Below are positions 1 through 64,000 of a DNA stretch of 64,000 nt, in pieces. This DNA comes from Chitinophagaceae bacterium. Its GTDB lineage: Bacteria > Bacteroidota > Bacteroidia > Chitinophagales > Chitinophagaceae. The notes under the pieces were generated by a model. The model searched no databases. It was not told the origin of the DNA and saw only the letters and a list, made by a program, of their open reading frames with translations. Location: assembly GCA_947457465.1 (NCBI GenBank), contig CANGWB010000009.1, positions 1 to 64,000 on the forward strand, written 5' to 3'. The first letter of the stretch is position 1, and every line of letters begins with the position of its first letter. Both the position numbers and the translations under genes were made by a program.

Positions 1-20
1 CGGGTCTTTTAATAGAGTGG

Positions 21-1787
21 TCAGGGCTTTCGGGCCTCGGATCGGACGGGTGTTCCGGAGCCTGCTGGTGCCGAAGGTGCGTTGCCGGGTCTGGCCGGAG
101 CAGCTGATTTTTCAATCTGGTCGATATACCCTTGAATCGTTGCGGCATTGGCCGGGTCCACAGCCAACCATTTACGGAAATAGACCAAGGCCTGGTCGCG
201 GTCACGGGCATCATTAATGTAATAAGAAGCTAAGTATCGGGTGGAACTGATATACTGCTTTTTGAACTTGGCTGTATCGGTGGCACTGAATTCATTCAAC
301 CGCAGGGCATCCGGAACAGCGATACTGTCTTTGCGTACCGTATCGATGGCCATCGCATTGTTGAACGACCACTCATAGCCATAAACCTGTTGAGGATATT
401 TCTGCACCATGGTCTGTGCTGCCTCGCGGGAGCGATCATATCGGTTAGAGAAATAATGAGCCAAAGTCAGATCGAAATAATCATTGATGGTAGGTTTGGG
501 CTTGATTAACAAGATCTGTTCAATGATCGCAGCCTCCATATCCCTCATCTTATTCTCCTTGAAATAAACCTGTCCTTGTTTCAGGAAGTCGATCTTAGCG
601 GCCACAACAGTATCCAACGCCGCGCCGGCGAGGTAATTATCATAGATCTCCTGCTTGGTACCCCCAGTTTTGGACATGATGTCGGCACGAAGCTTATGAT
701 CGAATGAAATGTAATCGTCAGCTGTCTTGCGGGCAAAAAAAGCATCACTGCTCTTCTTGGCCATGGCAAAATCACCGACGGCTCCTCCGTTATCACCCCG
801 TTTGGCTGATACCAATCCGCGTTGATAATAGGCGTCTGCCAGCAAGCGGAAAGCCTTGGGTTTTGCTTTCGCTCCCATCTGCTCGATCAACTTCTCTGTT
901 TTGTTGATGGCACAATCGAAATCTGTTTTTTTCCAGCAAAGCTGTGCATATAGGAACTCGTCCTGTAACTCCTTCACTGGTTTGCTACCGATGTATTTAT
1001 TCAATTGCTCTTCAGCTTCTACCAGTTTGAGCCGGTAAAGAAAATAGTAATAGAGATCGTAATAAGCAGCGGAATAACCGGGGTTTTTGGTGACGGCTTT
1101 GTCCAACAGGGATTTTTGGAGTTCATAATCCTGTGCCTTCTCCGCCATGCGAGAGCGACGCAGATAAGCTGGTCCATGTGTCGAATCGATCTCTATCGCC
1201 TTTGAATAGCAGATGAAAGCTTGATTTCCGCCTTCACCCGGATTAGCCTTGCGATGCAGATTTCCCAACAACACCCACATTTCGGGATTCTTGGGAGAGC
1301 GGTTGGCAGCGTCCTCCATCAACCGAACACCCCAGGCATGATCGGCTTTCTCAGCTTCGTGCAAAGCGCGGCCGATAGCAAAGGCGATCTGTGGATTGTT
1401 ATTGCCTTTTTTGTCTTGTGTGGCAACCAGCGCAGATTCAAAATGCTGTCGAGCGGATTCGGTCTGTCCGCTGAGTAATTCTACATGACCCATTCCAACC
1501 TTTACCAATGGCGCATCACTGGTAGCCGTCAGGCCGGCCGCATATACTTTACGAGCCTGAGCCAAACGTTCAGTCATAGACTCATCACTTTCCAAGTAGG
1601 ACTGACCAAGCCAATAAATGATCTCCGGATTAGTAGGAGCAGCCGCATGCAATTTCTCAAAGTGCGCGATCGCCGATGCCGAACGCATGGCAAAAAGATG
1701 TTGCTTCCCCTCGTCCAAATTTTGGGCGAAGGCAGAAACATTCAACAATAAAGAGGCACACAGACAGGCAAAAATCAATCGCTTCAT
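21..1787 (-). CDS. Exported tetratricopeptide-repeat protein
   Basis: Encodes 588 residues. A signal peptide covers about residues 1-21 (hydrophobic core, then SAFAQ), so the protein is exported, probably to the periplasm. The rest is a chain of paired helices with TPR spacing, for example PEIIYWLGQSYLE, PEMWVLLGNLHRKANP and PAYLRRSRMAEKA, ending in a disordered Pro/Ala/Gly-rich tail. No catalytic motif is visible. TPR proteins act as binding scaffolds. It is the last gene of the set tonB, small membrane protein, PstS-like lipoprotein, TPR, with 39 bases between it and the lipoprotein gene. A TATATTTA element in that gap suggests it can also be transcribed separately. The partner is unknown; a role in the TonB-linked envelope complex is inference from position. 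Confidence 0.85.
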   Translation of the reverse strand: MKRLIFACLCASLLLNVSAFAQNLDEGKQHLFAMRSASAIAHFEKLHAAAPTNPEIIYWLGQSYLESDESMTERLAQARKVYAAGLTATSDAPLVKVGMGHVELLSGQTESARQHFESALVATQDKKGNNNPQIAFAIGRALHEAEKADHAWGVRLMEDAANRSPKNPEMWVLLGNLHRKANPGEGGNQAFICYSKAIEIDSTHGPAYLRRSRMAEKAQDYELQKSLLDKAVTKNPGYSAAYYDLYYYFLYRLKLVEAEEQLNKYIGSKPVKELQDEFLYAQLCWKKTDFDCAINKTEKLIEQMGAKAKPKAFRLLADAYYQRGLVSAKRGDNGGAVGDFAMAKKSSDAFFARKTADDYISFDHKLRADIMSKTGGTKQEIYDNYLAGAALDTVVAAKIDFLKQGQVYFKENKMRDMEAAIIEQILLIKPKPTINDYFDLTLAHYFSNRYDRSREAAQTMVQKYPQQVYGYEWSFNNAMAIDTVRKDSIAVPDALRLNEFSATDTAKFKKQYISSTRYLASYYINDARDRDQALVYFRKWLAVDPANAATIQGYIDQIEKSAAPARPGNAPSAPAGSGTPVRSEARKP

Positions 1788-1808
1788 AATTCGTCTTATT
1801 GATTGGTG

Positions 1809-1816
1809 TAAATATA
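1809..1816 (-). promoter_or_regulatory. Candidate -7 element (TATATTTA) for the TPR gene
   Basis: On the minus strand the sequence reads TATATTTA, one base from the Bacteroidota -7 consensus TAnnTTTG, 21 nt before the ATG at 1787. No convincing -33 element was seen. Confidence 0.4.
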
Positions 1817-1826
1817 TTGGATTTGA

Positions 1827-2744
1827 TCACTCATTTAATTGTACAGGACGAAAGCCAAAATCTTTTAACAATGGCGCCAGATAGGCTCGTTTAAAGATCA
1901 GTTGTCCGATCTCCGATCCCATGAAACGAGACAGCCCCGTTGCCAGTCCCACATGTTTTTCTTTCAGGATGAACGTAATGTCACGCGTCAACGGATACAA
2001 ACGGGTATATACATTCACCTGATCGGGTACTGAAGTATACTCCGGGAACTTATCATTGGCGATACGAAGCATTTTCACCCGTGGCTGCCACACACGTTGA
2101 ATCGAGTCTTCCCGATTTCCGATCCAGCTCACTCCCACAAAACCGATAACATCCGGATGACTGGCAACATATTCGATCACGCCTTGACTGGTACGGACCG
2201 CCTGCAGGGTCGCTGTCGGCTGCTCCCCTCTTAATATAGAATCGACGAGAAAACGCACCGTGGAAGTTGCTTTCAATCCGTCTACCACCGGTGTTAAGGA
2301 ATTGTTCATTTTACCGGAAAGCAGTTCCTTCAGCTCCGAACGGGTCCATACCGACTTCTTCATGCTGGGGTGCGCCAAAACCGCGATCCCATCTCTGGCC
2401 ACGGCCCTACTCTTATTGATCCCTCCGATCGAATCAGTCAGCCATTTTTCCTCTGCTTTGCTTGGTGTGCGGGTAACGATCACCATCCTTATACTGTCGA
2501 CAAACAGATCCTTTATACAATCCGCCTCCGGCTTGTACTGCACGTTAATAATGGTTTGTAGATGTTGTGACTGATAGACCTGAATCAACTCTTCCACAAT
2601 GGGACGAAAACTTTCATCTGCACTGATCCATATCGATCCGCTCTCCGGGGTATCGGATGGGATGGGTGGCATGGAGGCCGTTTGGCAAGCGGTCACCGAT
2701 ACGCCAACCATCAACATCAATATCCAGCTCTTGTATGGCTTCAT
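1827..2744 (-). CDS. PstS-like periplasmic-binding lipoprotein
   Basis: Encodes 305 residues. The N-terminus is a lipoprotein signal with the lipobox VTAC (Cys about residue 20). The mature part resembles the PstS/PBP-like phosphate-binding fold: SGSIWISADESFRPIVEELI near the start, a middle segment around IAVLAHPSMKKSVWTRSELK, and the hinge-side stretch GFVGVSWIG. No pstA, pstB or pstC lies nearby, so it is unlikely to be a classical importer subunit. It overlaps the upstream small membrane gene by 4 bases (ATGA), which implies translational coupling. With tonB two genes upstream, a role in TonB-dependent envelope transport or sensing is plausible but unproven. The ligand cannot be stated from sequence. 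Confidence 0.75.
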   Translation of the reverse strand: MKPYKSWILMLMVGVSVTACQTASMPPIPSDTPESGSIWISADESFRPIVEELIQVYQSQHLQTIINVQYKPEADCIKDLFVDSIRMVIVTRTPSKAEEKWLTDSIGGINKSRAVARDGIAVLAHPSMKKSVWTRSELKELLSGKMNNSLTPVVDGLKATSTVRFLVDSILRGEQPTATLQAVRTSQGVIEYVASHPDVIGFVGVSWIGNREDSIQRVWQPRVKMLRIANDKFPEYTSVPDQVNVYTRLYPLTRDITFILKEKHVGLATGLSRFMGSEIGQLIFKRAYLAPLLKDFGFRPVQLNE

Positions 2745-2986
2745 GCATCTTTTGATTTTCTTCTTCCTCGAACAACCCGCCAGATTGCATAGGCGATACA
2801 GAGTCCGCCAAACAACCAGTCGGTCGCATCTGGCTCTCCCAAATATTTATTCATCGGAAGAGCAGGAAACTGACCCCTGATCAAAAAAAAGAGTCCCAGT
2901 AATCCGATGATCCCTCCCATGATGTAATCGATCAGGGCGCGAAGGGAAAAACCGGAACCGCGACTCGTGCTACTTTTTTCAGTCAT
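2741..2986 (-). CDS. Small membrane protein of the tonB run
   Basis: Encodes 81 residues with two predicted membrane segments (about residues 17-40, IIGLLGLFFLIRGQF, and 58-72, WLFGGLCIAYAIWRVV) and a basic C-terminus (RGRRKSKDA). It lies 37 bases after tonB and overlaps the PstS-like gene by 4 bases, so all three are probably one transcript. I do not recognise a named family. The overlap and membrane topology support a real gene rather than a chance reading frame. Confidence 0.75.
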   Translation of the reverse strand: MTEKSSTSRGSGFSLRALIDYIMGGIIGLLGLFFLIRGQFPALPMNKYLGEPDATDWLFGGLCIAYAIWRVVRGRRKSKDA

Positions 2987-3023
2987 AGATTCATGTTTGG
3001 GCGGGGCAAATTAGCCAATTTTC

Positions 3024-3827
3024 TCAGCCCCCGACACCCAGAAAGGTAACCGGCAGTACATATTGTACCGCAACCTTCTGTCCGTTCTGCGAACCGGGCA
3101 TCCAGCGAGGCATCCGCTTGCAGACCCGCAGTACCTCCCGATCAAAATCCGCACCGCCACTGGTGTCGATGATCAGCTGGTCCACCCGACCATCCGCCAA
3201 CACAGTGAAACGTACCCTGACCATCCGTCGATCTCCTTCCTCAAGCGAACCGGGCGTTTGCAAATGGCTGGCCAAGAAATTGCGAAGCGCCATTTCACCA
3301 CCGGGGAATTCCGGCTGCTTCTCATCGGCAACGAAAGGAGAGGCATTCCCTTCTCCGGTATCCGTTCCGGTGCCGGGTTCAACAGGACGAGCCACTTGCC
3401 CAGGATCTTTCCCCGTTTGAGTAACGGTTGAAACAGCGGCCGTCTTCAGATCATCCGTCGAGGGCATCGGATCTTTAACGTTCGGTTTGATATCGATCGT
3501 ACTGGTGAATTTTTGACTGGCTACTTTAGGAGCAGCTGTCTTGGACATGGGAGGCAGTGGCTCGGGCTGAACCGGTTTAGGCGGCTGCACCTCCACCTGC
3601 GTGATCTTCATCCATTCACGATCCTCCTTATTCATTACAGTTCCGGAGGTTTCACTGCCTCTGTACTGAAACCAGAGACAGATACCCAATACACCCAACA
3701 GCATGATGCCCAGGGCGGTCCCCATCCGCTGTGAATAATCGCGTCGCAGCACATACGCACCATACGATTTGTTTCGACCCTCGAACACCAGTTCGAGCAG
3801 GGAGGTCTTGTTTTCTTGTTTTCTCAT
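3024..3827 (-). CDS. tonB: TonB-family energy transducer
   Basis: Encodes 267 residues from the ATG at 3827 (MRKQENKTSLLELVF); a GTG ten codons upstream is also open but the shorter start fits the family. One membrane anchor lies at about residues 35-55 (ALGIMLLGVLGICLWF), followed by a Pro-rich periplasmic linker (VQPPKPVQPEPLPPM) and a C-terminal TonB domain carrying PEFPGGEMALRNFL and the end VQYVLPVTFL. TonB couples the ExbB/ExbD proton motor to outer-membrane receptors. exbB and exbD are not in this window; in related genomes they usually sit upstream, but here hisS lies there in the opposite direction, so they must be elsewhere. Confidence 0.9.
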   Translation of the reverse strand: MRKQENKTSLLELVFEGRNKSYGAYVLRRDYSQRMGTALGIMLLGVLGICLWFQYRGSETSGTVMNKEDREWMKITQVEVQPPKPVQPEPLPPMSKTAAPKVASQKFTSTIDIKPNVKDPMPSTDDLKTAAVSTVTQTGKDPGQVARPVEPGTGTDTGEGNASPFVADEKQPEFPGGEMALRNFLASHLQTPGSLEEGDRRMVRVRFTVLADGRVDQLIIDTSGGADFDREVLRVCKRMPRWMPGSQNGQKVAVQYVLPVTFLGVGG

Positions 3828-3906
3828 GGTGATGGTTTTCAGAAAGGATGCAGACACAAGAAAAAATGCATAAACGCAAGTCGCTCCCCCTTGCCGGGCG
3901 ATGGCT

Positions 3907-3914
3907 TACATTTG
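3907..3914 (+). promoter_or_regulatory. Candidate -7 element (TACATTTG) for hisS
   Basis: TACATTTG matches TAnnTTTG exactly, 31 nt before the hisS ATG at 3946. The region 3828-3945 is a divergent promoter space shared with tonB. Confidence 0.45.
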
Positions 3915-3945
3915 TAATACGCTTCCTCTATCATCTTTACACTGC

Positions 3946-5316
3946 ATGAGTAAACCCAGTCTGCCCGCCGGTACCCGTGATTTCGGACCGGATGTGGTCC
4001 GAAAGCGAAATCACATTCTCGACACCATCCGTTCGGCGTTTCAGCGATATGGTTATCAGCCGCTGGAAACACCTGCTTTCGAGAACATGGAAACACTCAT
4101 GGGCAAATACGGAGAAGAGGGTGATAAGCTGATATTTAAAATCCTCAACAACGGACTGGATAATCCCGAAAAAGAAGCTAAGGTCCGGGCAGGATTTGAA
4201 ACTGTCCTTCAAGGAAAAAGCAGTACCGACATTACCGAGCGCGCCCTGAAATATGACCTCACCATTCCCTTTGCCCGATACGTGGCGATGAATCATGGTC
4301 AACTCACCTTTCCCTTCAAACGCTATCAGATACAACCCGTATGGCGGGCCGATCGCCCACAAAAAGGCCGATACCGTGAATTTTATCAATGCGACGCAGA
4401 TGTCGTAGGCAGTCGCTCGCTGCTGTACGAGGCAGAACTTGCTTGCCTATATCATGAGGTGTTCACCAACCTGGGACTAACAGGCTATACCCTACTTGTC
4501 AATCACCGCTCCTTGCTGCTGGCACTTGCCGACCGTTGCGGAAATCAGGATTGGCTGGTTCCGATCACGGTTGCCATCGACAAACTGGATAAGATCGGTT
4601 TAGAAAAAGTAAAGACGGAACTCACACAAAAACAGATCCCATCCGCCGCGATCGAACAGATCGAAAAATATCTATCGGTCGAAGGAACAGCAGATTCTGT
4701 ATTGGAACAGTTGAATGCCTTACTGGGAGAAATCCCCGAAGGAGCTGCCGGTATCGGTGCGCTGCGCGAATGGATGGGATATCTGGCCGATCAGCCGGTT
4801 TCATTCCGGATCGATCCGACACTAGCACGCGGACTGAATTACTACACCGGCATGATCTTCGAGGTAAAAGCACCCGCAACCGTATCCATGGGCAGTATCG
4901 GTGGTGGTGGTCGCTACGATGATCTAACCGGGCTGTTCGGCGTGTCAGACGTACCAGGCGTTGGAATCTCTTTCGGCGTGGATCGCATCTATGATGTGAT
5001 GGAAGCATTGGAACTTTTTCCCTCCGATATTGCTCAGCCTCCGCGTATCCTTTTCTTTAACCTTGGCATAACAGAGGGAAAGGTTACCTTTGGGCTCCTT
5101 CAGGAATTAAGAAAAAAAGGCATTGCGGCTGACATGTATCCCGAATCCGCCAAGTTTGACAAACAATTCAAATACGCAGAAAAAAGAGGGATCACTTATG
5201 TTGCCATTTTGGGCGAATCCGAACTCAAAACGCAAACGATCCAACTTAAAAATCTGTCGACCGGAACACAATCCACTTTATCACACACCGATTTTCTGAA
5301 TATTGAACTTAGTTAA
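3946..5316 (+). CDS. hisS: Histidyl-tRNA synthetase
   Basis: Encodes 456 residues and charges tRNA-His with histidine in the cytoplasm. The start at 3946 (MSKPSLPAGTRDFGP) gives the usual HisRS N-terminus; an upstream in-frame ATG at 3901 lies before the -7 promoter element and is rejected. Class II motifs are visible: the motif 2 region RYREFYQCDADVVG (about residue 143) and the histidine-specific LARGLNYYTGMIFE (about residue 294), then a C-terminal anticodon-binding domain (PPRILFFNLG onward). Length fits the family. The next gene starts 10 bases after the stop and may be cotranscribed. Confidence 0.96.
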   Translation: MSKPSLPAGTRDFGPDVVRKRNHILDTIRSAFQRYGYQPLETPAFENMETLMGKYGEEGDKLIFKILNNGLDNPEKEAKVRAGFETVLQGKSSTDITERALKYDLTIPFARYVAMNHGQLTFPFKRYQIQPVWRADRPQKGRYREFYQCDADVVGSRSLLYEAELACLYHEVFTNLGLTGYTLLVNHRSLLLALADRCGNQDWLVPITVAIDKLDKIGLEKVKTELTQKQIPSAAIEQIEKYLSVEGTADSVLEQLNALLGEIPEGAAGIGALREWMGYLADQPVSFRIDPTLARGLNYYTGMIFEVKAPATVSMGSIGGGGRYDDLTGLFGVSDVPGVGISFGVDRIYDVMEALELFPSDIAQPPRILFFNLGITEGKVTFGLLQELRKKGIAADMYPESAKFDKQFKYAEKRGITYVAILGESELKTQTIQLKNLSTGTQSTLSHTDFLNIELS

Positions 5317-5326
5317 ACAAACACAA

Positions 5327-7045
5327 ATGAAACAATCCCTTTCTTATCTCGGCATAGCCCTGATTGCCCTGATAACCTTTTCCTCCTGCTCCTCCAAAGC
5401 GGATGCTCCCATCCCAACTGATGCCACGTTCGTGATGCACATCAATGGAAAGAGCCTCAGTGAAAAACTGCCCTGGTCGGAGATCAAAGAAACGCAATGG
5501 TTCAAGTATGCGGTTGACAATGTCGATGGCGACTCGCTGGCCGTTGTATTGCTGAACGATCCATCTCAGTCCGGTCTCGACATCAACGGCAATGGCTGGG
5601 TATATCTGGCCAACCGAGGCAAAGGCGCTTATTCGGCTCTGGTCTGGGACCTCGCCGATGCAGACAAATTCGAAGCCCTGATCAAGAAATCCGCGCCGGA
5701 AGTTAAGATCCAACAAAAAGAATCAACCAGTTATATTTCTGAAGGCTCCACGCTGGTGGCCTGGAAGGAAAAAAAACTCATGCTGTTGGGAGATGCTTCC
5801 GAGTTCACACAGGAATTGAACAACATGGGTGAAGAAACCGAGCAATATGATTCACTCGGAAATCTCATCGAATCAGAAGAAGCATTCCGCTTCACGAGCG
5901 ATAGTTTGCTCAACATTGCCATCGAACTGCAAAGCTTGAAATCCAGTGCCAAACTGGGAAGCGATGAAAAATTCGCTGACCTGATCGGTACCAAAGGTGA
6001 TGTTCATTTCTGGCTGAATGCCGGTAAATTATACGGTAACACACTGACGGGAAGCCTGCTTTCGCTCTCTAAACTGGGTTCCTTAGTGGAAGGAAACATC
6101 GCTGCTGCTACGGTTAGTTTCAATAATGGCTCCATCGACATCGATTCAAAAGGATATGTCGGCAAAGAGCTGGAAGCCTTGTATAAAAAATATCAGGCAG
6201 CTAATTTCGATGAGACCTCCTTGAAAAATCTGCCGGCCGGTGAAGTGAATTTCGCCATGGCGATGAATTATCCGCCTGATGGACTCAAAGCACTGCTTAC
6301 CTTATTCGGCGTAGACGGACTGGTGAACAATTTCATGCAAGAAGCCAATTTCAGTGTGGATGAATTCATCAAGGCGAACGACGGTAACCTGTTCTTTGCC
6401 TTGTCTGACTTCAATATCAAAAAAGTGGAGAAGTCTTTCGAAGGATTCGATGGCGAGCCCATCACCTACAACAGCACAGAACCCGACGGCAAATTGCTGT
6501 TTGGCGCAGCTGTGAAGGAAAAAAATGCCTTCCAGAAAATGATGGAGGTAGCCAAGAAGTTGTTGACCGGAAAAGCGGGCATGAGTGAGGAATCACTGAG
6601 TGCCGTACCTTATGAACTGAAAGACAAATGGTTCATCTCCGGAAACAATTCTGATCAGATAAAAAACTATGGTGCCAAGAAAACCGATCATGCATTCATC
6701 GACAAGATCAAAGGTCATCCACTCGGACTTTATGTGAACATCGCATCCTTTATCAAAGGATCGACAGCAGAGCTGGGAGACGATGCAGTCACCAAGAGCA
6801 TTGCTGATCTTTCTCTCGCATTCTGGAAAGAGTTGGTCATGACCGGTGGAGAATTCAAGAAAGGCGCCTCTGTAAGTCAAGTATCGCTCACCTTAGGAGA
6901 TGCGAATACGAACAGCTTGAAATCCCTCAACCAATACCTGGGTAAGATCGCCAAGATCGCTAAGGACGAAGAAGAGCGTCAACGTAAAGAATGGGAAACA
7001 ACTGAACCTGTCGATTCAGTAACCATACCCGCACCCGAATATTGA
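5327..7045 (+). CDS. DUF4836-like lipoprotein
   Basis: Encodes 572 residues from the ATG at 5327 (MKQSLSYLGIALIAL). The signal peptide ends in a lipobox (FSSC, Cys about residue 21) followed by SSKADAPIP, so the protein is probably membrane-anchored on the periplasmic side. The mature part starts ATFVMHINGKSLSEKLPW, an arrangement I associate with the Bacteroidota family DUF4836, whose function is unknown. The end is charged (KDEEERQRKEWETTEP). It follows hisS by 10 bases and is closed by a strong intrinsic terminator at 7061-7096. The family call is by recall of sequence pattern, not alignment. Confidence 0.75.
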   Translation: MKQSLSYLGIALIALITFSSCSSKADAPIPTDATFVMHINGKSLSEKLPWSEIKETQWFKYAVDNVDGDSLAVVLLNDPSQSGLDINGNGWVYLANRGKGAYSALVWDLADADKFEALIKKSAPEVKIQQKESTSYISEGSTLVAWKEKKLMLLGDASEFTQELNNMGEETEQYDSLGNLIESEEAFRFTSDSLLNIAIELQSLKSSAKLGSDEKFADLIGTKGDVHFWLNAGKLYGNTLTGSLLSLSKLGSLVEGNIAAATVSFNNGSIDIDSKGYVGKELEALYKKYQAANFDETSLKNLPAGEVNFAMAMNYPPDGLKALLTLFGVDGLVNNFMQEANFSVDEFIKANDGNLFFALSDFNIKKVEKSFEGFDGEPITYNSTEPDGKLLFGAAVKEKNAFQKMMEVAKKLLTGKAGMSEESLSAVPYELKDKWFISGNNSDQIKNYGAKKTDHAFIDKIKGHPLGLYVNIASFIKGSTAELGDDAVTKSIADLSLAFWKELVMTGGEFKKGASVSQVSLTLGDANTNSLKSLNQYLGKIAKIAKDEEERQRKEWETTEPVDSVTIPAPEY

Positions 7046-7060
7046 TCCGAACTAATTATA

Positions 7061-7096
7061 AAAACCACCGTTCTTCTAGAGCGGTGGTTTTTTTTC
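7061..7096 (+). terminator. Intrinsic terminator after the DUF4836-like gene
   Basis: Stem AACCACCG (7063-7070) pairs perfectly with CGGTGGTT (7082-7089), followed by a run of T to 7095. It separates the hisS unit from the ABC genes, whose first ATG is only 4 bases further on. Confidence 0.9.
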
Positions 7097-7099
7097 GCC

Positions 7100-7744
7100 A
7101 TGCTACAGCTCCAAAAAATAATACCCACCTATTTCGATCCGGCCACTTGTGCCCACTCGGAGCTTTGGCTGAAGTCCATCGAAGTGGAACCCGGTGAACG
7201 GATACAGATACAAGCACCATCCGGCAGCGGCAAAACATCGCTGACCCATTTTTTGTACGGCATTCGAAATGAATATTCAGGTTCCATTCGGTACGATGGA
7301 TCAGAACTACGCACACTGGATCCCGATCAATTGGCAGACTTGCGCAGGGAGAAACTGGCTATTGTCTTTCAGGACATGCGCTTATTCCCAAAGCCAACGC
7401 TACGTGACAATTTTGAGATCAAACGACAACTAACCGAACACCATTCGAAGGAAACGATACTGGATTGGGCTGGACGCCTGGGTATCGATCACCGGTTGGA
7501 TACCCCCGCTAAACTTTGCTCATATGGTGAACAACAGCGCGCTTCCATTATACGCGCGCTGCTTCAACCGTTCAAGTGGATCCTACTCGATGAGCCGTTC
7601 AGTCATCTCGATGATGCCAATGCGCACAAAGCCATGCAACTCATCCTGGAAGAATCAGAGAAGCAAGGTGCAGCTGTGCTATTGGCCGATCTGGAGATCG
7701 TTCCGTTTTATCCTTCTAGCCGACTGATCCGGCTGCTCGCATGA
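7100..7744 (+). CDS. ABC transporter ATP-binding protein with degenerate motifs
   Basis: Encodes 214 residues of the LolD/MacB-like ATPase type. Walker A APSGSGKTS is at residues 39-47, the Q-loop is VFQDMRLF, and Walker B is WILLDEP. Two motifs differ from the norm: the signature reads CSYGEQQR instead of LSGGEQQR, and the segment where the switch histidine is expected reads VLLADLE with no His. It overlaps the permease gene by 4 bases (ATGA), so the two form a transporter. The substrate is unknown; this ATPase group often moves lipoproteins or peptides or remodels the envelope. Reduced or altered ATP hydrolysis is an inference from the missing residues. Confidence 0.85.
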   Translation: MLQLQKIIPTYFDPATCAHSELWLKSIEVEPGERIQIQAPSGSGKTSLTHFLYGIRNEYSGSIRYDGSELRTLDPDQLADLRREKLAIVFQDMRLFPKPTLRDNFEIKRQLTEHHSKETILDWAGRLGIDHRLDTPAKLCSYGEQQRASIIRALLQPFKWILLDEPFSHLDDANAHKAMQLILEESEKQGAAVLLADLEIVPFYPSSRLIRLLA

Positions 7745-8931
7745 AACACCCATCCTTCCATATCATCAAGCCCTTGCTTTTCACCGGAGAGCGTTCCTCT
7801 ACGAGATGGTTCTCGTATGTGGGATTAGGGATCGGTGTCTTATTGCTGCTGTTAGCCCAACAGTTATTTATTGATATTCAAGCCCTGGTCAAACAAACCA
7901 GCATTCGAAAGAACGGATTTGATTACATCTCTGTCACCAAGCAGATCACGAATGAGAACATGGGCAGAGATAACCGGTTCAGTGCAGCCGACATTGATAC
8001 CCTTCGTACTCAATCCTTCATACAAGGTGCTGCACCGTTGATCTCCAATCGATTTGAAGTGGTGGCAACTGCCGGCGACCAGATCCCGTTCGCCTCCGAT
8101 ATATTCCTCGAGGCCTTGGAAACGGAATTCATTGATACCGTGCCGGCAGGATTTACCTGGCAACCCGGACAAGCACTGGTGCCACTGATTTTCTCTTCCG
8201 ATTTTTTGGAGATGTACAATGTTTTTGCACCGAGTTATGGCTTGCCACAACTTTCCATGGAAACAGCCTCGAATGTGATCATCGGCCTGCGTTGCGAAGG
8301 ACAAAAAGGCGGACAGGTTTTTCGTGCCCAGATCGTTGCTTTCTCTGACCGGATCAACTCCTTATTGGTTCCCAAATCCTTTTTGGATTGGGCCAATCAG
8401 GAATTTGAGGGATTGCCATCAGCCAATGCCTCCCGTGTTTACATCAAAACAAAAGATGCCAACAGTCCTGATTTGTTGGATTTTCTAGCCACCAAAAATT
8501 ATCGGGTCAACAAGGAGAAAACCGCTTTCGGTCGATCGAAGCAGATTCTACAGGGGGTGATCGCCGGTCTGGGTATTTTCGGTGTGCTGGTGGTGGGACT
8601 GGCCCTTTTACTTTTCTCTTTCTATCTGCAACTGATGGTAGCCCGCAGCCGAGATAACCTGCAATTGCTCTTAACGATCGGTTATCGCCCTGATTGGCTG
8701 AGCCGTCAGGTAGCCCGTCGTTTCATACCCGTCTATTTGATCGTGGTGGCTGCAGCGCTTATTGTTACGCAACTATTGCAATACGGATTTCATCAGGTCA
8801 TCATGTTCAATCGTCCGGAGCTCTCCTCCTGGCTTCATCCCAGCGTATGGATAACCGCGATCATACTCACGGTACTATCGATCCTCACCAACCTGCGCAT
8901 GGTAAAAAAATTGCTGTACGGGATCTCCTGA
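7741..8931 (+). CDS. FtsX-like ABC transporter permease
   Basis: Encodes 396 residues. One membrane segment is near the N-terminus (VGLGIGVLLLLLAQQLF), then a large periplasmic domain of about 240 residues, then three further segments (GLGIFGVLVVGLALLLFSFY, FIPVYLIVVAAALIVTQLL and a last one near WITAIILTVLSIL). This 1+3 layout is that of FtsX/LolCE/MacB permeases. It is translationally coupled to the ATPase gene by a 4-base overlap. The stop codon TGA abuts the stop of the convergent thiolase gene, forming TGATCA with no spacer. Confidence 0.85.
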   Translation: MKHPSFHIIKPLLFTGERSSTRWFSYVGLGIGVLLLLLAQQLFIDIQALVKQTSIRKNGFDYISVTKQITNENMGRDNRFSAADIDTLRTQSFIQGAAPLISNRFEVVATAGDQIPFASDIFLEALETEFIDTVPAGFTWQPGQALVPLIFSSDFLEMYNVFAPSYGLPQLSMETASNVIIGLRCEGQKGGQVFRAQIVAFSDRINSLLVPKSFLDWANQEFEGLPSANASRVYIKTKDANSPDLLDFLATKNYRVNKEKTAFGRSKQILQGVIAGLGIFGVLVVGLALLLFSFYLQLMVARSRDNLQLLLTIGYRPDWLSRQVARRFIPVYLIVVAAALIVTQLLQYGFHQVIMFNRPELSSWLHPSVWITAIILTVLSILTNLRMVKKLLYGIS

Positions 8932-10125
8932 TCAACAGCGTTCGTAGATCACTGAAGCGCCTTGTCCAACCCCTACGCACATCGTTGCCAATCCATATCG
9001 CTTTTCTGACCGATGCATTTCATGTAGTAAGGTGGCAGATAGACGAACACCACTACAGCCCAACGGATGACCTAATGCAATGGCACCACCGTTCACATTC
9101 ACGATGCTTGGATCCAATTCAAGATCGCGGATACAGGCCAATGCTTGAGCCGCAAAGGCTTCATTCAACTCGATGAGGGAAAGATCCTGTATGGTGAGTC
9201 CGGCTCGCTTCAATGCTTTTTGAGTAGCGGGTACGGGACCGATTCCCATGATGCCCGGATCAACCCCTGCAACGGCCATGGAAACGATACGACCCAATGG
9301 TTTCAAACCAAATGTTTTGAGTGCTTCTTCGCTCGCCAACAACATGGCAGCCGAACCGTCGTTGATTCCGGAGGCATTACCTGCTGTGACGGTACCACCC
9401 TTCACGAAAGCTGGTTGAAGGGAAGCTAATTTTTCAAGTGAGGTTTGACGAGGGTGTTCGTCTTGTGTGAACCAGCTGACCATCCCTTTATTAACCAGTT
9501 CAACGGGCTGTATCTCATCTGCCCATCGATCGGCCTGTTGTGCAGCGAAATATTTCTGTTGAGAGGCGTATGCGAAAGCATCTTGATCGGCTCGCGAAAT
9601 ATTCCATTGACGAGCCACGTTCTCGGCGGTTTCACCCATAGAGAACGGCGGATATAGTTCCGCCAGTTTCGGGTTGATGAATCGCCAGCCCAACGTTGTA
9701 TCGAAGACTTGTGCCTGCCGATCGAAAGCTGTTTGTGCTTTAGCCATTACAAAGGGCGCGCGGGTCATGCTTTCTACGCCGGAGGCGATGATGAGATCAG
9801 CGTCTCCCATCGCTACTTGACGGGTGCCGTCCATAATCGCTTGCAGTCCGGAGGCACAGAGCCTGTTCACGGTGGTGCCTGGTACGGAAACCGGTAAACC
9901 GGCCAATAATGCCGCCATGCGGGCCACATTCCGATTGTCCTCTCCAGCCTGATTGGCCGCGCCGGCGATCACATCTTCGATGCGAGATGGGTCGACTGAC
10001 TCATTCCGATGCATCAGGGCCCGAAGTATATATGCCAACAGATCGTCGGGGCGCCACTGACTAAGGGTGCCTCCGAATTTTCCGATGGGGGTACGCACGG
10101 CATCAACAACGTATACGGCTCGCAT
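8932..10125 (-). CDS. Acetyl-CoA C-acyltransferase (thiolase), 3-oxoadipyl-CoA thiolase-like
   Basis: Encodes 397 residues from the ATG at 10125 (MRAVYVVDAVRTPIGKFGG); the frame stays open to 10350 but a longer protein would run across the rlmN promoter. The acylated Cys is residue 90 in NRLCASG; the other catalytic residues are in GHPLGCSG (His) and TMCVGVGQG (Cys). Long matches such as NQAGEDNRNVARM and ESMTRAPFVM resemble PcaF/PaaJ enzymes, which cleave 3-oxoadipyl-CoA to succinyl-CoA and acetyl-CoA. No other aromatic-degradation or beta-oxidation gene is nearby, so a general fatty acid thiolase is also possible. It is divergent from rlmN with 67 bases between. Confidence 0.88.
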   Translation of the reverse strand: MRAVYVVDAVRTPIGKFGGTLSQWRPDDLLAYILRALMHRNESVDPSRIEDVIAGAANQAGEDNRNVARMAALLAGLPVSVPGTTVNRLCASGLQAIMDGTRQVAMGDADLIIASGVESMTRAPFVMAKAQTAFDRQAQVFDTTLGWRFINPKLAELYPPFSMGETAENVARQWNISRADQDAFAYASQQKYFAAQQADRWADEIQPVELVNKGMVSWFTQDEHPRQTSLEKLASLQPAFVKGGTVTAGNASGINDGSAAMLLASEEALKTFGLKPLGRIVSMAVAGVDPGIMGIGPVPATQKALKRAGLTIQDLSLIELNEAFAAQALACIRDLELDPSIVNVNGGAIALGHPLGCSGVRLSATLLHEMHRSEKRYGLATMCVGVGQGASVIYERC

Positions 10126-10178
10126 AAAAGGATTTGTTACAAATATCACGTAATCCCCGGAAACGCGACCGACCGGGT

Positions 10179-10186
10179 TATCTTTG
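10179..10186 (+). promoter_or_regulatory. -7 element (TATCTTTG) close to the rlmN start
   Basis: Exact match to TAnnTTTG, separated from the rlmN ATG (10193) by only 6 nt (CAGACC). The transcript would begin at or within a few bases of the start codon. Confidence 0.65.
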
Positions 10187-10192
10187 CAGACC

Positions 10193-11239
10193 ATGTTCCC
10201 GATCGGACACAACATACGACACTGCACACTCCCTGAGTTGGAGCAATATTTCCTGGAAGCCGGCCAGCCTAAATTCCGCGCCAAACAAGTATATGAATGG
10301 CTTTGGCAGAAGAAGGCATTGCATTTTGCTGATATGACCAACCTCAGCAAGGAAATGCGTCAGCAACTCGGCGAACAATTCACCCTGCCGGCGTTGCAGA
10401 TCGACCAGCTACAAGTGTCAGAGGACGGAACCCGAAAGTTCCGGTTCCGCACCTGGGATGGTCATTTTGTGGAAGGTGTACTGATCCCCACTGAGGCTCG
10501 CCTCACCGCTTGTGTTTCCTCCCAGATCGGCTGTTCACTGAGTTGTAAATTCTGCGCTACCGGATACATGGAGCGCAAACGCAATCTTCAGTTCGATGAG
10601 ATCTATGATGAAGTAGTGCTCATCAACAGTGAATCCGAAAAAGTATACGGACGCAAACTCACCAACATCGTTTTTATGGGCATGGGCGAACCTCTGCTCA
10701 ACTACAAACAAGTTTTAAGATCTATCGATCGGATCACGGCAGTAGACGGAATGGCGATGAGCCCACGCCGCATCACCGTTTCGACAGCCGGTGTATCCAA
10801 AGGCATCCGTCAACTCGGAGAGGATGGCGTTCGCTTCAAACTGGCACTCTCCCTGCATGCCGCGAATGACCGGAAACGTAATGAGATCATGCCCATCAAC
10901 GATTCGAATAACATCCAATCCCTGGTGGCAGCCCTGAATGATTTCTACAAGCAAACCGGCAATGAGATCACATTCGAGTACATCCTATTCCGTGATTTCA
11001 ATGATTCCTTGGCCGATGCGGATGAACTGATCAAACTTTATCGACAAGTACCGGCCGACTTGGTAAATCTCATTGAGTACAATCCGATCGATCAGGCGAA
11101 ATTTCAAAAGCCCAAAGAAGAAAAAGTAGAGGCATTCATGCAGTATCTGGAGAAAAACCGGGTGAATGCACGTCTGCGAAGAAGCCGGGGCAAGGACATC
11201 GATGCGGCCTGCGGACAACTCGCCAATAAATCCCGTTAA
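10193..11239 (+). CDS. rlmN: Dual-specificity 23S rRNA/tRNA adenine C2-methyltransferase
   Basis: Encodes 348 residues from the ATG at 10193 (MFPIGHNIRHCTLPELEQY). This radical-SAM enzyme methylates C2 of an adenosine in 23S rRNA and in tRNAs. The [4Fe-4S]-binding Cys triad is in CSLSCKFCATGYM, and the C-terminal Cys needed for the methyl-transfer cycle is in DAACGQLANKS. FMGMGEPLLNY and the SAM-binding SLHAANDRKRNEIMP are also typical. Length fits the family. It probably stands alone: 63 bases separate it from the next gene. Confidence 0.96.
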   Translation: MFPIGHNIRHCTLPELEQYFLEAGQPKFRAKQVYEWLWQKKALHFADMTNLSKEMRQQLGEQFTLPALQIDQLQVSEDGTRKFRFRTWDGHFVEGVLIPTEARLTACVSSQIGCSLSCKFCATGYMERKRNLQFDEIYDEVVLINSESEKVYGRKLTNIVFMGMGEPLLNYKQVLRSIDRITAVDGMAMSPRRITVSTAGVSKGIRQLGEDGVRFKLALSLHAANDRKRNEIMPINDSNNIQSLVAALNDFYKQTGNEITFEYILFRDFNDSLADADELIKLYRQVPADLVNLIEYNPIDQAKFQKPKEEKVEAFMQYLEKNRVNARLRRSRGKDIDAACGQLANKSR

Positions 11240-11302
11240 ACCTTTTGGGTCAGGTTCCGTCTATTTATCTGTTCGCCAGCGGGCGGACCTAAAAAATACG
11301 AC

Positions 11303-11989
11303 ATGAAAAAGATCCTAACTACTCTACTATTGGTGGCCGGCTTGGCCGGAACAGCCATTTCACAAAAGATACCGGATCGCCCGGAAGGACCACCCCCACC
11401 CCCAGATAAGTCCAGGCATGAGAAAAAAGGAGGTGCTCAACATCTGCCCTTGAAAGAATTAGACCTTTCGGATGCGCAGCGAGATGCGTTTCGGAAACAG
11501 CGTGAGTCCTTCAAACAGCGAATGGACGCCTTGAAAAAAGAAGAGAGCATCACGGTGAAGGAATGGAAGTCAAGAATGGAAAATCTTCGTAAAGAGAACC
11601 TATCCGAGATGCAGAACATCCTTACGCCTGAGCAGAAAACAAAAATGACTGAATTGCGGAGAAAGGCGCAAGACCGTCAAATGCAGGGAATGAAAAAACA
11701 ATTGGACCTGACCGATGATCAATTATCCCAATTGAAAAAACAGCGAGCTGCCACGCAAAAACAACTGCAAGCCATTCGTGAGAGCAATACACTCACCGAA
11801 ACCGATAAGAAAGAAGCTACCAAGAAGCTGATGAAAGAACAGAAAGAAAGCTTGGATAAGTTGCTGACGCCAGAACAAAAAGCAAAGCGAAGAGAAATGC
11901 GCCCGCCACACGGACCAAAAAGCAGACCTGGTCGTCCGGACATGATGCCCCCGCCACCCGATGCACCAACTCCACCTGTCATCATCTGA
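11303..11989 (+). CDS. Exported LTxxQ-motif protein (Spy/CpxP-like)
   Basis: Encodes 228 residues with a signal peptide at about 1-20 (ending AISQ). The mature protein starts with a proline run (PEGPPPPPDK), then two similar helical halves, each holding a pair of LTxxQ-type motifs: LSDAQ and LTPEQ in the first, LTDDQ and LTPEQ in the second. It ends with another Pro-rich tail (MMPPPPDAPTPPVII). Spy and CpxP are periplasmic proteins with such motifs that bind unfolded proteins or damp envelope stress sensing. A similar periplasmic role is inference. Very rich in Lys, Glu and Gln, so a helical coiled shape is likely. A terminator follows. Confidence 0.75.
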   Translation: MKKILTTLLLVAGLAGTAISQKIPDRPEGPPPPPDKSRHEKKGGAQHLPLKELDLSDAQRDAFRKQRESFKQRMDALKKEESITVKEWKSRMENLRKENLSEMQNILTPEQKTKMTELRRKAQDRQMQGMKKQLDLTDDQLSQLKKQRAATQKQLQAIRESNTLTETDKKEATKKLMKEQKESLDKLLTPEQKAKRREMRPPHGPKSRPGRPDMMPPPPDAPTPPVII

Positions 11990-12003
11990 TCAGTTCAATA
12001 TAT

Positions 12004-12032
12004 TCTCCCCTCGACTCCGGGGGGATTTTTTT
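12004..12032 (+). terminator. Intrinsic terminator after the LTxxQ gene
   Basis: TCTCCCC (12004-12010) pairs with GGGGGGA (12019-12025, one G-T pair), followed by seven T bases. It ends the LTxxQ transcript just before the rluB promoter. Confidence 0.8.
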
Positions 12033-12054
12033 ATGCGCCCGCTGCACAAAGAGT

Positions 12055-12062
12055 TATCTTTG
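12055..12062 (+). promoter_or_regulatory. -7 element (TATCTTTG) for rluB
   Basis: Exact TAnnTTTG match, 26 nt before the ATG at 12089, directly downstream of the preceding terminator. Confidence 0.55.
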
Positions 12063-12088
12063 TGCTTTCCTGTTGTAAAACAGCAATT

Positions 12089-12997
12089 ATGCAAAAAAGA
12101 GGAGCCGATCGGTTCAGTCATTTCAACAACAAAAAAGGCGCTGCCAAAAAAGAGCAGATCCGTCAGGACAAACGAGAAGTCCGTAAAGAGCGAGAAGCAT
12201 TCTTCGAAGCCAAAAAAAGAGCCGCTCATCCTTCCACTTCCTCAAGCCCGCGAACACCGGTCAGAGAGGTAGTTGACAAGATGCCATTGAACAAATACCT
12301 GGCCCATGCAGGTGTTGCAGCCCGTCGGGAAGCCGCAGAGATGGTTAGACAAGGACTTGTATCCGTGAACGGGCAAGCCGTTATGGAACCCGGACATAAA
12401 GTAATGCCCGGTGATATCGTCAAGTTTCGTGGTAAGCCGATCAAACCGACCCGCGAATTCGTCTATATTCTTCTCAACAAGCCGAAGGATTATATCACTA
12501 CCCTTCGTGATCCACAGAAAAGAAAGACCGTGATGGATATCGTTCGTACTGCTACGCAGGAACGGATCTTTCCGGTGGGACGACTCGACCGGAACACCAC
12601 CGGCGTGCTGTTACTGACTAATGACGGAGAACTCGCACAAGGACTCTCCCACCCCAGCAACGAGATCAAGAAAGTATATCATGTACAACTCGACCGCCCC
12701 CTGGAACGAAATCACTTTGAAGCCTTACTGAAAGGTGTTCAATTGGAGGATGGCCTTGCAACAGTGGATGTACTGGCCTATGCCGATCTCAAAGACAAAA
12801 CGCAGATCGGTGTAGAGATACACAGCGGTAAAAACCGGATCGTGCGCCGTTTATTCGAGCACTTCAAATACGACGTGAAAGGATTGGACCGAGTCGTCTA
12901 TGCAGGGCTCACAAAGAAGAACGTGGATCGAGGCAAATGGCGTTTTCTATCGGAAAAAGAAATAAGGGACCTGAAATACTTTGGAAAAGGAAAATGA
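12089..12997 (+). CDS. rluB: RsuA/RluB/RluE/RluF-family pseudouridine synthase
   Basis: Encodes 302 residues from the ATG at 12089 (MQKRGADRFSHFNNKKG). A lysine/arginine-rich N-terminal extension of about 65 residues precedes an S4 RNA-binding domain (MPLNKYLAHAGVAARREA) and the catalytic domain, whose active Asp is in VGRLDRNTTGVLLLTNDGE. GKNRIVRRLFEHF near the end is typical of the RluB/RsuA group, which isomerises uridine in rRNA. The basic extension is longer than in the E. coli enzymes. The gene overlaps the next pseudouridine synthase gene by 17 bases, so the two are coexpressed. RluB is the most likely subfamily; RluF is possible. Confidence 0.88.
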   Translation: MQKRGADRFSHFNNKKGAAKKEQIRQDKREVRKEREAFFEAKKRAAHPSTSSSPRTPVREVVDKMPLNKYLAHAGVAARREAAEMVRQGLVSVNGQAVMEPGHKVMPGDIVKFRGKPIKPTREFVYILLNKPKDYITTLRDPQKRKTVMDIVRTATQERIFPVGRLDRNTTGVLLLTNDGELAQGLSHPSNEIKKVYHVQLDRPLERNHFEALLKGVQLEDGLATVDVLAYADLKDKTQIGVEIHSGKNRIVRRLFEHFKYDVKGLDRVVYAGLTKKNVDRGKWRFLSEKEIRDLKYFGKGK

Positions 12998-13730
12998 TAT
13001 TATATGGAAGCGGGCTTCCGATTGGATCCTGACCGAGCAACCGGAATGGGTCGCCATTGATAAGCCTTCCGGCATTCTATCCATCCCGGATCGAATGGGT
13101 AAGGAACGTTCACTGAAAACATGGCTGGCTGAACGATATGGTCAGATCTATACCGTACATCGGATCGACCGGGACACGAGCGGATTGATCCTCTTTGCCA
13201 GAACCCCGGAAGCACAGCAACACTTCTCCGCACAATTCGAGCATCGGGAAACAGTAAAAGTTTACCTCGGGATGGTGGTGGGATGTCCGACCGAAACATC
13301 CGGAACGATCGAAGCTCCCATCGCAGAGCATCCGGCCCGTAACGGCACGATGATCATCCACCGAAATGGAAAGGCCGCTCATACAGAATACACCCTGATC
13401 GATCGTTTTCCAGGATATGCATTGCTGCGATTCAAGATCCTTACCGGCCGTACACATCAGATACGTATCCATGCAAAAGAATTGGGACATCCCATTGTTT
13501 GTGATCCGATCTACGGAGATGGAAAACCATTTCTTCTTTCCTCCCTCAAAAAGAAATTTCATTTATCGAAAAAAGAAGAGGCGGAACGTCCGCTGATGGG
13601 ACGATTGGCACTACATGCGCATCAACTGAGCTTCCACGGATTAGACGGGAAAAAAGTTGAGCTGGAGGCGCCTCTGCATAAAGACATGCGAGCCATGATC
13701 CAACAGCTCCGCAAACTTCGAGGGGAATGA
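12981..13730 (+). CDS. RluA-family pseudouridine synthase
   Basis: Encodes 249 residues and lacks an S4 domain. The catalytic Asp is in HRIDRDTSGLILFA, and RTHQIRIHAKELGHPIVCDP is the second conserved RluA motif. The only reasonable start is a TTG at 12981, because a stop lies three codons upstream and the nearby ATG at 12994 is in another frame. It overlaps rluB by 17 bases. RNA target unknown: RluA-type enzymes act on rRNA or tRNA. Its stop TGA and the stop of the convergent osmC-like gene together form TGATCA. Confidence 0.88.
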   Translation: MEKENDIIWKRASDWILTEQPEWVAIDKPSGILSIPDRMGKERSLKTWLAERYGQIYTVHRIDRDTSGLILFARTPEAQQHFSAQFEHRETVKVYLGMVVGCPTETSGTIEAPIAEHPARNGTMIIHRNGKAAHTEYTLIDRFPGYALLRFKILTGRTHQIRIHAKELGHPIVCDPIYGDGKPFLLSSLKKKFHLSKKEEAERPLMGRLALHAHQLSFHGLDGKKVELEAPLHKDMRAMIQQLRKLRGE

Positions 13731-14123
13731 TCAAATACGTTCGAGCGTATACGTAACCGGACTGTTTTTCCGAAGCATCGCTGCCACGCCACAATATTTT
13801 TCCAGGGAAAGTTCAATTGCTTTACGCACTTTGTCTTCATCGTCCGGCGCAAAATCCAGCTTGTATACCAGTGAAATCTCAGTGAAAACCCGCGGATGAT
13901 CTTCTGTCTGTTCAGCCGAGGCATCTACTTCCAATTTGGTAAAGGGAACACGCATTTTCTGAAGTATGTCAACCACATCAACGCCTGAACAACCGGCTAC
14001 GCCGGATAATAACAGCGCCTTCGGACTCATACCTTGTTTGCGGTTGCCATCGATGGTGATGGAAAGTCCCTCCTGCTCGCTGACAAAATGATGTTCACTT
14101 ACCCATTTGGTGGTTGTTCTCAT
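13731..14123 (-). CDS. OsmC-family peroxiredoxin-like protein
   Basis: Encodes 130 residues. The two redox Cys of the OsmC fold are in AGCSGVDVVD and LEKYCGVAAML, and the middle reads SPKALLLSGVAGC. OsmC proteins reduce organic hydroperoxides with thiols in the cytoplasm. It overlaps the upstream cation-efflux gene by 4 bases, suggesting shared expression of metal efflux and oxidant protection. Confidence 0.9.
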   Translation of the reverse strand: MRTTTKWVSEHHFVSEQEGLSITIDGNRKQGMSPKALLLSGVAGCSGVDVVDILQKMRVPFTKLEVDASAEQTEDHPRVFTEISLVYKLDFAPDDEDKVRKAIELSLEKYCGVAAMLRKNSPVTYTLERI

Positions 14124-15106
14124 GATAGTTGATGTTTAGCGTCTAATACGATATTATCGGTCGTCCACTGTACACGCTGCTGAAACGGATGTTCTCTTAC
14201 CGCGCATTCGTTTCGGTCACAAATTTTACAGGAGAAAGGCATGCACCCATCCGTATGTACAAATAGTTCGATCGATGTGCCAAAGTTATTACGGATCTTT
14301 TCGGAGAGGGCGTCTACTTCGCGATGAGCTTCATGCAGGTTCAGATACCAAGGAAGGGTGAGGTGGCAATCGACATGCAATTTTGCACCATAACGGATCA
14401 CACGCAGGTTATGCAGATCGATCCAGGGGGGTTGTCGTTCCCGCTCCAACAACTCAACAAATTGATCGAGCAGCACATGATCAGCTTCATCCATGATGCC
14501 ACCGATGGAATGACGAATGATCCCATATCCGGAATAAACAATATAAACACCCAGGGCAATTGCCAGTACCGGATCCAACCAGGGCCATCCAGTAAAATAA
14601 AGTATACCGAGTCCGATTACAATGCCCATCGTTGAAATGGCATCGGTACGCAGGTGCTGACCACTTGCGAGGAGCGCGAGGGAACGATTTTTCTTGCCGA
14701 TCCGGACACAATAGGCCGACAAGCCAAGATTCAAGATGGCCGTGATCGACACTAATAGAATACCGAGATCCAATTGATGTATCGGGGTGGGTCGGATCAA
14801 TTTTTGAACCGATTGAAAAAGAATCAGTAGGCCGGCCAGCGCGATCAGCGTACCCTCGATAGCTGCCGAGATGAATTCAGCTTTACCATGACCGTAGGGA
14901 TGTTCTTTATCTCTTGGTTGTGCGGCGATGTATAAACTATACAATCCGATGAAACCGGCTGTGACATTGACAATGCTTTCCAAAGCATCGGTTAGGATGG
15001 ATACGGAATGTGTAGCGAAATAAGCCCAGCATTTAAATACAAGAATGCCCAATGAAATAAGGGCCACTCGTTTTTGTACCTGAAAATTTTGCTGCTCGAC
15101 TTGCAT
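14120..15106 (-). CDS. Cation diffusion facilitator transporter with C-terminal Cys cluster
   Basis: Encodes 328 residues with about six membrane helices and a cytoplasmic C-terminal domain, as in zinc/iron/manganese efflux pumps. Transport-site residues appear in TDALESIVNV (helix 2) and QHLRTDAIST (helix 5), and HPYGHGKAEF marks the loop after helix 3. After the usual domain there is an added tail with four Cys: CMPFSCKICDRNECAVREHP. That spacing suggests an extra metal site, perhaps a sensor or chelator. The metal cannot be assigned. Coupled to the OsmC-like gene by a 4-base overlap. Confidence 0.9.
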   Translation of the reverse strand: MQVEQQNFQVQKRVALISLGILVFKCWAYFATHSVSILTDALESIVNVTAGFIGLYSLYIAAQPRDKEHPYGHGKAEFISAAIEGTLIALAGLLILFQSVQKLIRPTPIHQLDLGILLVSITAILNLGLSAYCVRIGKKNRSLALLASGQHLRTDAISTMGIVIGLGILYFTGWPWLDPVLAIALGVYIVYSGYGIIRHSIGGIMDEADHVLLDQFVELLERERQPPWIDLHNLRVIRYGAKLHVDCHLTLPWYLNLHEAHREVDALSEKIRNNFGTSIELFVHTDGCMPFSCKICDRNECAVREHPFQQRVQWTTDNIVLDAKHQLS

Positions 15107-15138
15107 GTAAGGTTTGGTCGGGCGTTAAAGGTAATGTA

Positions 15139-16584
15139 TTAGTGACGGGCAGATCGTATCCGTTGCTTCCATCGTTGTCGCAGGCGATCATAAAACTCAC
15201 TGTTCAATACCGGCGCATCATTAAGTGCCTTGATCGTAAGAAAAATACCGATGGGTGTAAGCACCGCCGTTGCCAACCACATGCCAACAAGGGGTGTGAT
15301 CGTATCCTCCTTTGCCATTTTCTCTCCAGTGGTGCTGGTGAAATAATACACCATGAAGAACAGGATGGCGAAGATCAGGGGCGTACCCAATCCGCCTTTT
15401 CGAATGATGGAACCCAGCGGGGCACCCACCAGGAACAACACCAAACAGGCGAGTGATAGAACGATCTTTCGATGCCATTCGATCTTGTGCTTTCGGTAAA
15501 TCCGTTCCTTTTCCTTCATGGTTCCGGCCATCGACTCGCCACTGATCTTGACCGTGAGAGCTGAATTCTTAGCTAGGCTGGTCACGGATTCCCGGGCAGA
15601 GTCTGGGAGCCAATTATCTTTTGGCGGAAGGCCGTTTTGAACGATGCCCAAAGAATCAGTGTAGCGCCGACCAACTGAATCACGCAAATGAATGAATGAG
15701 AGTGGTTGATAGGTGTCTTTCTCAAAACGTGCTCGGTGTTGTGCATTGTCGGTAGCCAGCGAATCGAGCGCTTTTTCCAGTTGCCGCATGCTGTACATGC
15801 GTTCATTGTTCTTATTGACGCTGTCGGCCGTACGGCTTGAAAAACCAAGGCTGCTCAAATCGAATTGCTTATTGAATTCTTTAAATCCGATCCGAACATA
15901 TTCCGTATTCGCTTGCTCGTACATATTACCGCGCTCTTGGTAACGCCATCCGTCACGTAAACGAAACTCCAGGATACGTTTATTACCGGTGACGCGCATG
16001 ATCCCGGATTCAGCAACCAGAAAATTATCTTGAAGAATATTGCCTTGTTCATAGATCACTACATCCCGTATCAAGCTATCGGATTCTTTTTTTCCGATCT
16101 TGATCGCATAGCCATTGATCTTATCATAAAACACGCCCTCTTTGAGATCGAATGCCGGCTTAGCGTAAATGATGTCTGCCAACAGAGTCCTTGATTTCAG
16201 GTTAGCGGCCGGTATGACATAGTTTGAAAAAATAAAGGCCACGCCGCTGATCAGCAGGGTGATCCAGAATAGAGGTCGCATGAATCGCAACAAGGAGATA
16301 CCGGCTGATTTGATGGCAACCAATTCGAATGATTCGCCCAGGTTACCGAAGGTCATCAGTGAAGAAAGCAGGACTGATAACGGAAGGGCCAAGGGCACGA
16401 GCACGGCACTTTGATATAAAATGAATTCAGCGATGATGCCTGGACCAAGTCCTTTACCCACGAAATCATCGATGTACAGCCAGAAAAACTGCATCACCAA
16501 CACCAGTAGGGTGATGAAGAAGGTGGCTGCGAAGGGGCCCAGAAAGGCCCGGATCACCAGTTTATCGAGCTTCTTGAATAGCAT
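15139..16584 (-). CDS. LptF/LptG-family (YjgP/YjgQ) permease
   Basis: Encodes 481 residues from the ATG at 16584 (MLFKKLDKLVIRAFLGPF). Three membrane helices lie at each end, and a long periplasmic domain in between (about 280 residues), with the family stretch ALPLSVLLSSLMTFGNLGE near the second helix and APLGSIIRKGGLG in the C-terminal half. Such permeases work with LptB to extract lipopolysaccharide from the inner membrane. The domain is longer than in E. coli LptF/G. Which of the two paralogues this is cannot be told here. It ends 32 bases before the cation-efflux gene. Confidence 0.85.
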   Translation of the reverse strand: MLFKKLDKLVIRAFLGPFAATFFITLLVLVMQFFWLYIDDFVGKGLGPGIIAEFILYQSAVLVPLALPLSVLLSSLMTFGNLGESFELVAIKSAGISLLRFMRPLFWITLLISGVAFIFSNYVIPAANLKSRTLLADIIYAKPAFDLKEGVFYDKINGYAIKIGKKESDSLIRDVVIYEQGNILQDNFLVAESGIMRVTGNKRILEFRLRDGWRYQERGNMYEQANTEYVRIGFKEFNKQFDLSSLGFSSRTADSVNKNNERMYSMRQLEKALDSLATDNAQHRARFEKDTYQPLSFIHLRDSVGRRYTDSLGIVQNGLPPKDNWLPDSARESVTSLAKNSALTVKISGESMAGTMKEKERIYRKHKIEWHRKIVLSLACLVLFLVGAPLGSIIRKGGLGTPLIFAILFFMVYYFTSTTGEKMAKEDTITPLVGMWLATAVLTPIGIFLTIKALNDAPVLNSEFYDRLRQRWKQRIRSARH

Positions 16585-16597
16585 GAACGGGGTGAGA

Positions 16598-16605
16598 CAA
16601 AAATA
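16598..16605 (-). promoter_or_regulatory. -7 element (TATTTTTG) for the LptF/G-like gene
   Basis: Minus-strand TATTTTTG matches TAnnTTTG exactly and ends 13 nt before the ATG at 16584. Confidence 0.5.
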
Positions 16606-16663
16606 GAACAAAGGCCAACGGCCCCGACCGTAAAAAATGACTAAGCGAAAAGATTAACAGGAA

Positions 16664-17041
16664 TCAGTTTCCGAGGCGGTGAAAGAGGTCTTTCACCTGG
16701 TGATCCCAAAGGAGGGTTTGATCCTTGATGTCTTTCTTCTCGGCAAAATCCTTGATCACGAGAATGGTCTGGTTAGTGATCTCTGATTTTTCGATGCGCA
16801 TTTCGAAGTATTCTTCTTCCGGGGCATCCTCCCAGCGGTACCGGACGAATTTATCCTGTTCGTTTTCGACAAGAATGGCTGTTTCTACAGAACTGTTCCA
16901 GTTGAAATAGAAGATGCCGTCGCGCTCGTCGACCTGATCGGCGAACCACTCGGAGAGTCCGGCGGGTGTAGACAGAAATTCATACAAAATGGCAGGCGAA
17001 CAGCGTACCGGGAATTCTAACGTGAAAAGTTGTTTGCTCAT
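16664..17041 (-). CDS. START/AHSA1-like domain protein
   Basis: Encodes 125 residues from the ATG at 17041 (MSKQLFTLEFPVRCSPAIL). The whole protein is one SRPBCC/START-like domain: the first strand is followed by SPAILYEFLSTPAGLSEWFA, then strands such as YFNWNSSVETAIL and a C-terminal helix ending HQVKDLFHRLGN. These domains bind hydrophobic ligands or protein clients. No ligand can be named. It stands alone, divergent from ffh, with 79 bases to the LptF/G-like gene. Confidence 0.8.
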   Translation of the reverse strand: MSKQLFTLEFPVRCSPAILYEFLSTPAGLSEWFADQVDERDGIFYFNWNSSVETAILVENEQDKFVRYRWEDAPEEEYFEMRIEKSEITNQTILVIKDFAEKKDIKDQTLLWDHQVKDLFHRLGN

Positions 17042-17188
17042 GTGGATCGGTGAGATTGGGGCAATAATAGAAAATAATTGCTCCATACCAAGAAAATATC
17101 AAGGTAATTTTCAGGTAGTCGGATCGCTGACCCCGATCAGTTCCCGAAAAGGGACATAAAACACTTCAAAAGCTCTCCGGGGGCTGCT

Positions 17189-17196
17189 TATCTTTG
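17189..17196 (+). promoter_or_regulatory. -7 element (TATCTTTG) for ffh
   Basis: Exact TAnnTTTG match ending 12 nt before the ffh ATG at 17209, giving a very short leader. Confidence 0.6.
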
Positions 17197-17208
17197 CCGT
17201 CCTTTATT

Positions 17209-18531
17209 ATGTTCAATACTTTACAGGAACGACTGGAGTCCGCCTTTAAGAACCTCCGCGGACAAGGCCGGATCACGGAACTGAACGTGGCCGCCACGAT
17301 CAAGGACATTCGCCGGGCCCTGGTGGATGCCGATGTCAATTTCAAGATCGCCAAGGAATTTACCGATACGGTCAAGGACAAAGCGCTCGGACAGAAGGTA
17401 CTCAATGCGATCTCCCCCGGGCAGTTGATGATCAAGATCGTGCAAGATGAGCTGACGGCACTGATGGGCGGTCAGGCTGCTGATTTAAATGCGAAAGGAA
17501 ATCCAGCCGTTATTCTGATCGCCGGATTACAAGGTAGCGGTAAGACGACCTTTTCCGGTAAGCTGGCCAACTACCTCAAAACACAAAAAGGCCTTCAACC
17601 CCTGCTGGTGGCCGCGGATGTATACCGTCCGGCTGCCATGGAGCAGTTGCGCGTACTGGGAGGGCAGATCGATGTGCCTGTACACATCGAATCAGAAAGT
17701 ACTGACCCCGTAGGCATCGCCCAGCGGGCCGTTGCCCAAGCCCGTTCACTGAACCGGAATGTGGTGATCATCGATACCGCCGGTCGCCTGGCCGTTGATG
17801 AGGTACTCATGAAGGAAGTGGCTGATATCCGAAATGCCGTTACCCCCCAGGAGATCCTGTTTGTGGTGGACAGCATGACGGGACAAGACGCCGTGAATAC
17901 CGCCAAGGCATTTAATGACCGGCTCGACTTCACTGGCGTGGTGCTGACCAAGCTGGACGGAGACACCCGTGGAGGTGCTGCACTTTCTGTTCAATATACC
18001 GTTCAAAAACCCATCAAATTCGTCAGCCGCGGCGAGAAAATGGATACGCTGGATGTGTTCTATCCCGACCGGATGGCACAGCGAATCCTGGGTATGGGCG
18101 ACATCACCTCCTTGGTGGAAAAGGCCCAATCGCAGTTCGATGAAGCCGAAGCCAAGAAACTGGAATCCAAGATCCGCAAGAACCAGTTCGATTTCGCGGA
18201 TTTCAAGATGCAGATCGAGCAGATCAAAAAGATGGGGAACATGAAAGACCTGCTGGGTATGATTCCCGGTGTTGGCAGTAAGATAAAAGACCTGGAGATT
18301 AGCGATGATGCCTTTAAGGGGATTGAAGCCCTGATCAATTCCATGACACCTGAGGAGCGGGCCAATCCTGACCTATTGGACGGAAACCGGAAAAAACGCA
18401 TTGCCAAGGGCGCCGGAAAGGATATTCAAGAGCTGACCCAATTCCTGAAACAGTTCGAGCAGATGCGGGGCATGATGAAGAATATGAACAAAATGGGCAA
18501 ATTCGGCCCTTCCCTGCCTGGCATGAGGTGA
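17209..18531 (+). CDS. ffh: Signal recognition particle GTPase
   Basis: Encodes 440 residues from the ATG at 17209 (MFNTLQERLESAFKNLRG). Ffh binds SRP RNA and signal sequences and delivers ribosomes to the membrane. Domains in order: N helical bundle (1-90), G domain with P-loop GLQGSGKTT (about residue 107), DTAGRLAVDE and TKLDGDTRGG, then the methionine-rich M domain with GMIPGVGSKIK, the RNA-binding MTPEERANPDLLDGNRKKRIAKG and a Met-rich tail (MRGMMKNMNKMGKFG). Length is normal. It begins the ffh-rpsP-rimM stretch. Confidence 0.97.
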   Translation: MFNTLQERLESAFKNLRGQGRITELNVAATIKDIRRALVDADVNFKIAKEFTDTVKDKALGQKVLNAISPGQLMIKIVQDELTALMGGQAADLNAKGNPAVILIAGLQGSGKTTFSGKLANYLKTQKGLQPLLVAADVYRPAAMEQLRVLGGQIDVPVHIESESTDPVGIAQRAVAQARSLNRNVVIIDTAGRLAVDEVLMKEVADIRNAVTPQEILFVVDSMTGQDAVNTAKAFNDRLDFTGVVLTKLDGDTRGGAALSVQYTVQKPIKFVSRGEKMDTLDVFYPDRMAQRILGMGDITSLVEKAQSQFDEAEAKKLESKIRKNQFDFADFKMQIEQIKKMGNMKDLLGMIPGVGSKIKDLEISDDAFKGIEALINSMTPEERANPDLLDGNRKKRIAKGAGKDIQELTQFLKQFEQMRGMMKNMNKMGKFGPSLPGMR

Positions 18532-18560
18532 TAAATTTCTTTTTTACTCCCAACCCTCCG

Positions 18561-18568
18561 TATATTTG
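18561..18568 (+). promoter_or_regulatory. -7 element (TATATTTG) for rpsP
   Basis: Exact TAnnTTTG match, 54 nt before the rpsP ATG at 18623. The transcript would have a leader of about 50 nt that holds the inverted repeat at 18573-18586. Confidence 0.6.
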
Positions 18569-18572
18569 CCGC

Positions 18573-18586
18573 CCGGTTTCAACCGG
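18573..18586 (+). repeat. Inverted repeat in the rpsP leader
   Basis: CCGGTT and AACCGG are perfect complements separated by two bases (TC). It lies 5 nt after the -7 element, around the expected transcription start. It could be an operator or a small RNA hairpin; no partner is visible. Confidence 0.4.
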
Positions 18587-18622
18587 TGAACCCTATTTTA
18601 TAACGCTGTTAAATGTCTATTT

Positions 18623-19102
18623 ATGTCAGCAAAAATCCGATTGCAAAGACACGGGTCTAAAAAAAGACCTTTTTACTTCATCGTCGTAGCCGATTCTCGC
18701 GCTCCCCGCGATGGTAAATTCATTCAAAAACTTGGTACCTACAACCCTTTGACCATTCCGGCAACCATTAATTTGGATCGCCAGAAGGCACTCGAGTGGT
18801 TGAATAAAGGTGCCGCCCCCACCGACACCGTTCGTCGCATCCTTAGCTTCAAAGGTGTATTATACCTGAAGCACTTGTTGCGTGGTGTATCGCTGGGATT
18901 GTTCGATGATGCAACCGCCATGCAGAAATTCACGGCTTGGACCGTTGAACATGACGCACAGGTTAAGAAGCGTCAGGAAGAGTCTGTTCGCAAGAAAAAA
19001 GCGGCCCGTGCAGCAGCCCGTATCCCGGTTGTGCGCAAAGTGGAAGAAACTCCGGCCGCTCCTGAAGCAGAAGCTCCGGCTGCCGAAGCTCCAGCAGAAT
19101 AA
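18623..19102 (+). CDS. rpsP: 30S ribosomal protein S16 with C-terminal extension
   Basis: Encodes 159 residues. The first 80 or so are a standard bS16 ([19 protein letters not shown], then [20 protein letters not shown] and DTVRRILS). A second part follows, starting with an extra helical region ([20 protein letters not shown]) and ending in an Ala/Glu/Pro repeat ([14 protein letters not shown]). The extension roughly doubles the protein compared with E. coli S16; long forms are common in Bacteroidota. A strong terminator follows, so rimM may be expressed separately or by readthrough. Confidence 0.96.
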
Positions 19103-19123
19103 TCATTCCGCAAATCAGTTGAA

Positions 19124-19157
19124 GATCCCGACACAAACTGTCGGGATCTTTTGTTTT
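19124..19157 (+). terminator. Intrinsic terminator between rpsP and rimM
   Basis: GATCCCGACA (19124-19133) and TGTCGGGATC (19139-19148) form a perfect 10-bp stem with loop CAAAC, followed by a T-rich tail. Confidence 0.92.
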
Positions 19158-19188
19158 ACGACACGAATAATTCGGAAATTGTGCACCC

Positions 19189-19707
19189 ATGTCGACCTAT
19201 ATCCCCATCGGTAAATTGATCGCCGCGCACGGCCTGCAGGGTGATCTCATTTTGCAACACTCCCTCGGAAAGCGCAGCAACCTGACGGGCATACAGGCAC
19301 TTTTTATCGAAGAAAAAAAAGGACAGACACTTCCGTGGTTCGTCGAAAAAGCACAAGCCCGCACTGAGGAAGAGACACTGATAAAACTCGAGGGGATCGA
19401 TACAAAGGAAAAGGCACAGAAACTCGCACGCAAAGCTGTTTGGCTGACAGAAGCCGACTTCGAAAAACAGGTCTCTAAAAAAGCTCCCATCAAATTGCTT
19501 GGCTATCATATCCATGAAGCCGGAAAAGATCTGGGGGAAATACGGGAACTGATCGAGCAACCGCATCAAATTCTCTGCCGGCTCGAGATCGACTCAAAAG
19601 ACGTTTTCATTCCCTTGCACGAAGATTCATTGGAACGGATCGATCATAAAAAGCGCATCGTGCATGTGGAACTACCCGAAGGGTTATTGGATATTTACCT
19701 GAGCTGA
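19189..19707 (+). CDS. rimM: Ribosome maturation factor RimM
   Basis: Encodes 172 residues. RimM binds S19 and helps mature the 30S head. The N-terminal barrel begins YIPIGKLIAAHGLQGDLIL; the C-terminal PRC-barrel holds KLLGYHIHEAGKDLGEIREL and the end reads RIVHVELPEGLLDIYLS, close to the family pattern PEGLLD. Length is normal. The junction with the next gene is TGATCATG: dinB starts two bases after the stop. trmD, the usual partner, is 4.8 kb downstream. Confidence 0.95.
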   Translation: MSTYIPIGKLIAAHGLQGDLILQHSLGKRSNLTGIQALFIEEKKGQTLPWFVEKAQARTEEETLIKLEGIDTKEKAQKLARKAVWLTEADFEKQVSKKAPIKLLGYHIHEAGKDLGEIRELIEQPHQILCRLEIDSKDVFIPLHEDSLERIDHKKRIVHVELPEGLLDIYLS

Positions 19708-19709
19708 TC

Positions 19710-20879
19710 ATGTCCGATCCGCTGCCCCATATCGCCCACTTCGATCTGGATTCATTTTTCGTTTCGGTTGAGATCCGAAACAATCCTTCCCTGAAAGGAA
19801 AACCGGTATTGGTCGGCGGGTACGACCGAGGGGTGGTTGCCGCCTGCAGCTATGAGGCCAGGGCTTTTGGCATCCATTCCGCCATGCCAATGAAAAGAGC
19901 ACTACATCTCTGCCCGCACGCGATCGTCACCAATAGTAGTCGGGATCAATACAGCAAATATTCAGGCTGGGTCACGGAGCTGATCGCTGCACGCGTACCA
20001 GCTTTTGAAAAAGCCAGCATCGATGAATTCTATGTCGACCTCACCGGAATGGACAGGTATTTCGGAGTCAGTCAATTTGCCCGGGAGCTTCGGGAGACCG
20101 TGATCCGGGAAACCGGATTACCCATGTCGGGCGGACTCTCCACCGCACGGTTCATCAGTAAAATGGCCACCAACGAAGCCAAACCCAATGGCTTTTTGGA
20201 GATCGAACCCGGAAAAGAAAAAGAATTTCTCTGGCCCTTGGGGGTTGAAAAAATCAACGGTGTCGGTAAGCAAACAGAACTGCAATTGAAAAACTGGGGC
20301 ATTCGTACGATTGCCGAGTTAGCCGCCTCCCCTGTTGAATTATTGCAAAAACTACTCGGCCAACACGGAGAAGCGCTATGGAAAAAAGCGCAAGGTGTCG
20401 GATCCGCGACGGTGCATACGGACTGGGAACAAAAAAGTATCAGTCACGAGAATACGTTCTCTGAGGACCATACTGAACTGGAATTCTTACACCAACAACT
20501 GGTACGCTTAACGGAAAAAACAGCTTACGCACTGCGCCAGGAAGAAAAACTGACGGGCTGTATTACGGTGAAGATCCGCTATGCCAATTTTGAAACGGTC
20601 TCGAAACAAGAGACGATCGCCTACACGGCACTGGATGACACCTTATTGGCGCAAGTAAAAAAACTGTTCAACGAATTACGGGATCCGGCCCGGCCGATCC
20701 GATTGTTGGGTGTTCGCTTTTCACATCTCATTCCTTTTACCCTGCAGATGAGTTTATTCGAAGACCAGCCCCAGAAACTAAAACTCTATCAGGCAATGGA
20801 TGGACTGAAAGATCGGTATGGAAGTCGCTCTTTGACCAAAGCCACTAACCTGAAAGGTCCAGGCAAGCCTCGAGACTGA
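19710..20879 (+). CDS. dinB: DNA polymerase IV (Y family)
   Basis: Encodes 389 residues. This error-prone polymerase bypasses damaged template bases. The first metal-binding motif is AHFDLDSFFVSVE (about residue 10) and the catalytic acidic pair is in KASIDEFYVDLTG; the helix-hairpin-helix region is INGVGKQTELQLKNWGI. The C-terminus has a likely sliding-clamp motif QMSLF at residues 346-350. It starts two bases after the rimM stop, so translation is probably coupled. No LexA-like operator was seen upstream. Confidence 0.95.
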   Translation: MSDPLPHIAHFDLDSFFVSVEIRNNPSLKGKPVLVGGYDRGVVAACSYEARAFGIHSAMPMKRALHLCPHAIVTNSSRDQYSKYSGWVTELIAARVPAFEKASIDEFYVDLTGMDRYFGVSQFARELRETVIRETGLPMSGGLSTARFISKMATNEAKPNGFLEIEPGKEKEFLWPLGVEKINGVGKQTELQLKNWGIRTIAELAASPVELLQKLLGQHGEALWKKAQGVGSATVHTDWEQKSISHENTFSEDHTELEFLHQQLVRLTEKTAYALRQEEKLTGCITVKIRYANFETVSKQETIAYTALDDTLLAQVKKLFNELRDPARPIRLLGVRFSHLIPFTLQMSLFEDQPQKLKLYQAMDGLKDRYGSRSLTKATNLKGPGKPRD

Positions 20880-20909
20880 ACACAACCAAACGCCAGGCCA
20901 GCTTATTCT

Positions 20910-20917
20910 TATCTTTA
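20910..20917 (+). promoter_or_regulatory. Candidate -7 element (TATCTTTA) for the dipeptidase gene
   Basis: One base from TAnnTTTG, ending 19 nt before the ATG at 20937. Confidence 0.45.
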
Positions 20918-20936
20918 CAACCCTAATTCATACACC

Positions 20937-22304
20937 ATGTCGAACGCCTGGAAATCCTACCAAGAACAACATCAAGACAGATTTTTGAATGAGATGATGG
21001 ACTTGCTTCGCATCCCCTCCATCAGTGCCAAGTCGGAACATAAAGACGATATGATCCGTTGCGCAGAAGCCGTTCAAAAAAGTTTACTCGAGGCAGGATG
21101 TACCCGCGCGGATGTATTACCCACCGCCGGCTACCCAGTAGTGTATGGAGAACGCATCATCGATGCCAACAAACCCACCGTACTGGTCTATGGCCACTAC
21201 GACGTGCAACCCCCTGAGCCGTTGGAACTTTGGCATAGCGGCCCCTTCGAACCTGTGATCAAAGACGGAAAAGTATTCGCACGCGGATCGGCCGATGATA
21301 AAGGACAATTCTATATGCACGTGAAGGCCCTGGAAGTGATGGATAAAACAGGCACACTCTGCACCAACATAAAATTCTTGATCGAAGGAGAGGAAGAAGT
21401 AGGCTCACCAAATTTGGCTGCATTTGTTTCGGCCAATAAAGAGTTACTCAAAGCAGATGTTATTCTAATCAGCGACAGTGCGATGCTCAGCTTAGACAAT
21501 CCATCCCTTGATACGGGAGTACGCGGATTGAGCTATATCGAAGTAGAAGTGACCGGTGCCAACCGTGATCTGCACAGTGGCACCTATGGCGGCGCGGTGG
21601 CAAATCCCATCACGTTGCTCGCACAAATGATCGCCAGTTGTCACGATGCCGATAATCACATCACCATCCCCGGCTTCTATGACGATGTAGTAGAAGCGAC
21701 TGAAGAAGAGCGAGCGCTGATCAACCGCGCACCTTTCAATGAAGCCGAATACAAAGCCGAATTGGGAATCAATGCGCTTTGGGGTGAGAAAGGATATTCG
21801 ACCTATGAGCGTACCGGCATCCGTCCTACGATCGAAGTAAATGGTATTTGGGGCGGGTATACGGGAGAAGGCGCGAAGACCGTTCTGCCTTCCAAAGCAT
21901 TTGCAAAAATTTCCGCCCGACTGGTGCCGAACCAATCCTCTGAAAAGATCACGGAAAAACTATTGCAGTATTTTCAGAGTAAGGCGCCTGCCGGAGTAAC
22001 GGTCAAAGCTTCTTTGCATCATGGAGGAGAGCCCTACATGACACCGATCGATTCAAGAGGATATAAGGCGGCGTCCAAGGCCATCGAAACCACGTTCGGG
22101 AAAACACCGATACCAGTACGAGGCGGCGGAAGTATCCCGATCTGCTCGATCCTGGAAAAAGAATTAGGCATCAAGATCGTATTCATGGGATTCGGGTTGG
22201 ACAACGACAACCTGCATTCACCGAACGAGAAGTACAATATCGAGAATTACAACAAGGGCATTGAAACCATTCCTTACTTCCACAAATATTTTGCTGAAAA
22301 CTGA
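20937..22304 (+). CDS. M20-family metallodipeptidase
   Basis: Encodes 455 residues, cytoplasmic (no signal peptide). The dinuclear zinc site is visible: His in LVYGHYDVQPPEP, Asp in RGSADDKGQFY, the catalytic Glu pair in EGEEEVGSPNL, and a late His in GLDNDNLHSPNEKY. The inserted dimerisation domain starts near ANRDLHSGTYGGAV. The pattern fits the carnosinase-like/PepV-like branch that splits dipeptides. It is followed by hslR with the same TGATCATG junction seen at rimM-dinB. Confidence 0.9.
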   Translation: MSNAWKSYQEQHQDRFLNEMMDLLRIPSISAKSEHKDDMIRCAEAVQKSLLEAGCTRADVLPTAGYPVVYGERIIDANKPTVLVYGHYDVQPPEPLELWHSGPFEPVIKDGKVFARGSADDKGQFYMHVKALEVMDKTGTLCTNIKFLIEGEEEVGSPNLAAFVSANKELLKADVILISDSAMLSLDNPSLDTGVRGLSYIEVEVTGANRDLHSGTYGGAVANPITLLAQMIASCHDADNHITIPGFYDDVVEATEEERALINRAPFNEAEYKAELGINALWGEKGYSTYERTGIRPTIEVNGIWGGYTGEGAKTVLPSKAFAKISARLVPNQSSEKITEKLLQYFQSKAPAGVTVKASLHHGGEPYMTPIDSRGYKAASKAIETTFGKTPIPVRGGGSIPICSILEKELGIKIVFMGFGLDNDNLHSPNEKYNIENYNKGIETIPYFHKYFAEN

Positions 22305-22306
22305 TC

Positions 22307-22711
22307 ATGGAAGCGGCTCCCCGTCTTCGCTTGGACAAATATCTGTGGGCCATCCGGCTTTTCAAGACAAGAGCCCTGGCTACATTCGCCTGCAACCAGG
22401 GAAAGGTTAAGTACGAGGGAGAGAATACAAAGCCCGGAAAAAATGTACACCTCGGGGATGAATACGAGGTTCGGACGGAACAAAAAAAATGGCGGATCAA
22501 AGTGACCGGTCTGTTACAAAATCGTGTCAAATACGAACTCGCCATTCAACACTACCGAGATATCACGCCACCCGAGGAAATCGAACGACTGCAATACCAG
22601 GCAGCCAGTTTTTTCAGTGGAAAAAGACCGAGCAAGATCGGTCGACCGACAAAAAAAGAACGGCGTGATCTTGATTCCTTTGTTGAGGGGGATGAGACGA
22701 GTGATGAGTAG
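22307..22711 (+). CDS. hslR: S4-domain RNA-binding protein (Hsp15-like)
   Basis: Encodes 134 residues with an S4 domain at the N-terminus (RLRLDKYLWAIRLFKTRALA) and a basic C-terminal part (GKRPSKIGRPTKKERRDLD). Hsp15 recognises 50S subunits that carry a stalled nascent chain. Length and layout match. It starts two bases after the dipeptidase stop and is probably cotranscribed. It converges on the broken kinase gene, 5 bases away. Confidence 0.88.
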   Translation: MEAAPRLRLDKYLWAIRLFKTRALATFACNQGKVKYEGENTKPGKNVHLGDEYEVRTEQKKWRIKVTGLLQNRVKYELAIQHYRDITPPEEIERLQYQAASFFSGKRPSKIGRPTKKERRDLDSFVEGDETSDE

Positions 22712-22716
22712 TCCTA

Positions 22717-24255
22717 CTATGAACTGACATTCATGTTAGGAACATCCAACGTTACAGAGGTGCCCTTTTCATATTCAGTTTCCAGCGTCACGGTTCCCCC
22801 GATTAGATCAGCATAACGCTTGACTAGTGAAAGTCCCAGCCCAGTTCCTTGTATCTCTGTCACATTTGAAGCACGAAAGAAGGTAGAAAAAATATGGGGC
22901 AGGTCAGCCGTAGGAATACCAATGCCAGTATCTTTTACCTGGAAGGTTTTACCCAATGGCGAATCAGCTGAAATCAGATAGATCGCCTGTCCTTCTTTCG
23001 AGAATTTGACGGCATTAGACAATAGATTCAATAGGGCATTCTTTAAGATTCGCTTGTCGGAGGTAATCATGATTTGTCCGTCCACCTGTACAGAAATCGA
23101 TTGACCCGGGCGAAGATGAAGATTCATCTCCTCCACAAGCTCTGCTATGAAATCACCAATATGAAAATCACTAAAAGAAAGGCTTGATCTTCCTTCTTCC
23201 AGTTTTCCAATGGAGAGGAAGTCCTCCAGCAGCCGGTTGAGATGTTCGACGGATTCGCAAATACGAGTCAGGTGTCTATCTCGCATGTTTTGCTGATCCT
23301 CTTTCGTATACTTGGAAATAAGCGTGGCGGAGGACAAGATCGTACTTAACGGTGTACGGAACTAATGAGAAGCCATGGAAACGAACCGGCTTTTGATCTC
23401 TCCTAATTCTCGCTCCCGATCGAACAACCGTTGTAATTCTGTCTGCGATGATTCGATCTGAGCCAATGCGTCTGTTAGTCCCTTTGTTCTTTCTTCTACT
23501 TTGTTTTCCAGCTCTACATTCAAGCGGCGAATAAGCTCATTGACAAGTTTCAGTTCCTCTTCGGCCTTTTTCCGCTGGGTGATATCAACTATGAAGGCGA
23601 TCACGAACGACTCCTCCTTTTGTTTATAATGACTCAAACTCACTTCCACCGGAAACTCGGATCCGTCTTTTCGTGTCGCAAAAAGATCTCGTCCGGTTCC
23701 CATTCTTCGATTAGAGGGCTGCTGGTGAAATTGTTCACGCAACTGATGATGTTGAAACCGGTTTGGGATGAGATGGTCGACACTATGTCCGATCAATTCA
23801 TCAGCCCGATAACCGAAAATGCGTTCGGCAGACGGATTAACCAAAATGATCTGTCCGATTCGGTTTGTTAATAAGATTCCTTCGGTCGCATTTTCAAAAA
23901 GTGAGGTCAGATGTCTTTTTTCATTATCAAATTTTTCTTGAACCGTTTTGATATAAAGAGCCAATCCGATGGTCAATGCGAGTATCAAAAGCAAATAAAG
24001 CTCGCTTAAGATTTGTTGACCGATCGTTTGTGCGGGTTCTTTCCAGAGAATGAGCATGATGGTCATGGCAATCATGGATCCGATACCCGCGAGTAGGGTC
24101 GGCAACCAACCGCGTGCAAAGGCAGAAAGCAGAATGACAATGATCAGCCCGCTCAGCGACGGTCGATAATGACCAAATTGCTGGGCCAACAGCAGGGTGA
24201 GTAGTAGCACCCCCACAGAGGCAATGAGCAAGGTTGATTGTCGAAAAGGTTGCAT
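22717..24255 (-). pseudogene. PAS-domain sensor histidine kinase interrupted by in-frame TAG
   Basis: Read through one stop, this is a 512-codon kinase. The N-terminus has four or so membrane helices (residues 1-110), then a PAS domain (FENATEGILLTNRIGQIILV; VDITQRKKAEEEL), a coiled coil, and the HisKA H-box. Exactly after the phosphoacceptor His of VSMASH, a TAG (23362-23364) stands where the family has Glu (SHEFRTPL). The frame then continues undisturbed: FRTPLSTILSSA, the N-box LLNLLSNAVKFS, DTGIGIP and GTGLGLSLVKR. A single G-to-T change of GAG explains it. As read, the first part (297 residues) has no kinase domain and the second (22717-23337) lacks the His. No response regulator gene is adjacent. 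It could be a real pseudogene or a sequencing error. Confidence 0.85.
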
Positions 24256-24477
24256 GTTTTCAGAATCGTGTACAAATTACATGGTTCCTTTAATCTTTGG
24301 GTTCTAAACTGTAGGAAAATGCCTAACAATCTGAACGGTGGCATTTAATTGATACAGATTAGGTTTCCGTATGATAGTAGATTCAATTTGAATATGTGCT
24401 CCGAGATAGGTTTGTAGCAGAGGTGAAATTTAGATGGCTACCCTTTGGGGGCTATCGTTGGTTTTTGTTTCAAGGCC

Positions 24478-24499
24478 GACCCCCGGTTCCCCGGGGGTC
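24478..24499 (+). repeat. GC-rich hairpin upstream of trmD
   Basis: GACCCCCGG and CCGGGGGTC form a perfect 9-bp stem with loop TTCC. It lies in the 276-base gap between the kinase gene and trmD, 20 bases upstream of the trmD -7 element. There is no T run on either side, so it is not a typical terminator. Confidence 0.6.
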
Positions 24500-24519
24500 T
24501 CCCATTTTCACCCGATCGG

Positions 24520-24527
24520 TATCTTTG
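24520..24527 (+). promoter_or_regulatory. -7 element (TATCTTTG) directly before trmD
   Basis: Exact TAnnTTTG match with only 4 nt (CCGC) before the trmD ATG at 24532. Transcription would start at or inside the start codon. Confidence 0.7.
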
Positions 24528-24531
24528 CCGC

Positions 24532-25209
24532 ATGCACATCGATATCCTCACCGTGCTCCCGGAACTACTTGAGAGCCCTTTTGCCCATAGCATGATGAAA
24601 CGCGCACAGGACAAAGGCCTGCTCTCCATTTCGGTACATCAACTGCGACAATGGGCCGTAAATGAATACGGACAGGTGGATGATTATCAATACGGAGGTG
24701 GAGCGGGCATGGTCATGATGTGTGAACCGCTCGTCAAGGCCATCGAAGAACTTTCCCAAAAAAGAACCTATGACCAGATCATTTATCTGACCCCCGACGG
24801 CAAACGATTCGACCAACGTACCGCCAACCAATTATCACTAGGGGGTGATCTACTGATGATCTGCGGCCACTACAAAGGGATCGATCAACGTATTCGCGAT
24901 CATTTCGTAACACTCGAACTCTCCATCGGAGACTTTGTGCTCAGCGGCGGTGAAATGCCTGCTGCCTTGATCGTGGACGCCATCGGACGCTTATTACCGG
25001 GCGTATTGAATGATGAAACATCTGCCCTGACCGATTCGTTTCAGGACAACTTACTGGCTCCGCCAGTTTATACCCGGCCCGAAAATTTTCGAGGTTGGAA
25101 AGTGCCGGACGCGCTGATGAGTGGCAATCACCGACTCATTGAAGACTGGCGGCATGAACAATCCGTGCAACGTACACAAGATCGCCGTCCCGACTTGCTA
25201 GAACCCTGA
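24532..25209 (+). CDS. trmD: tRNA (guanine37-N1)-methyltransferase
   Basis: Encodes 225 residues from the ATG at 24532 (MHIDILTVLPELLESPFAH); an upstream ATG in frame at 24445 would precede the promoter and the hairpin and is rejected. TrmD methylates G37 next to the anticodon and prevents frameshifting. The SPOUT knot and SAM site are seen in YLTPDGKRFDQ, LLMICGHYKGIDQRI and SIGDFVLSGGEMPA; RPENFRGWKVPDALMSGNH is the conserved C-terminal motif. It is not adjacent to rpsP-rimM here. Confidence 0.96.
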   Translation: MHIDILTVLPELLESPFAHSMMKRAQDKGLLSISVHQLRQWAVNEYGQVDDYQYGGGAGMVMMCEPLVKAIEELSQKRTYDQIIYLTPDGKRFDQRTANQLSLGGDLLMICGHYKGIDQRIRDHFVTLELSIGDFVLSGGEMPAALIVDAIGRLLPGVLNDETSALTDSFQDNLLAPPVYTRPENFRGWKVPDALMSGNHRLIEDWRHEQSVQRTQDRRPDLLEP

Positions 25210-25257
25210 TGAAGGGTGAGGGATAATTCTATAACTTCCCTACCCATTCCATTCATC

Positions 25258-26670
25258 ATGTCTACCAACAGAAGAAAATTCCTTCGTCAACTCGCTGCCG
25301 GATCTACACTACTCGCTACCGCCGATCCGGCCCTTGCGGCACTTCATCAAAACAACGAGCGATCGACTGTAAAGCCATTTAACATGTGTGGCTATGCTGC
25401 CCCCAAACTGAATGTAGTGCGGGTCGGTATCATCGGCTTGGGCATGCGCGGGATCGATGCGGTAGAACGGTTAAGCTATATCGATGGCGTTGAGATCGTA
25501 GCCCTTTGCGATAAATATCTAGACCGGGTGGAATCGGCTCAGCAAAAACTGGCCAGACTAGGCCGACCAAAAGCCGTTGGCTATTCCGGCGAAGAAGGAT
25601 GGAAAGCACTATGCGATGAAGCAGACCTGGACTTGGTGTATACGCCTACCCCCTGGCATCTGCATACCCCCATTGCTCTTCGAGCGATGAAAGCAGGCAA
25701 ACATGTTGCTGTAGAAGTGCCCGCTGCTCAAACGCTGGACGACTGCTGGTCCTTGGTGGAAACCTCTGAAAAGACCCGCAGACATTGCATGATGCTGGAA
25801 AATTGCTGCTATGATTTCTTCGAACTGCTAACACTCAATATGGCACGCAATGGCTTGTTCGGCGAACTGGTTCATGCTGAGGGAGCCTATATACACGACC
25901 TGAGCAAAGACTGGTTATTCAATAAGAGAGCTTATGCCGACCAATGGCGATTGAAAGAGAATGTTGGACGAAACGGAAGCTTGTATCCGACGCACGGAAT
26001 CGGCCCGATCGCACAATGCCTGAACATCAACCGAGGCGACGGGATGGAGTACCTCACTAGCATCAGCACCGCTGATTTTTCACTTGCAGCGCTGGCCACT
26101 GATAAAGCAAAAGAAGATGCCATTTGGAAGCCTTACGAGGGAAAATCTTTCCGTGGCAACATGAATACGACGATCATTCGAACCCTGAAAGGGAAGACCA
26201 TGATGATCCAACATGATGTTTCTACACCCCGACCCTACTCCCGCATTCATCTGTTAAGTGGCACTAAAGGGATGGCCCAAAAATGGCCTTCTCCACAACG
26301 GATCGCATTCGGTCACAGTGCCATTAGTAAAGAAGAGTTTACGAAGCTGGAAGAAAAATACACGCCTCCTATCGTGAAACACATCGGAGCCATTGCCAAA
26401 GAAGTTGGCGGACACGGCGGGATGGACTTCATCATGGACTGGCGACTGATCGATTGTCTCCGCAATGGCTTACCACTCGATCAAGATGTGTATGATGCCG
26501 CTGCCTGGAGTGTAATCGTGCCGCTCAGTGAACGATCCGTCAGTAAACGTGGCCAATCGGTCGATGTACCCGATTTCACCCGCGGACATTGGAAAACAAA
26601 CACGCCGGTGAGTTTAAGCCTGGAAGGCGGCGCCACAACCGGTGTGCGCGAATTACCTAAACAATCGTAA
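25258..26670 (+). CDS. GH109-like NAD-dependent glycosidase (Gfo/Idh/MocA fold)
   Basis: Encodes 470 residues from the ATG at 25258. The N-terminus has a twin-arginine signal (TNRRKFLRQLAAGS), so the folded, cofactor-loaded protein is probably exported by Tat. The Rossmann motif VGIIGLGMRGIDAVERL binds NAD. The stretches KHVAVEVPAAQTLDDCW and TRRHCMMLENCCYDFFELL strongly recall family GH109, which includes alpha-N-acetylgalactosaminidases acting through an NAD redox cycle. The exact sugar is inference. It follows trmD by 48 bases; no polysaccharide-utilisation genes surround it. Confidence 0.85.
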   Translation: MSTNRRKFLRQLAAGSTLLATADPALAALHQNNERSTVKPFNMCGYAAPKLNVVRVGIIGLGMRGIDAVERLSYIDGVEIVALCDKYLDRVESAQQKLARLGRPKAVGYSGEEGWKALCDEADLDLVYTPTPWHLHTPIALRAMKAGKHVAVEVPAAQTLDDCWSLVETSEKTRRHCMMLENCCYDFFELLTLNMARNGLFGELVHAEGAYIHDLSKDWLFNKRAYADQWRLKENVGRNGSLYPTHGIGPIAQCLNINRGDGMEYLTSISTADFSLAALATDKAKEDAIWKPYEGKSFRGNMNTTIIRTLKGKTMMIQHDVSTPRPYSRIHLLSGTKGMAQKWPSPQRIAFGHSAISKEEFTKLEEKYTPPIVKHIGAIAKEVGGHGGMDFIMDWRLIDCLRNGLPLDQDVYDAAAWSVIVPLSERSVSKRGQSVDVPDFTRGHWKTNTPVSLSLEGGATTGVRELPKQS

Positions 26671-26742
26671 GTAAGTGATTGTAAATTCCCTAATTTGAGC
26701 GGGAACAAGACCCTACACGGATAGTAACACCTGAATTTTCTC

Positions 26743-27777
26743 ATGCGCGCATTGCCTACTCTCACCGATCCTGTCTACAAACGTCCTGAACGATTTTCCC
26801 GTTACGAGCGTTTTTGGCTCAACTACTTGAACGATGAGCGTGATCTCCCGTTTATCCACATGCTCACCGGCATTCACCTGCTGGTGATCCCGGCAGCCAT
26901 CATCCTGTTTACACCGCTCTTAACCGGATGGCAGTGGTGGCTACTCTTCATTCCATATTTCTACATTTCGCAGCTATATTTCAAGGGGCGATTCGGATTG
27001 ATGCTGCACTGCATCAGTCACCGGAAACTTTTCAAAAAACCTTACACCTGGCTTTACAACTACGTGATCTGGATCGTCTGTCCTTTCTTCGGTCACACCC
27101 CCGAAACCTATTTCGTGCACCACATGGGCATGCATCACGTAGAAAATAACCATGAGGAGGATGCCAGTTCCACCATGCGATATCAGCGCGACAGTTTAGG
27201 CGATTTTCTGAAATATGTGAGTCGGTTTCTAATTATTGGTCTTATTGACACCTTTAATTATTTCTTTAGCCGAAACAGAAAGAAGTTTTACATGCGACTC
27301 ACGTTCGGAGAGTTAAGCTTCTACTTAGCCTGTGTTGCGCTTTGGTTCGTAAACTGGCAAGCGACTTTATTCATATTTCTCATCCCATTCTTCTTTGCCC
27401 GTATCGTGATGATGATCGGCAACTGGACGCAGCACGCCTTCATCGATCCCAGCGATCCGGATGAGAATACCATCAATTGCATCAACACCAAATACAATCA
27501 CACCTGTTGGAACGACGGCTATCATGAAGTGCATCATACCCGTCCGGCGCTACACTATACCGAGATCCCCAATGAATTCATGAAGCACACGGAACGGTAC
27601 GCCGAAAACAAGATTCTGGTGTTCGATGGCATCCACTATCTGCACATTTTCCTTTGGTTGATGGGCAAGCGATATGATAAGCTGGCCGACCACCTGGTGA
27701 ATCTGCACAATATGTACCCCAGCAAAGAATACGCGATCGATCTGATGCGATCCCGTACCCGTCGTTTTACCAACTGA
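26743..27777 (+). CDS. Membrane fatty acid desaturase
   Basis: Encodes 344 residues with four or more membrane helices. The di-iron histidine boxes are present: HCISHRK, HHMGMHH and HEVHHTRP, plus a further His in GNWTQHAF. Such enzymes insert double bonds in acyl chains (fatty acid, carotenoid or sphingolipid precursors). The substrate cannot be told from sequence. Its last 11 bases overlap the end of the convergent BNR-protein gene. Confidence 0.87.
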   Translation: MRALPTLTDPVYKRPERFSRYERFWLNYLNDERDLPFIHMLTGIHLLVIPAAIILFTPLLTGWQWWLLFIPYFYISQLYFKGRFGLMLHCISHRKLFKKPYTWLYNYVIWIVCPFFGHTPETYFVHHMGMHHVENNHEEDASSTMRYQRDSLGDFLKYVSRFLIIGLIDTFNYFFSRNRKKFYMRLTFGELSFYLACVALWFVNWQATLFIFLIPFFFARIVMMIGNWTQHAFIDPSDPDENTINCINTKYNHTCWNDGYHEVHHTRPALHYTEIPNEFMKHTERYAENKILVFDGIHYLHIFLWLMGKRYDKLADHLVNLHNMYPSKEYAIDLMRSRTRRFTN

Positions 27778-30700
27778 TCGCGGGCAATTTCCATTCCAAT
27801 GCTTTCGCGTTGATCGCTGGTATTTGCTCTGACTCGATGGCTTTCAACTTTGCTAATTCTGTTCGGATCTTACCACCGATCTCAGCGTAAGCTTCTACAG
27901 CTTGCTTAGTTACTCCGCCAGACCCGGCCCGTACCTGGTTGTATAAGCCGCTTAGCTTATCGTCCAGCCGTATGGGATAATTCAAGACATCCTGACTGCT
28001 CTTTGCCTTTGTCTGATGCAAGGCCTCTTCGACCTGCGTGAGTTGTTTGACCGTAGTATCCAATAGTGCTTTCATTGCCGGAATCGTATCGGAATTCCAT
28101 TGTTTTCGCTTTTCCTCCAACTGACCACGAACCGAGCGTATTTTTTGCAGTGCCGTCATTGTTTCAGAGAAAAGATCACGCACGTTCAACAGATACTCCA
28201 ATTGTGCGGCATACTCTTGTTCAGTCGCCTTGAAGTTCGGATCCGGCAAAAGGGTGAACGGAACTTCCACAGAGTCTTTATCGAAGAAAAACCGAGCGCG
28301 GTAGGTGCCAGGGATTGCCTGGGGCCCTCTTACAGAACCATTCCAGATGATCAATCCATCCGGACCTTTCTCCGCATCCGGATATTGAAGGTTCCAATTG
28401 AAACGATTCATTCCGGCGGTCAACTCCAACTTGTCCTTGTCACCGCTAGTCTGATACTGACGAATGAATTTTCCTTTTGAATCATACAAGGACACTCGTA
28501 CAGACTTTGACTCGGTCAATGAATCCACCCAATATGGAATGACAATCCCTTTGGGCGCATTCACTCCTGATGCCGCAGCCGTTCCATAACCACTCCGTCC
28601 GCTATTCATACGCACCACCGGTGCGGGTGCATATACATGCCAGGACTTCTTGAAATTCGGTTCAGCGTATTGTTGGAGAACAGACAAGTCATCCAGTATA
28701 TAAATACTTCTGCCCTGTGTGCCAACGATGAGATCATTGTCTTTCAATGCCAGATCCGTGATCGGACTCACCGGCAGGTTACACTGGAAAGCCTCCCAGT
28801 TTGCACCATCATCATAACTGATATATAAACCGTATTCCGTACCCGCATACAGCAGTCCCTTCCGGATCCGATCGGCTCGTAGGGCACGGGTAAAATGCAT
28901 GCGATTGATACCATTGTCGATGCGCTTCCAGGTTTTCCCATAATCCTCCGTGCGGAAGAGATAAGGCGTAAAGTCATCCAGCTTATATCGTGTACCAACA
29001 AAATATGCAGCACCTTTCCGATGCGGATCTACCTCCATTGAATTCCACATCATGCCGGCTGGTATTCCGGTGGGCGTGACATTCGTCCAGCTCTTACCCT
29101 GATCCCGACTCACATGGATCAATCCATCATCACTTCCCGTCCACAGCAATCCTGGCTCCAATGCACTTTCAGCAGCCGTGAAGATGGTACAGTAATATTC
29201 TACACTGGTATTGTCTTTGGTGATCGGTCCGCCACTCGGACCTTGTTTTGATTTGTCATTAGTAGTAAGATCGGGACTGATCTGCTGCCAGGATTTTCCC
29301 TCGTTCTCCGTCACAAAAAGATGGTTGCCGGCAACATATAATCGCTTCGGATCATGTGGTGAGAAAAAGATCGGATAGTTCCATTGAAAACGATAGCGCT
29401 GTACATCTGCTCCGGCACCGATCCCATCATCGGGCCATACATTGATCATCCGATTCTCCTGTGTGCGATGATCCAGTCTGGAGAGAAATCCCATATAACT
29501 TCCACCGTAAGTAATATCGGGATCGTTGGGATCCGCTACTACATAGCCGCTCTCCCCTCCGGCAGTCTCCTGAAAATCATCTCCGGTAATGGCTGAACCA
29601 TACGAACGGGAGCGGATGCGGAAGGCGCTATTGTCTTGTTGGCCACCCAAGATGCGATAGGGAAACGAATTGTCGGTACTGATCCGATAGACCTGAACCG
29701 TGGGCTGATTCAGATAGGTGCTCCAGTTATTACCCATATCGAATGAGACTTGTGCCCCACCATCGTCCGCCACGATCATACGTGATGGGTCTTTGGGATC
29801 AAGCCATAGATCGTGATGATCGCCGTGAGGTGTATTGATCCGCTTGAATGTTTTGCCGGCATCGGCACTTTGTAAAAACTCAACATTCAGGCAATAGACG
29901 CGGTTCTCATTTTTAGGATCGACATAGACACGCGTATAGTACCAAGCCCGCTGGCGTATGTTATTGTCGTTAGATTGAAGGGCCCAGGTTTTACCGGCAT
30001 CATTACTGACAAACAACCCTCCTTTCTCGTTTTCAATCAATGCATAAATTTTATCGGTATTGCTGGGTGCCACGGCCACGCCAACAATGCCCCAGGTCCC
30101 TTTGGGCAAACCTTTCTGTTGCGTGAGGGATGTCCAGGTTTCCCCACCATCGGTTGACTTCCAAAGTCCACTCCCCTCTCCCCCGCTCTCCATCACATGC
30201 GGCCGACGAGTGACCCGCCAGGTTCCCGCATAGAGCACACTGGGATTTCCCGGATCTAGTACTACCTCGCTGCAACCGGTCTGTTCATTTACAAATAGCG
30301 TTCGCTTCCAGGTTTTACCCCCGTCAGTTGTTTTATAGACGCCTCGCTCTTGATTGGGACCGAACAAATGCCCCATGACTGCTAACCAAACGATATCAGG
30401 ATTCTTGGGATGAATGACAATTCGTACGATGTGCCGGCTGTCTTTCAATCCCAGGTTTCGCCAAGATTTTCCACCATCATCGCTGCGCCAGATACCGCCC
30501 AGTCCTTCGCTCACATTCCCACGCATCGTCTTCTCTCCCTCACCAGCATACAGAATACTTTCATCTGATGGCGCTACGGCAACTGACCCGATCGACCCGC
30601 CGAAATATTTATCACTGATGTTTTTCCAGTTACTCCCCCCATCGGTCGTCTTCCACACACCACCTCCGACACCACCAAAATAAAAGGTGTTACGTTCCTG

Positions 30701-30877
30701 ATAGCTGCCGGCGACCGCTGCACTACGTCCACCTCTGAACGGACCGATCAAACGAAAAGAAACGCCTTGCTGAAAAGCTGCCGGCAGGGAGGCGACTGAT
30801 GGCGTTCGGGTTGATTTGCTCTGCGCGAACAACGTAGCCGGCAACATCATCAGTAAAAGGATCCGAATGGGTCGCAT
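27767..30877 (-). CDS. Exported BNR/Asp-box repeat (VPS10-like) protein
   Basis: Encodes 1036 residues with a signal peptide at about 1-19 (ending LFAQ). At least eight Asp-box motifs (SxDxGxxW type) are seen, for example TTDGGSNWKNIS, SDDGGKSWRNLG, STDGGETWTSL, SRDQGKSWTNV and SYDDGANWEAF, giving one or two large beta-propellers like those of sortilin/VPS10 and sialidase-like proteins. After about residue 750 comes a beta-sandwich-like part and a helical C-terminal region (LRDLFSETMTALQKIRSVRG). No sialidase catalytic set was recognised, and no type IX sorting domain. Function unknown; a secreted or periplasmic binding or hydrolytic role is likely. Confidence 0.82.
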   Translation of the reverse strand: MRPIRILLLMMLPATLFAQSKSTRTPSVASLPAAFQQGVSFRLIGPFRGGRSAAVAGSYQERNTFYFGGVGGGVWKTTDGGSNWKNISDKYFGGSIGSVAVAPSDESILYAGEGEKTMRGNVSEGLGGIWRSDDGGKSWRNLGLKDSRHIVRIVIHPKNPDIVWLAVMGHLFGPNQERGVYKTTDGGKTWKRTLFVNEQTGCSEVVLDPGNPSVLYAGTWRVTRRPHVMESGGEGSGLWKSTDGGETWTSLTQQKGLPKGTWGIVGVAVAPSNTDKIYALIENEKGGLFVSNDAGKTWALQSNDNNIRQRAWYYTRVYVDPKNENRVYCLNVEFLQSADAGKTFKRINTPHGDHHDLWLDPKDPSRMIVADDGGAQVSFDMGNNWSTYLNQPTVQVYRISTDNSFPYRILGGQQDNSAFRIRSRSYGSAITGDDFQETAGGESGYVVADPNDPDITYGGSYMGFLSRLDHRTQENRMINVWPDDGIGAGADVQRYRFQWNYPIFFSPHDPKRLYVAGNHLFVTENEGKSWQQISPDLTTNDKSKQGPSGGPITKDNTSVEYYCTIFTAAESALEPGLLWTGSDDGLIHVSRDQGKSWTNVTPTGIPAGMMWNSMEVDPHRKGAAYFVGTRYKLDDFTPYLFRTEDYGKTWKRIDNGINRMHFTRALRADRIRKGLLYAGTEYGLYISYDDGANWEAFQCNLPVSPITDLALKDNDLIVGTQGRSIYILDDLSVLQQYAEPNFKKSWHVYAPAPVVRMNSGRSGYGTAAASGVNAPKGIVIPYWVDSLTESKSVRVSLYDSKGKFIRQYQTSGDKDKLELTAGMNRFNWNLQYPDAEKGPDGLIIWNGSVRGPQAIPGTYRARFFFDKDSVEVPFTLLPDPNFKATEQEYAAQLEYLLNVRDLFSETMTALQKIRSVRGQLEEKRKQWNSDTIPAMKALLDTTVKQLTQVEEALHQTKAKSSQDVLNYPIRLDDKLSGLYNQVRAGSGGVTKQAVEAYAEIGGKIRTELAKLKAIESEQIPAINAKALEWKLPAISW

Positions 30878-30935
30878 ACAACAGGATTTGATTGAGTTGG
30901 AAAGTTAGCTAAAAACGAATTCGTAACTTACTGAC

Positions 30936-32576
30936 ATGTCAAGTAACGAGCAAAGCATCCGTGGTCAGATCGTCGATATTCACCAGCAACGGATATTTCC
31001 CGGAGAGGTAATTTTCAAGGACGGAAAAATCGAGATGATCCGCCCAAGCAGCAGCGACAGCATTCCGGCCGACCGATATATACTACCCGGATTCATCGAT
31101 GCCCATGTCCACATCGAAAGTTCTTTACTGGTACCCTCGGAATTTGCCCGTCTGGCCGTAGCCCACGGAACCGTTGCTACGATCAGTGACCCCCATGAGA
31201 TCGCCAATGTTTGTGGCATGGCCGGAGTGGAATTCATGATCGAGAATGGCAACCAAGTGCCCTTCAAATTTCATTTCGGTGCGCCCAGCTGCGTACCCGC
31301 AACGATTTTTGAAACTGCCGGTGCCACGATCACCGTGGATGATGTCCGTGCTTTACTGGCAAGGCCCGAAGTGAACTACCTAAGCGAAATGATGAATTTC
31401 CCGGGCGTGTTGTATGCGGATAAAGAAGTATTACAGAAGATAGAAACAGCAAAAGCAGCGGGTAAACCGATAGATGGACATGCTCCCGGACTTCGTGGAG
31501 AAGAAGCGCAACGATATATTGATGCCGGTATCAGTACTGATCATGAATGTTTCACCTACGAAGAAGCAAAAGATAAAATCGAGCGCGGGATGAAGATCCT
31601 GATCCGAGAAGGAAGTGCAGCAAAAAACTTTGATGCACTGATCGAGCTCTTGCGCGACTATCCCGAACAGATCATGTTCTGCAGTGACGATAAACATCCC
31701 GATAGTTTGCTGGAGGGACATATCAACCAGCTCTGTGCCCGAGCCATTGCAAAAGAAATTCCGCTTTTCCATGTATTACGGGCCGCCTGTATCAATCCCG
31801 CTGTACATTATTCCATGCGTGCTGGGCAATTACGTGAAGGTGATCCCGCCGATCTCATTGTAGTGCAGGATCTTTCGCAGTTTGAGGTAACAGAAACTTA
31901 TATCGACGGACAAATCGTCTTTTCAAACGGAGTCACGCACATCGATCCGGCACCAGTCAACCCCATCAACCAATTCAATACAACCCCGATACGGGAATCA
32001 GATCTTATAACAAACGCTGATCATCCCTTATCAACCTACCCGGTGATCGGGGCGCTGGACGGACAACTGATAACAGAACCTATTCTTGAACAGCCAACGA
32101 TCCTGAACGGCCAGCTGGTATCTGACACAGCAAGAGATATTTTGAAGATCGTGGTAGTGAATCGATATCACACCGCACCGCCTGCAATTGCCTTCATTAA
32201 AAATTTCGGGCTCACCCGAGGCGCCCTGGCGTCGTCGGTTGCACATGATAGTCATAATATCGTAGCGGTTGGCTGCGACGATGAATCGATCTGCCGGGCA
32301 GTGAATGCAGTAATCGAAAACGATGGTGGGCTCAGTGCCGTGAATGAAGGGCACGATCATATTCTCGCCCTGCCGGTTGCGGGGTTGATGAGTGCCTCCG
32401 ACGGATTTGAGATTGCCAAACAATACACGCAACTCGATCGATTTGTCAAAGATGAACTTGGCTCCGGATTACGGGCGCCATTCATGACTTTATCATTTAT
32501 GGCCCTACTGGTGATCCCACATGTGAAACTGAGTGATAAGGGACTTTTCGATGGTGACCGATTCAAATTTTTCTGA
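30936..32576 (+). CDS. ade: Adenine deaminase
   Basis: Encodes 546 residues. It deaminates adenine to hypoxanthine for purine salvage. The amidohydrolase metal site begins [15 protein letters not shown], followed by [11 protein letters not shown] and the Asp-containing [12 protein letters not shown]. The C-terminal Ade domain holds [21 protein letters not shown] and [12 protein letters not shown]. Length and order fit bacterial Ade. Its stop and that of anmK abut as TGATCA. The neighbours upp and anmK are also salvage genes. Confidence 0.94.
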
Positions 32577-33662
32577 TCAGGCCTCCTGACCCATCCAAAG
32601 CGCTCCACCAACACTGGGAGCTGATGCACCCGTTACAGATGCGATCACGGTGTTTTCCTGACGCCAGCGAAGCACGCCGATGAAAGCCATGATCAGCGCT
32701 TCCTTGAATTGCACCAGTTCTGCTTCCGGAACGAAGGGCGTGATACCGATGGGATGCAAATGATGGCGCATGCGTTCGATCAGAAATTCATTAAAAGCAC
32801 CACCACCGGTGACCATCATCTCACCAGGCTCTACGGAACGCTTACTCATGGCAAATGCATGATGCAACTGTATGGCGATATGTTCGACATAGGTACAAAG
32901 CAAGTCGGGTATGCTGGTATTGCTTTGAAGTAACAAGGGCAATATGATATCGGTTCCTAATTGATTGGGAAGTGATTTAGGACCGGTTCGATGGTAATAT
33001 TCCAATGCATTGAGTTGATCCAGCAGCTCCGGGCAGATCGATCCTGTTCGCGCGATGGCACCGCCTTCATCCATCGAGTGCCCCATTTGTTCGGCGAGGG
33101 CGTTGAGTACGCGGTTCGCGGGACAAACATCGAATGCCAGATATGGATCCGATGCTATGGAGACATTGGCTATGCCGCCGATGTTCAGAAAATACGGATG
33201 GCCCTGAAAAAGTAACCGTTCACCGATGGGAACGATGGGTGCACCTTGTCCGCCCAACGCCACATCCATGGAGCGGAGATCAGATACGACAGGTAGTCTG
33301 GTAGCAGCGGCCAGTGCGGCACCGTCTCCCAATTGAGCCGTGAGCTTGGAGGCGGGTGTATGAAAAGTAGTATGGCCGTGAGAAGCGATCAACCCCACTC
33401 GATAGGCCAATCCTTTTTCATCGATGAAACGATTCACTAATGCACCGAGGTGATGTCCATAGTCTACATGCAGCTGCAGATAATCGCTGGCCCGAAGCTC
33501 GGTCGCCCGGCTCAACAGCTCTTTCCAGGATGCCGTGTATGGATAACAGTCGGCGGCCTCGATCTTATAATGCCAATTGGGACCGTCTGATTGAAATTCA
33601 ACCAAGGCCAAATCCAGTCCGTCCAGCGAACTGCCGCTCATCAGTCCCAACACTCGATACAT
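32577..33662 (-). CDS. anmK: Anhydro-N-acetylmuramic acid kinase
   Basis: Encodes 361 residues from the second of two adjacent ATGs (33662; 33665 is equally possible). AnmK opens and phosphorylates 1,6-anhydroMurNAc from cell wall recycling. The ATPase-fold motifs are LMSGSSLDGLDLAL at the start, ASHGHTTFHTP, YFLNIGGIANVSI and VTGGGAFNEFLIERM. Length is normal. It diverges from upp with a 43-base shared promoter space. Confidence 0.93.
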   Translation of the reverse strand: MYRVLGLMSGSSLDGLDLALVEFQSDGPNWHYKIEAADCYPYTASWKELLSRATELRASDYLQLHVDYGHHLGALVNRFIDEKGLAYRVGLIASHGHTTFHTPASKLTAQLGDGAALAAATRLPVVSDLRSMDVALGGQGAPIVPIGERLLFQGHPYFLNIGGIANVSIASDPYLAFDVCPANRVLNALAEQMGHSMDEGGAIARTGSICPELLDQLNALEYYHRTGPKSLPNQLGTDIILPLLLQSNTSIPDLLCTYVEHIAIQLHHAFAMSKRSVEPGEMMVTGGGAFNEFLIERMRHHLHPIGITPFVPEAELVQFKEALIMAFIGVLRWRQENTVIASVTGASAPSVGGALWMGQEA

Positions 33663-33677
33663 CATGGCATTTTCAAT

Positions 33678-33685
33678 TAGATTTG
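33678..33685 (+). promoter_or_regulatory. -7 element (TAGATTTG) for upp
   Basis: Exact TAnnTTTG match, 20 nt before the upp ATG at 33706. Confidence 0.6.
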
Positions 33686-33686
33686 T

Positions 33687-33694
33687 CAAAATTA
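33687..33694 (-). promoter_or_regulatory. -7 element (TAATTTTG) for anmK
   Basis: Minus-strand exact TAnnTTTG match, 24 nt before the anmK ATG at 33662. It is separated from the upp -7 element on the other strand by one base, so the two promoters cross each other. Confidence 0.6.
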
Positions 33695-33705
33695 GTGTAT
33701 CCATC

Positions 33706-34356
33706 ATGGTCATCAACCTCAGTCAGCAGCATTCGCTCGTCAGTAATTGGGTCGCCGAGTTGCGAGATGTCAACGTGCAATCGGACCGAATGCGTTTTCG
33801 GCGCAACCTGGAGCGGATCGCTGAAGCCACCGCTTACGAGATCAGCAAGAAGCTGCCGGCCAAACAAGTGGAAGTGACCACCCCATTGGGTACCGCTACC
33901 CATTGGATGCTCGAAAGTCAGCCCGTATTGGGTACCATTCTTCGCGCGGGATTACCCATGCATCAGGGGTTGTTGAATTATTTCGACAAAGCCGACAATG
34001 CTTTTGTATCCGCCTATCGTAAACATCACCCGGACGGCAGTTTTGAGATCCGGATGGAATATCTCTCTTGCCCCACCTTGGAGGGCAGAGTACTGATCTT
34101 GGCCGATCCTATGCTGGCAACAGGTGCATCGCTGGCCAAAACCATTCAATTCCTTCGCGAGGAAGGAAAGCCGAGTCAGGTTCATATTGTCACCGCCATC
34201 GCCTGCCAGGTAGGTATCGAAGGGGTGTTAAGAGAAGATCCAACAGCCACGATTTGGTGCGGTGATATCGATGAGGAACTCACCGCCAAGAGTTATATCG
34301 TACCCGGACTGGGTGATGCCGGAGATCTGGCTTTCGGTGAGAAGAAACAACAATAA
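33706..34356 (+). CDS. upp: Uracil phosphoribosyltransferase
   Basis: Encodes 216 residues from the ATG at 33706 (MVINLSQQHSLVSNWVAEL). It makes UMP from uracil and PRPP. The PRPP loop is DPMLATGASLAKTIQFL; GTILRAGLPMHQGLL and YIVPGLGDAGDLAFG (uracil site) are typical. Length is normal. A purine-rich repeat begins at its stop codon. Confidence 0.95.
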   Translation: MVINLSQQHSLVSNWVAELRDVNVQSDRMRFRRNLERIAEATAYEISKKLPAKQVEVTTPLGTATHWMLESQPVLGTILRAGLPMHQGLLNYFDKADNAFVSAYRKHHPDGSFEIRMEYLSCPTLEGRVLILADPMLATGASLAKTIQFLREEGKPSQVHIVTAIACQVGIEGVLREDPTATIWCGDIDEELTAKSYIVPGLGDAGDLAFGEKKQQ

Positions 34357-34427
34357 GGTTGAAGGGTGAAAGGTGAGAGGTGAAAGGTGAAAATTCAACC
34401 TTCATCTTTCACCTTTCAACATATTCG
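34355..34427 (+). repeat. Purine-rich repeat, copy A, with inverted arm
   Basis: The left arm consists of GGTGAAAGGTGA-type units starting AAGGTTGAAGG at 34355, overlapping the upp stop codon; the right arm is the pyrimidine complement (TTCAACCTTCATCTTTCACC onward, ending near 34420). The arms can fold back over most of their length, with mismatches. It shares its core with copies at 37056-37128 and 57181-57240. Confidence 0.7.
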
Positions 34428-34463
34428 CAGTTTTCCGTAATTTGCCTATTCCCTCAACCCTTT

Positions 34464-34487
34464 CGGGCAATTTCGGTTGCCCGTTTT
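34464..34487 (+). terminator. Hairpin with short T tract in the PorP-like gene leader
   Basis: CGGGCAA (34464-34470) pairs perfectly with TTGCCCG (34477-34483), loop TTTCGG, then TTTTCGTT. It lies 24 bases before the PorP-like start. It may end the upp transcript or act as an attenuator; the T tract is weak. Confidence 0.5.
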
Positions 34488-34510
34488 CGTTAAAGAGGGA
34501 CCATAAACCG

Positions 34511-35524
34511 ATGAAGAGGATTTTTACCATTGCATTTGTACTGATAATTTCCCTGCCATCCGCATGGGCACAGGATCCCAATTTCTCACAATTTTTTGCG
34601 TCTCCGATGACCTTGAATCCGGCATTGACCGGAAAATTCGATGGCGTCTTTCGGGCAGCCGGCAATTACCGAAACCAATGGCCGACGATCAATAACGCCT
34701 TTGTTACCAAGACTGTTTCTGTCGATTTCTCGGCCATGAAGAATAAACTTGCCGATATCGATAACATGGGGATCGGTGTACTGGGACTAACCGACCGTGC
34801 AGGAGATGGCGTGCTGGTCACGAATTATGCAGGACTCTCATTCGCTTACCACAAAGGATTGGATGAGGATGGAAAACATCAGATAGGAGCCGGGTTTCAG
34901 GGCATTTATATCAATAAACGACTGGATGTTTCCAAAGTAGATTTTGAAGATGAACTGACTCCGCTCGGTTTTACCGGCGTGACGAGTGAGATCTTCTCGA
35001 GCAATCAGATCAGTCTGGGTTACTTCGATCTCAATGCAGGAATATTATACACCGGCAGCACAGATGGAAGAAACAGTTTCTATCTGGGTGCATCTATGTA
35101 CCATATCAACCGGCCGAAAGAAACATTTCAGGGCGGACAGTATCTGCTGAATGCGCGTACAACGATTCAAGCCGGTGGTAAGATTCCGCTCGGACAATAC
35201 AACTATTTGCACCTGTCTGCCATACACAGTATGCAGGCAAAAGCCAGTAACACCGTCGGCGGTATGGCTTTCTCATACAATGTGAACCAAAATGAAGACG
35301 ATCCCGTCAATGTCTTTTTGGGCGCTTGGTATCGCATGAAAGATGCCGCGATCCCTTATTTCGGATTGGAATTCAAAGGCCTTCAATTAGGTGCCTCCTA
35401 CGATGTGAACACCTCTGCCCTCAAGCCTGCCTCCAATACTCGTGGCGGCGTAGAGATCTCGTTGGTCTACATTCAACGCCCTTCCGATCCAAATGCCAAG
35501 AAACTGAACTGTCCACGTTTCTGA
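34511..35524 (+). CDS. PorP/SprF-family type IX secretion membrane protein
   Basis: Encodes 337 residues from the ATG at 34511 (MKRIFTIAFVLIISLPSAW). A signal peptide ends SAWAQ, followed by the family opening DPNFSQFFASPMTLNPALTG. The rest is alternating beta strands of an outer-membrane barrel, such as YAGLSFAYHKGL and VFLGAWYRMKDAAIPYFGLE. PorP/SprF proteins are outer-membrane partners of type IX secretion and of particular secreted adhesins. Its usual large adhesin partner gene is not next to it, so it may be a stand-alone paralogue. Confidence 0.88.
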   Translation: MKRIFTIAFVLIISLPSAWAQDPNFSQFFASPMTLNPALTGKFDGVFRAAGNYRNQWPTINNAFVTKTVSVDFSAMKNKLADIDNMGIGVLGLTDRAGDGVLVTNYAGLSFAYHKGLDEDGKHQIGAGFQGIYINKRLDVSKVDFEDELTPLGFTGVTSEIFSSNQISLGYFDLNAGILYTGSTDGRNSFYLGASMYHINRPKETFQGGQYLLNARTTIQAGGKIPLGQYNYLHLSAIHSMQAKASNTVGGMAFSYNVNQNEDDPVNVFLGAWYRMKDAAIPYFGLEFKGLQLGASYDVNTSALKPASNTRGGVEISLVYIQRPSDPNAKKLNCPRF

Positions 35525-35525
35525 T

Positions 35526-36992
35526 CTACCGTAAGACTAGCGGTAGCAGAAACCAACTGAAGAGCGTGATCAGTATGATCGAAACGATGTTCATTACGCC
35601 TCCTACCAGCAACATGTGACGTAACCGAAGTTGTCCGCTCGCAAATACGATCGCATTCGGTGGCGTACCCATCGGCAACATTCCGGCACAACTCGCTGCC
35701 AACGTCATCGGTATACCCAGCAAGAGCGGATCCATCTGAAGTGCAGTTGCAAGGGCCGTGACAACCGGTGCAAAGACGATCACCTGCGCCACATTACTCA
35801 TAACCTCGCTGATAAAAAGTGAAATTGTTGTGATGATCAGCACCAACCAAAATCCACCGGTCGCGTAAGCCGCCAACCATGACCCCAAGGCCGCGATCAA
35901 TCCCGCCTTTTCTAATGCGCCGGCCAGCGCCAGTCCGCCCCCGAAGAGAAAAAGTATCCCCCAAGCAAGTTTCTCGGTGTCGGACCATTCCAATAAATGT
36001 TGATCGGGCTGTTGATCGGTTGCCTTGTCGGATGGATGAACAGGACATACAAACAGCATGAATCCGCCTAACAAGGCTATGATGGTGTCGTCCAGGGTGA
36101 ACCAAGACTGCCACTGGTTGATCAAAACACGACCCATCCAGAGCAATACTGTGATTCCAAAAATCCAAAGCACTCGTTTTTGTGAACCGGTCATCTGCCC
36201 CAACGCCCGCCACTCCTCCTCGATCACGGCATCCATCACCTGACTGGAGCGGATCCGGTTCGGATACAGCCACTTGACCATCACTACATACAAAGCCAGC
36301 ACCAGCAACAATCCTAATGGTAAACAAAGCAGCATCCAGTTCATGAATCCGATCTGTATCGACGGGATCTCTTTCTCTATATAGGCAACATACGCAACAT
36401 TGGGAGGCGTACCGATGATCGTACCGATACCACCCAGATTAGAAGCATACGCAATAGCAAGCATCAGCGCGATGGAAAAATTCCCGAGATCACCCCCGAG
36501 CCTCTCTTTCTGCTTAAGCACTTGTATCACGGAGAGTGCAATAGGGAACATCATCATGGTGGTGGCAGTATTGCTGAGCCAGAGACTGATAAATGATGTA
36601 GACAGGATAAAGCCCAGTATGATCCGATCACCACTGGATCCGGTCATCCGTATAATGCCCAACGCAATGCGCCGATGCAATTCCCATTTTTCGATCGCTC
36701 TGCCTAACAGAAACCCACCCAAAAAAAGAAAAATGACCGGGTTAGCATATGCCTTTGATACTTCCTCGATCGGTTGGATCTTCAGCAACGGAAAAAGAAA
36801 AAGTGGTATCAATGCAACCACGGGCATCGACAAGGCTTCCGTCACCCAAAGTACGATCATGGTGATCGCCACAGACAGAATCATCGAAGAAGATCGACCC
36901 AATTGCAACGGATCGATAAAATAGAAAAGCAGCCCCAGTACAGCCGCCAAAATAATACGGGCGCCTCGTGATTTCAATATATCAAATTGCAT
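35526..36992 (-). CDS. DASS (SLC13) family sodium-coupled anion symporter
   Basis: Encodes 488 residues with about 12 membrane segments. The two SNT-type substrate and sodium motifs are visible as LWLSNTATTMMMFP and SEVMSNVAQVIVF, with MLPMGTPPNAIVFASGQL in the second half, all typical of the citrate/dicarboxylate/sulfate group. A dicarboxylate such as succinate is the likeliest substrate but is not certain. Converges on the PorP-like gene, one base apart. Confidence 0.88.
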   Translation of the reverse strand: MQFDILKSRGARIILAAVLGLLFYFIDPLQLGRSSSMILSVAITMIVLWVTEALSMPVVALIPLFLFPLLKIQPIEEVSKAYANPVIFLFLGGFLLGRAIEKWELHRRIALGIIRMTGSSGDRIILGFILSTSFISLWLSNTATTMMMFPIALSVIQVLKQKERLGGDLGNFSIALMLAIAYASNLGGIGTIIGTPPNVAYVAYIEKEIPSIQIGFMNWMLLCLPLGLLLVLALYVVMVKWLYPNRIRSSQVMDAVIEEEWRALGQMTGSQKRVLWIFGITVLLWMGRVLINQWQSWFTLDDTIIALLGGFMLFVCPVHPSDKATDQQPDQHLLEWSDTEKLAWGILFLFGGGLALAGALEKAGLIAALGSWLAAYATGGFWLVLIITTISLFISEVMSNVAQVIVFAPVVTALATALQMDPLLLGIPMTLAASCAGMLPMGTPPNAIVFASGQLRLRHMLLVGGVMNIVSIILITLFSWFLLPLVLR

Positions 36993-37055
36993 CAGGTGAA
37001 GTTATCTGTTCCAGCTCTCTTCCACAACTTCAAGCCCACCTCCCTCGTCATGTTT

Positions 37056-37128
37056 TCTCAACTTTCATCCCTCATCTCTTATCCTTCACCTTTCATCCTT
37101 CAACCTTCACCCTCTTCTCCCTTCATCT
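37056..37128 (-). repeat. Purine-rich repeat, copy B
   Basis: The plus strand is a pyrimidine tract of CTTTCATCC/CCTTCACC units; read on the minus strand it contains AAGGTTGAAGG (37107-37097) and GATGAAAGGTGAAGG, as in copies A and C. It fills most of the 159-base gap between the symporter and EI24 genes. Confidence 0.7.
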
Positions 37129-37135
37129 AAATCCG

Positions 37136-37143
37136 TATATTTA
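37136..37143 (+). promoter_or_regulatory. Candidate -7 element (TATATTTA) before the EI24 gene
   Basis: One base from TAnnTTTG, ending 8 nt before the ATG at 37152; a very short leader is predicted. Confidence 0.45.
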
Positions 37144-37151
37144 CTGACACC

Positions 37152-37901
37152 ATGCTGCAAGAATTCATTGTTGTTGGACGGTCTTGGAAACAAGCGCGTT
37201 TGTTCACACGCGAACACCGGCTGTTGAAAGAAATGATCATTCCTGGAGTGGTTTATGCCCTCTTATTTCTGGTTGGAATGAATTTCTTTTTCAAATCGGC
37301 CAATGCCGTATCGGAATGGATCGGGGGAACTCTCGGACTGGCAGAGTGGCTACAACAAGAAAGAAGTGAGTGGTTAAGCTTTCTGTTCGTGATGAACGGA
37401 ATGATGCTCCAATTGCTATTGGTGCTGATCTATTTTTCCTGGTTCAAATACCTGATCCTGATCATCGGATCACCCCTGTTCACTTATGTCAGTGAAAAAA
37501 CCGAAGTATTGGTGGATGGGCAGGAACATCGGTTTCAGTGGAAAGACGTTCGCGCAGATGCGGTGCGAGGTGTCGGCCTAGCGCTGCGCAATGCTGGATG
37601 GCAAACAGTTTACCTGGCTGCACTAGTGATCATAACCCTGATACCGGTTGTAGGGTGGATCACACCCCTGATCGCCTTGGGATTGGAGTGTTATTATTTC
37701 GGGATGTCGATGCTCGACTACTCCTTGGCAAGAGTTGGCTATGATCGGTCACAAAGTTTTCGTTTTGTACAGGCGCATAAAGGATTGGCCATCGGAACCG
37801 GCTTTGTGTTTCTGGCCATGCATGTATTACTTCCCTTCGCACCGGTGTATGCAATCATCTCCGCTACACTCAGCATTCAATCGATCAAGCGTACGGCATG
37901 A
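37152..37901 (+). CDS. EI24-domain membrane protein (CysZ-like)
   Basis: Encodes 249 residues with four or five membrane segments, including VVYALLFLVGMNFFF, MMLQLLLVLIYFSWFKYLIL, a segment near LAALVIITLIPVVGWITPLI, and a last one at VFLAMHVLLPFAPVYA. The order and the motif after the third segment (GLECYYFGMSMLDYSLAR) fit the EI24/CysZ group. CysZ is a sulfate transporter in proteobacteria; in this phylum the role is unknown. It overlaps the RsmI-like gene by 4 bases. Confidence 0.8.
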   Translation: MLQEFIVVGRSWKQARLFTREHRLLKEMIIPGVVYALLFLVGMNFFFKSANAVSEWIGGTLGLAEWLQQERSEWLSFLFVMNGMMLQLLLVLIYFSWFKYLILIIGSPLFTYVSEKTEVLVDGQEHRFQWKDVRADAVRGVGLALRNAGWQTVYLAALVIITLIPVVGWITPLIALGLECYYFGMSMLDYSLARVGYDRSQSFRFVQAHKGLAIGTGFVFLAMHVLLPFAPVYAIISATLSIQSIKRTA

Positions 37902-38596
37902 GTGATACCGCTGTTGTATACCTGATCCCTACGTGGATCGATGAATCGGCTCCGCAGACTCTACCTGCTTATATTCTGGAGATCGTTCAGCAATGCCAGG
38001 ATCTGTTTGTCGAAAATGAACGAACGACCCGTCGCTTTCTAAAGTCTTTACGTAAAGAGATCGTCATCGATTCATTCAACTGGTATCGTATGGATGAGGA
38101 GGGTGTTGAAACAACATTTCGCCAGTCGATCCGATCGAAGCGGGTTATCGGTATCATCAGCGAAGCGGGTTGTCCGGGCATCGCCGATCCCGGCCAGGCC
38201 TTGGTTGCTATCGCACAGGAGATGCAGGTGCTTGTCCGACCCTTGGTTGGTCCCAGTTCCATTTTACTAGCGCTGATGGGAAGTGGAATGAACGGACAGT
38301 CTTTCACCTTTCACGGTTATCTGCCCATCGATGCCAGTGCTCGGAATCAGGCGATCCGAGCGCTGGAGCAGGACTCCTTGAAACATCAACGAACCCAGCT
38401 GTTCATCGAAACCCCCTACCGGAATAATGCCCTGCTACAGGCATTGCTTCAACTGCTGCAACCCGGCACCCGGCTATGCATCGCCGCAGACATCACGGCT
38501 CCCACGCAGTTCATACAGACAAAAACCGTTTCGGACTGGAAAAAGCAGCAACCCGACCTGCATAAACGCCCCGTGCTGTTTCTGATTCAGGCCTGA
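37898..38596 (+). CDS. RsmI-like SAM-dependent methyltransferase
   Basis: Encodes 232 residues of the tetrapyrrole-methylase fold. SAM-binding and family motifs are VIGIISEAGCPGIADPGQ, GPSSILLALMGSGMNGQSF and QLFIETPYRNNALLQALL, close to RsmI, which 2'-O-methylates C1402 of 16S rRNA. The N-terminus (VVYLIPTWIDESAPQTL) is diverged from classic RsmI, so this may be a paralogue with another target. Coupled to the EI24 gene by an ATGA overlap. Confidence 0.83.
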   Translation: MSDTAVVYLIPTWIDESAPQTLPAYILEIVQQCQDLFVENERTTRRFLKSLRKEIVIDSFNWYRMDEEGVETTFRQSIRSKRVIGIISEAGCPGIADPGQALVAIAQEMQVLVRPLVGPSSILLALMGSGMNGQSFTFHGYLPIDASARNQAIRALEQDSLKHQRTQLFIETPYRNNALLQALLQLLQPGTRLCIAADITAPTQFIQTKTVSDWKKQQPDLHKRPVLFLIQA

Positions 38597-38653
38597 CACG
38601 AACAAGTGTGAGCAAACGCAAAAAAACAAGGGCGATTCCGTTGTAATTCTTTT

Positions 38654-38661
38654 TACTTTTG
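38654..38661 (+). promoter_or_regulatory. -7 element (TACTTTTG) of the arginine operon
   Basis: Exact TAnnTTTG match in the 297-base gap after the RsmI-like gene. Transcription from it gives a leader of about 225 nt before the first structural gene. Confidence 0.6.
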
Positions 38662-38767
38662 TCCCCCTGAATTAAACTCGGTGACCAACCTGCTCACCCA
38701 TACCAAACAAGTGGCCTTTCATCGGTCCATCACCAGCGGTGTTTATTCCGTTGGGTTTGATGTATTT

Positions 38768-38803
38768 ATGTTCAGTCGTCCCCGACGAACCCGTAGATGC
38801 TGA
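38768..38803 (+). CDS. Arginine-rich leader peptide
   Basis: The ATG at 38768 opens an 11-residue frame, MFSRPRRTRRC, then TGA at 38801-38803. Five codons are Arg (CGT 38777, CGA 38783, CGA 38786, CGT 38792, AGA 38795). The same frame is open upstream to a GTG at 38681, so a 40-residue form is possible, but the ATG form has the classic size. The stop codon sits at the base of a strong hairpin (38800-38835). The peptide itself probably has no function; ribosome speed over its Arg codons would report charged tRNA-Arg. It is directly upstream of an eight-gene arginine operon. Confidence 0.7.
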   Translation: MFSRPRRTRRC

Positions 38804-38887
38804 CAGGACGAACCCCTCACCCTGGTCCCTGTCAGTGAACATCCCCCGAGTATTTATTTGGACTGGTGAACCTCCCTCAATTTTTTT
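38800..38887 (+). promoter_or_regulatory. Putative arginine attenuator region
   Basis: CTGACAGG (38800-38807) pairs perfectly with CCTGTCAG (38828-38835), starting at the leader stop codon. As an alternative, TCACC (38817-38821) and GTCC (38825-38828) can pair with GGTGA (38865-38869) and GGAC (38860-38863); the two folds compete. Seven T bases follow at 38881-38887. Upstream, TCGTC (38776-38780) within the Arg codons can pair with GACGA (38784-38788) or, extended, with GGACGA (38806-38811). I do not see a canonical terminator stem touching the T run, so the exact mechanism is open. Confidence 0.55.
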
Positions 38888-38893
38888 AAGACA

Positions 38894-39574
38894 TTGAATT
38901 CTACCGACCTCATCATTCGGATCGCCGAGCCGACCGATAAAAAATTCGCCACCACGATCACCGACGAGATGGCCGCCTCTGCCGCTGCGCGGGGTACAGG
39001 CATCGCCAAACGTAGTCCAGACTACATACAAACCAAAATCGATGAAGGCAAGGCCGTGATCGCACTCACAACTCAAGGAGAGTGGGTTGGTTTTTGCTAC
39101 ATAGAAACCTGGGGCCATGGTGAATACGTGGCGAACAGCGGATTGATCGTCTCTCCTGCCTACCGAAAAAGCGGCGTAGCCAAAGCGATCAAGAAACGAA
39201 TCTTTGAACTCTCCCGGGAAAAATATCCGCATGCCAAGATATTCGGCCTCACAACCGGTTTAGCCGTGATGAAGATCAACAGCGAACTCGGCTATGAGCC
39301 GGTAACCTATTCGGAGCTTACACAGGATGAAGCATTCTGGGCCGGATGTAAAAGCTGCGTCAACTATGAGATCCTGATGAGCAAGGACAGAAAGAACTGC
39401 ATGTGTACCGCCATGCTCTATGATCCAACCGATCACTATGAACCGGCCGAAACCAAACAATTCTTCGAAGAAAATAAAACGGTTTTTGAACGATTGCTTC
39501 GATTCAAGCAATGGAAACTGCTACGACCGATCCTCAAATCTTTCAAAGAAAAAAATTCACCTGCCAAACCATGA
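38894..39574 (+). CDS. GNAT acyltransferase, probable N-acylglutamate synthase of the arginine operon
   Basis: Encodes 226 residues. The start is TTG at 38894: an in-frame stop lies nine codons upstream and no ATG or GTG intervenes. The GNAT fold is seen in GFCYIETWGHGEYVANSGLI and the acyl-CoA loop SPAYRKSGVAKAIKKRIF. As first gene of an operon that lacks argJ and any other argA, it is the candidate for acylating glutamate, from acetyl-CoA or succinyl-CoA. Two Cys pairs follow the fold, GCKSCVNYE and KNCMCTAM, suggesting a metal site. It overlaps argG by 4 bases. Confidence 0.82.
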   Translation: MNSTDLIIRIAEPTDKKFATTITDEMAASAAARGTGIAKRSPDYIQTKIDEGKAVIALTTQGEWVGFCYIETWGHGEYVANSGLIVSPAYRKSGVAKAIKKRIFELSREKYPHAKIFGLTTGLAVMKINSELGYEPVTYSELTQDEAFWAGCKSCVNYEILMSKDRKNCMCTAMLYDPTDHYEPAETKQFFEENKTVFERLLRFKQWKLLRPILKSFKEKNSPAKP

Positions 39575-40776
39575 GCAAAAAGATCGTTCTCGGATTCAGT
39601 GGTGGACTAGACACTTCCTATTGCGTCAAATATTTACGCGATGACCTAGGCTATGAAGTACATAGTATTCTAGTAAATACCGGTGGGTTTTCCGATGAAG
39701 AATTGCAGCAGATAGAAGCACATGCCCATACACTCGGAGTAGCCTCCCATAAAACACTGAACGCGATACGACCCTACTACGACCGAATCCTTCGCTACCT
39801 GATCTATGGAAATGTATTAAAGAACAATACCTATCCTCTTTCCGTTTCTGCTGAACGACTCATTCAGGCGCTAGGCATTGCGGATCATGTGAAGGAACTG
39901 AATGCCGACGCCGTTGCACATGGCAGCACAGGCGCCGGAAACGATCAGGTACGATTCGATATGATCTTTCATATCCAGATCCCGGGCGTACCCATTCTCA
40001 CGCCCATCCGCGATCAACAACTCAGCCGCGAAGCAGAGATCGAATACCTGAAAGCAAAAGGCGTGCAGATGAATTTTTCTAAAGCAGCCTATTCTATCAA
40101 CAAAGGACTCTGGGGTACGAGCGTTGGGGGAAAAGAAACACTTTCGTCAAATGGCATGCTTCCTGAGGAAGCCTGGCCCACTCCTGTATCAAAGACCGGA
40201 ACGGAAGCGATACGATTGGATTTTGAAAAAGGCGAACTGATCGCCGTCAACGAAAATCGCTTCGAACACCCCAGCCAAGCCATCCAATTCTTGCAAACAC
40301 TGGCCGGACCATACGGCATCGGCCGAGACATCCACGTAGGAGATACCATCATCGGCATAAAAGGCCGAGTCGGGTTTGAAGCTGCGGCCCCAATGATCAT
40401 CCTGAAAGCACATCATGCACTGGAAAAACATGTGCTCACCAAATGGCAACTGCAATGGAAAGATCAGTTGGCCTTGTTCTATGGCAATTGGCTGCATGAG
40501 GGACAGATCCTCGACCCTGTCATGCGGGATATAGAAGCTTTCTTATCCCATTCCCAGGAACAAGTGAGCGGATCCGTTTTTGTACAACTGAATCCTTATC
40601 GTTTTCAAGTAACCGGCATTGAAAGCCTATACGACCTGATGAACAGCCGATTCGGGAAATACGGGGAGATGAATGCAGGCTTTACCGGAAACGATGTACG
40701 CGGCTTCAGTCGGATCGCCGGTCAACAGACTATTATCCATGAATCTGTCAAACGCTCCGTCGATGAAGAAAATTAA
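39571..40776 (+). CDS. argG: Argininosuccinate synthase
   Basis: Encodes 401 residues from the ATG at 39571 (MSKKIVLGFSGGLDTSYC). It joins citrulline and aspartate with ATP, the seventh step to arginine. The N-type ATP pyrophosphatase motif is FSGGLDTSYC, and AHGSTGAGNDQVRFDMIF binds substrates. The sequence is diverged from E. coli ArgG in its C-terminal half but covers the normal length. Overlaps the GNAT gene by 4 and argC by 14 bases. Confidence 0.94.
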   Translation: MSKKIVLGFSGGLDTSYCVKYLRDDLGYEVHSILVNTGGFSDEELQQIEAHAHTLGVASHKTLNAIRPYYDRILRYLIYGNVLKNNTYPLSVSAERLIQALGIADHVKELNADAVAHGSTGAGNDQVRFDMIFHIQIPGVPILTPIRDQQLSREAEIEYLKAKGVQMNFSKAAYSINKGLWGTSVGGKETLSSNGMLPEEAWPTPVSKTGTEAIRLDFEKGELIAVNENRFEHPSQAIQFLQTLAGPYGIGRDIHVGDTIIGIKGRVGFEAAAPMIILKAHHALEKHVLTKWQLQWKDQLALFYGNWLHEGQILDPVMRDIEAFLSHSQEQVSGSVFVQLNPYRFQVTGIESLYDLMNSRFGKYGEMNAGFTGNDVRGFSRIAGQQTIIHESVKRSVDEEN

Positions 40777-41746
40777 CGTTGGCATACTCGGTGCTGCCGG
40801 CTACACCGGCGGCGAATTGATCCGCCTGCTGATCAATCACCCGAACGCAGCTATCACTTTTGCACATAGTCGCAGCCAGTCCGGAAAACCACTGCAATCG
40901 GTTCACGCCGATCTGATCGGCGAACCAGAGATGAACTTCACCGATTCATTTTCACTTGATTCGATCGATGTCCTCTTTCTCTGCCTAGGGCATGGCGAGT
41001 CACGCACATTCCTGGAGTGTACAAAACTCCCCGACACGTTACGCATCATCGATCTGACCACCGACTTTCGTCATCACGCATCAAATCAATTCCAGTCCGA
41101 GACATTCGTATATGGATTACCGGAACTGAATCGAGACCGAATCAAAAATGCGCGCTTCGTCGCCAATCCCGGTTGCTTCGCTACCGCCATCCAACTCGGA
41201 TTATTACCACTGGCAAAAGCGGGCAAACTTTCATCGATTCACACCACGGGCATCACCGGCAGTACAGGAGCCGGACAAAGTCTAAGCGCCTCCACCCATT
41301 TCAGTTGGCGATCCAATAACATTCAGGCCTATAAAACACTGGAGCATCAACACGGACAAGAGATCAGAGAATCCTTACTTCAACTCTCCGGACAAGAATC
41401 ACTCGAACTGAACTTCGTTCCCTGGCGTGGTGATTTCACCAGAGGTATTTTCATCAGCTCAACGATCGATTGTGATCTGTCCGCCGAAACATTGAACAAC
41501 CTATACCTTGATCACTACAACACGCATCCCTTTACGCATGTTTCCAGTGAGCCGATCTTTTTGAAACAAGTGGTCAACACCAACAAAGCTTTGGTACAGC
41601 TGGAAAAGGTGGGAAGCAAGTTGGTGGTGCACACGGTGATCGATAATCTGCTGAAAGGCGCCAGCGGTCAGGCTGTACAAAACATGAACCTGCTGTTTGG
41701 ACTGCCTGAAACAAGCGGACTTCAACTAAAAGCCAGTTATTTCTGA
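40763..41746 (+). CDS. argC: N-acyl-gamma-glutamyl-phosphate reductase
   Basis: Encodes 327 residues from the ATG at 40763 (MKKINVGILGAAGYTGGEL). It reduces the N-acylglutamyl phosphate to semialdehyde with NADPH. The Rossmann motif GAAGYTGGELIRLL is at residues 10-23, and the catalytic Cys is in ANPGCFATAIQLGLLPL. Starts inside argG (14-base overlap) and is joined to argD by a TGATCATG junction. Confidence 0.95.
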   Translation: MKKINVGILGAAGYTGGELIRLLINHPNAAITFAHSRSQSGKPLQSVHADLIGEPEMNFTDSFSLDSIDVLFLCLGHGESRTFLECTKLPDTLRIIDLTTDFRHHASNQFQSETFVYGLPELNRDRIKNARFVANPGCFATAIQLGLLPLAKAGKLSSIHTTGITGSTGAGQSLSASTHFSWRSNNIQAYKTLEHQHGQEIRESLLQLSGQESLELNFVPWRGDFTRGIFISSTIDCDLSAETLNNLYLDHYNTHPFTHVSSEPIFLKQVVNTNKALVQLEKVGSKLVVHTVIDNLLKGASGQAVQNMNLLFGLPETSGLQLKASYF

Positions 41747-41748
41747 TC

Positions 41749-42897
41749 ATGAAACTATTTGACGTATACCCGCTCCAACCCATTACCATCGAACGTGCTT
41801 CGGGTAGCTCTGTTTGGGATGAGAAAGGACAAGAATACCTGGACCTTTATGGAGGACATGCCGTAATCAGTATCGGGCATGGCCATTCGCATTGGACTAA
41901 GCGAATCGAAGAACAACTCCACAAAATCTCTTTTTATTCTAACTCGATACAGATTCCGCTTCAGGTGGACCTGGCCGAGAAACTAGGTCGAGTAAGTGGA
42001 AAGAACAATTATCAACTGTTTCTATGCAACAGCGGCGCCGAAGCGAATGAGAATGCGCTGAAGCTTGCCAGTTTTCATACCGGTCGAAAACAGATCATCG
42101 CTTTCAAGGGCGCTTTTCATGGTCGAACCTCGCTTGCCGTCTCCGCGACTGATAATAAAAACTACATCGCTCCCGTAAATGAAACAGAGAATGTGACTTT
42201 TCTTCCATTCAATGATATCGGAGCACTGGAAGATCATTTCAAAAAGGATGGCGACAAGATCGCGGCGGTGATCGTGGAGGGCATACAGGGTGTTGGTGGC
42301 ATTCGCGTTGCCTCCAATGAATTCCTTCAATCGATCCGAAGCTGTTGTGATCAATATGGAGCCGTATATATTGCCGACAGTGTTCAGTGCGGATACGGAC
42401 GAAGCGGAAAATTCTATAGCCATGATCACTCCGGTGTAGATGCTGATATTTATACGATGGCCAAAGGCATGGGTAATGGATTTCCCATTGCCGGCATTTC
42501 GATCGCACCGCATATCAAACCCAAACATTTTCAACTCGGCACCACTTTCGGTGGAAACCACCTTGCTTGTGCGGCCGCCCTGGCAGTACTCGAAGTGATC
42601 GAGTCAGAGAAACTCATCGAAAACGCTGCCCATCTAGGAGACCATTTGCAAACTTCGATACGAGCCATTCCTGAACTGAGTGATGTTCGTGGATACGGGC
42701 TGATGATCGGATTCGATTATACTGAAACGATTTCAACCCTACGCCAGCACCTGCTATTCCAAAAACACATATTCACCGGAGAAGCAAAACCCCGAGTGGT
42801 TCGGCTACTTCCTTCACTCGCCCTGAGCCGTAGTAATGCGGACCGATTTCTTCAGGATCTCCGCGACTCGATTCAAGAAATTCAATCCGCCTCATGA
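41749..42897 (+). CDS. argD: N-acylornithine aminotransferase
   Basis: Encodes 382 residues, a class III PLP transaminase. It converts N-acylglutamate semialdehyde to N-acylornithine. The PLP Lys is in YTMAKGMGNGFPIAG; NSGAEANENALKLA and FKGAFHGRTSLAVSAT are family motifs. It overlaps argF' by 4 bases (ATGA). Confidence 0.94.
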   Translation: MKLFDVYPLQPITIERASGSSVWDEKGQEYLDLYGGHAVISIGHGHSHWTKRIEEQLHKISFYSNSIQIPLQVDLAEKLGRVSGKNNYQLFLCNSGAEANENALKLASFHTGRKQIIAFKGAFHGRTSLAVSATDNKNYIAPVNETENVTFLPFNDIGALEDHFKKDGDKIAAVIVEGIQGVGGIRVASNEFLQSIRSCCDQYGAVYIADSVQCGYGRSGKFYSHDHSGVDADIYTMAKGMGNGFPIAGISIAPHIKPKHFQLGTTFGGNHLACAAALAVLEVIESEKLIENAAHLGDHLQTSIRAIPELSDVRGYGLMIGFDYTETISTLRQHLLFQKHIFTGEAKPRVVRLLPSLALSRSNADRFLQDLRDSIQEIQSAS

Positions 42898-43847
42898 AAA
42901 ATTTCATATCCGTACACGACGTATCCGATCTGAATGGTCTTGTAAAAAAGGCCTTGCAGTACAAGGCAGCCCCTCTTTCCGACCAATCTCTCGGGAAAGG
43001 GAAGCGTATCGGACTGCTGTTTCTCAATCCCAGTTTGCGTACACGCCTCAGCACGCAAGTAGCTGCCCAGAACCTCGGCATGGAAGCGATCGTATTCAAC
43101 GTAGGTCAAGAAGGATGGGCACTGGAGTTCGAAGAAGAAGCGATCATGAGCGGGAACACGGTTGAGCACATAAAAGACGCCGCCCCTGTGCTCAGTTTAT
43201 ACTTTGATGTGCTGGCGATCCGCACGTTCCCCTCATTGAAAAACAGAGAAGATGACTACAGTGAGCTGTTCATCAATCAACTTATCAAGTATGCCGGAAT
43301 CCCGGTTGTAAGTCTTGAAAGCGCCACGCTGCATCCCTTACAAAGTTTTGCAGATCTGATCACCATTCAAGAAACCTGGAAAGAGATAAAAAAACCAAAG
43401 GTGGTGTTAACCTGGGCCCCACATGTAAAACCACTCCCTCAATGTGTGGCCAACAGTTTCTCACAATGGATGACCCATTGGGGCAGATGTGATTTTACCA
43501 TTGTTCATCCCGAAGGCTACGAATTGGCGGAAACCTTTACAAAAGGGGCCACGATCCTACATGATCAAAAAACAGCGCTTCAAGATGCCGATTATGTTTA
43601 TGTAAAGAACTGGAGCACCTACAACGACTATGGCAAGATCTATGAAAGTGACCCGAGTTGGATGTTGACGAATAAGCATCTTCTGACCACCCATAATGCA
43701 AAGGTCATGCATTGCTTGCCGGTTCGCAGAAACGTGGAGTTGAGTGATGAAATACTTGACGGATCAAATAGTCTTGTCACGCAACAAGCGGGCAACCGCG
43801 TCTGGGCTGCACAAGCCGTTTTAGCTGATATTATTAAAAACGCATGA
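42894..43847 (+). CDS. argF': N-succinylornithine (or N-acetylornithine) carbamoyltransferase
   Basis: Encodes 317 residues. Carbamoyl phosphate binding uses FLNPSLRTRLST and the HCLPVRRN motif near the end. VVSLESATLHPLQSFADLIT replaces the usual HPxQ segment of ornithine transcarbamylases. Trp75 (GQEGW) and position 90 are the residues known to set N-acyl choice in this family: Glu gives acetyl, Pro (also Val, Ser, Ala) gives succinyl. Here residue 90 is Val (MSGNTVEHI), which predicts N-succinylornithine. Coupled by 4-base overlaps on both sides. Confidence 0.9.
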   Translation: MKNFISVHDVSDLNGLVKKALQYKAAPLSDQSLGKGKRIGLLFLNPSLRTRLSTQVAAQNLGMEAIVFNVGQEGWALEFEEEAIMSGNTVEHIKDAAPVLSLYFDVLAIRTFPSLKNREDDYSELFINQLIKYAGIPVVSLESATLHPLQSFADLITIQETWKEIKKPKVVLTWAPHVKPLPQCVANSFSQWMTHWGRCDFTIVHPEGYELAETFTKGATILHDQKTALQDADYVYVKNWSTYNDYGKIYESDPSWMLTNKHLLTTHNAKVMHCLPVRRNVELSDEILDGSNSLVTQQAGNRVWAAQAVLADIIKNA

Positions 43848-44629
43848 ACGAACTACTGATCATAAAGATCGGCGGACAAGTGATCGATGATCCGCAAACG
43901 CTGGATCGATTTCTGAAGGAATTAGCAGGGATCGAGACCCCCTGCATACTCATACACGGAGGAGGTAAACTCGCTACCCGCCTGTGCGAACGCCTGGGGA
44001 TCGAAGCGAAAATGATAGAAGGCCGACGGATCACCGATGCTGCAACCTTGGAGATTGTAACCATGGTTTATGGCGGACTGATCAACAAACAGATTGTTGC
44101 CGCCTTACAGGCATGCGGAAAAAATGCGATTGGCCTTACGGGAGCAGATGGCGACCTGATCCGCTCGAAAAAAAGGGTGCACGCTACGATCGATTACGGA
44201 TTCGTAGGGGATATAACCCAGGTAAATACAGATGCATTCGAAAAAATTATCGGGCACGGACAGATACCGGTGATCGCTCCGTTGACACATGATGGAAATG
44301 GTCAGATTCTGAATACTAATGCCGACACGATGGCACAATCCATCGCTGTAGCCTTAAGTCGCACATTTCAGACATCGCTCGTTTTCGGATTTGAGAAAGC
44401 CGGTGTGCTTCGTGACCGATCAGATGAATCAAGTGTGATTTCACGCATCAATCGATCCGAATACAAGACCTTGAAAGAGAACGGCACGGTCAATGAAGGG
44501 ATGATCCCCAAGCTAGACAATGCCTTTCAAGCCATCGATGCAGGCGTGAACCGGGTTGTGATTGGAAAAGCGGACCGATTGTCCGAACTTTTGAACGGAA
44601 ACAGCGGAACTATCTTGTCAAATGAATGA
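43844..44629 (+). CDS. argB: N-acylglutamate kinase
   Basis: Encodes 261 residues of the amino acid kinase fold. It phosphorylates N-acetyl- or N-succinylglutamate. ATP and substrate motifs: LIIKIGGQVIDD at the start, LIHGGGKLATRLCERLGI, and EGRRITDAATLEIVTMV. GMIPKLDNAFQAIDAGV is the second nucleotide motif. It lacks the long N-terminal helix found in arginine-inhibited, hexameric kinases, so feedback by arginine may be absent here, in line with control at the leader. Overlaps argE by 8 bases. Confidence 0.93.
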   Translation: MNELLIIKIGGQVIDDPQTLDRFLKELAGIETPCILIHGGGKLATRLCERLGIEAKMIEGRRITDAATLEIVTMVYGGLINKQIVAALQACGKNAIGLTGADGDLIRSKKRVHATIDYGFVGDITQVNTDAFEKIIGHGQIPVIAPLTHDGNGQILNTNADTMAQSIAVALSRTFQTSLVFGFEKAGVLRDRSDESSVISRINRSEYKTLKENGTVNEGMIPKLDNAFQAIDAGVNRVVIGKADRLSELLNGNSGTILSNE

Positions 44630-45704
44630 GCCTCTCAACATATTAAATGATAAAGCGATCGACCTGCTTCGATCCCTGATCAAAATTCCTTCCTTCAGCC
44701 GGGAAGAATCGGTCACCGCTGATCGCATCGCTGCCTTTTTACAGGAAAACGGAATCCCCTCGGAGCGGATCGTAAATAATGTGATCGCCCGAAATAAGGA
44801 GTTTGATATTCGTAAACCGACGGTGTTGCTGAATTCTCATCATGATACTGTCAAGCCCAATGCTCAGTACACACGTGATCCATTCTCGCCCGACATAGAA
44901 GACGGAAAACTATACGGACTCGGCAGTAACGATGCAGGAGGCTGCCTGGTTTCGCTGATCGTAACATTTTTACATTACTATCCGAAAACCGATCTCCCCT
45001 ACAATGTGATGCTGGCAACGACAGCGGAAGAAGAGATCTCCGGACCGGGAGGCGTGGAGTTGATCTTACCGCATTTGCCGAACATCGATTGCGCCATCGT
45101 GGGTGAGCCCACTAAATTGGATCTGGCCGTGGCAGAAAGAGGACTAATGGTACTGGATTGTGCGGCCGTGGGTCAAGCAGGACATGCTGCTCGAAATGAG
45201 GGCATCAATGCTCTGGAGAAAGCTCTGGATGATATTCAATGGATACGCTCCCATCGTTTCGAACGCGTCTCTGATTTTCTCGGCGCTTGTAAAATGACAG
45301 TTACGGTCATTGAAACAGCCAATAAAGCACATAACATCATTCCCGCCGAATGTAAGTTCGTCGTTGATGTACGGGTCAATGAATTGTACTCTTTTGAAGA
45401 GGTATTAGAAGAGATCCGTTCGAATATCGGTGCCACCATTACGCCCCGAAGTTTTCGTTTGCGTTCCACCTCTATATCTACGGACCATCCCCTGGTGCAG
45501 GGTGGTATCAAGATGGGCCGCAAGCCTTATGGATCTCCGACCACCTCGGATAAAGCACTGATGCCATTTCCTGCATTGAAGTCCGGTCCGGGTGATTCGG
45601 CTCGCAGTCACTCCGCGGATGAATTTATTTATGTGGAAGAGATCCGAAGCGGTATCGAGCACTATATCAAACTCATTGAAAACCTTCAGCAATCCCGATC
45701 ATGA
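44622..45704 (+). CDS. argE: M20-family N-acylcitrulline/N-acylornithine deacylase
   Basis: Encodes 360 residues. Zinc ligands and catalytic residues appear in LLNSHHDTVKPN (His, Asp), LGSNDAGGCL (Asp), TTAEEEISGPGG (Glu pair) and ARSHSADEFIYVEEI (His). In the argF'-type pathway the deacylation occurs after carbamoylation, so the substrate should be N-succinyl- or N-acetylcitrulline rather than acetylornithine. That assignment is inferred from the operon. Overlaps argB by 8 and argH by 4 bases. Confidence 0.9.
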   Translation: MNEPLNILNDKAIDLLRSLIKIPSFSREESVTADRIAAFLQENGIPSERIVNNVIARNKEFDIRKPTVLLNSHHDTVKPNAQYTRDPFSPDIEDGKLYGLGSNDAGGCLVSLIVTFLHYYPKTDLPYNVMLATTAEEEISGPGGVELILPHLPNIDCAIVGEPTKLDLAVAERGLMVLDCAAVGQAGHAARNEGINALEKALDDIQWIRSHRFERVSDFLGACKMTVTVIETANKAHNIIPAECKFVVDVRVNELYSFEEVLEEIRSNIGATITPRSFRLRSTSISTDHPLVQGGIKMGRKPYGSPTTSDKALMPFPALKSGPGDSARSHSADEFIYVEEIRSGIEHYIKLIENLQQSRS

Positions 45705-47038
45705 AACTTTGGCAAAAGGATACAAATAGTCAACCGGCCGTACATGCGTTCACCGCCGGGAAGGATCGTCAGCTGGACAGTTATTTGGCCGCACACGATG
45801 TGATCGGATCGCTGGCACATATTCAGATGCTGCATCGGATCGGAATATTGACAAGGGAAGAATGGCAGTTGCTCCGGGACGCACTCCGAAAGATCCATAC
45901 TGATGTAACAGCCGGTTCATTCACCCTCTCCGAGGATGTGGAGGATATACACTCACAGGTAGAATGGCTGTTGACTGAAAAGCTGGGGGACATGGGAAAG
46001 AAGATCCATGCCGCCCGTAGTCGGAATGATCAGGTGTTACTGGATATTCGGTTATTTCTGCGCGCTGAACTGGAATCGCTCGTAAATGAGATCGATACCC
46101 TGTTCAAATTACTGCAGGAGAAAAGCGAAATGCATAAAAATGATCTGTTACCTGGCTATACCCACCTGCAATTAGCGATGCCATCCTCATTCGGACTTTG
46201 GTTCGGTGCTTATGCGGAAAGTCTGTCTGATGACCTGATCACACTGGAGGCCGCCTATCGGGTAGTCAATAAAAATCCATTGGGTTCAGCTGCCGGTTAT
46301 GGGTCTTCCTTTCCGATCGACCGGACTTATACAACCGAGTTACTCGGATTTGATTCGATGAACTACAACGTCGTTTATGCACAAATGGGAAGAGGTCGAA
46401 GCGAACGGATCGTAGCGCAGGCGATGGCCAATGTGGCTGATACGGTGGGCCGATTGAGTATGGATGTATGTCTTTACCTGAATCCGCAATTTTGGTTTCT
46501 CTCCTTTCCGGATGAACTCACCACCGGCAGCTCTATCATGCCTCACAAAAAAAACCCGGATGTATTTGAACTGACCCGGGCCCGTTGCAACAGGCTCAAA
46601 TCCCTTCCGAATGAAATACAGCTGATCACCGCTAACCTGCCATCCGGCTATCACCGTGATCTGCAATTACTAAAGGAAAATCTATTCCCCGCCTTGGGCG
46701 AATTGCGGGATTGCATACAAATGACAACCTTTATGCTCCAACAGGTATCGGTGAAAAAAGATATTCTAGAGGATAAAAAATTCGATTACCTCTTCAGTGT
46801 TGAAGCGGTGAACCGGCTCGTACAAACCGGCATTCCGTTCCGCGATGCCTACAAACAGGTCGGTCGAGCGATCGAAGCCGGTGAATTCACACCTGAGCGA
46901 GCATTGAATCACACGCATGAAGGAAGCATGGGACACCTATGTAATTCAGAAATCGCTGCACAATATCAGTCGACCCGTGACCGCTTCCCTTTTCAGCAGA
47001 TCGGGGAGCAGATCGTACGCTTGCTGACAGGTGAATAG
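45701..47038 (+). CDS. argH: Argininosuccinate lyase
   Basis: Encodes 445 residues of the fumarase/aspartase superfamily. It releases arginine and fumarate, the last step. The signature GSSIMPHKKNPDVFELTR carries the catalytic serine; HAARSRNDQV and LPGYTHLQLAMPSSFG are also diagnostic. Last gene of the operon. The M1 protease gene follows 21 bases later with its own candidate promoter. Confidence 0.96.
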   Translation: MKLWQKDTNSQPAVHAFTAGKDRQLDSYLAAHDVIGSLAHIQMLHRIGILTREEWQLLRDALRKIHTDVTAGSFTLSEDVEDIHSQVEWLLTEKLGDMGKKIHAARSRNDQVLLDIRLFLRAELESLVNEIDTLFKLLQEKSEMHKNDLLPGYTHLQLAMPSSFGLWFGAYAESLSDDLITLEAAYRVVNKNPLGSAAGYGSSFPIDRTYTTELLGFDSMNYNVVYAQMGRGRSERIVAQAMANVADTVGRLSMDVCLYLNPQFWFLSFPDELTTGSSIMPHKKNPDVFELTRARCNRLKSLPNEIQLITANLPSGYHRDLQLLKENLFPALGELRDCIQMTTFMLQQVSVKKDILEDKKFDYLFSVEAVNRLVQTGIPFRDAYKQVGRAIEAGEFTPERALNHTHEGSMGHLCNSEIAAQYQSTRDRFPFQQIGEQIVRLLTGE

Positions 47039-47045
47039 TCTTCTG

Positions 47046-47053
47046 TACCTTTA
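47046..47053 (+). promoter_or_regulatory. Candidate -7 element (TACCTTTA) before the M1 peptidase gene
   Basis: One base from TAnnTTTG and 6 nt before the ATG at 47060, in the 21-base gap after argH. Confidence 0.4.
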
Positions 47054-47059
47054 AACTAC

Positions 47060-49021
47060 ATGAAAGCAATACTGTCGCTACTACTCCTCAGCTTATTCAG
47101 CTATTTACTGAATGCACAAACGCCCGGTGAAGAATTTTCGATCGAGTGCCGCGAAAAATGTGTGCTGCCCCACCTGAATAGCAGCCGCATCAATTATTAT
47201 CAGTATCCTTCCATGAACAAATACGACATCAAGTATTTGAAATTGGATATCAGTGTAGAGGCCAATAACCGTAACATCAGCGGGTCAGCTCTTACTCGAT
47301 CTACGGTGCGTCAAACACTCGATACGTTCATTTGTGAGTTGAAAGGAAATATGACGGTAGATTCTGCGTTCATCAACGGGGTAAAGATCACCACCTTCGC
47401 ACAATCGAACGACCACGTATTTGTTCCGATCTCTCCGGCTCTATCACCCAGTAGCGGAGTCGAGGCATTGTTTTACTACCGCGGCACAGCGGGATCTGCC
47501 GGTGTATTTGCCGGCACATCTACCAGCACCGGATTATCCTATACGGCTACGCTCTCAGAAAGCTATCAAGCACGGGAGTGGTTTCCGATCAAGCAATTAT
47601 TGAATGACAAGATCGATTCAGCAGAGATCTGGGTGACAACCTCTGCTGTGAATCGGGTCGGTGCCAACGGCTTGTTAACAGAAACAATCACCTTACCCAA
47701 TAGCAAAAAACAATATCGCTGGAAGACTCGCTATCCACAGAATTATTATCTGCCCAGCATAGCCGTCGGCAACTATCAGGAGTACTTGAATTATGCCAAG
47801 CCCGCCGCAATGGCGCCGGACTCTATCTTGATCCAGCACTACATTGCAGATAACGCTGCATATTTAGCCTCAAACAAACCAAATCTGGACAAGACACCTC
47901 CTTTCGTTGAGAAGATGAGTGAGCTGTTCGGATTGTATCCATTCAAGAATGAAAAATACGGACATGCGCAGGCTAATATCGGCGGAGGGATGGAACACCA
48001 GACGATGAGTACCATGGCTAATTTCGGAACAGGATTGATCGCCCACGAACTTGGACATCAATGGTTCGGCGACAATGTTACCTGCGCCAGCTGGAATGAC
48101 ATCTGGATCAATGAGGGATTCGCAACATACTCTGAGTACCTGATGATCGAAAAATTACCGGCTCTCTTTACTACCACACCGGCCGGCTATATGACAACTG
48201 TTCATAACAATGTCATGAGTGTGGCAAACGGATCGGTATACGTACCGAATAGCAGCCTCTTTGACGAGAACCGGATCTTCAGCAGTCGACTCTCGTATAA
48301 CAAAGGCGCTGCGATCATTCACAATCTTCGTTTTGAGTTGCAGAATGACAATCAGTTCTTTCAGATCCTACAACAATTTCAGAACCAGTACAAAAACAAT
48401 TTTGCCAGTGCTACGGATTTCCAAAATGTGGCACAAGCGATCTCCGGAAAGAATCTGAGCGACTTTTTCAATCAGTGGTATTACGGTGAAGGGTATCCGA
48501 CATTCAACGTTGATTATTCCAAACAGGGCGACAGTTTAGTGCTCTTTGTCAACCAAACTGTCAGTGCCGGTTCGGTGACGCCCTTCTTTAAAGGATTGTA
48601 CGAATTCACGTTCCAAACTTCCAGTGGTGATACCACCGTATTGGTGAATCAGCAATTCAATAACCAAACATTCAAGTTTCGAAGCAACCGCACCCCAACG
48701 GGCATTGTGGTTGACCCGAACAATTGGGTGATCAATAAAATCGGTTCGATCACCACGGCTCTCCCAAACCAGGTAGACCGCAGCTCTGAAGTAGTGTTAA
48801 GTCCGAATCCCGGCATAGGCCCCTATCGATTGCAATATCCCCCGCGTCTGTTCAATATGCTGGAGATCTACGATGCAAACGGACGGTTCATCCGCTCCCA
48901 AACGATCGGCCAACTTCAAACACTGAGTACGATCGAATCAATTCCTTCGAGCGGATCCTATTTCATTCGACTCAGCGGTAAGGGACAAATGGCAACGAAG
49001 AAGCTGATCGGAATTCGATAA
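47060..49021 (+). CDS. Secreted M1-family aminopeptidase with type IX sorting domain
   Basis: Encodes 653 residues. A signal peptide ends near YLLNAQ (residue 20). The N-terminal beta domain is followed by the catalytic region: [10 protein letters not shown] (GAMEN-like exopeptidase motif) and the zinc site [12 protein letters not shown] with the third ligand in [11 protein letters not shown]. The last 80 or so residues form a type A sorting domain ([45 protein letters not shown]). It should therefore be exported by Sec and then by the type IX system whose parts (porU, porV, gldJ) lie 8 kb downstream. Confidence 0.9.
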
Positions 49022-49043
49022 ATTTTGAACAATTGTATAGCGC

Positions 49044-49595
49044 CTATTTTCTATAGGAAACATGTTCGATCCATGAATAATCGGATAGTGTGGGGTCGAC
49101 TGCAATCACTCGATCATTCGCTTTATTCGACAATATGACAAAATCATGATCCTTCAAGAAAGGAGAAGAAAAAAACTTATGGATATCGACAGTCAGAATA
49201 TGCAATTTGCCTTGGTGTGTTTCCACTTTCCAATTTTCATTCAGCTTGTTTACTTGCAGTAAATAGCTGCAAGTGGCAGCAAAAAAGTTAGCATAACCTA
49301 CACAATGGGCATTTTTTGAAAAAATCAATCGGTTGGGATCGTTTTGGGTATGTGAAGTTGCATAGGATAAGTGATCGGTAGTTGTCTCTATTGCTACTTC
49401 CACAACGTCTTCAATTGACTTTATCTTAGTTTCGGAACTACTTGAATCGATAAACTTAGCTAAGGCAGGCTTCACCGGATATCTGCCCGACCGTAGGCCT
49501 ACTGAGTGATATGAAACAAGGTTTCGATACAAAAATCCCTGAAACAGGATCACGAATGCCAAGATGGCGAAACCTATGATCAAAATACGCTTCAT
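49044..49595 (-). CDS. Membrane-anchored protein of unknown function, transglutaminase-like pattern
   Basis: Encodes 183 residues with one N-terminal membrane segment (IIGFAILAFVILFQGFLY). I do not recognise a family with certainty. A Cys in NAHCVGYANFFAATCSYL, a His in GKLHILTVDIHKFF and an Asp in IAVDPTLSDYSW are spaced like the Cys-His-Asp triad of transglutaminase-like proteases. GC content is lower than the neighbours (70 of 180 bases over 49081-49260), which hints at recent arrival. It lies 3 bases after the M28 gene and may share its transcript. Confidence 0.6.
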   Translation of the reverse strand: MKRILIIGFAILAFVILFQGFLYRNLVSYHSVGLRSGRYPVKPALAKFIDSSSSETKIKSIEDVVEVAIETTTDHLSYATSHTQNDPNRLIFSKNAHCVGYANFFAATCSYLLQVNKLNENWKVETHQGKLHILTVDIHKFFSSPFLKDHDFVILSNKANDRVIAVDPTLSDYSWIEHVSYRK

Positions 49596-49598
49596 AGA

Positions 49599-50957
49599 TT
49601 ACAAGCCATATTTATCTACCAGCAAGATCAACGCAGCCATATTCACAGCACCCAGTTCGAGCTCACGTTTATTAACTGCTTCAAACGTGTCGTTGCGCGC
49701 GTGGTGATAATCGAAATAGCGTTGAGAATCGGGTTGTAGTCCGGCTACAGGTGTTTGGAAGGTTCGGTTCAGCGGACCGATATCGGCGCCCCCACCCCCT
49801 TTTACAAATTCACTGCAACCGTAAGGTGCGATCAGCGAACGCCAACTGCTTACTTTCTCGAACTGTGCATCACTAATGGTGAATCCGAAGGCACGGGGCG
49901 TGAATCCACCTGCATCTGACTCGAGTGCAAAAATGTGTTTCTCTCCTTTTGCTTTTGCTTCCTCTGCATATTTATTTCCACCACGCAAGCCGTTTTCTTC
50001 ATTGGCGAACAACACAAATCGAATGGTACGCTTCGGCTTATAGCCGATGGCCTTGAATGCGCGGAGGATCTCGATGGTTTGCACACATCCGGCTCCATCA
50101 TCGTGTGCGCCTTCACAATTATCCCAGCTGTCGAGATGTCCGCCGACAGTGATGATCTCTTCCGGGAACTCGGTGCCTTTCAGTTCACCGATGATATTAT
50201 GTCCCATTACATCCGGGAGAAAATAACCGTAGGTTTTTAGAGATACAGTGGTTTTGTTGCTGACAAGATGTTGCGCCAACCAGTCCGCATCTTTGAGTCC
50301 GATCGCCACCGCCGGGATTTTCGCGTAGGCCGAATCGTATCGAGTAGAACCGGTATGCGGGTGGTTGTCGGTACTGTGGCTCAAGCTTCTCACGATGACG
50401 CCGACGGCACCATATTTAGCGGCGCGGGATGGTCCTTGTGCACGATACTTATTCGCATCGCTGTACGCTTCGAAGGTGCGTACCATCGAATTATTGAATG
50501 CATAATTATAAAATACGATCTTACCCTTGACCTGATCCTTCTTGGCTTCCAGTTCATCGAAAGAGTTGACCAACACTACATCAGCCGTTACACCCTCCTT
50601 ACCGGCACCAATGCTGTTACCGAGTGCCACCACATCTAATGGACGTTTTCCTGTCTTTAGGATCACGGACGCCTCATCTATTCCGCCACGCACCCAATGT
50701 GGAACCAAGCAGGATTGCTTCCAGACTTGATCACCACCTGCAGATCGTAGCGCTTTGAATCCCCATTCTTCTGCCTGATACATTTGTTCTGACCCGGCCA
50801 GACGTCCTCCGATGGTTTTGGTCAGCACCCGCAGGTTCTCATAGGTCTGACTATTCTGTAGGATCTCATTAGCCAGTGTTCGGATCTGGGCAGAATCCGT
50901 TTGGGCATTCGCTGAAATCAGGGACAAGGCTGCGAGTACAACAAGAAGGCGCTTCAT
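49599..50957 (-). CDS. Exported M28-family zinc aminopeptidase
   Basis: Encodes 452 residues with a signal peptide (about 1-18, ending ANAQ). The M28 zinc site reads GGHLDSWD (His), GAHDDGAGC (Asp), FANEENGLRGG (catalytic and ligand Glu), ALESDAGGF (Asp) and DYHHARNDTFEAV (His). A PA-type insert domain is likely between residues 120 and 230. It should remove N-terminal residues from peptides in the periplasm. No type IX sorting domain is seen. Divergent from bshA. Confidence 0.9.
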   Translation of the reverse strand: MKRLLVVLAALSLISANAQTDSAQIRTLANEILQNSQTYENLRVLTKTIGGRLAGSEQMYQAEEWGFKALRSAGGDQVWKQSCLVPHWVRGGIDEASVILKTGKRPLDVVALGNSIGAGKEGVTADVVLVNSFDELEAKKDQVKGKIVFYNYAFNNSMVRTFEAYSDANKYRAQGPSRAAKYGAVGVIVRSLSHSTDNHPHTGSTRYDSAYAKIPAVAIGLKDADWLAQHLVSNKTTVSLKTYGYFLPDVMGHNIIGELKGTEFPEEIITVGGHLDSWDNCEGAHDDGAGCVQTIEILRAFKAIGYKPKRTIRFVLFANEENGLRGGNKYAEEAKAKGEKHIFALESDAGGFTPRAFGFTISDAQFEKVSSWRSLIAPYGCSEFVKGGGGADIGPLNRTFQTPVAGLQPDSQRYFDYHHARNDTFEAVNKRELELGAVNMAALILLVDKYGL

Positions 50958-50971
50958 TTCCGTTTTTCCTT

Positions 50972-50979
50972 TAAAGATA
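50972..50979 (-). promoter_or_regulatory. Candidate -7 element (TATCTTTA) for the M28 gene
   Basis: Minus strand, one base from TAnnTTTG, ending 14 nt before the ATG at 50957. Confidence 0.45.
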
Positions 50980-51006
50980 AGAAACAGCGTAGCGGAAGGA
51001 AAAGGT

Positions 51007-51014
51007 TAACTTTA
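51007..51014 (+). promoter_or_regulatory. Candidate -7 element (TAACTTTA) for bshA
   Basis: One base from TAnnTTTG, 24 nt before the bshA ATG at 51039. Confidence 0.4.
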
Positions 51015-51038
51015 TTCCCCTTTGAACGTTATCGGAAC

Positions 51039-52160
51039 ATGCGTATAGGAATTGTTTGTTATCCCACCTTCGGTGGATCCGGAGTGTTGGCTACCGAGCT
51101 GGGTAAGGCCCTGGCACAGGAGGGGCATTCGGTGCACTTCATCACCTATCAGCAGCCGGTTCGGTTAACGGAATTCCTTCCCAACCTGTACTATCATGAG
51201 GTACAGGTGCCTACGTATCCCTTATTCGACTTTCCGCCATACGAAACAGCCTTGGCCAGTACCATGGTGGACGTGATCCGCAATCACGAATTAGACCTCT
51301 TACATGTACACTATGCGATCCCGCATGCATCAGCAGCTTATATGGCCAAGCAGATACTGCGCTCGGAGGGAAAAGACATCCCGGTGATTACCACTTTGCA
51401 TGGAACCGATATCACACTGGTGGGTCGTGATAAGACCTATGAACCCGTTGTCACGTTCTCCATCAATCAGAGTGACGCCATCACGGCTGTGTCAGAAAAT
51501 CTTCGACAGGAGACCTTGAATCATTTCAAGATCAAGAAACCGATCGAGGTGATTCACAACTTCGTGGATACGGCTCGTTTTCGACGTAAGCCCATTGATG
51601 CGTTTCGCCAGGTATTGGCGCCCAAAGGAGAAAAGATCGTAGTGCACGCTTCCAATTTCAGGAAGATCAAACGCATCCCAGATGTAGTGCGCATATTCGC
51701 TGCCCTGCGAGCAGCGGTGCCGGCTAAATTATTGTTTGTGGGGGACGGACCTGAACGCAGTACGGCAGAGGAACTAAGCCGTGAACTGGGCGTTTTCGAT
51801 TGCGTTCGCTTTGTTGGCAAGCAGGATCAAATCGAGGATATTCTCTCGATCGCCGATCTGTTCTTACTGACCTCCGAGTATGAAAGTTTTGGGTTGGCTG
51901 CGCTCGAGGCCATGGCTGCGGGTGTGCCCGTAATCAGTACCGATGCCGGAGGATTAGGAGAGATCAACATCGATGGGAAAACCGGATTTACGTGTGCCGT
52001 GGGTGATGTGGCTGGGATGAGTCAGCGTGCCATTGAACTGTTAACAGACGAATCGATGTTGCAGCGTTTTCGAGAAGCTGCCCGAGAGCAGGCAGGTGCA
52101 TTTGATCTGAGTCGGATCTTACCCGTGTACGAAGCGCTCTATAATAAAGTGATCAAGTAA
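51039..52160 (+). CDS. bshA: N-acetyl-alpha-D-glucosaminyl L-malate synthase
   Basis: Encodes 373 residues, a GT4 glycosyltransferase. It joins GlcNAc to malate, the first step of bacillithiol synthesis. The start MRIGIVCYPTFGGSGVLATELG and the segments HVHYAIPHASAAYMA and TLHGTDITLVG are characteristic of BshA, and the sugar-nucleotide motif is SEYESFGLAALEAMAAG. bshB and bshC are not in this window. No clear operon partner. Confidence 0.92.
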   Translation: MRIGIVCYPTFGGSGVLATELGKALAQEGHSVHFITYQQPVRLTEFLPNLYYHEVQVPTYPLFDFPPYETALASTMVDVIRNHELDLLHVHYAIPHASAAYMAKQILRSEGKDIPVITTLHGTDITLVGRDKTYEPVVTFSINQSDAITAVSENLRQETLNHFKIKKPIEVIHNFVDTARFRRKPIDAFRQVLAPKGEKIVVHASNFRKIKRIPDVVRIFAALRAAVPAKLLFVGDGPERSTAEELSRELGVFDCVRFVGKQDQIEDILSIADLFLLTSEYESFGLAALEAMAAGVPVISTDAGGLGEINIDGKTGFTCAVGDVAGMSQRAIELLTDESMLQRFREAAREQAGAFDLSRILPVYEALYNKVIK

Positions 52161-52171
52161 ACCTTTTATAC

Positions 52172-53461
52172 TTATCGACGAAGCCAGGGTTTCGGATCGA
52201 TGTTCTTGGTTTCGATCATGAGGATCAAATCGACCTGGCCTCCGTCTCCCTCTTCACTTCTTCCCGTCTTTCCGATCGACTGCCCTGTTTTAACCGCAGT
52301 TCCTTTACTAACCGAGACACTGGTCAGATTACTGTAAGTGGTGAAATATTTACCATGGCGGATGGTGACTGCCATCCCGTCGCCCAGATTAAAGACACCG
52401 ATAACATCTCCATCAAATACAGCTTTCACCGCCATGCCGGAATTGGGTGTGGAGATGGAAATACCCGGATTATCGAACGTGAGTAAGGTGTTCTCGATCT
52501 TATTGGGACCGAAATTGGATGTGACCACCCCATTATCTACTGGCCAGGGCAAGCGTCCCCGATTATTCTGAAATCCACTGTTCAATTCCACATCACGTGC
52601 CGTAAGATCGAGGTAAGTGGGTTTCGTGGTGGGATTGGGATCAGTGCGTTTGCTTCCTCCGCCGGCTGTCGCTTTAACTTCTGGTTTGGGATCCGCCGTT
52701 TTGGGTGCGGCCGCCTTAGCTTTTGCCCTGGCAGCTTCGATCTCTCTTTTTACGATCGCATTGATGGATGCGAGCAACTCTTTATCCCGCTTCTTTTTAG
52801 CGGCGATCTGCGTTTGAAACTCGCGCTCTTTGGATTTGAGCTGATTGACCACCGCATCTTTTTGCTTCCGCTCTTGCCCCAGCTCATCTACCTTTTTTGC
52901 CTGTACCGACATCACCTGACTTTTCTCTTCTTTTCGAACCAGTTGCTCTTTTTGACGGGCAGCGATCAATCGCTGATGATCCTCGATATTGGCAACTTGC
53001 TTCTCCCGATGCGCCCGGTAGGTACGGAGATAATCCATCCGTTTCAGGGCATCATTGAAATTACTGGCTGAAAAAATGAAGTTGATGTAGTCGTAATTGC
53101 TACGATACCGATAGGCATAAACGACACTGCGGGCATATTGAACCCGCAGGGTATCGAGCTGATTGTTCAGTCGATAGATCTCCAATTCGCTGAGATAGAT
53201 ATTATCCTCGATATTTCGGATTTCCGAATTGATCGAGTTCAGGTAACGTTCCTGTAACTGGATCTTTCGGTTCAACAGATTGAGCTGACTGAGCGTCTGC
53301 TTTTTTTGGGACTTGACCTGATCGTATTGTTGTTGGATCTCGTTAAGTTCTCGCTGAATCTCCTTTCGCTCTGCCTCCAAGGTTGCTTTCTCATTGACCG
53401 GTTGTGCCGTGGCAACGATAGACGAGAGTAAGAGCAGGGGAAGCAGAAGACGAAAAACCAT
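52172..53461 (-). CDS. EnvC-like murein hydrolase activator (coiled coil plus LytM domain)
   Basis: Encodes 429 residues from the ATG at 53461 (MVFRLLLPLLLLSS). A signal peptide ends VATAQ. Residues 20-250 form long coiled coils (KATLEAERKEIQRELNEIQQ onward), then a Lys/Ala/Pro linker and a C-terminal M23/LytM domain. The zinc ligands of active M23 enzymes are missing: GISISTPNSG stands where HxGxD is expected, and VDLILMIE replaces the HxH strand. That is the pattern of EnvC/NlpD, which activate amidases during cell division rather than cutting peptidoglycan. Confidence 0.87.
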   Translation of the reverse strand: MVFRLLLPLLLLSSIVATAQPVNEKATLEAERKEIQRELNEIQQQYDQVKSQKKQTLSQLNLLNRKIQLQERYLNSINSEIRNIEDNIYLSELEIYRLNNQLDTLRVQYARSVVYAYRYRSNYDYINFIFSASNFNDALKRMDYLRTYRAHREKQVANIEDHQRLIAARQKEQLVRKEEKSQVMSVQAKKVDELGQERKQKDAVVNQLKSKEREFQTQIAAKKKRDKELLASINAIVKREIEAARAKAKAAAPKTADPKPEVKATAGGGSKRTDPNPTTKPTYLDLTARDVELNSGFQNNRGRLPWPVDNGVVTSNFGPNKIENTLLTFDNPGISISTPNSGMAVKAVFDGDVIGVFNLGDGMAVTIRHGKYFTTYSNLTSVSVSKGTAVKTGQSIGKTGRSEEGDGGQVDLILMIETKNIDPKPWLRR

Positions 53462-53521
53462 GTAATGAATTATAAACTTGAATGGGGTATGAAGCAATTT
53501 GCGAAATTAAACGCGAAAACC

Positions 53522-54355
53522 TCACTCGATCTTATAGTTTTTAGGCACGACGAATGGGAAACTTAACGTTTCATTAAAAGCATATTGCTTGTAGTTCAAT
53601 TTTACGAGCAGGTTTTTCTTCTCTGATACCTGAACGGTACGGCGACGGGAAAACCAAACTCCTTGCTTATTCTCGTAATCGCCATAGGAAAGATAACTGG
53701 AGCGCGGTCGGTTGACATTGACGTCATCTAGCTTGTAGCTGTTGACCAATTTATCCGACTCTCCAATGGTCAGCAGTTTACGGAAAAGCGCATTGCTTCC
53801 TTGCAGCGCGATCTGTCCGCCACTGCGCGAATAGTTGAAGAAAGCAGAATCCAGAAATACCGGATTGCCGACCAGCAGGTCCTGTAAGGAACGCAGATCA
53901 AGCGGAAGCGAGGTGATCTCCTGGAGATATGTGATTGGTCGGGTGAAATAAGTCTTATCCTGCTTGTTCATCACTTTAACAGAATCGGGTGTGATACAGG
54001 CGCGAACCCCCTCAATACCGAAAATAGCCGTTAGGGAGAGCCAGATCAGGCTATCGCGTTGAATGCGCACTTGAACGTTCACATTCAGGCTTTTGCCATC
54101 CGACTCTTCATAATCAACATCGATCTTACCGGAAAAACTCTTGAATTCGATCCGGTTGGCCAGTATGGAATCGTATTGACGTTGAATGAATCGGACTGAA
54201 TCTGCCTGAGCCGCTTCCAGCGCCTGTTTAGCAATGGCAACAGAATCGATGCGGGTATTGATGGCCGTCTGGATCTTACGGGTGCCTCGGCAGGCAGTCA
54301 AGCCTATCAAGACGATCGAGAGCAGCAAGGTGTATCGGTTAAGAAATCGGTTCAT
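53522..54355 (-). CDS. DUF4292 lipoprotein
   Basis: Encodes 277 residues with a lipobox LTAC (Cys about residue 22) after the signal [18 protein letters not shown]. The mature protein has the pattern of DUF4292 ([39 protein letters not shown]), which resembles the LolA/LolB fold, so a role in outer-membrane lipoprotein or lipid handling is possible. It overlaps dut by 4 bases and precedes the EnvC-like gene by 60 bases. Confidence 0.83.
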
Positions 54356-54795
54356 TTTTTTCCGGTATGTCCGAATCCGCCTTCGGATCGGGGGGTTTCA
54401 TTAATTTGATCTACTGGGACCCACTCTATTTGCTCCACTTGTTGGATCACCATTTGTGCGATGCGGTCTCCGTCCTGTATGATGCTTGAATGGTCAGAAA
54501 GGTTGATTAAAAGAACCTTAATTTCTCCCCGATAGTCGGAATCGATCGTTCCGGGTGTATTCAGGCAGGTAATACCTTGCTTCAGCGCCAATCCGCTTCT
54601 GGGCCGGACCTGTGCCTCATAACCGAAGGGCAGTTCAATAAATAGTCCGGTCGGGATCAGTTCTCGTTGCAAGGGCTGCAGGGTGATAGGGGCCGTAAGA
54701 AAGGCACGTATGTCTAGCCCGGACGAACCCTCCGTTGCATAGGCCGGTAAGAGATGCGGGGAACGATTTACGATTTTGACAGAAAGGACTGACAT
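54352..54795 (-). CDS. dut: dUTP diphosphatase
   Basis: Encodes 147 residues and hydrolyses dUTP to dUMP. All five motifs are seen: [46 protein letters not shown] and [12 protein letters not shown]. The last carries His where E. coli has Ser (GGFGSTG). Trimeric enzyme of normal length. Overlaps the DUF4292 gene by 4 bases. Confidence 0.95.
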
Positions 54796-54825
54796 GGCGC
54801 AAAGATAACGGCCCGATACAGCCGA

Positions 54826-55308
54826 TCACCCTTGCTTTTTCAACAGGGCTGTGGCTTGTGCCATGAGCCCTTCTTCTCTTCCCGCAAAACCCATTTTTTC
54901 CGTGGTGGTCGCTTTGATCGAGATAGCAGACCGATCGATCTGTAGAATGCCGGATATGGCCTCACGCATGGCATCGAGGTGGGGACTGATCTTGGGTTTC
55001 TCTAGGCAAAGTGTGGAGTCGATGTTCACGACTTCATAGCCCTCTTTGACTATCAGTGAATGGGTGTGTGCCAACAATTTTTTACTGTCGATATCCTTGA
55101 AGGCCGGGTCGGTATTGGGGAAGTGAATGCCGATATCACCCAGTGCTAATGCCCCGAGCAAGGCATCGCAGATCGCGTGCAGCAGTACGTCTGCATCGCT
55201 ATGTCCGAGTGCGCCTTTATAATGGGGGATCTGAACCCCTCCGATCCATAGGGCTCTACCCACAACCAGTTGATGAAAATCGATGCCGGTACCGATGCGA
55301 TAACTCAT
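54826..55308 (-). CDS. ispF: 2-C-methyl-D-erythritol 2,4-cyclodiphosphate synthase
   Basis: Encodes 160 residues, fifth enzyme of the MEP isoprenoid pathway. Zinc ligands are in GTGIDFHQL (Asp, His) and the second conserved block is GHSDADVLLHAICDALLGA; DIGIHFPNTDP and ATTTEKMGFAGREEG are also diagnostic. It lies 30 bases upstream of dut, likely in the same transcript, and its upstream border is the terminator at 55333-55358. Confidence 0.96.
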   Translation of the reverse strand: MSYRIGTGIDFHQLVVGRALWIGGVQIPHYKGALGHSDADVLLHAICDALLGALALGDIGIHFPNTDPAFKDIDSKKLLAHTHSLIVKEGYEVVNIDSTLCLEKPKISPHLDAMREAISGILQIDRSAISIKATTTEKMGFAGREEGLMAQATALLKKQG

Positions 55309-55332
55309 AATGGGGCAAATATCCTGAAAAAT

Positions 55333-55358
55333 AAAAGTCCCGCCGAAGCGGGACTTTT
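55333..55358. terminator. Symmetric terminator between porV and ispF
   Basis: AAAAGTCCCGC (55333-55343) and GCGGGACTTTT (55348-55358) are perfect complements with loop CGAA. The A and T ends make it a working terminator on either strand; here it ends porV on the minus strand. Confidence 0.92.
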
Positions 55359-55376
55359 ACCTTCTCTAATGAATGA

Positions 55377-56522
55377 TTATTTTTTCTTCTCCAGATCGAA
55401 GGCCACAGAGAAACGCAGCGTGTTAGACAGCGGGTTACGCGTCACACCAGCACCTGTGGGGATCAGGTAAGCGAAGTTGAATTGGAATACATTGTAAACA
55501 ACACCCAAACCGGTTGTGAAGTAACGACGGTTACCCTTTGTTACGTTCTCGTAGAAATAACCGGCACGGAGGTTGAATTGGTTGTTGTATGTATACTCAG
55601 CACCAACTGACCACTGGAACTCCTTCAGCTCTTCACCGAACCCACCCGGAGCATCTCCGAATGAGCTCAACCAGCTGCTAACAACACCCTTGGTGCGGTA
55701 AGCGGCCAGCGCAGCAGCATCACCCTCTGCAGGAGGAGTAGGCACTAACAGTTTGTTCGTTTCCAAACCTAAAGAGAGTGAGTTTTTGTCGTTGTACTTC
55801 TTCGTGTAGTTCACACCGGCACCGAGGTTAGCAGGGATGAAATCCTTTGCATCGGCGTTGTCGGTATAAGCGATCTTAGAACCCAGGTTAGAAAGGGTTA
55901 CACCCCAAGCCAGACCGGAACCAGAAGCTCCTTTGTTGGTGTGATAATATCCCAGATCTGCAGCGATCGCACTACCAGCTTGGTAAGTAGTGCTACCAAC
56001 GGTAGTACCACCAGCCAAGTTAGAGTTGATGTACTTCAAAGTGATACCAACACCACTCTTGTCGTTCAACTTACGGCTATATCCGAGGTCAACACCGAAT
56101 TCACGGGGACGGAAGTTACCGAAGTCGTTACCGAGGTTGTCGGTAAAGGTGATGTTACCGAGGCTGAAATAGCGAACAGATCCAGTGATGGCCTGATCGT
56201 CAGACATTTTGTAGAAACCTGAAACAGTGGCCAGGTAAACATCGTTCACCAGGTCACGCATCCAAGGAGTATAGGTAGCAGAGATGTTGGCTTTTGATTT
56301 GTTGAAAGCAGCCTTACCCACGTTCCAAAGTCCGGAGTAAGCATCCGCGCTAGTGGCGATTCCCAATTCACCCATTCCACCGGAACGAGCATCAGGAGAA
56401 ATACGCAAGAAAGGAACAGCCGTAGTGACCACATTGATAGGGTCAGCCTGGGCCATAACATTGTTTGACACACCGCAGAACATGAGCAGTGCAGCCGTGA
56501 GTTTCAAAGCAGTTGGTCTCAT
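55377..56522 (-). CDS. porV: Type IX secretion outer-membrane shuttle protein PorV (LptO)
   Basis: Encodes 381 residues. A signal peptide ends VMAQ, followed by the family opening AVPFLRISPDARSGGMGELG, then barrel strands (AGSAIAADLGYYHTNKG; FNLRAGYFYENVTKG) and the terminal strand LRFSVAFDLEKKK. PorV shuttles cargo from the translocon to the PorU attachment complex. It is downstream of porU on the same strand, with 183 bases and its own candidate promoter between them, and is followed by a strong terminator. Confidence 0.95.
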   Translation of the reverse strand: MRPTALKLTAALLMFCGVSNNVMAQADPINVVTTAVPFLRISPDARSGGMGELGIATSADAYSGLWNVGKAAFNKSKANISATYTPWMRDLVNDVYLATVSGFYKMSDDQAITGSVRYFSLGNITFTDNLGNDFGNFRPREFGVDLGYSRKLNDKSGVGITLKYINSNLAGGTTVGSTTYQAGSAIAADLGYYHTNKGASGSGLAWGVTLSNLGSKIAYTDNADAKDFIPANLGAGVNYTKKYNDKNSLSLGLETNKLLVPTPPAEGDAAALAAYRTKGVVSSWLSSFGDAPGGFGEELKEFQWSVGAEYTYNNQFNLRAGYFYENVTKGNRRYFTTGLGVVYNVFQFNFAYLIPTGAGVTRNPLSNTLRFSVAFDLEKKK

Positions 56523-56543
56523 TAGAAAGGTTTTAGAGTGGTG

Positions 56544-56551
56544 TAAATATA
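56544..56551 (-). promoter_or_regulatory. Candidate -7 element (TATATTTA) for porV
   Basis: Minus strand, one base from TAnnTTTG, 21 nt before the ATG at 56522. It may allow porV expression independent of porU. Confidence 0.45.
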
Positions 56552-56705
56552 GGGGCTTTTCTACAAAACCCGTATAAAAAAAGATTTTTTTTCGGGAGCA
56601 AAGGCCCTGAAACTCATGGATTTCCGCAAGTTATAACCCTTTTACCCGCGAGGATAACGGCGAACAAAGGCCTTTATTGTAAAAGAGTTAAAGAAATTAT
56701 AAACA

Positions 56706-59700
56706 CTAGAGGATAACCAGCTTCCCCAGGTGTCGGGCCTCCCCTTTTCCGGCGGCACTGACCTTTAATCGGTACAGATAGGTACCTCGTCCGAGGCGAT
56801 CACCCTGATCATCCCGTCCATCCCATTCCAGGTCACGCGAAAAATTACCCTCGGTAAGGACCGTTGACCGGATTGTGCGTACCACCCGTCCGGTGATGGT
56901 CAATACCTCCACCGCTACGTTCAGGACCTGCCCAGGGGCATTGTGCTCGAACCAAAAAGCCGTTTGGGCCGTGAAGGGGTTGGGGTAATTCAATACTCGC
57001 TGGATACTGAGTGCCCCCGGCTCGCCCACCACGAATGAGAGGATGCGTTCCGAGGGATTGTTCAGTACGTCCCAAGCCCGAAGTTTGATCGAATAGGCCC
57101 CTGGCTCCAAAACCGGCAGCGGAAACCGGATCCGACCGGTTTTATAGGTGTCGGGGTCGGACTGGTAGAAATCATTCAGCAGGAAGGTTGAAGGTTGAGG
57201 GCTGAAGGATGAGTTTGTTGAGAGGTTTGTGGTTGAAAGCGTAGCAATGATGTCGTGTCCGATGCCGCCGGCTGTATTGATCCCAGAGGAGTCTGAAAGG
57301 TTTGCCAACAGAATAGGTGACTCATCGGTCAGCCCACCCTCGGCAAAGCCCTCTTCATTTAGGGAAAGACGGATACCCGGTCCTTCGTTATCCAAAAAAA
57401 TACCCGCGGCTTGATCACCGAAAAGAACCGAATCGGCGTAGCCCTTTGCATCGCGTAAAGGGGATCGCGCATAATAAGAAATGCGTCCTCTTCCCGTTAC
57501 CAGATTCATATCCAGCGGGGCGGTGAATTCAAATTGAAAACGTCCGTTCGTCACCGTAGAGATCCCGCTGAACAAAACCCCACCCGGCATTTCAACGGGC
57601 ACGGAAAAAGAACCCGGATCATTGCCAAGCGTACGCTGCGTACGGGGTTTATCATACACGGTTGGAAAAACAGAACCATTGAAATCCGCAAGGCGAATGC
57701 CGTTTCGATCCACTACTTCCCCTTCGATCACGACGCGTTGCCCGGCCTTGATCGTATCGGTAAAAGAGAGTGGCCGACCATTGATCCGAAGCGTTCGCAC
57801 TTCATCTGTTGGATAAGCAAGAGTCAGTGCCGGATCACCAAGCAGACTGAATTTGCGATTGTTCACCCGATCGGCTGATGTCTGATACGTCAGATTTTTT
57901 GCGCGGCGAATCGATTCGCCCAGCGACAGATATTTTCCAGTTGTCTCCGGTTGCAATGCAGTGCGCAAATAATTTTCATTGAGGATCCTATTGCTGAATG
58001 CAAATACGGGTCTGGCTGTTGATAGTAAAGCGATTCCTCCGGAAGCCGGTTTGAGTAGCAATCGTTCACCCAATCCCCTGACAGCGGGATTATCAAATGG
58101 TGCAAAATCACAGGTGGCCACAATGAAAAGTGGCAGCCTGTCGGGATTGTTCCAATTCTCTACCGAGGATCGAGAAACCAACACCTCTTCTGCCAATTGA
58201 TCCTTTCCACCATGACCTGAATAATTGACAATTAGATCCCCTTTGAACACTTCTCTGTCGAGTGCCTGATTGGCCTCGGGATAACGCGTGCCGCCGGCAC
58301 CGGCCTGTTGACGAAAAGCATCCAGATAGATCTTGCGGGGATCGAGCCAGGGGGCCAGCTGTTGCGTAACAGCAGCCATTCCTTCCGCATCATTCAGGTG
58401 CAGATTTCCATCCTCATCATCCGCCACGAACGATAACCGTGTACGCCAACTTCCCATAGTGGTTGTATCATCATAGGAAATCACTTTATCAACAAACGTC
58501 ATCGCCTCCAAAGGTGTTCTGGCAGGGATGCGACCGATGCCCAGATCCAACAGATTACTGATCGCCGGATTATTTATATCCTCCGCATCATCCAGAAAAC
58601 CAAAATAATCATCGGTGCAATATGTGCCGAGCGGATCCAGTGATTCGGGACTTTGATAAACCGGGATCGGTCGATCGTTGTTGCGAACCCGATTCTTCGG
58701 ATCGTAAGATCCGGCACCCATCAACAGCAAATAACGGGGACAATCGGCAGGTGTGTTTCGTGCACGATCATAATACATCTTCATCAGATCCCGAATGGCT
58801 GTCGGATCGTTGCTGCCGCCACCGAATTCCTCGCGCACTTGTTCAATGGGAATCACTTGCACCCGTAACCCTCTTTTATTGCGATGATGCACCGCTAGTT
58901 TTTCGGCCGCGTTTCTCCAAGCATTCGGTACCACGATCACCATATCGGTGGCAGGGGCTCCATGAAGATCCTGATTGGATACCGCTCCGATGAATTGCGG
59001 CGCGGGAAAATCATTTCCGGTGAACGCCACATAGGAACGGATTTTATCTGGTGTTGTTTGCACGGTATACAGCGTACCGTTGCGGTCGCCCGATAATCGG
59101 CGTGCATCGAAGGGATCGGTCACATCCCAGACCGAGAGATCATTGGGTGCTGCCTGCCATTGATAGCGAACGGCGGATGGCCCGACCGAACCCGGATCAC
59201 TGAACGATAACATTTTTATACCGCTCATGGATAAGGCGCGCGGCACGAATACCTCGATGCGATCGAGCCAACCTTGCGCTCCGAAGGCACCCGGCTGGTA
59301 TTGATAACGAATATCAAGTGTGGATGATGTGATCGATGTTGTGAAGACATCTGTTCGCGCAATGGCGAAAGGGTCGTATTGATTGGTGCCTACAGGGGGA
59401 ATGGTTTGCTGTCCGATCTCCTGCCCATTTAACCGAAGATCGAATCGGGATCCGGATCCGGTGCTTCTTGCGAGAACATAACTACGCAAGATGGCTAGTC
59501 CGCCAGCAATGGCATTGGGAAAATTGAAAGGAAGATCTTTCACCAGCGACTTGCCCGGTGCCTGTGCCAGCTCGTCACCGAACCATTGTTGTCCGCTCGA
59601 CAACAGATTCACGGAATCGAGCTCGTACACCTTCCGATCGTAAAAACGATCGATGATGGTGCCAGTGGATCCCGATGCAACTTGTGTGGAAATACGTTTA

Positions 59701-60158
59701 CCGACTCCGCCGATGCTCAAGTAGTAATAGGCACTGTCGCTGTAGAGATTTTTGCGAAAGGAAAACGGGGTTGGACCGGACTCAGGGACCCAGACATGTG
59801 GCCCTGCCGAATGAAAAAGAATGTGATCGTTCACGTTGAACTGTCCGTCGCCGCCATCGAATACTTCAATGGCAATCTCCCGAAGGTCATCCACATAAAA
59901 CGATGCATTGGATTCACCCAGCATCTGTCCGCCTTTGCTGAAAAGTCGCAGACCAGCGGAGGGAACCGGCAAATTGGCGATACCGGCTGTTTGGATCCTG
60001 GCCCCGTCGATGCGGTAAATCCCCTCACTGGTCACCGCAAGCTTATACCAGTTTCCGGAGGCCAGCACCGAGCGGGACGCATAGGTACGTTGTGCCCCGC
60101 CGTTGACAGGGTATAGCACAAACGCTAAAAAAAACAAAAAAACAACGGCTCGGACCAT
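56706..60158 (-). CDS. porU: Type IX secretion sortase PorU
   Basis: Encodes 1150 residues. A signal peptide ends NGGAQ (about residue 23). PorU is a surface C25-family (gingipain-like) protease that removes the sorting domain from cargo and links it to lipopolysaccharide. The catalytic His is in VNYSGHGGKDQ (about residue 649) and the Cys in VATCDFAPFD (residue 683). The C-terminus has a FlgD-like/sorting-type domain (NYPNPFTAQTAFWFEHN; GRGTYLYRLKVSAAG). Residues about 974-993 (STTNLSTNSSFSPQPSTF) are encoded by a copy of the purine-rich repeat and look like an insertion between strands. Divergent from gldJ, upstream of porV. Confidence 0.94.
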   Translation of the reverse strand: MVRAVVFLFFLAFVLYPVNGGAQRTYASRSVLASGNWYKLAVTSEGIYRIDGARIQTAGIANLPVPSAGLRLFSKGGQMLGESNASFYVDDLREIAIEVFDGGDGQFNVNDHILFHSAGPHVWVPESGPTPFSFRKNLYSDSAYYYLSIGGVGKRISTQVASGSTGTIIDRFYDRKVYELDSVNLLSSGQQWFGDELAQAPGKSLVKDLPFNFPNAIAGGLAILRSYVLARSTGSGSRFDLRLNGQEIGQQTIPPVGTNQYDPFAIARTDVFTTSITSSTLDIRYQYQPGAFGAQGWLDRIEVFVPRALSMSGIKMLSFSDPGSVGPSAVRYQWQAAPNDLSVWDVTDPFDARRLSGDRNGTLYTVQTTPDKIRSYVAFTGNDFPAPQFIGAVSNQDLHGAPATDMVIVVPNAWRNAAEKLAVHHRNKRGLRVQVIPIEQVREEFGGGSNDPTAIRDLMKMYYDRARNTPADCPRYLLLMGAGSYDPKNRVRNNDRPIPVYQSPESLDPLGTYCTDDYFGFLDDAEDINNPAISNLLDLGIGRIPARTPLEAMTFVDKVISYDDTTTMGSWRTRLSFVADDEDGNLHLNDAEGMAAVTQQLAPWLDPRKIYLDAFRQQAGAGGTRYPEANQALDREVFKGDLIVNYSGHGGKDQLAEEVLVSRSSVENWNNPDRLPLFIVATCDFAPFDNPAVRGLGERLLLKPASGGIALLSTARPVFAFSNRILNENYLRTALQPETTGKYLSLGESIRRAKNLTYQTSADRVNNRKFSLLGDPALTLAYPTDEVRTLRINGRPLSFTDTIKAGQRVVIEGEVVDRNGIRLADFNGSVFPTVYDKPRTQRTLGNDPGSFSVPVEMPGGVLFSGISTVTNGRFQFEFTAPLDMNLVTGRGRISYYARSPLRDAKGYADSVLFGDQAAGIFLDNEGPGIRLSLNEEGFAEGGLTDESPILLANLSDSSGINTAGGIGHDIIATLSTTNLSTNSSFSPQPSTFLLNDFYQSDPDTYKTGRIRFPLPVLEPGAYSIKLRAWDVLNNPSERILSFVVGEPGALSIQRVLNYPNPFTAQTAFWFEHNAPGQVLNVAVEVLTITGRVVRTIRSTVLTEGNFSRDLEWDGRDDQGDRLGRGTYLYRLKVSAAGKGEARHLGKLVIL
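57181..57240 (-). repeat. Purine-rich repeat, copy C, inside porU
   Basis: The plus strand carries AAGGTTGAAGG (57184-57194) and CTGAAGGATGAG, matching copies at 34355 and 37097. Read as porU codons it gives a Ser/Thr/Asn/Pro-rich segment without a stop. Confidence 0.65.
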
Positions 60159-60322
60159 TTCTAACCCCTTGGTTCTATGGGATTTCTCCCCTTAAAATTT
60201 AGTAAATCCCCTATTCCCCGTGTCGCCGAAAGCGATTATATTCGCATTTCGTCCTCCGGGTTTGATCGCGCATGCAATAAAACCCATCCGGGGCCGTTAA
60301 AAGTATTCCAATTCATAGGTTT

Positions 60323-61888
60323 ATGCAACAACGTCTGAAAACCCTCTCTTGGCTGTTCGCCGCCACCGTCCTTCTCAGCTCCTGCAAAGGAGGATTGTTC
60401 GGCAAAAAGAAATTCGATAAATCCGATGCCACGGGGTGGAACTACAACGATAAGAATCAAGGCGGTTTCCGTGTCGCCAAATCCCAAGAGCAAGGTCTCG
60501 GGCCCGGCTTGGTGTTTGTGGAAGGCGGTACGTTCATGATGGGACAAACCGAGGAGGATGTGATGGGCGACTGGAACAACATTCCACGTCGTGTATCCGT
60601 ACCTTCCTTCTACATGGACCGTAGTGAAGTCACGAACGTACACTACCGTGAATACCTGCACTGGCTGAGTCGCGTGTTCGATCCGTCAGATCCCCAATAC
60701 ATTCCGGTGATCCAAGGTGCTATGCCTGATACACTCGTGTGGCGCAGTGAGCTGAGCTTCAACGAGCCGATGGTAGAATATTATTTCCGTCACCCCGGAT
60801 TCAATGATTATCCGGTTGTGGGTGTTAGCTGGGAGCAGGCAAAAGACTATTGCCTCTGGCGTACCGACCGGGTGAACGAGAACACGCTCATCCAAAAAGG
60901 CTACATCAACAAATCGAACATGAAACCCGGCGCACAGCAGGGCGACAACAACTTCAATACGCGTTCTTATCTGCTCGGACTCTACAATGCACCTCCCGGT
61001 TCGGCCATGAAGAAAAAAGGAAGCGGCCTGCCTCCTATGCCTGCCACGGTTGAATCAGGAACCATGCTTCCCGAATACCGTCTCCCAACAGAAGCTGAGT
61101 GGGAATACGCGGCGTACGGTTTAATCGGACAAAACCCCCGTACTTCCCTGAAAGAAGGAAAGCGTGGTGAGGAATTGCAACAGAATAAACAAGTATATCC
61201 CTGGGCTCAAAACGTAAATGGACTGCGCGATTCACGTCGCGGCAGCTGGCAGGGTGTGTTTCTCGCGAACTTCAAAAGAGGTTCGGGTGATAACGCGGGT
61301 GTGGCCGGTGGTTTGAACGACCGTGCCTTCTACACAGCGCCTTCAAAATCTTTCTACCCCAACAATTTCGGCTTGTACAACATGGCCGGTAACGTGAGCG
61401 AGTGGGTAGAAGATACCTACCGTCCGCTCTCTGCCCTTGACTATGATGATCAGCCTGCACCGTTCCGCGGTAACAAATACAAGAAACTGTATGTGACCGA
61501 TCCCACCACACTTGATCCATCTGCTCGTTACGAGAAAGATAGCTTAGGTCGCGTTCGGATGGATTCGGTAACCGTTGCCGAAAGCAAAGATCGCCGCAAC
61601 TATCAGCGTGGTAACGTGATCGACTTCCTTGACGGTGATGACCTGTCGATGGCTGAATACAAGTACAAAGAATCTACCCTGATCGATCCGGAGCGCTCCA
61701 AAGTATACAAGGGTGGTAGCTGGAATGACCGTGCTTACTGGCTGAGCCCCGGTGCCCGTCGATACCTCGAGCAAGATCAGGCCATGAGTACACTCGGATT
61801 CCGTTGCGCCATGAGCCGCCTCGGATCTCCGGAAGGAAATCGTCGCAAGACCGGACAGCATTTCCCGACCCGTCGCCAGAAGCGCTGA
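60323..61888 (+). CDS. gldJ: Gliding/type IX secretion lipoprotein GldJ
   Basis: Encodes 521 residues. The lipobox is LLSSC (Cys about residue 21). The domain is of the FGE/SUMF1 sulfatase-modifying type: GPGLVFVEGGTFMMGQ, SFYMDRSEVTNVHYREYLHW, RLPTEAEWEYAAYG, NMAGNVSEWVEDTYRP and STLGFRCAMS. GldJ and GldK have this fold without the formylglycine-generating activity; they stabilise the secretion and gliding machinery at the outer membrane. The gene order porV-porU next to gldJ matches other Bacteroidota, which favours GldJ over GldK. Ends in a terminator. Confidence 0.9.
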   Translation: MQQRLKTLSWLFAATVLLSSCKGGLFGKKKFDKSDATGWNYNDKNQGGFRVAKSQEQGLGPGLVFVEGGTFMMGQTEEDVMGDWNNIPRRVSVPSFYMDRSEVTNVHYREYLHWLSRVFDPSDPQYIPVIQGAMPDTLVWRSELSFNEPMVEYYFRHPGFNDYPVVGVSWEQAKDYCLWRTDRVNENTLIQKGYINKSNMKPGAQQGDNNFNTRSYLLGLYNAPPGSAMKKKGSGLPPMPATVESGTMLPEYRLPTEAEWEYAAYGLIGQNPRTSLKEGKRGEELQQNKQVYPWAQNVNGLRDSRRGSWQGVFLANFKRGSGDNAGVAGGLNDRAFYTAPSKSFYPNNFGLYNMAGNVSEWVEDTYRPLSALDYDDQPAPFRGNKYKKLYVTDPTTLDPSARYEKDSLGRVRMDSVTVAESKDRRNYQRGNVIDFLDGDDLSMAEYKYKESTLIDPERSKVYKGGSWNDRAYWLSPGARRYLEQDQAMSTLGFRCAMSRLGSPEGNRRKTGQHFPTRRQKR

Positions 61889-61910
61889 TCTTCCCTAATA
61901 ACATTCATCG

Positions 61911-61936
61911 AAACCCTCCCCTGTGGAGGGTTTTTT
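61911..61936 (+). terminator. Intrinsic terminator after gldJ
   Basis: AAACCCTCC (61911-61919) pairs with GGAGGGTTT (61925-61933), loop CCTGT, followed by further T bases. It separates gldJ from murF, whose promoter follows at once. Confidence 0.9.
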
Positions 61937-61941
61937 GTTGG

Positions 61942-61949
61942 TAGTTTTG
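61942..61949 (+). promoter_or_regulatory. -7 element (TAGTTTTG) directly before murF
   Basis: Exact TAnnTTTG match, 4 nt before the murF ATG at 61954 and 6 nt after the T run of the gldJ terminator. Confidence 0.6.
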
Positions 61950-61953
61950 TCGC

Positions 61954-63234
61954 ATGTCGATCGAATCACTCTATCAGATCTATTTACAACATCCCAACGT
62001 ACAAACCGATACCCGCGCACTGACCCCGGGCTGTTTGTTCTTTGCCCTCAAAGGAGAAAAATTCAACGGCAATGCATTTGCAGCCAAAGCGATCGAACAG
62101 GGCGCTGCCTATGCCATCATTGACGAAGAAGCCTATTCGATCGAAGGAAAAACAATCTGCGTCGACAATGTGCTGAGCACACTGCAGCAACTCGCTGCCC
62201 ATCATCGACAGCAACTGAAGATCCCGGTCATCGGCATCACCGGCAGCAATGGAAAAACCACTTCCAAAGAATTGGTTCATGCCGTACTGTCCACTTGGTA
62301 TCGAACCGCCACTACGGTCGGCAATCTGAATAATCACATCGGTATCCCGCTTACCCTGCTTCGCATTCCGCTCGATGCTGAGATGGCTGTGGTGGAAATG
62401 GGCGCCAACCATCAAAAAGAAATCGCAGATTACTGCGACTATACTGCGCCCTCCCATGGCATCATCACCAATTGCGGGAAGGCACATCTTGAAGGGTTCG
62501 GTGGCGTGGAAGGTGTACGAAAAGGAAAAGGTGAACTCTACGATCATCTGCGTTCCATGAACGGAACGGCGTTCATCATGTGGGACTATGACTACCTCCG
62601 CACCATGAGCACTGGCATCGAAACGATCATCAAATACGGAACGGCTGAATCTGATATCGAAGGAAAGATCCTGCAGGCACAACCTTTTCTCGAAGTAGAA
62701 ATGACCAAGGGATCTGTCAGCTGCACGATTCGCACGCAGCTGGTAGGCGACTACAATCTACCGAATGTGTTGATGGCTGTAGCGGTCGGACAATACTTCG
62801 ATGTATCGCCGGAAAAGATCAAACAAGCCATTGAATCCTATACCCCCTCCAACAGCCGCTCGCAATTGGTAAAGCAAGGAACCAATAATATCATTCTCGA
62901 TGCGTACAACGCAAACCCCAGTAGCATGCGCGGCGCCATTGAGAATCTGATGCGTCTGCAAGCCGATAACAAAGTATTGATGCTCGGCGCGATGGCCGAA
63001 CTCGGTGAAGAAAGTTTGGACGAACACCGACAGATCGTGAACCTGATCGGGCAATCCAATTGGAAAGCGGTTGTACTCGTTGGGGGAGACTTTTTGAAGA
63101 TCAATCACCCTTATGTTTCATTAGCCGACTCTTCCGCTGCCCGCGATTGGTATCAGCAACAATCGTTCGAAAATTGTCACATCCTGATCAAAGGAAGTCG
63201 AAGTCAGCAAATGGAAAAGATCCTTCAACCCTAA
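61954..63234 (+). CDS. murF: UDP-N-acetylmuramoyl-tripeptide-D-alanyl-D-alanine ligase
   Basis: Encodes 426 residues. MurF adds D-Ala-D-Ala to the peptidoglycan precursor. Motifs: TDTRALTPGCLFFALKGEKFNG in the N-terminal domain, ATP loop GITGSNGKTTSKELV, NLNNHIGIPLTLL, MGANHQKEI and DAYNANPSSMRGAI. Length is normal. The next gene begins two bases after its stop, so the regulator is likely cotranscribed. Confidence 0.95.
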   Translation: MSIESLYQIYLQHPNVQTDTRALTPGCLFFALKGEKFNGNAFAAKAIEQGAAYAIIDEEAYSIEGKTICVDNVLSTLQQLAAHHRQQLKIPVIGITGSNGKTTSKELVHAVLSTWYRTATTVGNLNNHIGIPLTLLRIPLDAEMAVVEMGANHQKEIADYCDYTAPSHGIITNCGKAHLEGFGGVEGVRKGKGELYDHLRSMNGTAFIMWDYDYLRTMSTGIETIIKYGTAESDIEGKILQAQPFLEVEMTKGSVSCTIRTQLVGDYNLPNVLMAVAVGQYFDVSPEKIKQAIESYTPSNSRSQLVKQGTNNIILDAYNANPSSMRGAIENLMRLQADNKVLMLGAMAELGEESLDEHRQIVNLIGQSNWKAVVLVGGDFLKINHPYVSLADSSAARDWYQQQSFENCHILIKGSRSQQMEKILQP

Positions 63235-63236
63235 AC

Positions 63237-63857
63237 ATGGAACTGAAAAATATATACCCGCAATTCGAACCCGAGCTTCTCGAACTGCTGGAAGAAAAAG
63301 GGATGCACAAAACATTCGCAGCGGGTGAAGTGATCCTGCGAACCGGACAATACATCAAGTCCACCGCATTGATCTTATCTGGATGTATCAAGATCTATCG
63401 AGAAAACGAAGAGGGCGGCGAATTTCTGATGTATTTTCTGCAAGCCGGACAAGCCTGTGCCGTATCCATGATCTGTGCCTTGCAAGCCGATACCAGCGAG
63501 ATCATGGCTAAGGCAGAGGAGGAAACAGAAGTATTATTGGTGCCGGTGGAGCTGATGGAATCGATGATGACGAAATATCGCAGTTGGTATCAATACGTGA
63601 TCCAGACCTACCGAAGCCGCTTCGATGAAATGCTTACGGTGATTGATCACATCGCCTTTCAGAATATGGACGAGCGATTGGAGTTCTATTTGAAACGCTA
63701 TTCCGAGCAGACCGGTAAAAAGATGTTGGAGCTCTCTCATCAGCAGATGGCTGATGACTTGAACTCTTCACGCGAAGTGATCTCTCGCTTATTGAAGAAA
63801 ATGGAGCAACAAGGCCGCGTCAAGCTGCACCGGAACCTGGTCGAAGTGGTTAAGTAG
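63237..63857 (+). CDS. Crp/Fnr-family transcriptional regulator
   Basis: Encodes 206 residues from the ATG at 63237 (MELKNIYPQFEPELLELLE). The cyclic-nucleotide-binding-like domain spans about residues 15-120 (FAAGEVILRTGQYIKSTALIL) and the helix-turn-helix is near the end (LSHQQMADDLNSSREVISRLL). The cAMP-binding Arg-Ser pocket of E. coli CRP is not evident and there is no Fnr-type Cys cluster, so the signal is unknown. An inverted repeat at 63865-63878 lies just after its stop, before the TauE/SafE gene. Confidence 0.9.
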   Translation: MELKNIYPQFEPELLELLEEKGMHKTFAAGEVILRTGQYIKSTALILSGCIKIYRENEEGGEFLMYFLQAGQACAVSMICALQADTSEIMAKAEEETEVLLVPVELMESMMTKYRSWYQYVIQTYRSRFDEMLTVIDHIAFQNMDERLEFYLKRYSEQTGKKMLELSHQQMADDLNSSREVISRLLKKMEQQGRVKLHRNLVEVVK

Positions 63858-63864
63858 GTGTCTC

Positions 63865-63878
63865 GTGACCAATGTCAC
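63865..63878 (+). promoter_or_regulatory. Inverted repeat, candidate operator
   Basis: GTGAC and GTCAC are perfect complements around CAAT. It sits 44 bases before the TauE/SafE start and 8 bases after the Crp/Fnr gene stop. The half-sites resemble those of Crp/Fnr proteins. Confidence 0.45.
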
Positions 63879-63921
63879 ATTACCACCGGCAAGAGGTTCG
63901 TAGTGTTGCCAAAATTTCAGT

Positions 63922-64000
63922 ATGGAAATACTCGGGTATATCGCATCCCTTTTGATCGGACTCTCACTCGGACTCATCGGTGGCGGCGGCTCCATCCTCA
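63922..64000 (+). CDS. TauE/SafE-family permease, N-terminal part cut by window end
   Basis: The first 26 codons are visible: MEILGYIASLLIGLSLGLIG, then GGGSIL. This Gly-rich first membrane helix is the standard opening of TauE/SafE (sulfite or organosulfonate exporter) proteins. The rest lies outside the window, so the substrate is open. Located 64 bases after a Crp/Fnr regulator, which may control it. Confidence 0.75.
   Translation, partial: MEILGYIASLLIGLSLGLIGGGGSIL

Follow-up and report, generated by a model that had tools for sequence, protein, structure and literature searches.

ArgR is the repressor to which control of arginine synthesis is usually ascribed. Translated leaders offer another means of control: the fungal arginine attenuator peptide is encoded by a leader upstream of an arginine-synthesis gene, and in SpeFL and TnaC the nascent chain in the exit tunnel binds a metabolite and holds the ribosome. 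In the leader orf34 of Salmonella speF, low arginine stalls the ribosome at two consecutive Arg codons (12 and 13), upon which a hairpin downstream of the stop codon forms; a ribosome at the stop prevents this hairpin, Rho is involved, the peptide is conserved, and frequent and rare Arg codons are equally effective (PMC6386406). The eight-residue leader rbfL of Staphylococcus aureus (MVLKYRKR) senses arginine by its Arg codons, overlaps the ribosome-binding site of the next gene, and represses on stalling (PMC13009471). Tandem Cys control codons characterize uORFC-8-2, a conserved upstream open reading frame (ORF) before cysS in Rhodobacterales that was found by comparison alone (PMC8632094), and leader-peptide attenuation upstream of amino-acid operons has been suggested, in one sentence, for Flavobacterium psychrophilum (PMC9723704).

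Here, we describe the leader of an arginine operon in a 64,000-nucleotide stretch of Chitinophagaceae DNA (the whole stretch analysed, henceforth the window; Table 1). On comparison with related loci, we consider it probable that this leader mRNA is a cis-acting, ribosome-mediated, arginine-responsive attenuator. This reading draws on comparative evidence for an ORF under purifying selection, for Arg codons with a preference for CGA, for a hairpin, and for a link to the first operon gene, an N-acetylglutamate-synthase-like (NAGS) gene, in genomes in which ArgR was not detected; from it, we infer the arginine response, its direction, and an output through Rho. Since the stop codon lies inside the conserved hairpin, the ribosome itself is probably the sensor of arginine supply.

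Table 1. Features of the leader and operon; positions are those of the window.
Feature	Positions	Strand	Remarks
Leader mRNA promoter candidate	38654..38661	+	TACTTTTG; ends 19 nt before leader GTG
Leader ORF	38681..38803	+	40 codons, GTG start, TGA stop 38801-38803: (M)TNLLTHTKQVAFHRSITSGVYSVGFDVFMFSRPRRTRRC
Terminator- or pause-like hairpin inside leader ORF	38733..38754	+	CCAGCGG...CCGTTGG, weak T run
Arg control codons	38777..38797	+	38777 CGT, 38783 CGA and 38786 CGA (tandem), 38792 CGT, 38795 AGA; at -8, -6, -5, -3, -2 before stop
Stop-codon hairpin, stem P1	38800..38835	+	38800-38807/38828-38835; perfect 8-bp inverted repeat
Loops of stop-codon hairpin	38808-38811; 38815-38823	+	Internal loop ACGA; apical loop
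Inner stem P1b	38812-38814/38824-38826	+	Within stop-codon hairpin
Leader-stop-to-operon spacer	38804..38893	+	90 nt, C-rich, G-poor, without intrinsic terminator
Apical-loop strand UCACC	38817..38821	+	Candidate pseudoknot; pairs 38865-38869
Downstream strand GGUGA	38865..38869	+	Partner of hairpin loop; 24 nt before TTG
NAGS-like GNAT gene	38894..39574	+	First operon gene, TTG start
argG, argC, argD, argF-type carbamoyltransferase, argB, argE/dapE-like, argH	39568..47038	+	NCBIfam matches

The upstream neighbour is an RsmI-type methyltransferase gene ending at 38596. The initial annotation's letters for the promoter candidate and its placement of an arg operon downstream were checked directly and agree with the sequence. 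We take TACTTTTG to be a -7 promoter element of the TAnnTTTG type used in Bacteroidota; the same pattern, followed 8–34 nt downstream by the leader start, occurs at 70 of the 75 class A loci defined below. The first operon gene encodes a GNAT domain, and its presumed NAGS role derives from operon position. Several of the arg operon matches fall below the curated NCBIfam cut-offs, and gene names were therefore taken from the best match plus gene order; the carbamoyltransferase gene after argD is of the N-acetyl/N-succinylornithine carbamoyltransferase type.

A search of 97 related genomes, among them that of the window, located the NAGS gene in 57. Further loci came from a wider contig search, from whose 551 matching loci the best 80 were taken, and one locus missed by tblastn (L056) was added by hand; after removal of 14 duplicates, the working set comprised 123 loci. 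Class A consists of the 75 loci with the hairpin CTGA(C/T)AGG...CCT(A/G)TCAG upstream of the NAGS gene, a selection pattern that did not include the inner stem P1b, the loop pairing, the ORF, or Arg codons; at each of these 75 loci, an open frame has its stop codon at hairpin bases 2–4. Cultured species are represented in class A by Terrimonas pollutisoli H1YJ31 (L069), Niabella pedocola JCM 31011 (L077), and Flavisolibacter nicotianae X7X (L087), among others. A covariance model of the leader element (R1) matched 40 of the 97 genomes, once per genome, and 39 of the matches were strong. By coordinates, 38 of these 39 lie beside the NAGS gene, the exception (G006) being on another contig of a fragmented assembly; the weak match (G091, 23.7 bits) is probably due to chance. 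With search filters strict enough that weak matches can be lost, R1 had no match in seven genus members in which the NAGS gene was likewise not found (G002, G003, G017, G023, G025, G029, and G031; 1.6–2.6 Mb), and these genomes may belong to arginine auxotrophs. The NAGS gene of G039 lies at a contig edge and has no R1 match, and the corresponding place in G053 consists of Ns.

How, then, does this leader compare with the systems described above? Like the fungal arginine attenuator peptide, to which it is likened by description alone, it precedes an arginine-synthesis gene; unlike here, the fungal system is eukaryotic and depends on arrest by free arginine. The closest precedent appears to be Salmonella orf34-speF, for which the same geometry is described from experiment (PMC6386406): common to both are a short leader ORF, consecutive Arg codons (67 of the 75 class A leaders), and a hairpin at or just after the stop (75 of the 123 loci). 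The Salmonella leader, however, controls ornithine decarboxylase in another phylum, whereas the present one stands upstream of an arg operon for arginine synthesis; here, moreover, the stop codon is part of the hairpin, for which a pseudoknot is possible, the SpeFL family PF10940 is not matched, and the Arg pair lies at the C-terminal end rather than at codons 12–13. As in the trp/his attenuators (PMC1183508), control codons for the operon product lie in the leader ORF and the position of the ribosome would set the folding of the RNA; in contrast to those attenuators as described there, 75/75 loci lack an intrinsic terminator from leader to gene, a covarying antiterminator/terminator pair was not seen, and the leader is longer and apparently selected at the peptide level. 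With rbfL (PMC13009471), the leader would share arginine sensing via Arg codons, but stop and start are 90 nt apart here; with uORFC-8-2 (PMC8632094), it shares tandem control codons in a conserved upstream ORF, although the amino acid there is cysteine and the source describes no link to arginine genes. The Flavobacterium psychrophilum proposal (PMC9723704) concerns the same phylum and the same broad idea; its main-text passages on the subject mention neither an arginine leader nor a peptide family or hairpin, and its supplement may list an arginine case. Given that proposal and the His leaders with terminators before hisG in the window's genus (see below), the initial annotation's remark that no case had been described in this phylum was too strong. 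In our own search of the open-licence literature, mostly judged at title and abstract level, no paper on a leader of an arginine operon in Bacteroidota came to light.

The peptide had initially been read as an 11-codon frame, MFSRPRRTRRC, running from ATG 38768 to the TGA. That frame is present, but only as the tail of the 40-codon ORF that begins at GTG 38681. Among 38 aligned leaders, the position of this GTG holds ATG in 28 and GTG in 6 (34/38), with TTG in one of the other four and an indel misaligning the remaining three rows (L077, L078, and L081, kept in the 38-row alignment and left out of a 35-row version); the position of ATG 38768, by comparison, encodes Met in 2/38 (the window and its nearest relative) and Thr in 29. 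Across codons 2–31 of the 35 leaders, pS is 0.684 and pN 0.092, and the resulting pN/pS of 0.135 is close to the 0.114 of the NAGS gene (34 of the 35 leader loci). In the 38-row alignment, the ratio is 0.275 in frame versus 1.9 in frames +1 and +2, and minor-letter fractions at the three codon positions (0.126, 0.125, and 0.379) place variation mostly at third positions. By these comparative measures, the leader ORF is under purifying selection at the amino-acid level close to that on the enzyme, and such enzyme-like conservation suggests that the nascent peptide matters too. The window leader has no Pfam match up to E 10, PF10940 (SpeFL) included, and a known peptide family was rejected for this reason; another leader gave one sub-threshold match, to an animal domain.

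All five Arg codons pointed out initially among those eleven are in place (Table 1), and the Arg-rich short frames with covarying stems that had been proposed as a check are found in relatives. Specifically, an upstream ORF with at least three Arg in its last ten codons precedes the NAGS gene at 95 of 122 loci (L029, with Ns, was left out of this count), compared with 104/2440 dinucleotide shuffles (~4%) and 20/122 reverse complements. A tandem Arg pair occurs in 67/75 class A leaders; taking, where there are several, the one most distant from the stop, CGA opens this pair in 62 of the 67, and the pair's first codon sits at -6 (41 leaders), -5 (3), -4 (22), or -3 (1). In the 38-row alignment, every row with Arg at -6 encodes it by CGA (35/35). 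CGA accounts for 104 of the 989 Arg codons of NAGS genes and for 49 of the 168 in the window's own genes, and because of this latter frequency ‘rare codon’ would be the wrong label for it here; CGN codons as a whole make up 217/231 Arg codons of class A tails versus 601/989 in NAGS genes. In the leaders L007 and L009, the tail contains just one Arg, at -3.

The perfect 8-bp hairpin reported at the leader stop codon is confirmed in the sequence. Stem P1 is near-invariant among the 75 class A loci, with a single variable pair (C-G in 48, U-G in 15, and U-A in 12), although this identity is partly by construction because class A was chosen with the P1 pattern; a C-A mismatch, which that pattern permits, was never seen. 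P1b is fully paired in 73/75 (as ACC:GGU, GCC:GGC, GCA:UGC, GCC:GGU, CCC:GGG, or GUA:UGC), and the alignments indicate that this inner stem covaries. Over the 70 distinct hairpin sequences, 99.7% of cells are paired and 54 cells are two-sided versus 18.2 in shuffles, while, counted by pair, two-sided changes (3 pairs) do not exceed shuffles (2.9). The unpaired ACGA is itself near-invariant (63/75 class A), as is a flank GUGAA (within 38834-38839; CAGUGAA in its wider form); neither is explained by pairing, and both may mark a tertiary contact or a binding site.

For the pairing of the apical loop with the downstream strand (UCACC:GGUGA), comparative support is moderate: 94.7% of cells are paired in 38 sequences, and four of the five pairs have two-sided changes, each in one sequence only. 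The core of this pairing (ACC:GGU) occurs in 54/75 class A loci and was not found in 21/75, Ferruginibacter-like rows among them. Of the 54, 14 break the second pair and 40 form all five pairs, four of these with a compensatory change at the second pair (UAACC:GGUUA and UUACC:GGUAA) and one as UGACC:GGUUA; taken locus by locus, the loop helices reach p<=0.05 in 19/75. The initial annotation had presented 38817-38828/38860-38869 as a fold competing with the hairpin. The UCACC:GGUGA part of that fold is no rival, being a loop pairing that can coexist with the hairpin as a pseudoknot, and the truly exclusive part (38825-38828/38860-38863, GUCC:GGAC), which is paired in 92.1% of cells with 0 two-sided changes, was rejected for want of covariation. 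A mutually exclusive antiterminator/terminator pair was thus not found, GUCC:GGAC being without two-sided changes and the spacer without a terminator.

If the leading edge of the ribosome is assumed to lie 11 nt past the first base of the A site, 68/75 class A leaders have an Arg codon at which a stalled ribosome leaves all eight 5' nucleotides of P1 free, and 73/75 leave at least six of the eight free, while a ribosome at the stop covers all eight. The modelled geometry thus fits the proposal, made initially, that a finishing ribosome covers the hairpin and an Arg-stalled one leaves it free. In the mechanism that we favour, transcription would start near 38668 and the ribosome would translate the 40-codon leader. 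With charged tRNA-Arg scarce, it would stall on reaching the tandem CGA-CGN pair, shortly before the stop-codon hairpin; the hairpin would then form, probably together with the loop-to-downstream pairing, and the operon would be ON. With arginine plentiful, the ribosome would reach the UGA inside the hairpin and open its 5' strand, and the operon would be OFF. This OFF step would proceed without an intrinsic terminator in the spacer; its likeliest basis would be the loading of Rho onto a leader RNA rich in C and poor in G. Alternatively, the RNA might be degraded, its translation might be blocked, or the in-ORF hairpin might be involved.

Terminator-like sites (loop of 3–10 nt plus a T run) were found between leader and gene in 0/75 class A loci, and an intrinsic terminator in the spacer was rejected on this count. 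When loops of up to 36 nt with a high score were admitted, there was one weak candidate in 75 (L069), and inspection by eye showed, at L041, a bulged stem with a long loop and a T run that falls outside the scan rules. The seven T bases noted at 38881-38887 exist in the window but are not common to the aligned spacers. The genus offers a telling comparison: of 39 genomes of the genus, 13 were found to have hisG (loci L247–L259; the genome of the window gave no match to it), and at all 13 it is preceded by a His-rich leader (e.g. MKKYTHNHHHFLLCQGRP) and by a strong terminator of the type GGGCTTAC...GTAAGCCC plus T run, with a score reached by 3.1% of shuffles. Judged from their sequences, these hisG leaders are classic His attenuators, so leader-peptide attenuation occurs in the genus. 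The Arg leader differs from them in having no intrinsic terminator in its spacer; the initial idea of trp/his logic applied to arginine fails on this point (0/75 against 13/13 for hisG), and by the same sequence test the element is not a textbook trp/his attenuator.

Control by access to the TTG start, the other output initially suggested, was rejected by folding each of the 75 leaders both with a ribosome placed at the stop and without one: stalling is not predicted to open the start (11/75 become more open and 34/75 less), and mean predicted openness is 0.552 with a stalled ribosome versus 0.568 with a ribosome at the stop. A terminator-like scan of 1.5 kb of the window gave three sites versus 1.9 expected. 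Inside the leader ORF, a terminator- or pause-like site occurs in 17/75 class A leaders versus 5.1% of shuffles, mostly as one homologous hairpin, which may act as a pause site or, on leader RNA that is not being translated, as a terminator. The spacer is rich in C (0.269) relative to G (0.171), with C exceeding G in 75/75 loci versus 6/75 in the gene, and the excess is common to the leader ORF (72/75). Because the leader RNA is C-rich and G-poor and Rho is encoded in the window's genome, Rho-dependent termination is a possible output.

Two other kinds of leader bear on whether peptide or hairpin is the essential part. Class B leaders end in RRPRI and have no P1, yet their profile matches that of class A (hhalign probability 89%, E 2e-6, for hand-chosen rows of 36–41 residues). 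Conversely, a class A sub-clade (L004, L007, L009, L023, L027, L028, and L030; genomes of 1.7–2.1 Mb) has leaders of 16–17 codons and other sequence, its promoter having shifted along with the shorter ORF, and keeps the P1 hairpin. Peptide and hairpin have thus each been lost separately, which favours two cooperating parts. The best-surviving alternative holds that a nascent chain of ~40 residues arrests the ribosome at the leader end on binding arginine (or ornithine), its Arg residues acting as peptide rather than as hungry codons. The enzyme-like pN/pS, the related peptide that class B carries without P1, and the shared length of the chosen rows speak for such an arrest peptide; the conservation of CGA at -6, where other Arg codons would give the same residue, the short leaders of other sequence with the same hairpin in the seven-locus sub-clade, the want of a PF10940 match, and the fact that the A3 and A4 profile rows were hand-chosen speak against it, and we regard it as unlikely.

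The near-invariant letters of P1, the ACGA loop, and the GUGAA flank amount to more than a plain attenuator needs, and together with a possible H-type pseudoknot they would suit an RNA element that binds a metabolite or protein in the manner of a riboswitch, the leader ORF merely bringing ribosomes. This we consider improbable: the class A hairpin holds the stop codon of a frame that is Arg-rich in nearly all loci, Arg leaders occur without this hairpin in other families, and the window leader has no match in Rfam 15, also at E 10 on 38600-38950, for which reason a known riboswitch or RNA family was rejected. Amino-acid-level selection could also reflect a small protein acting in trans in a role of its own, a reading made very improbable by the occurrence of the element once per genome beside the NAGS gene and its absence from genus members in which that gene was not found, by its replacement with other short frames in the sub-clade, and by the adjacency of Arg tail and stop-codon hairpin. 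That the perfect inverted repeat with its conserved letters is a DNA operator bound by a repressor is hardly credible, since the repeat is situated at the leader's stop codon, ~130 nt into the presumed transcript, the pairing of loop with downstream strand would require RNA in single-stranded form, and ArgR was not found in 58 genomes.

Class C leaders (25 loci, e.g. L097, L099, L103, L106, L114, and L128) end in ...VRR* or similar (CGACGTTGATA), and homology of their peptides to class A or B is not supported (probability 1.2% and 2.2%, respectively). Inside the ORF, 20/25 have the letter pattern GCGT(N)GGG-T5 and 21/25 an AG-T-run element, which resemble terminators that a translating ribosome would override. 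In family f43 (e.g. L210, L224, L227, and L235), 14 of 20 leaders start with MQ and, for the most part, finish with RRR (e.g. MQTLCTYRINFTALRRIPRRR); a hairpin there starts 13–16 nt after the last Arg pair in 11/19, so the f43 mechanism must differ from that of class A.

Across the phylum, Arg-rich leaders were seen at 61 of 109 loci, versus 12.3 expected from shuffles and 13 in reverse complements, and outside the window's family they precede the NAGS gene at 53/99 loci, versus ~12 expected (110 of 132 places were read, two more, in G074 and G087, were already in the locus set, and 20 were not included). By family, they occur at 20/20 loci in f43, 7/7 in f28, 8/10 in f1, 5/8 in f23, 11/25 in f25, and 2/3 in f18, are near chance in f44 (3/8) and f57 (3/7), and were not seen at the loci of f24, f29, f30, f31, f47, and f67. 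Because leader sequences vary greatly across the phylum, we claim shared Arg leaders only, not shared hairpins; a phylum-wide stop-codon hairpin was rejected, the 92 leaders outside class A having a median z of -0.52, whereas 61/66 class A leaders are below -1. Outside class A, f43 stands out with 15/19 below -1, and perhaps f23 with 3/5.

ArgR (PF02863) was found in 0/58 genomes, the window's own included, while 8/14 control genomes were positive. In a phylum sample of 296 genomes (the same for both genes as far as genome handles are listed), the NAGS gene is present in 125 and ArgR in 109, but ArgR occurs in 3/125 genomes with the NAGS gene versus 106/171 without it. One of the three (G045) belongs to the window's family and has the R1 element; its ArgR match is borderline (25 bits, with one internal stop). 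In the other two, of family f31, ArgR lies directly upstream of the NAGS gene (G321:C6:164461-165285 and G329:C1:650941-651784), and no Arg-rich leader was seen upstream of NAGS in either; to judge from sequence, ArgR stands there where relatives have an Arg leader, a natural swap of regulator type. We offer a broader proposal tentatively and with more doubt than conviction: these leaders may constitute a new family of arginine-sensing leader peptides across distant Bacteroidota families, a counterpart of ArgR, in which a tandem CGA-CGN pair and a nascent chain of ~40 residues would act jointly and in which, with the stop codon in a pseudoknotted RNA, the terminating ribosome would itself turn off the operon with no intrinsic terminator standing ahead of the gene.

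In this group, ArgR is hardly found beside this type of operon (3/125), and a translated leader appears to replace it. The reading as a leader switch would also explain a conserved small ORF that has no Pfam match. The element provides a compact model for the way in which a terminating ribosome might act on an RNA structure, and it bears on whether leader peptides are selected as peptides or just as rows of codons.
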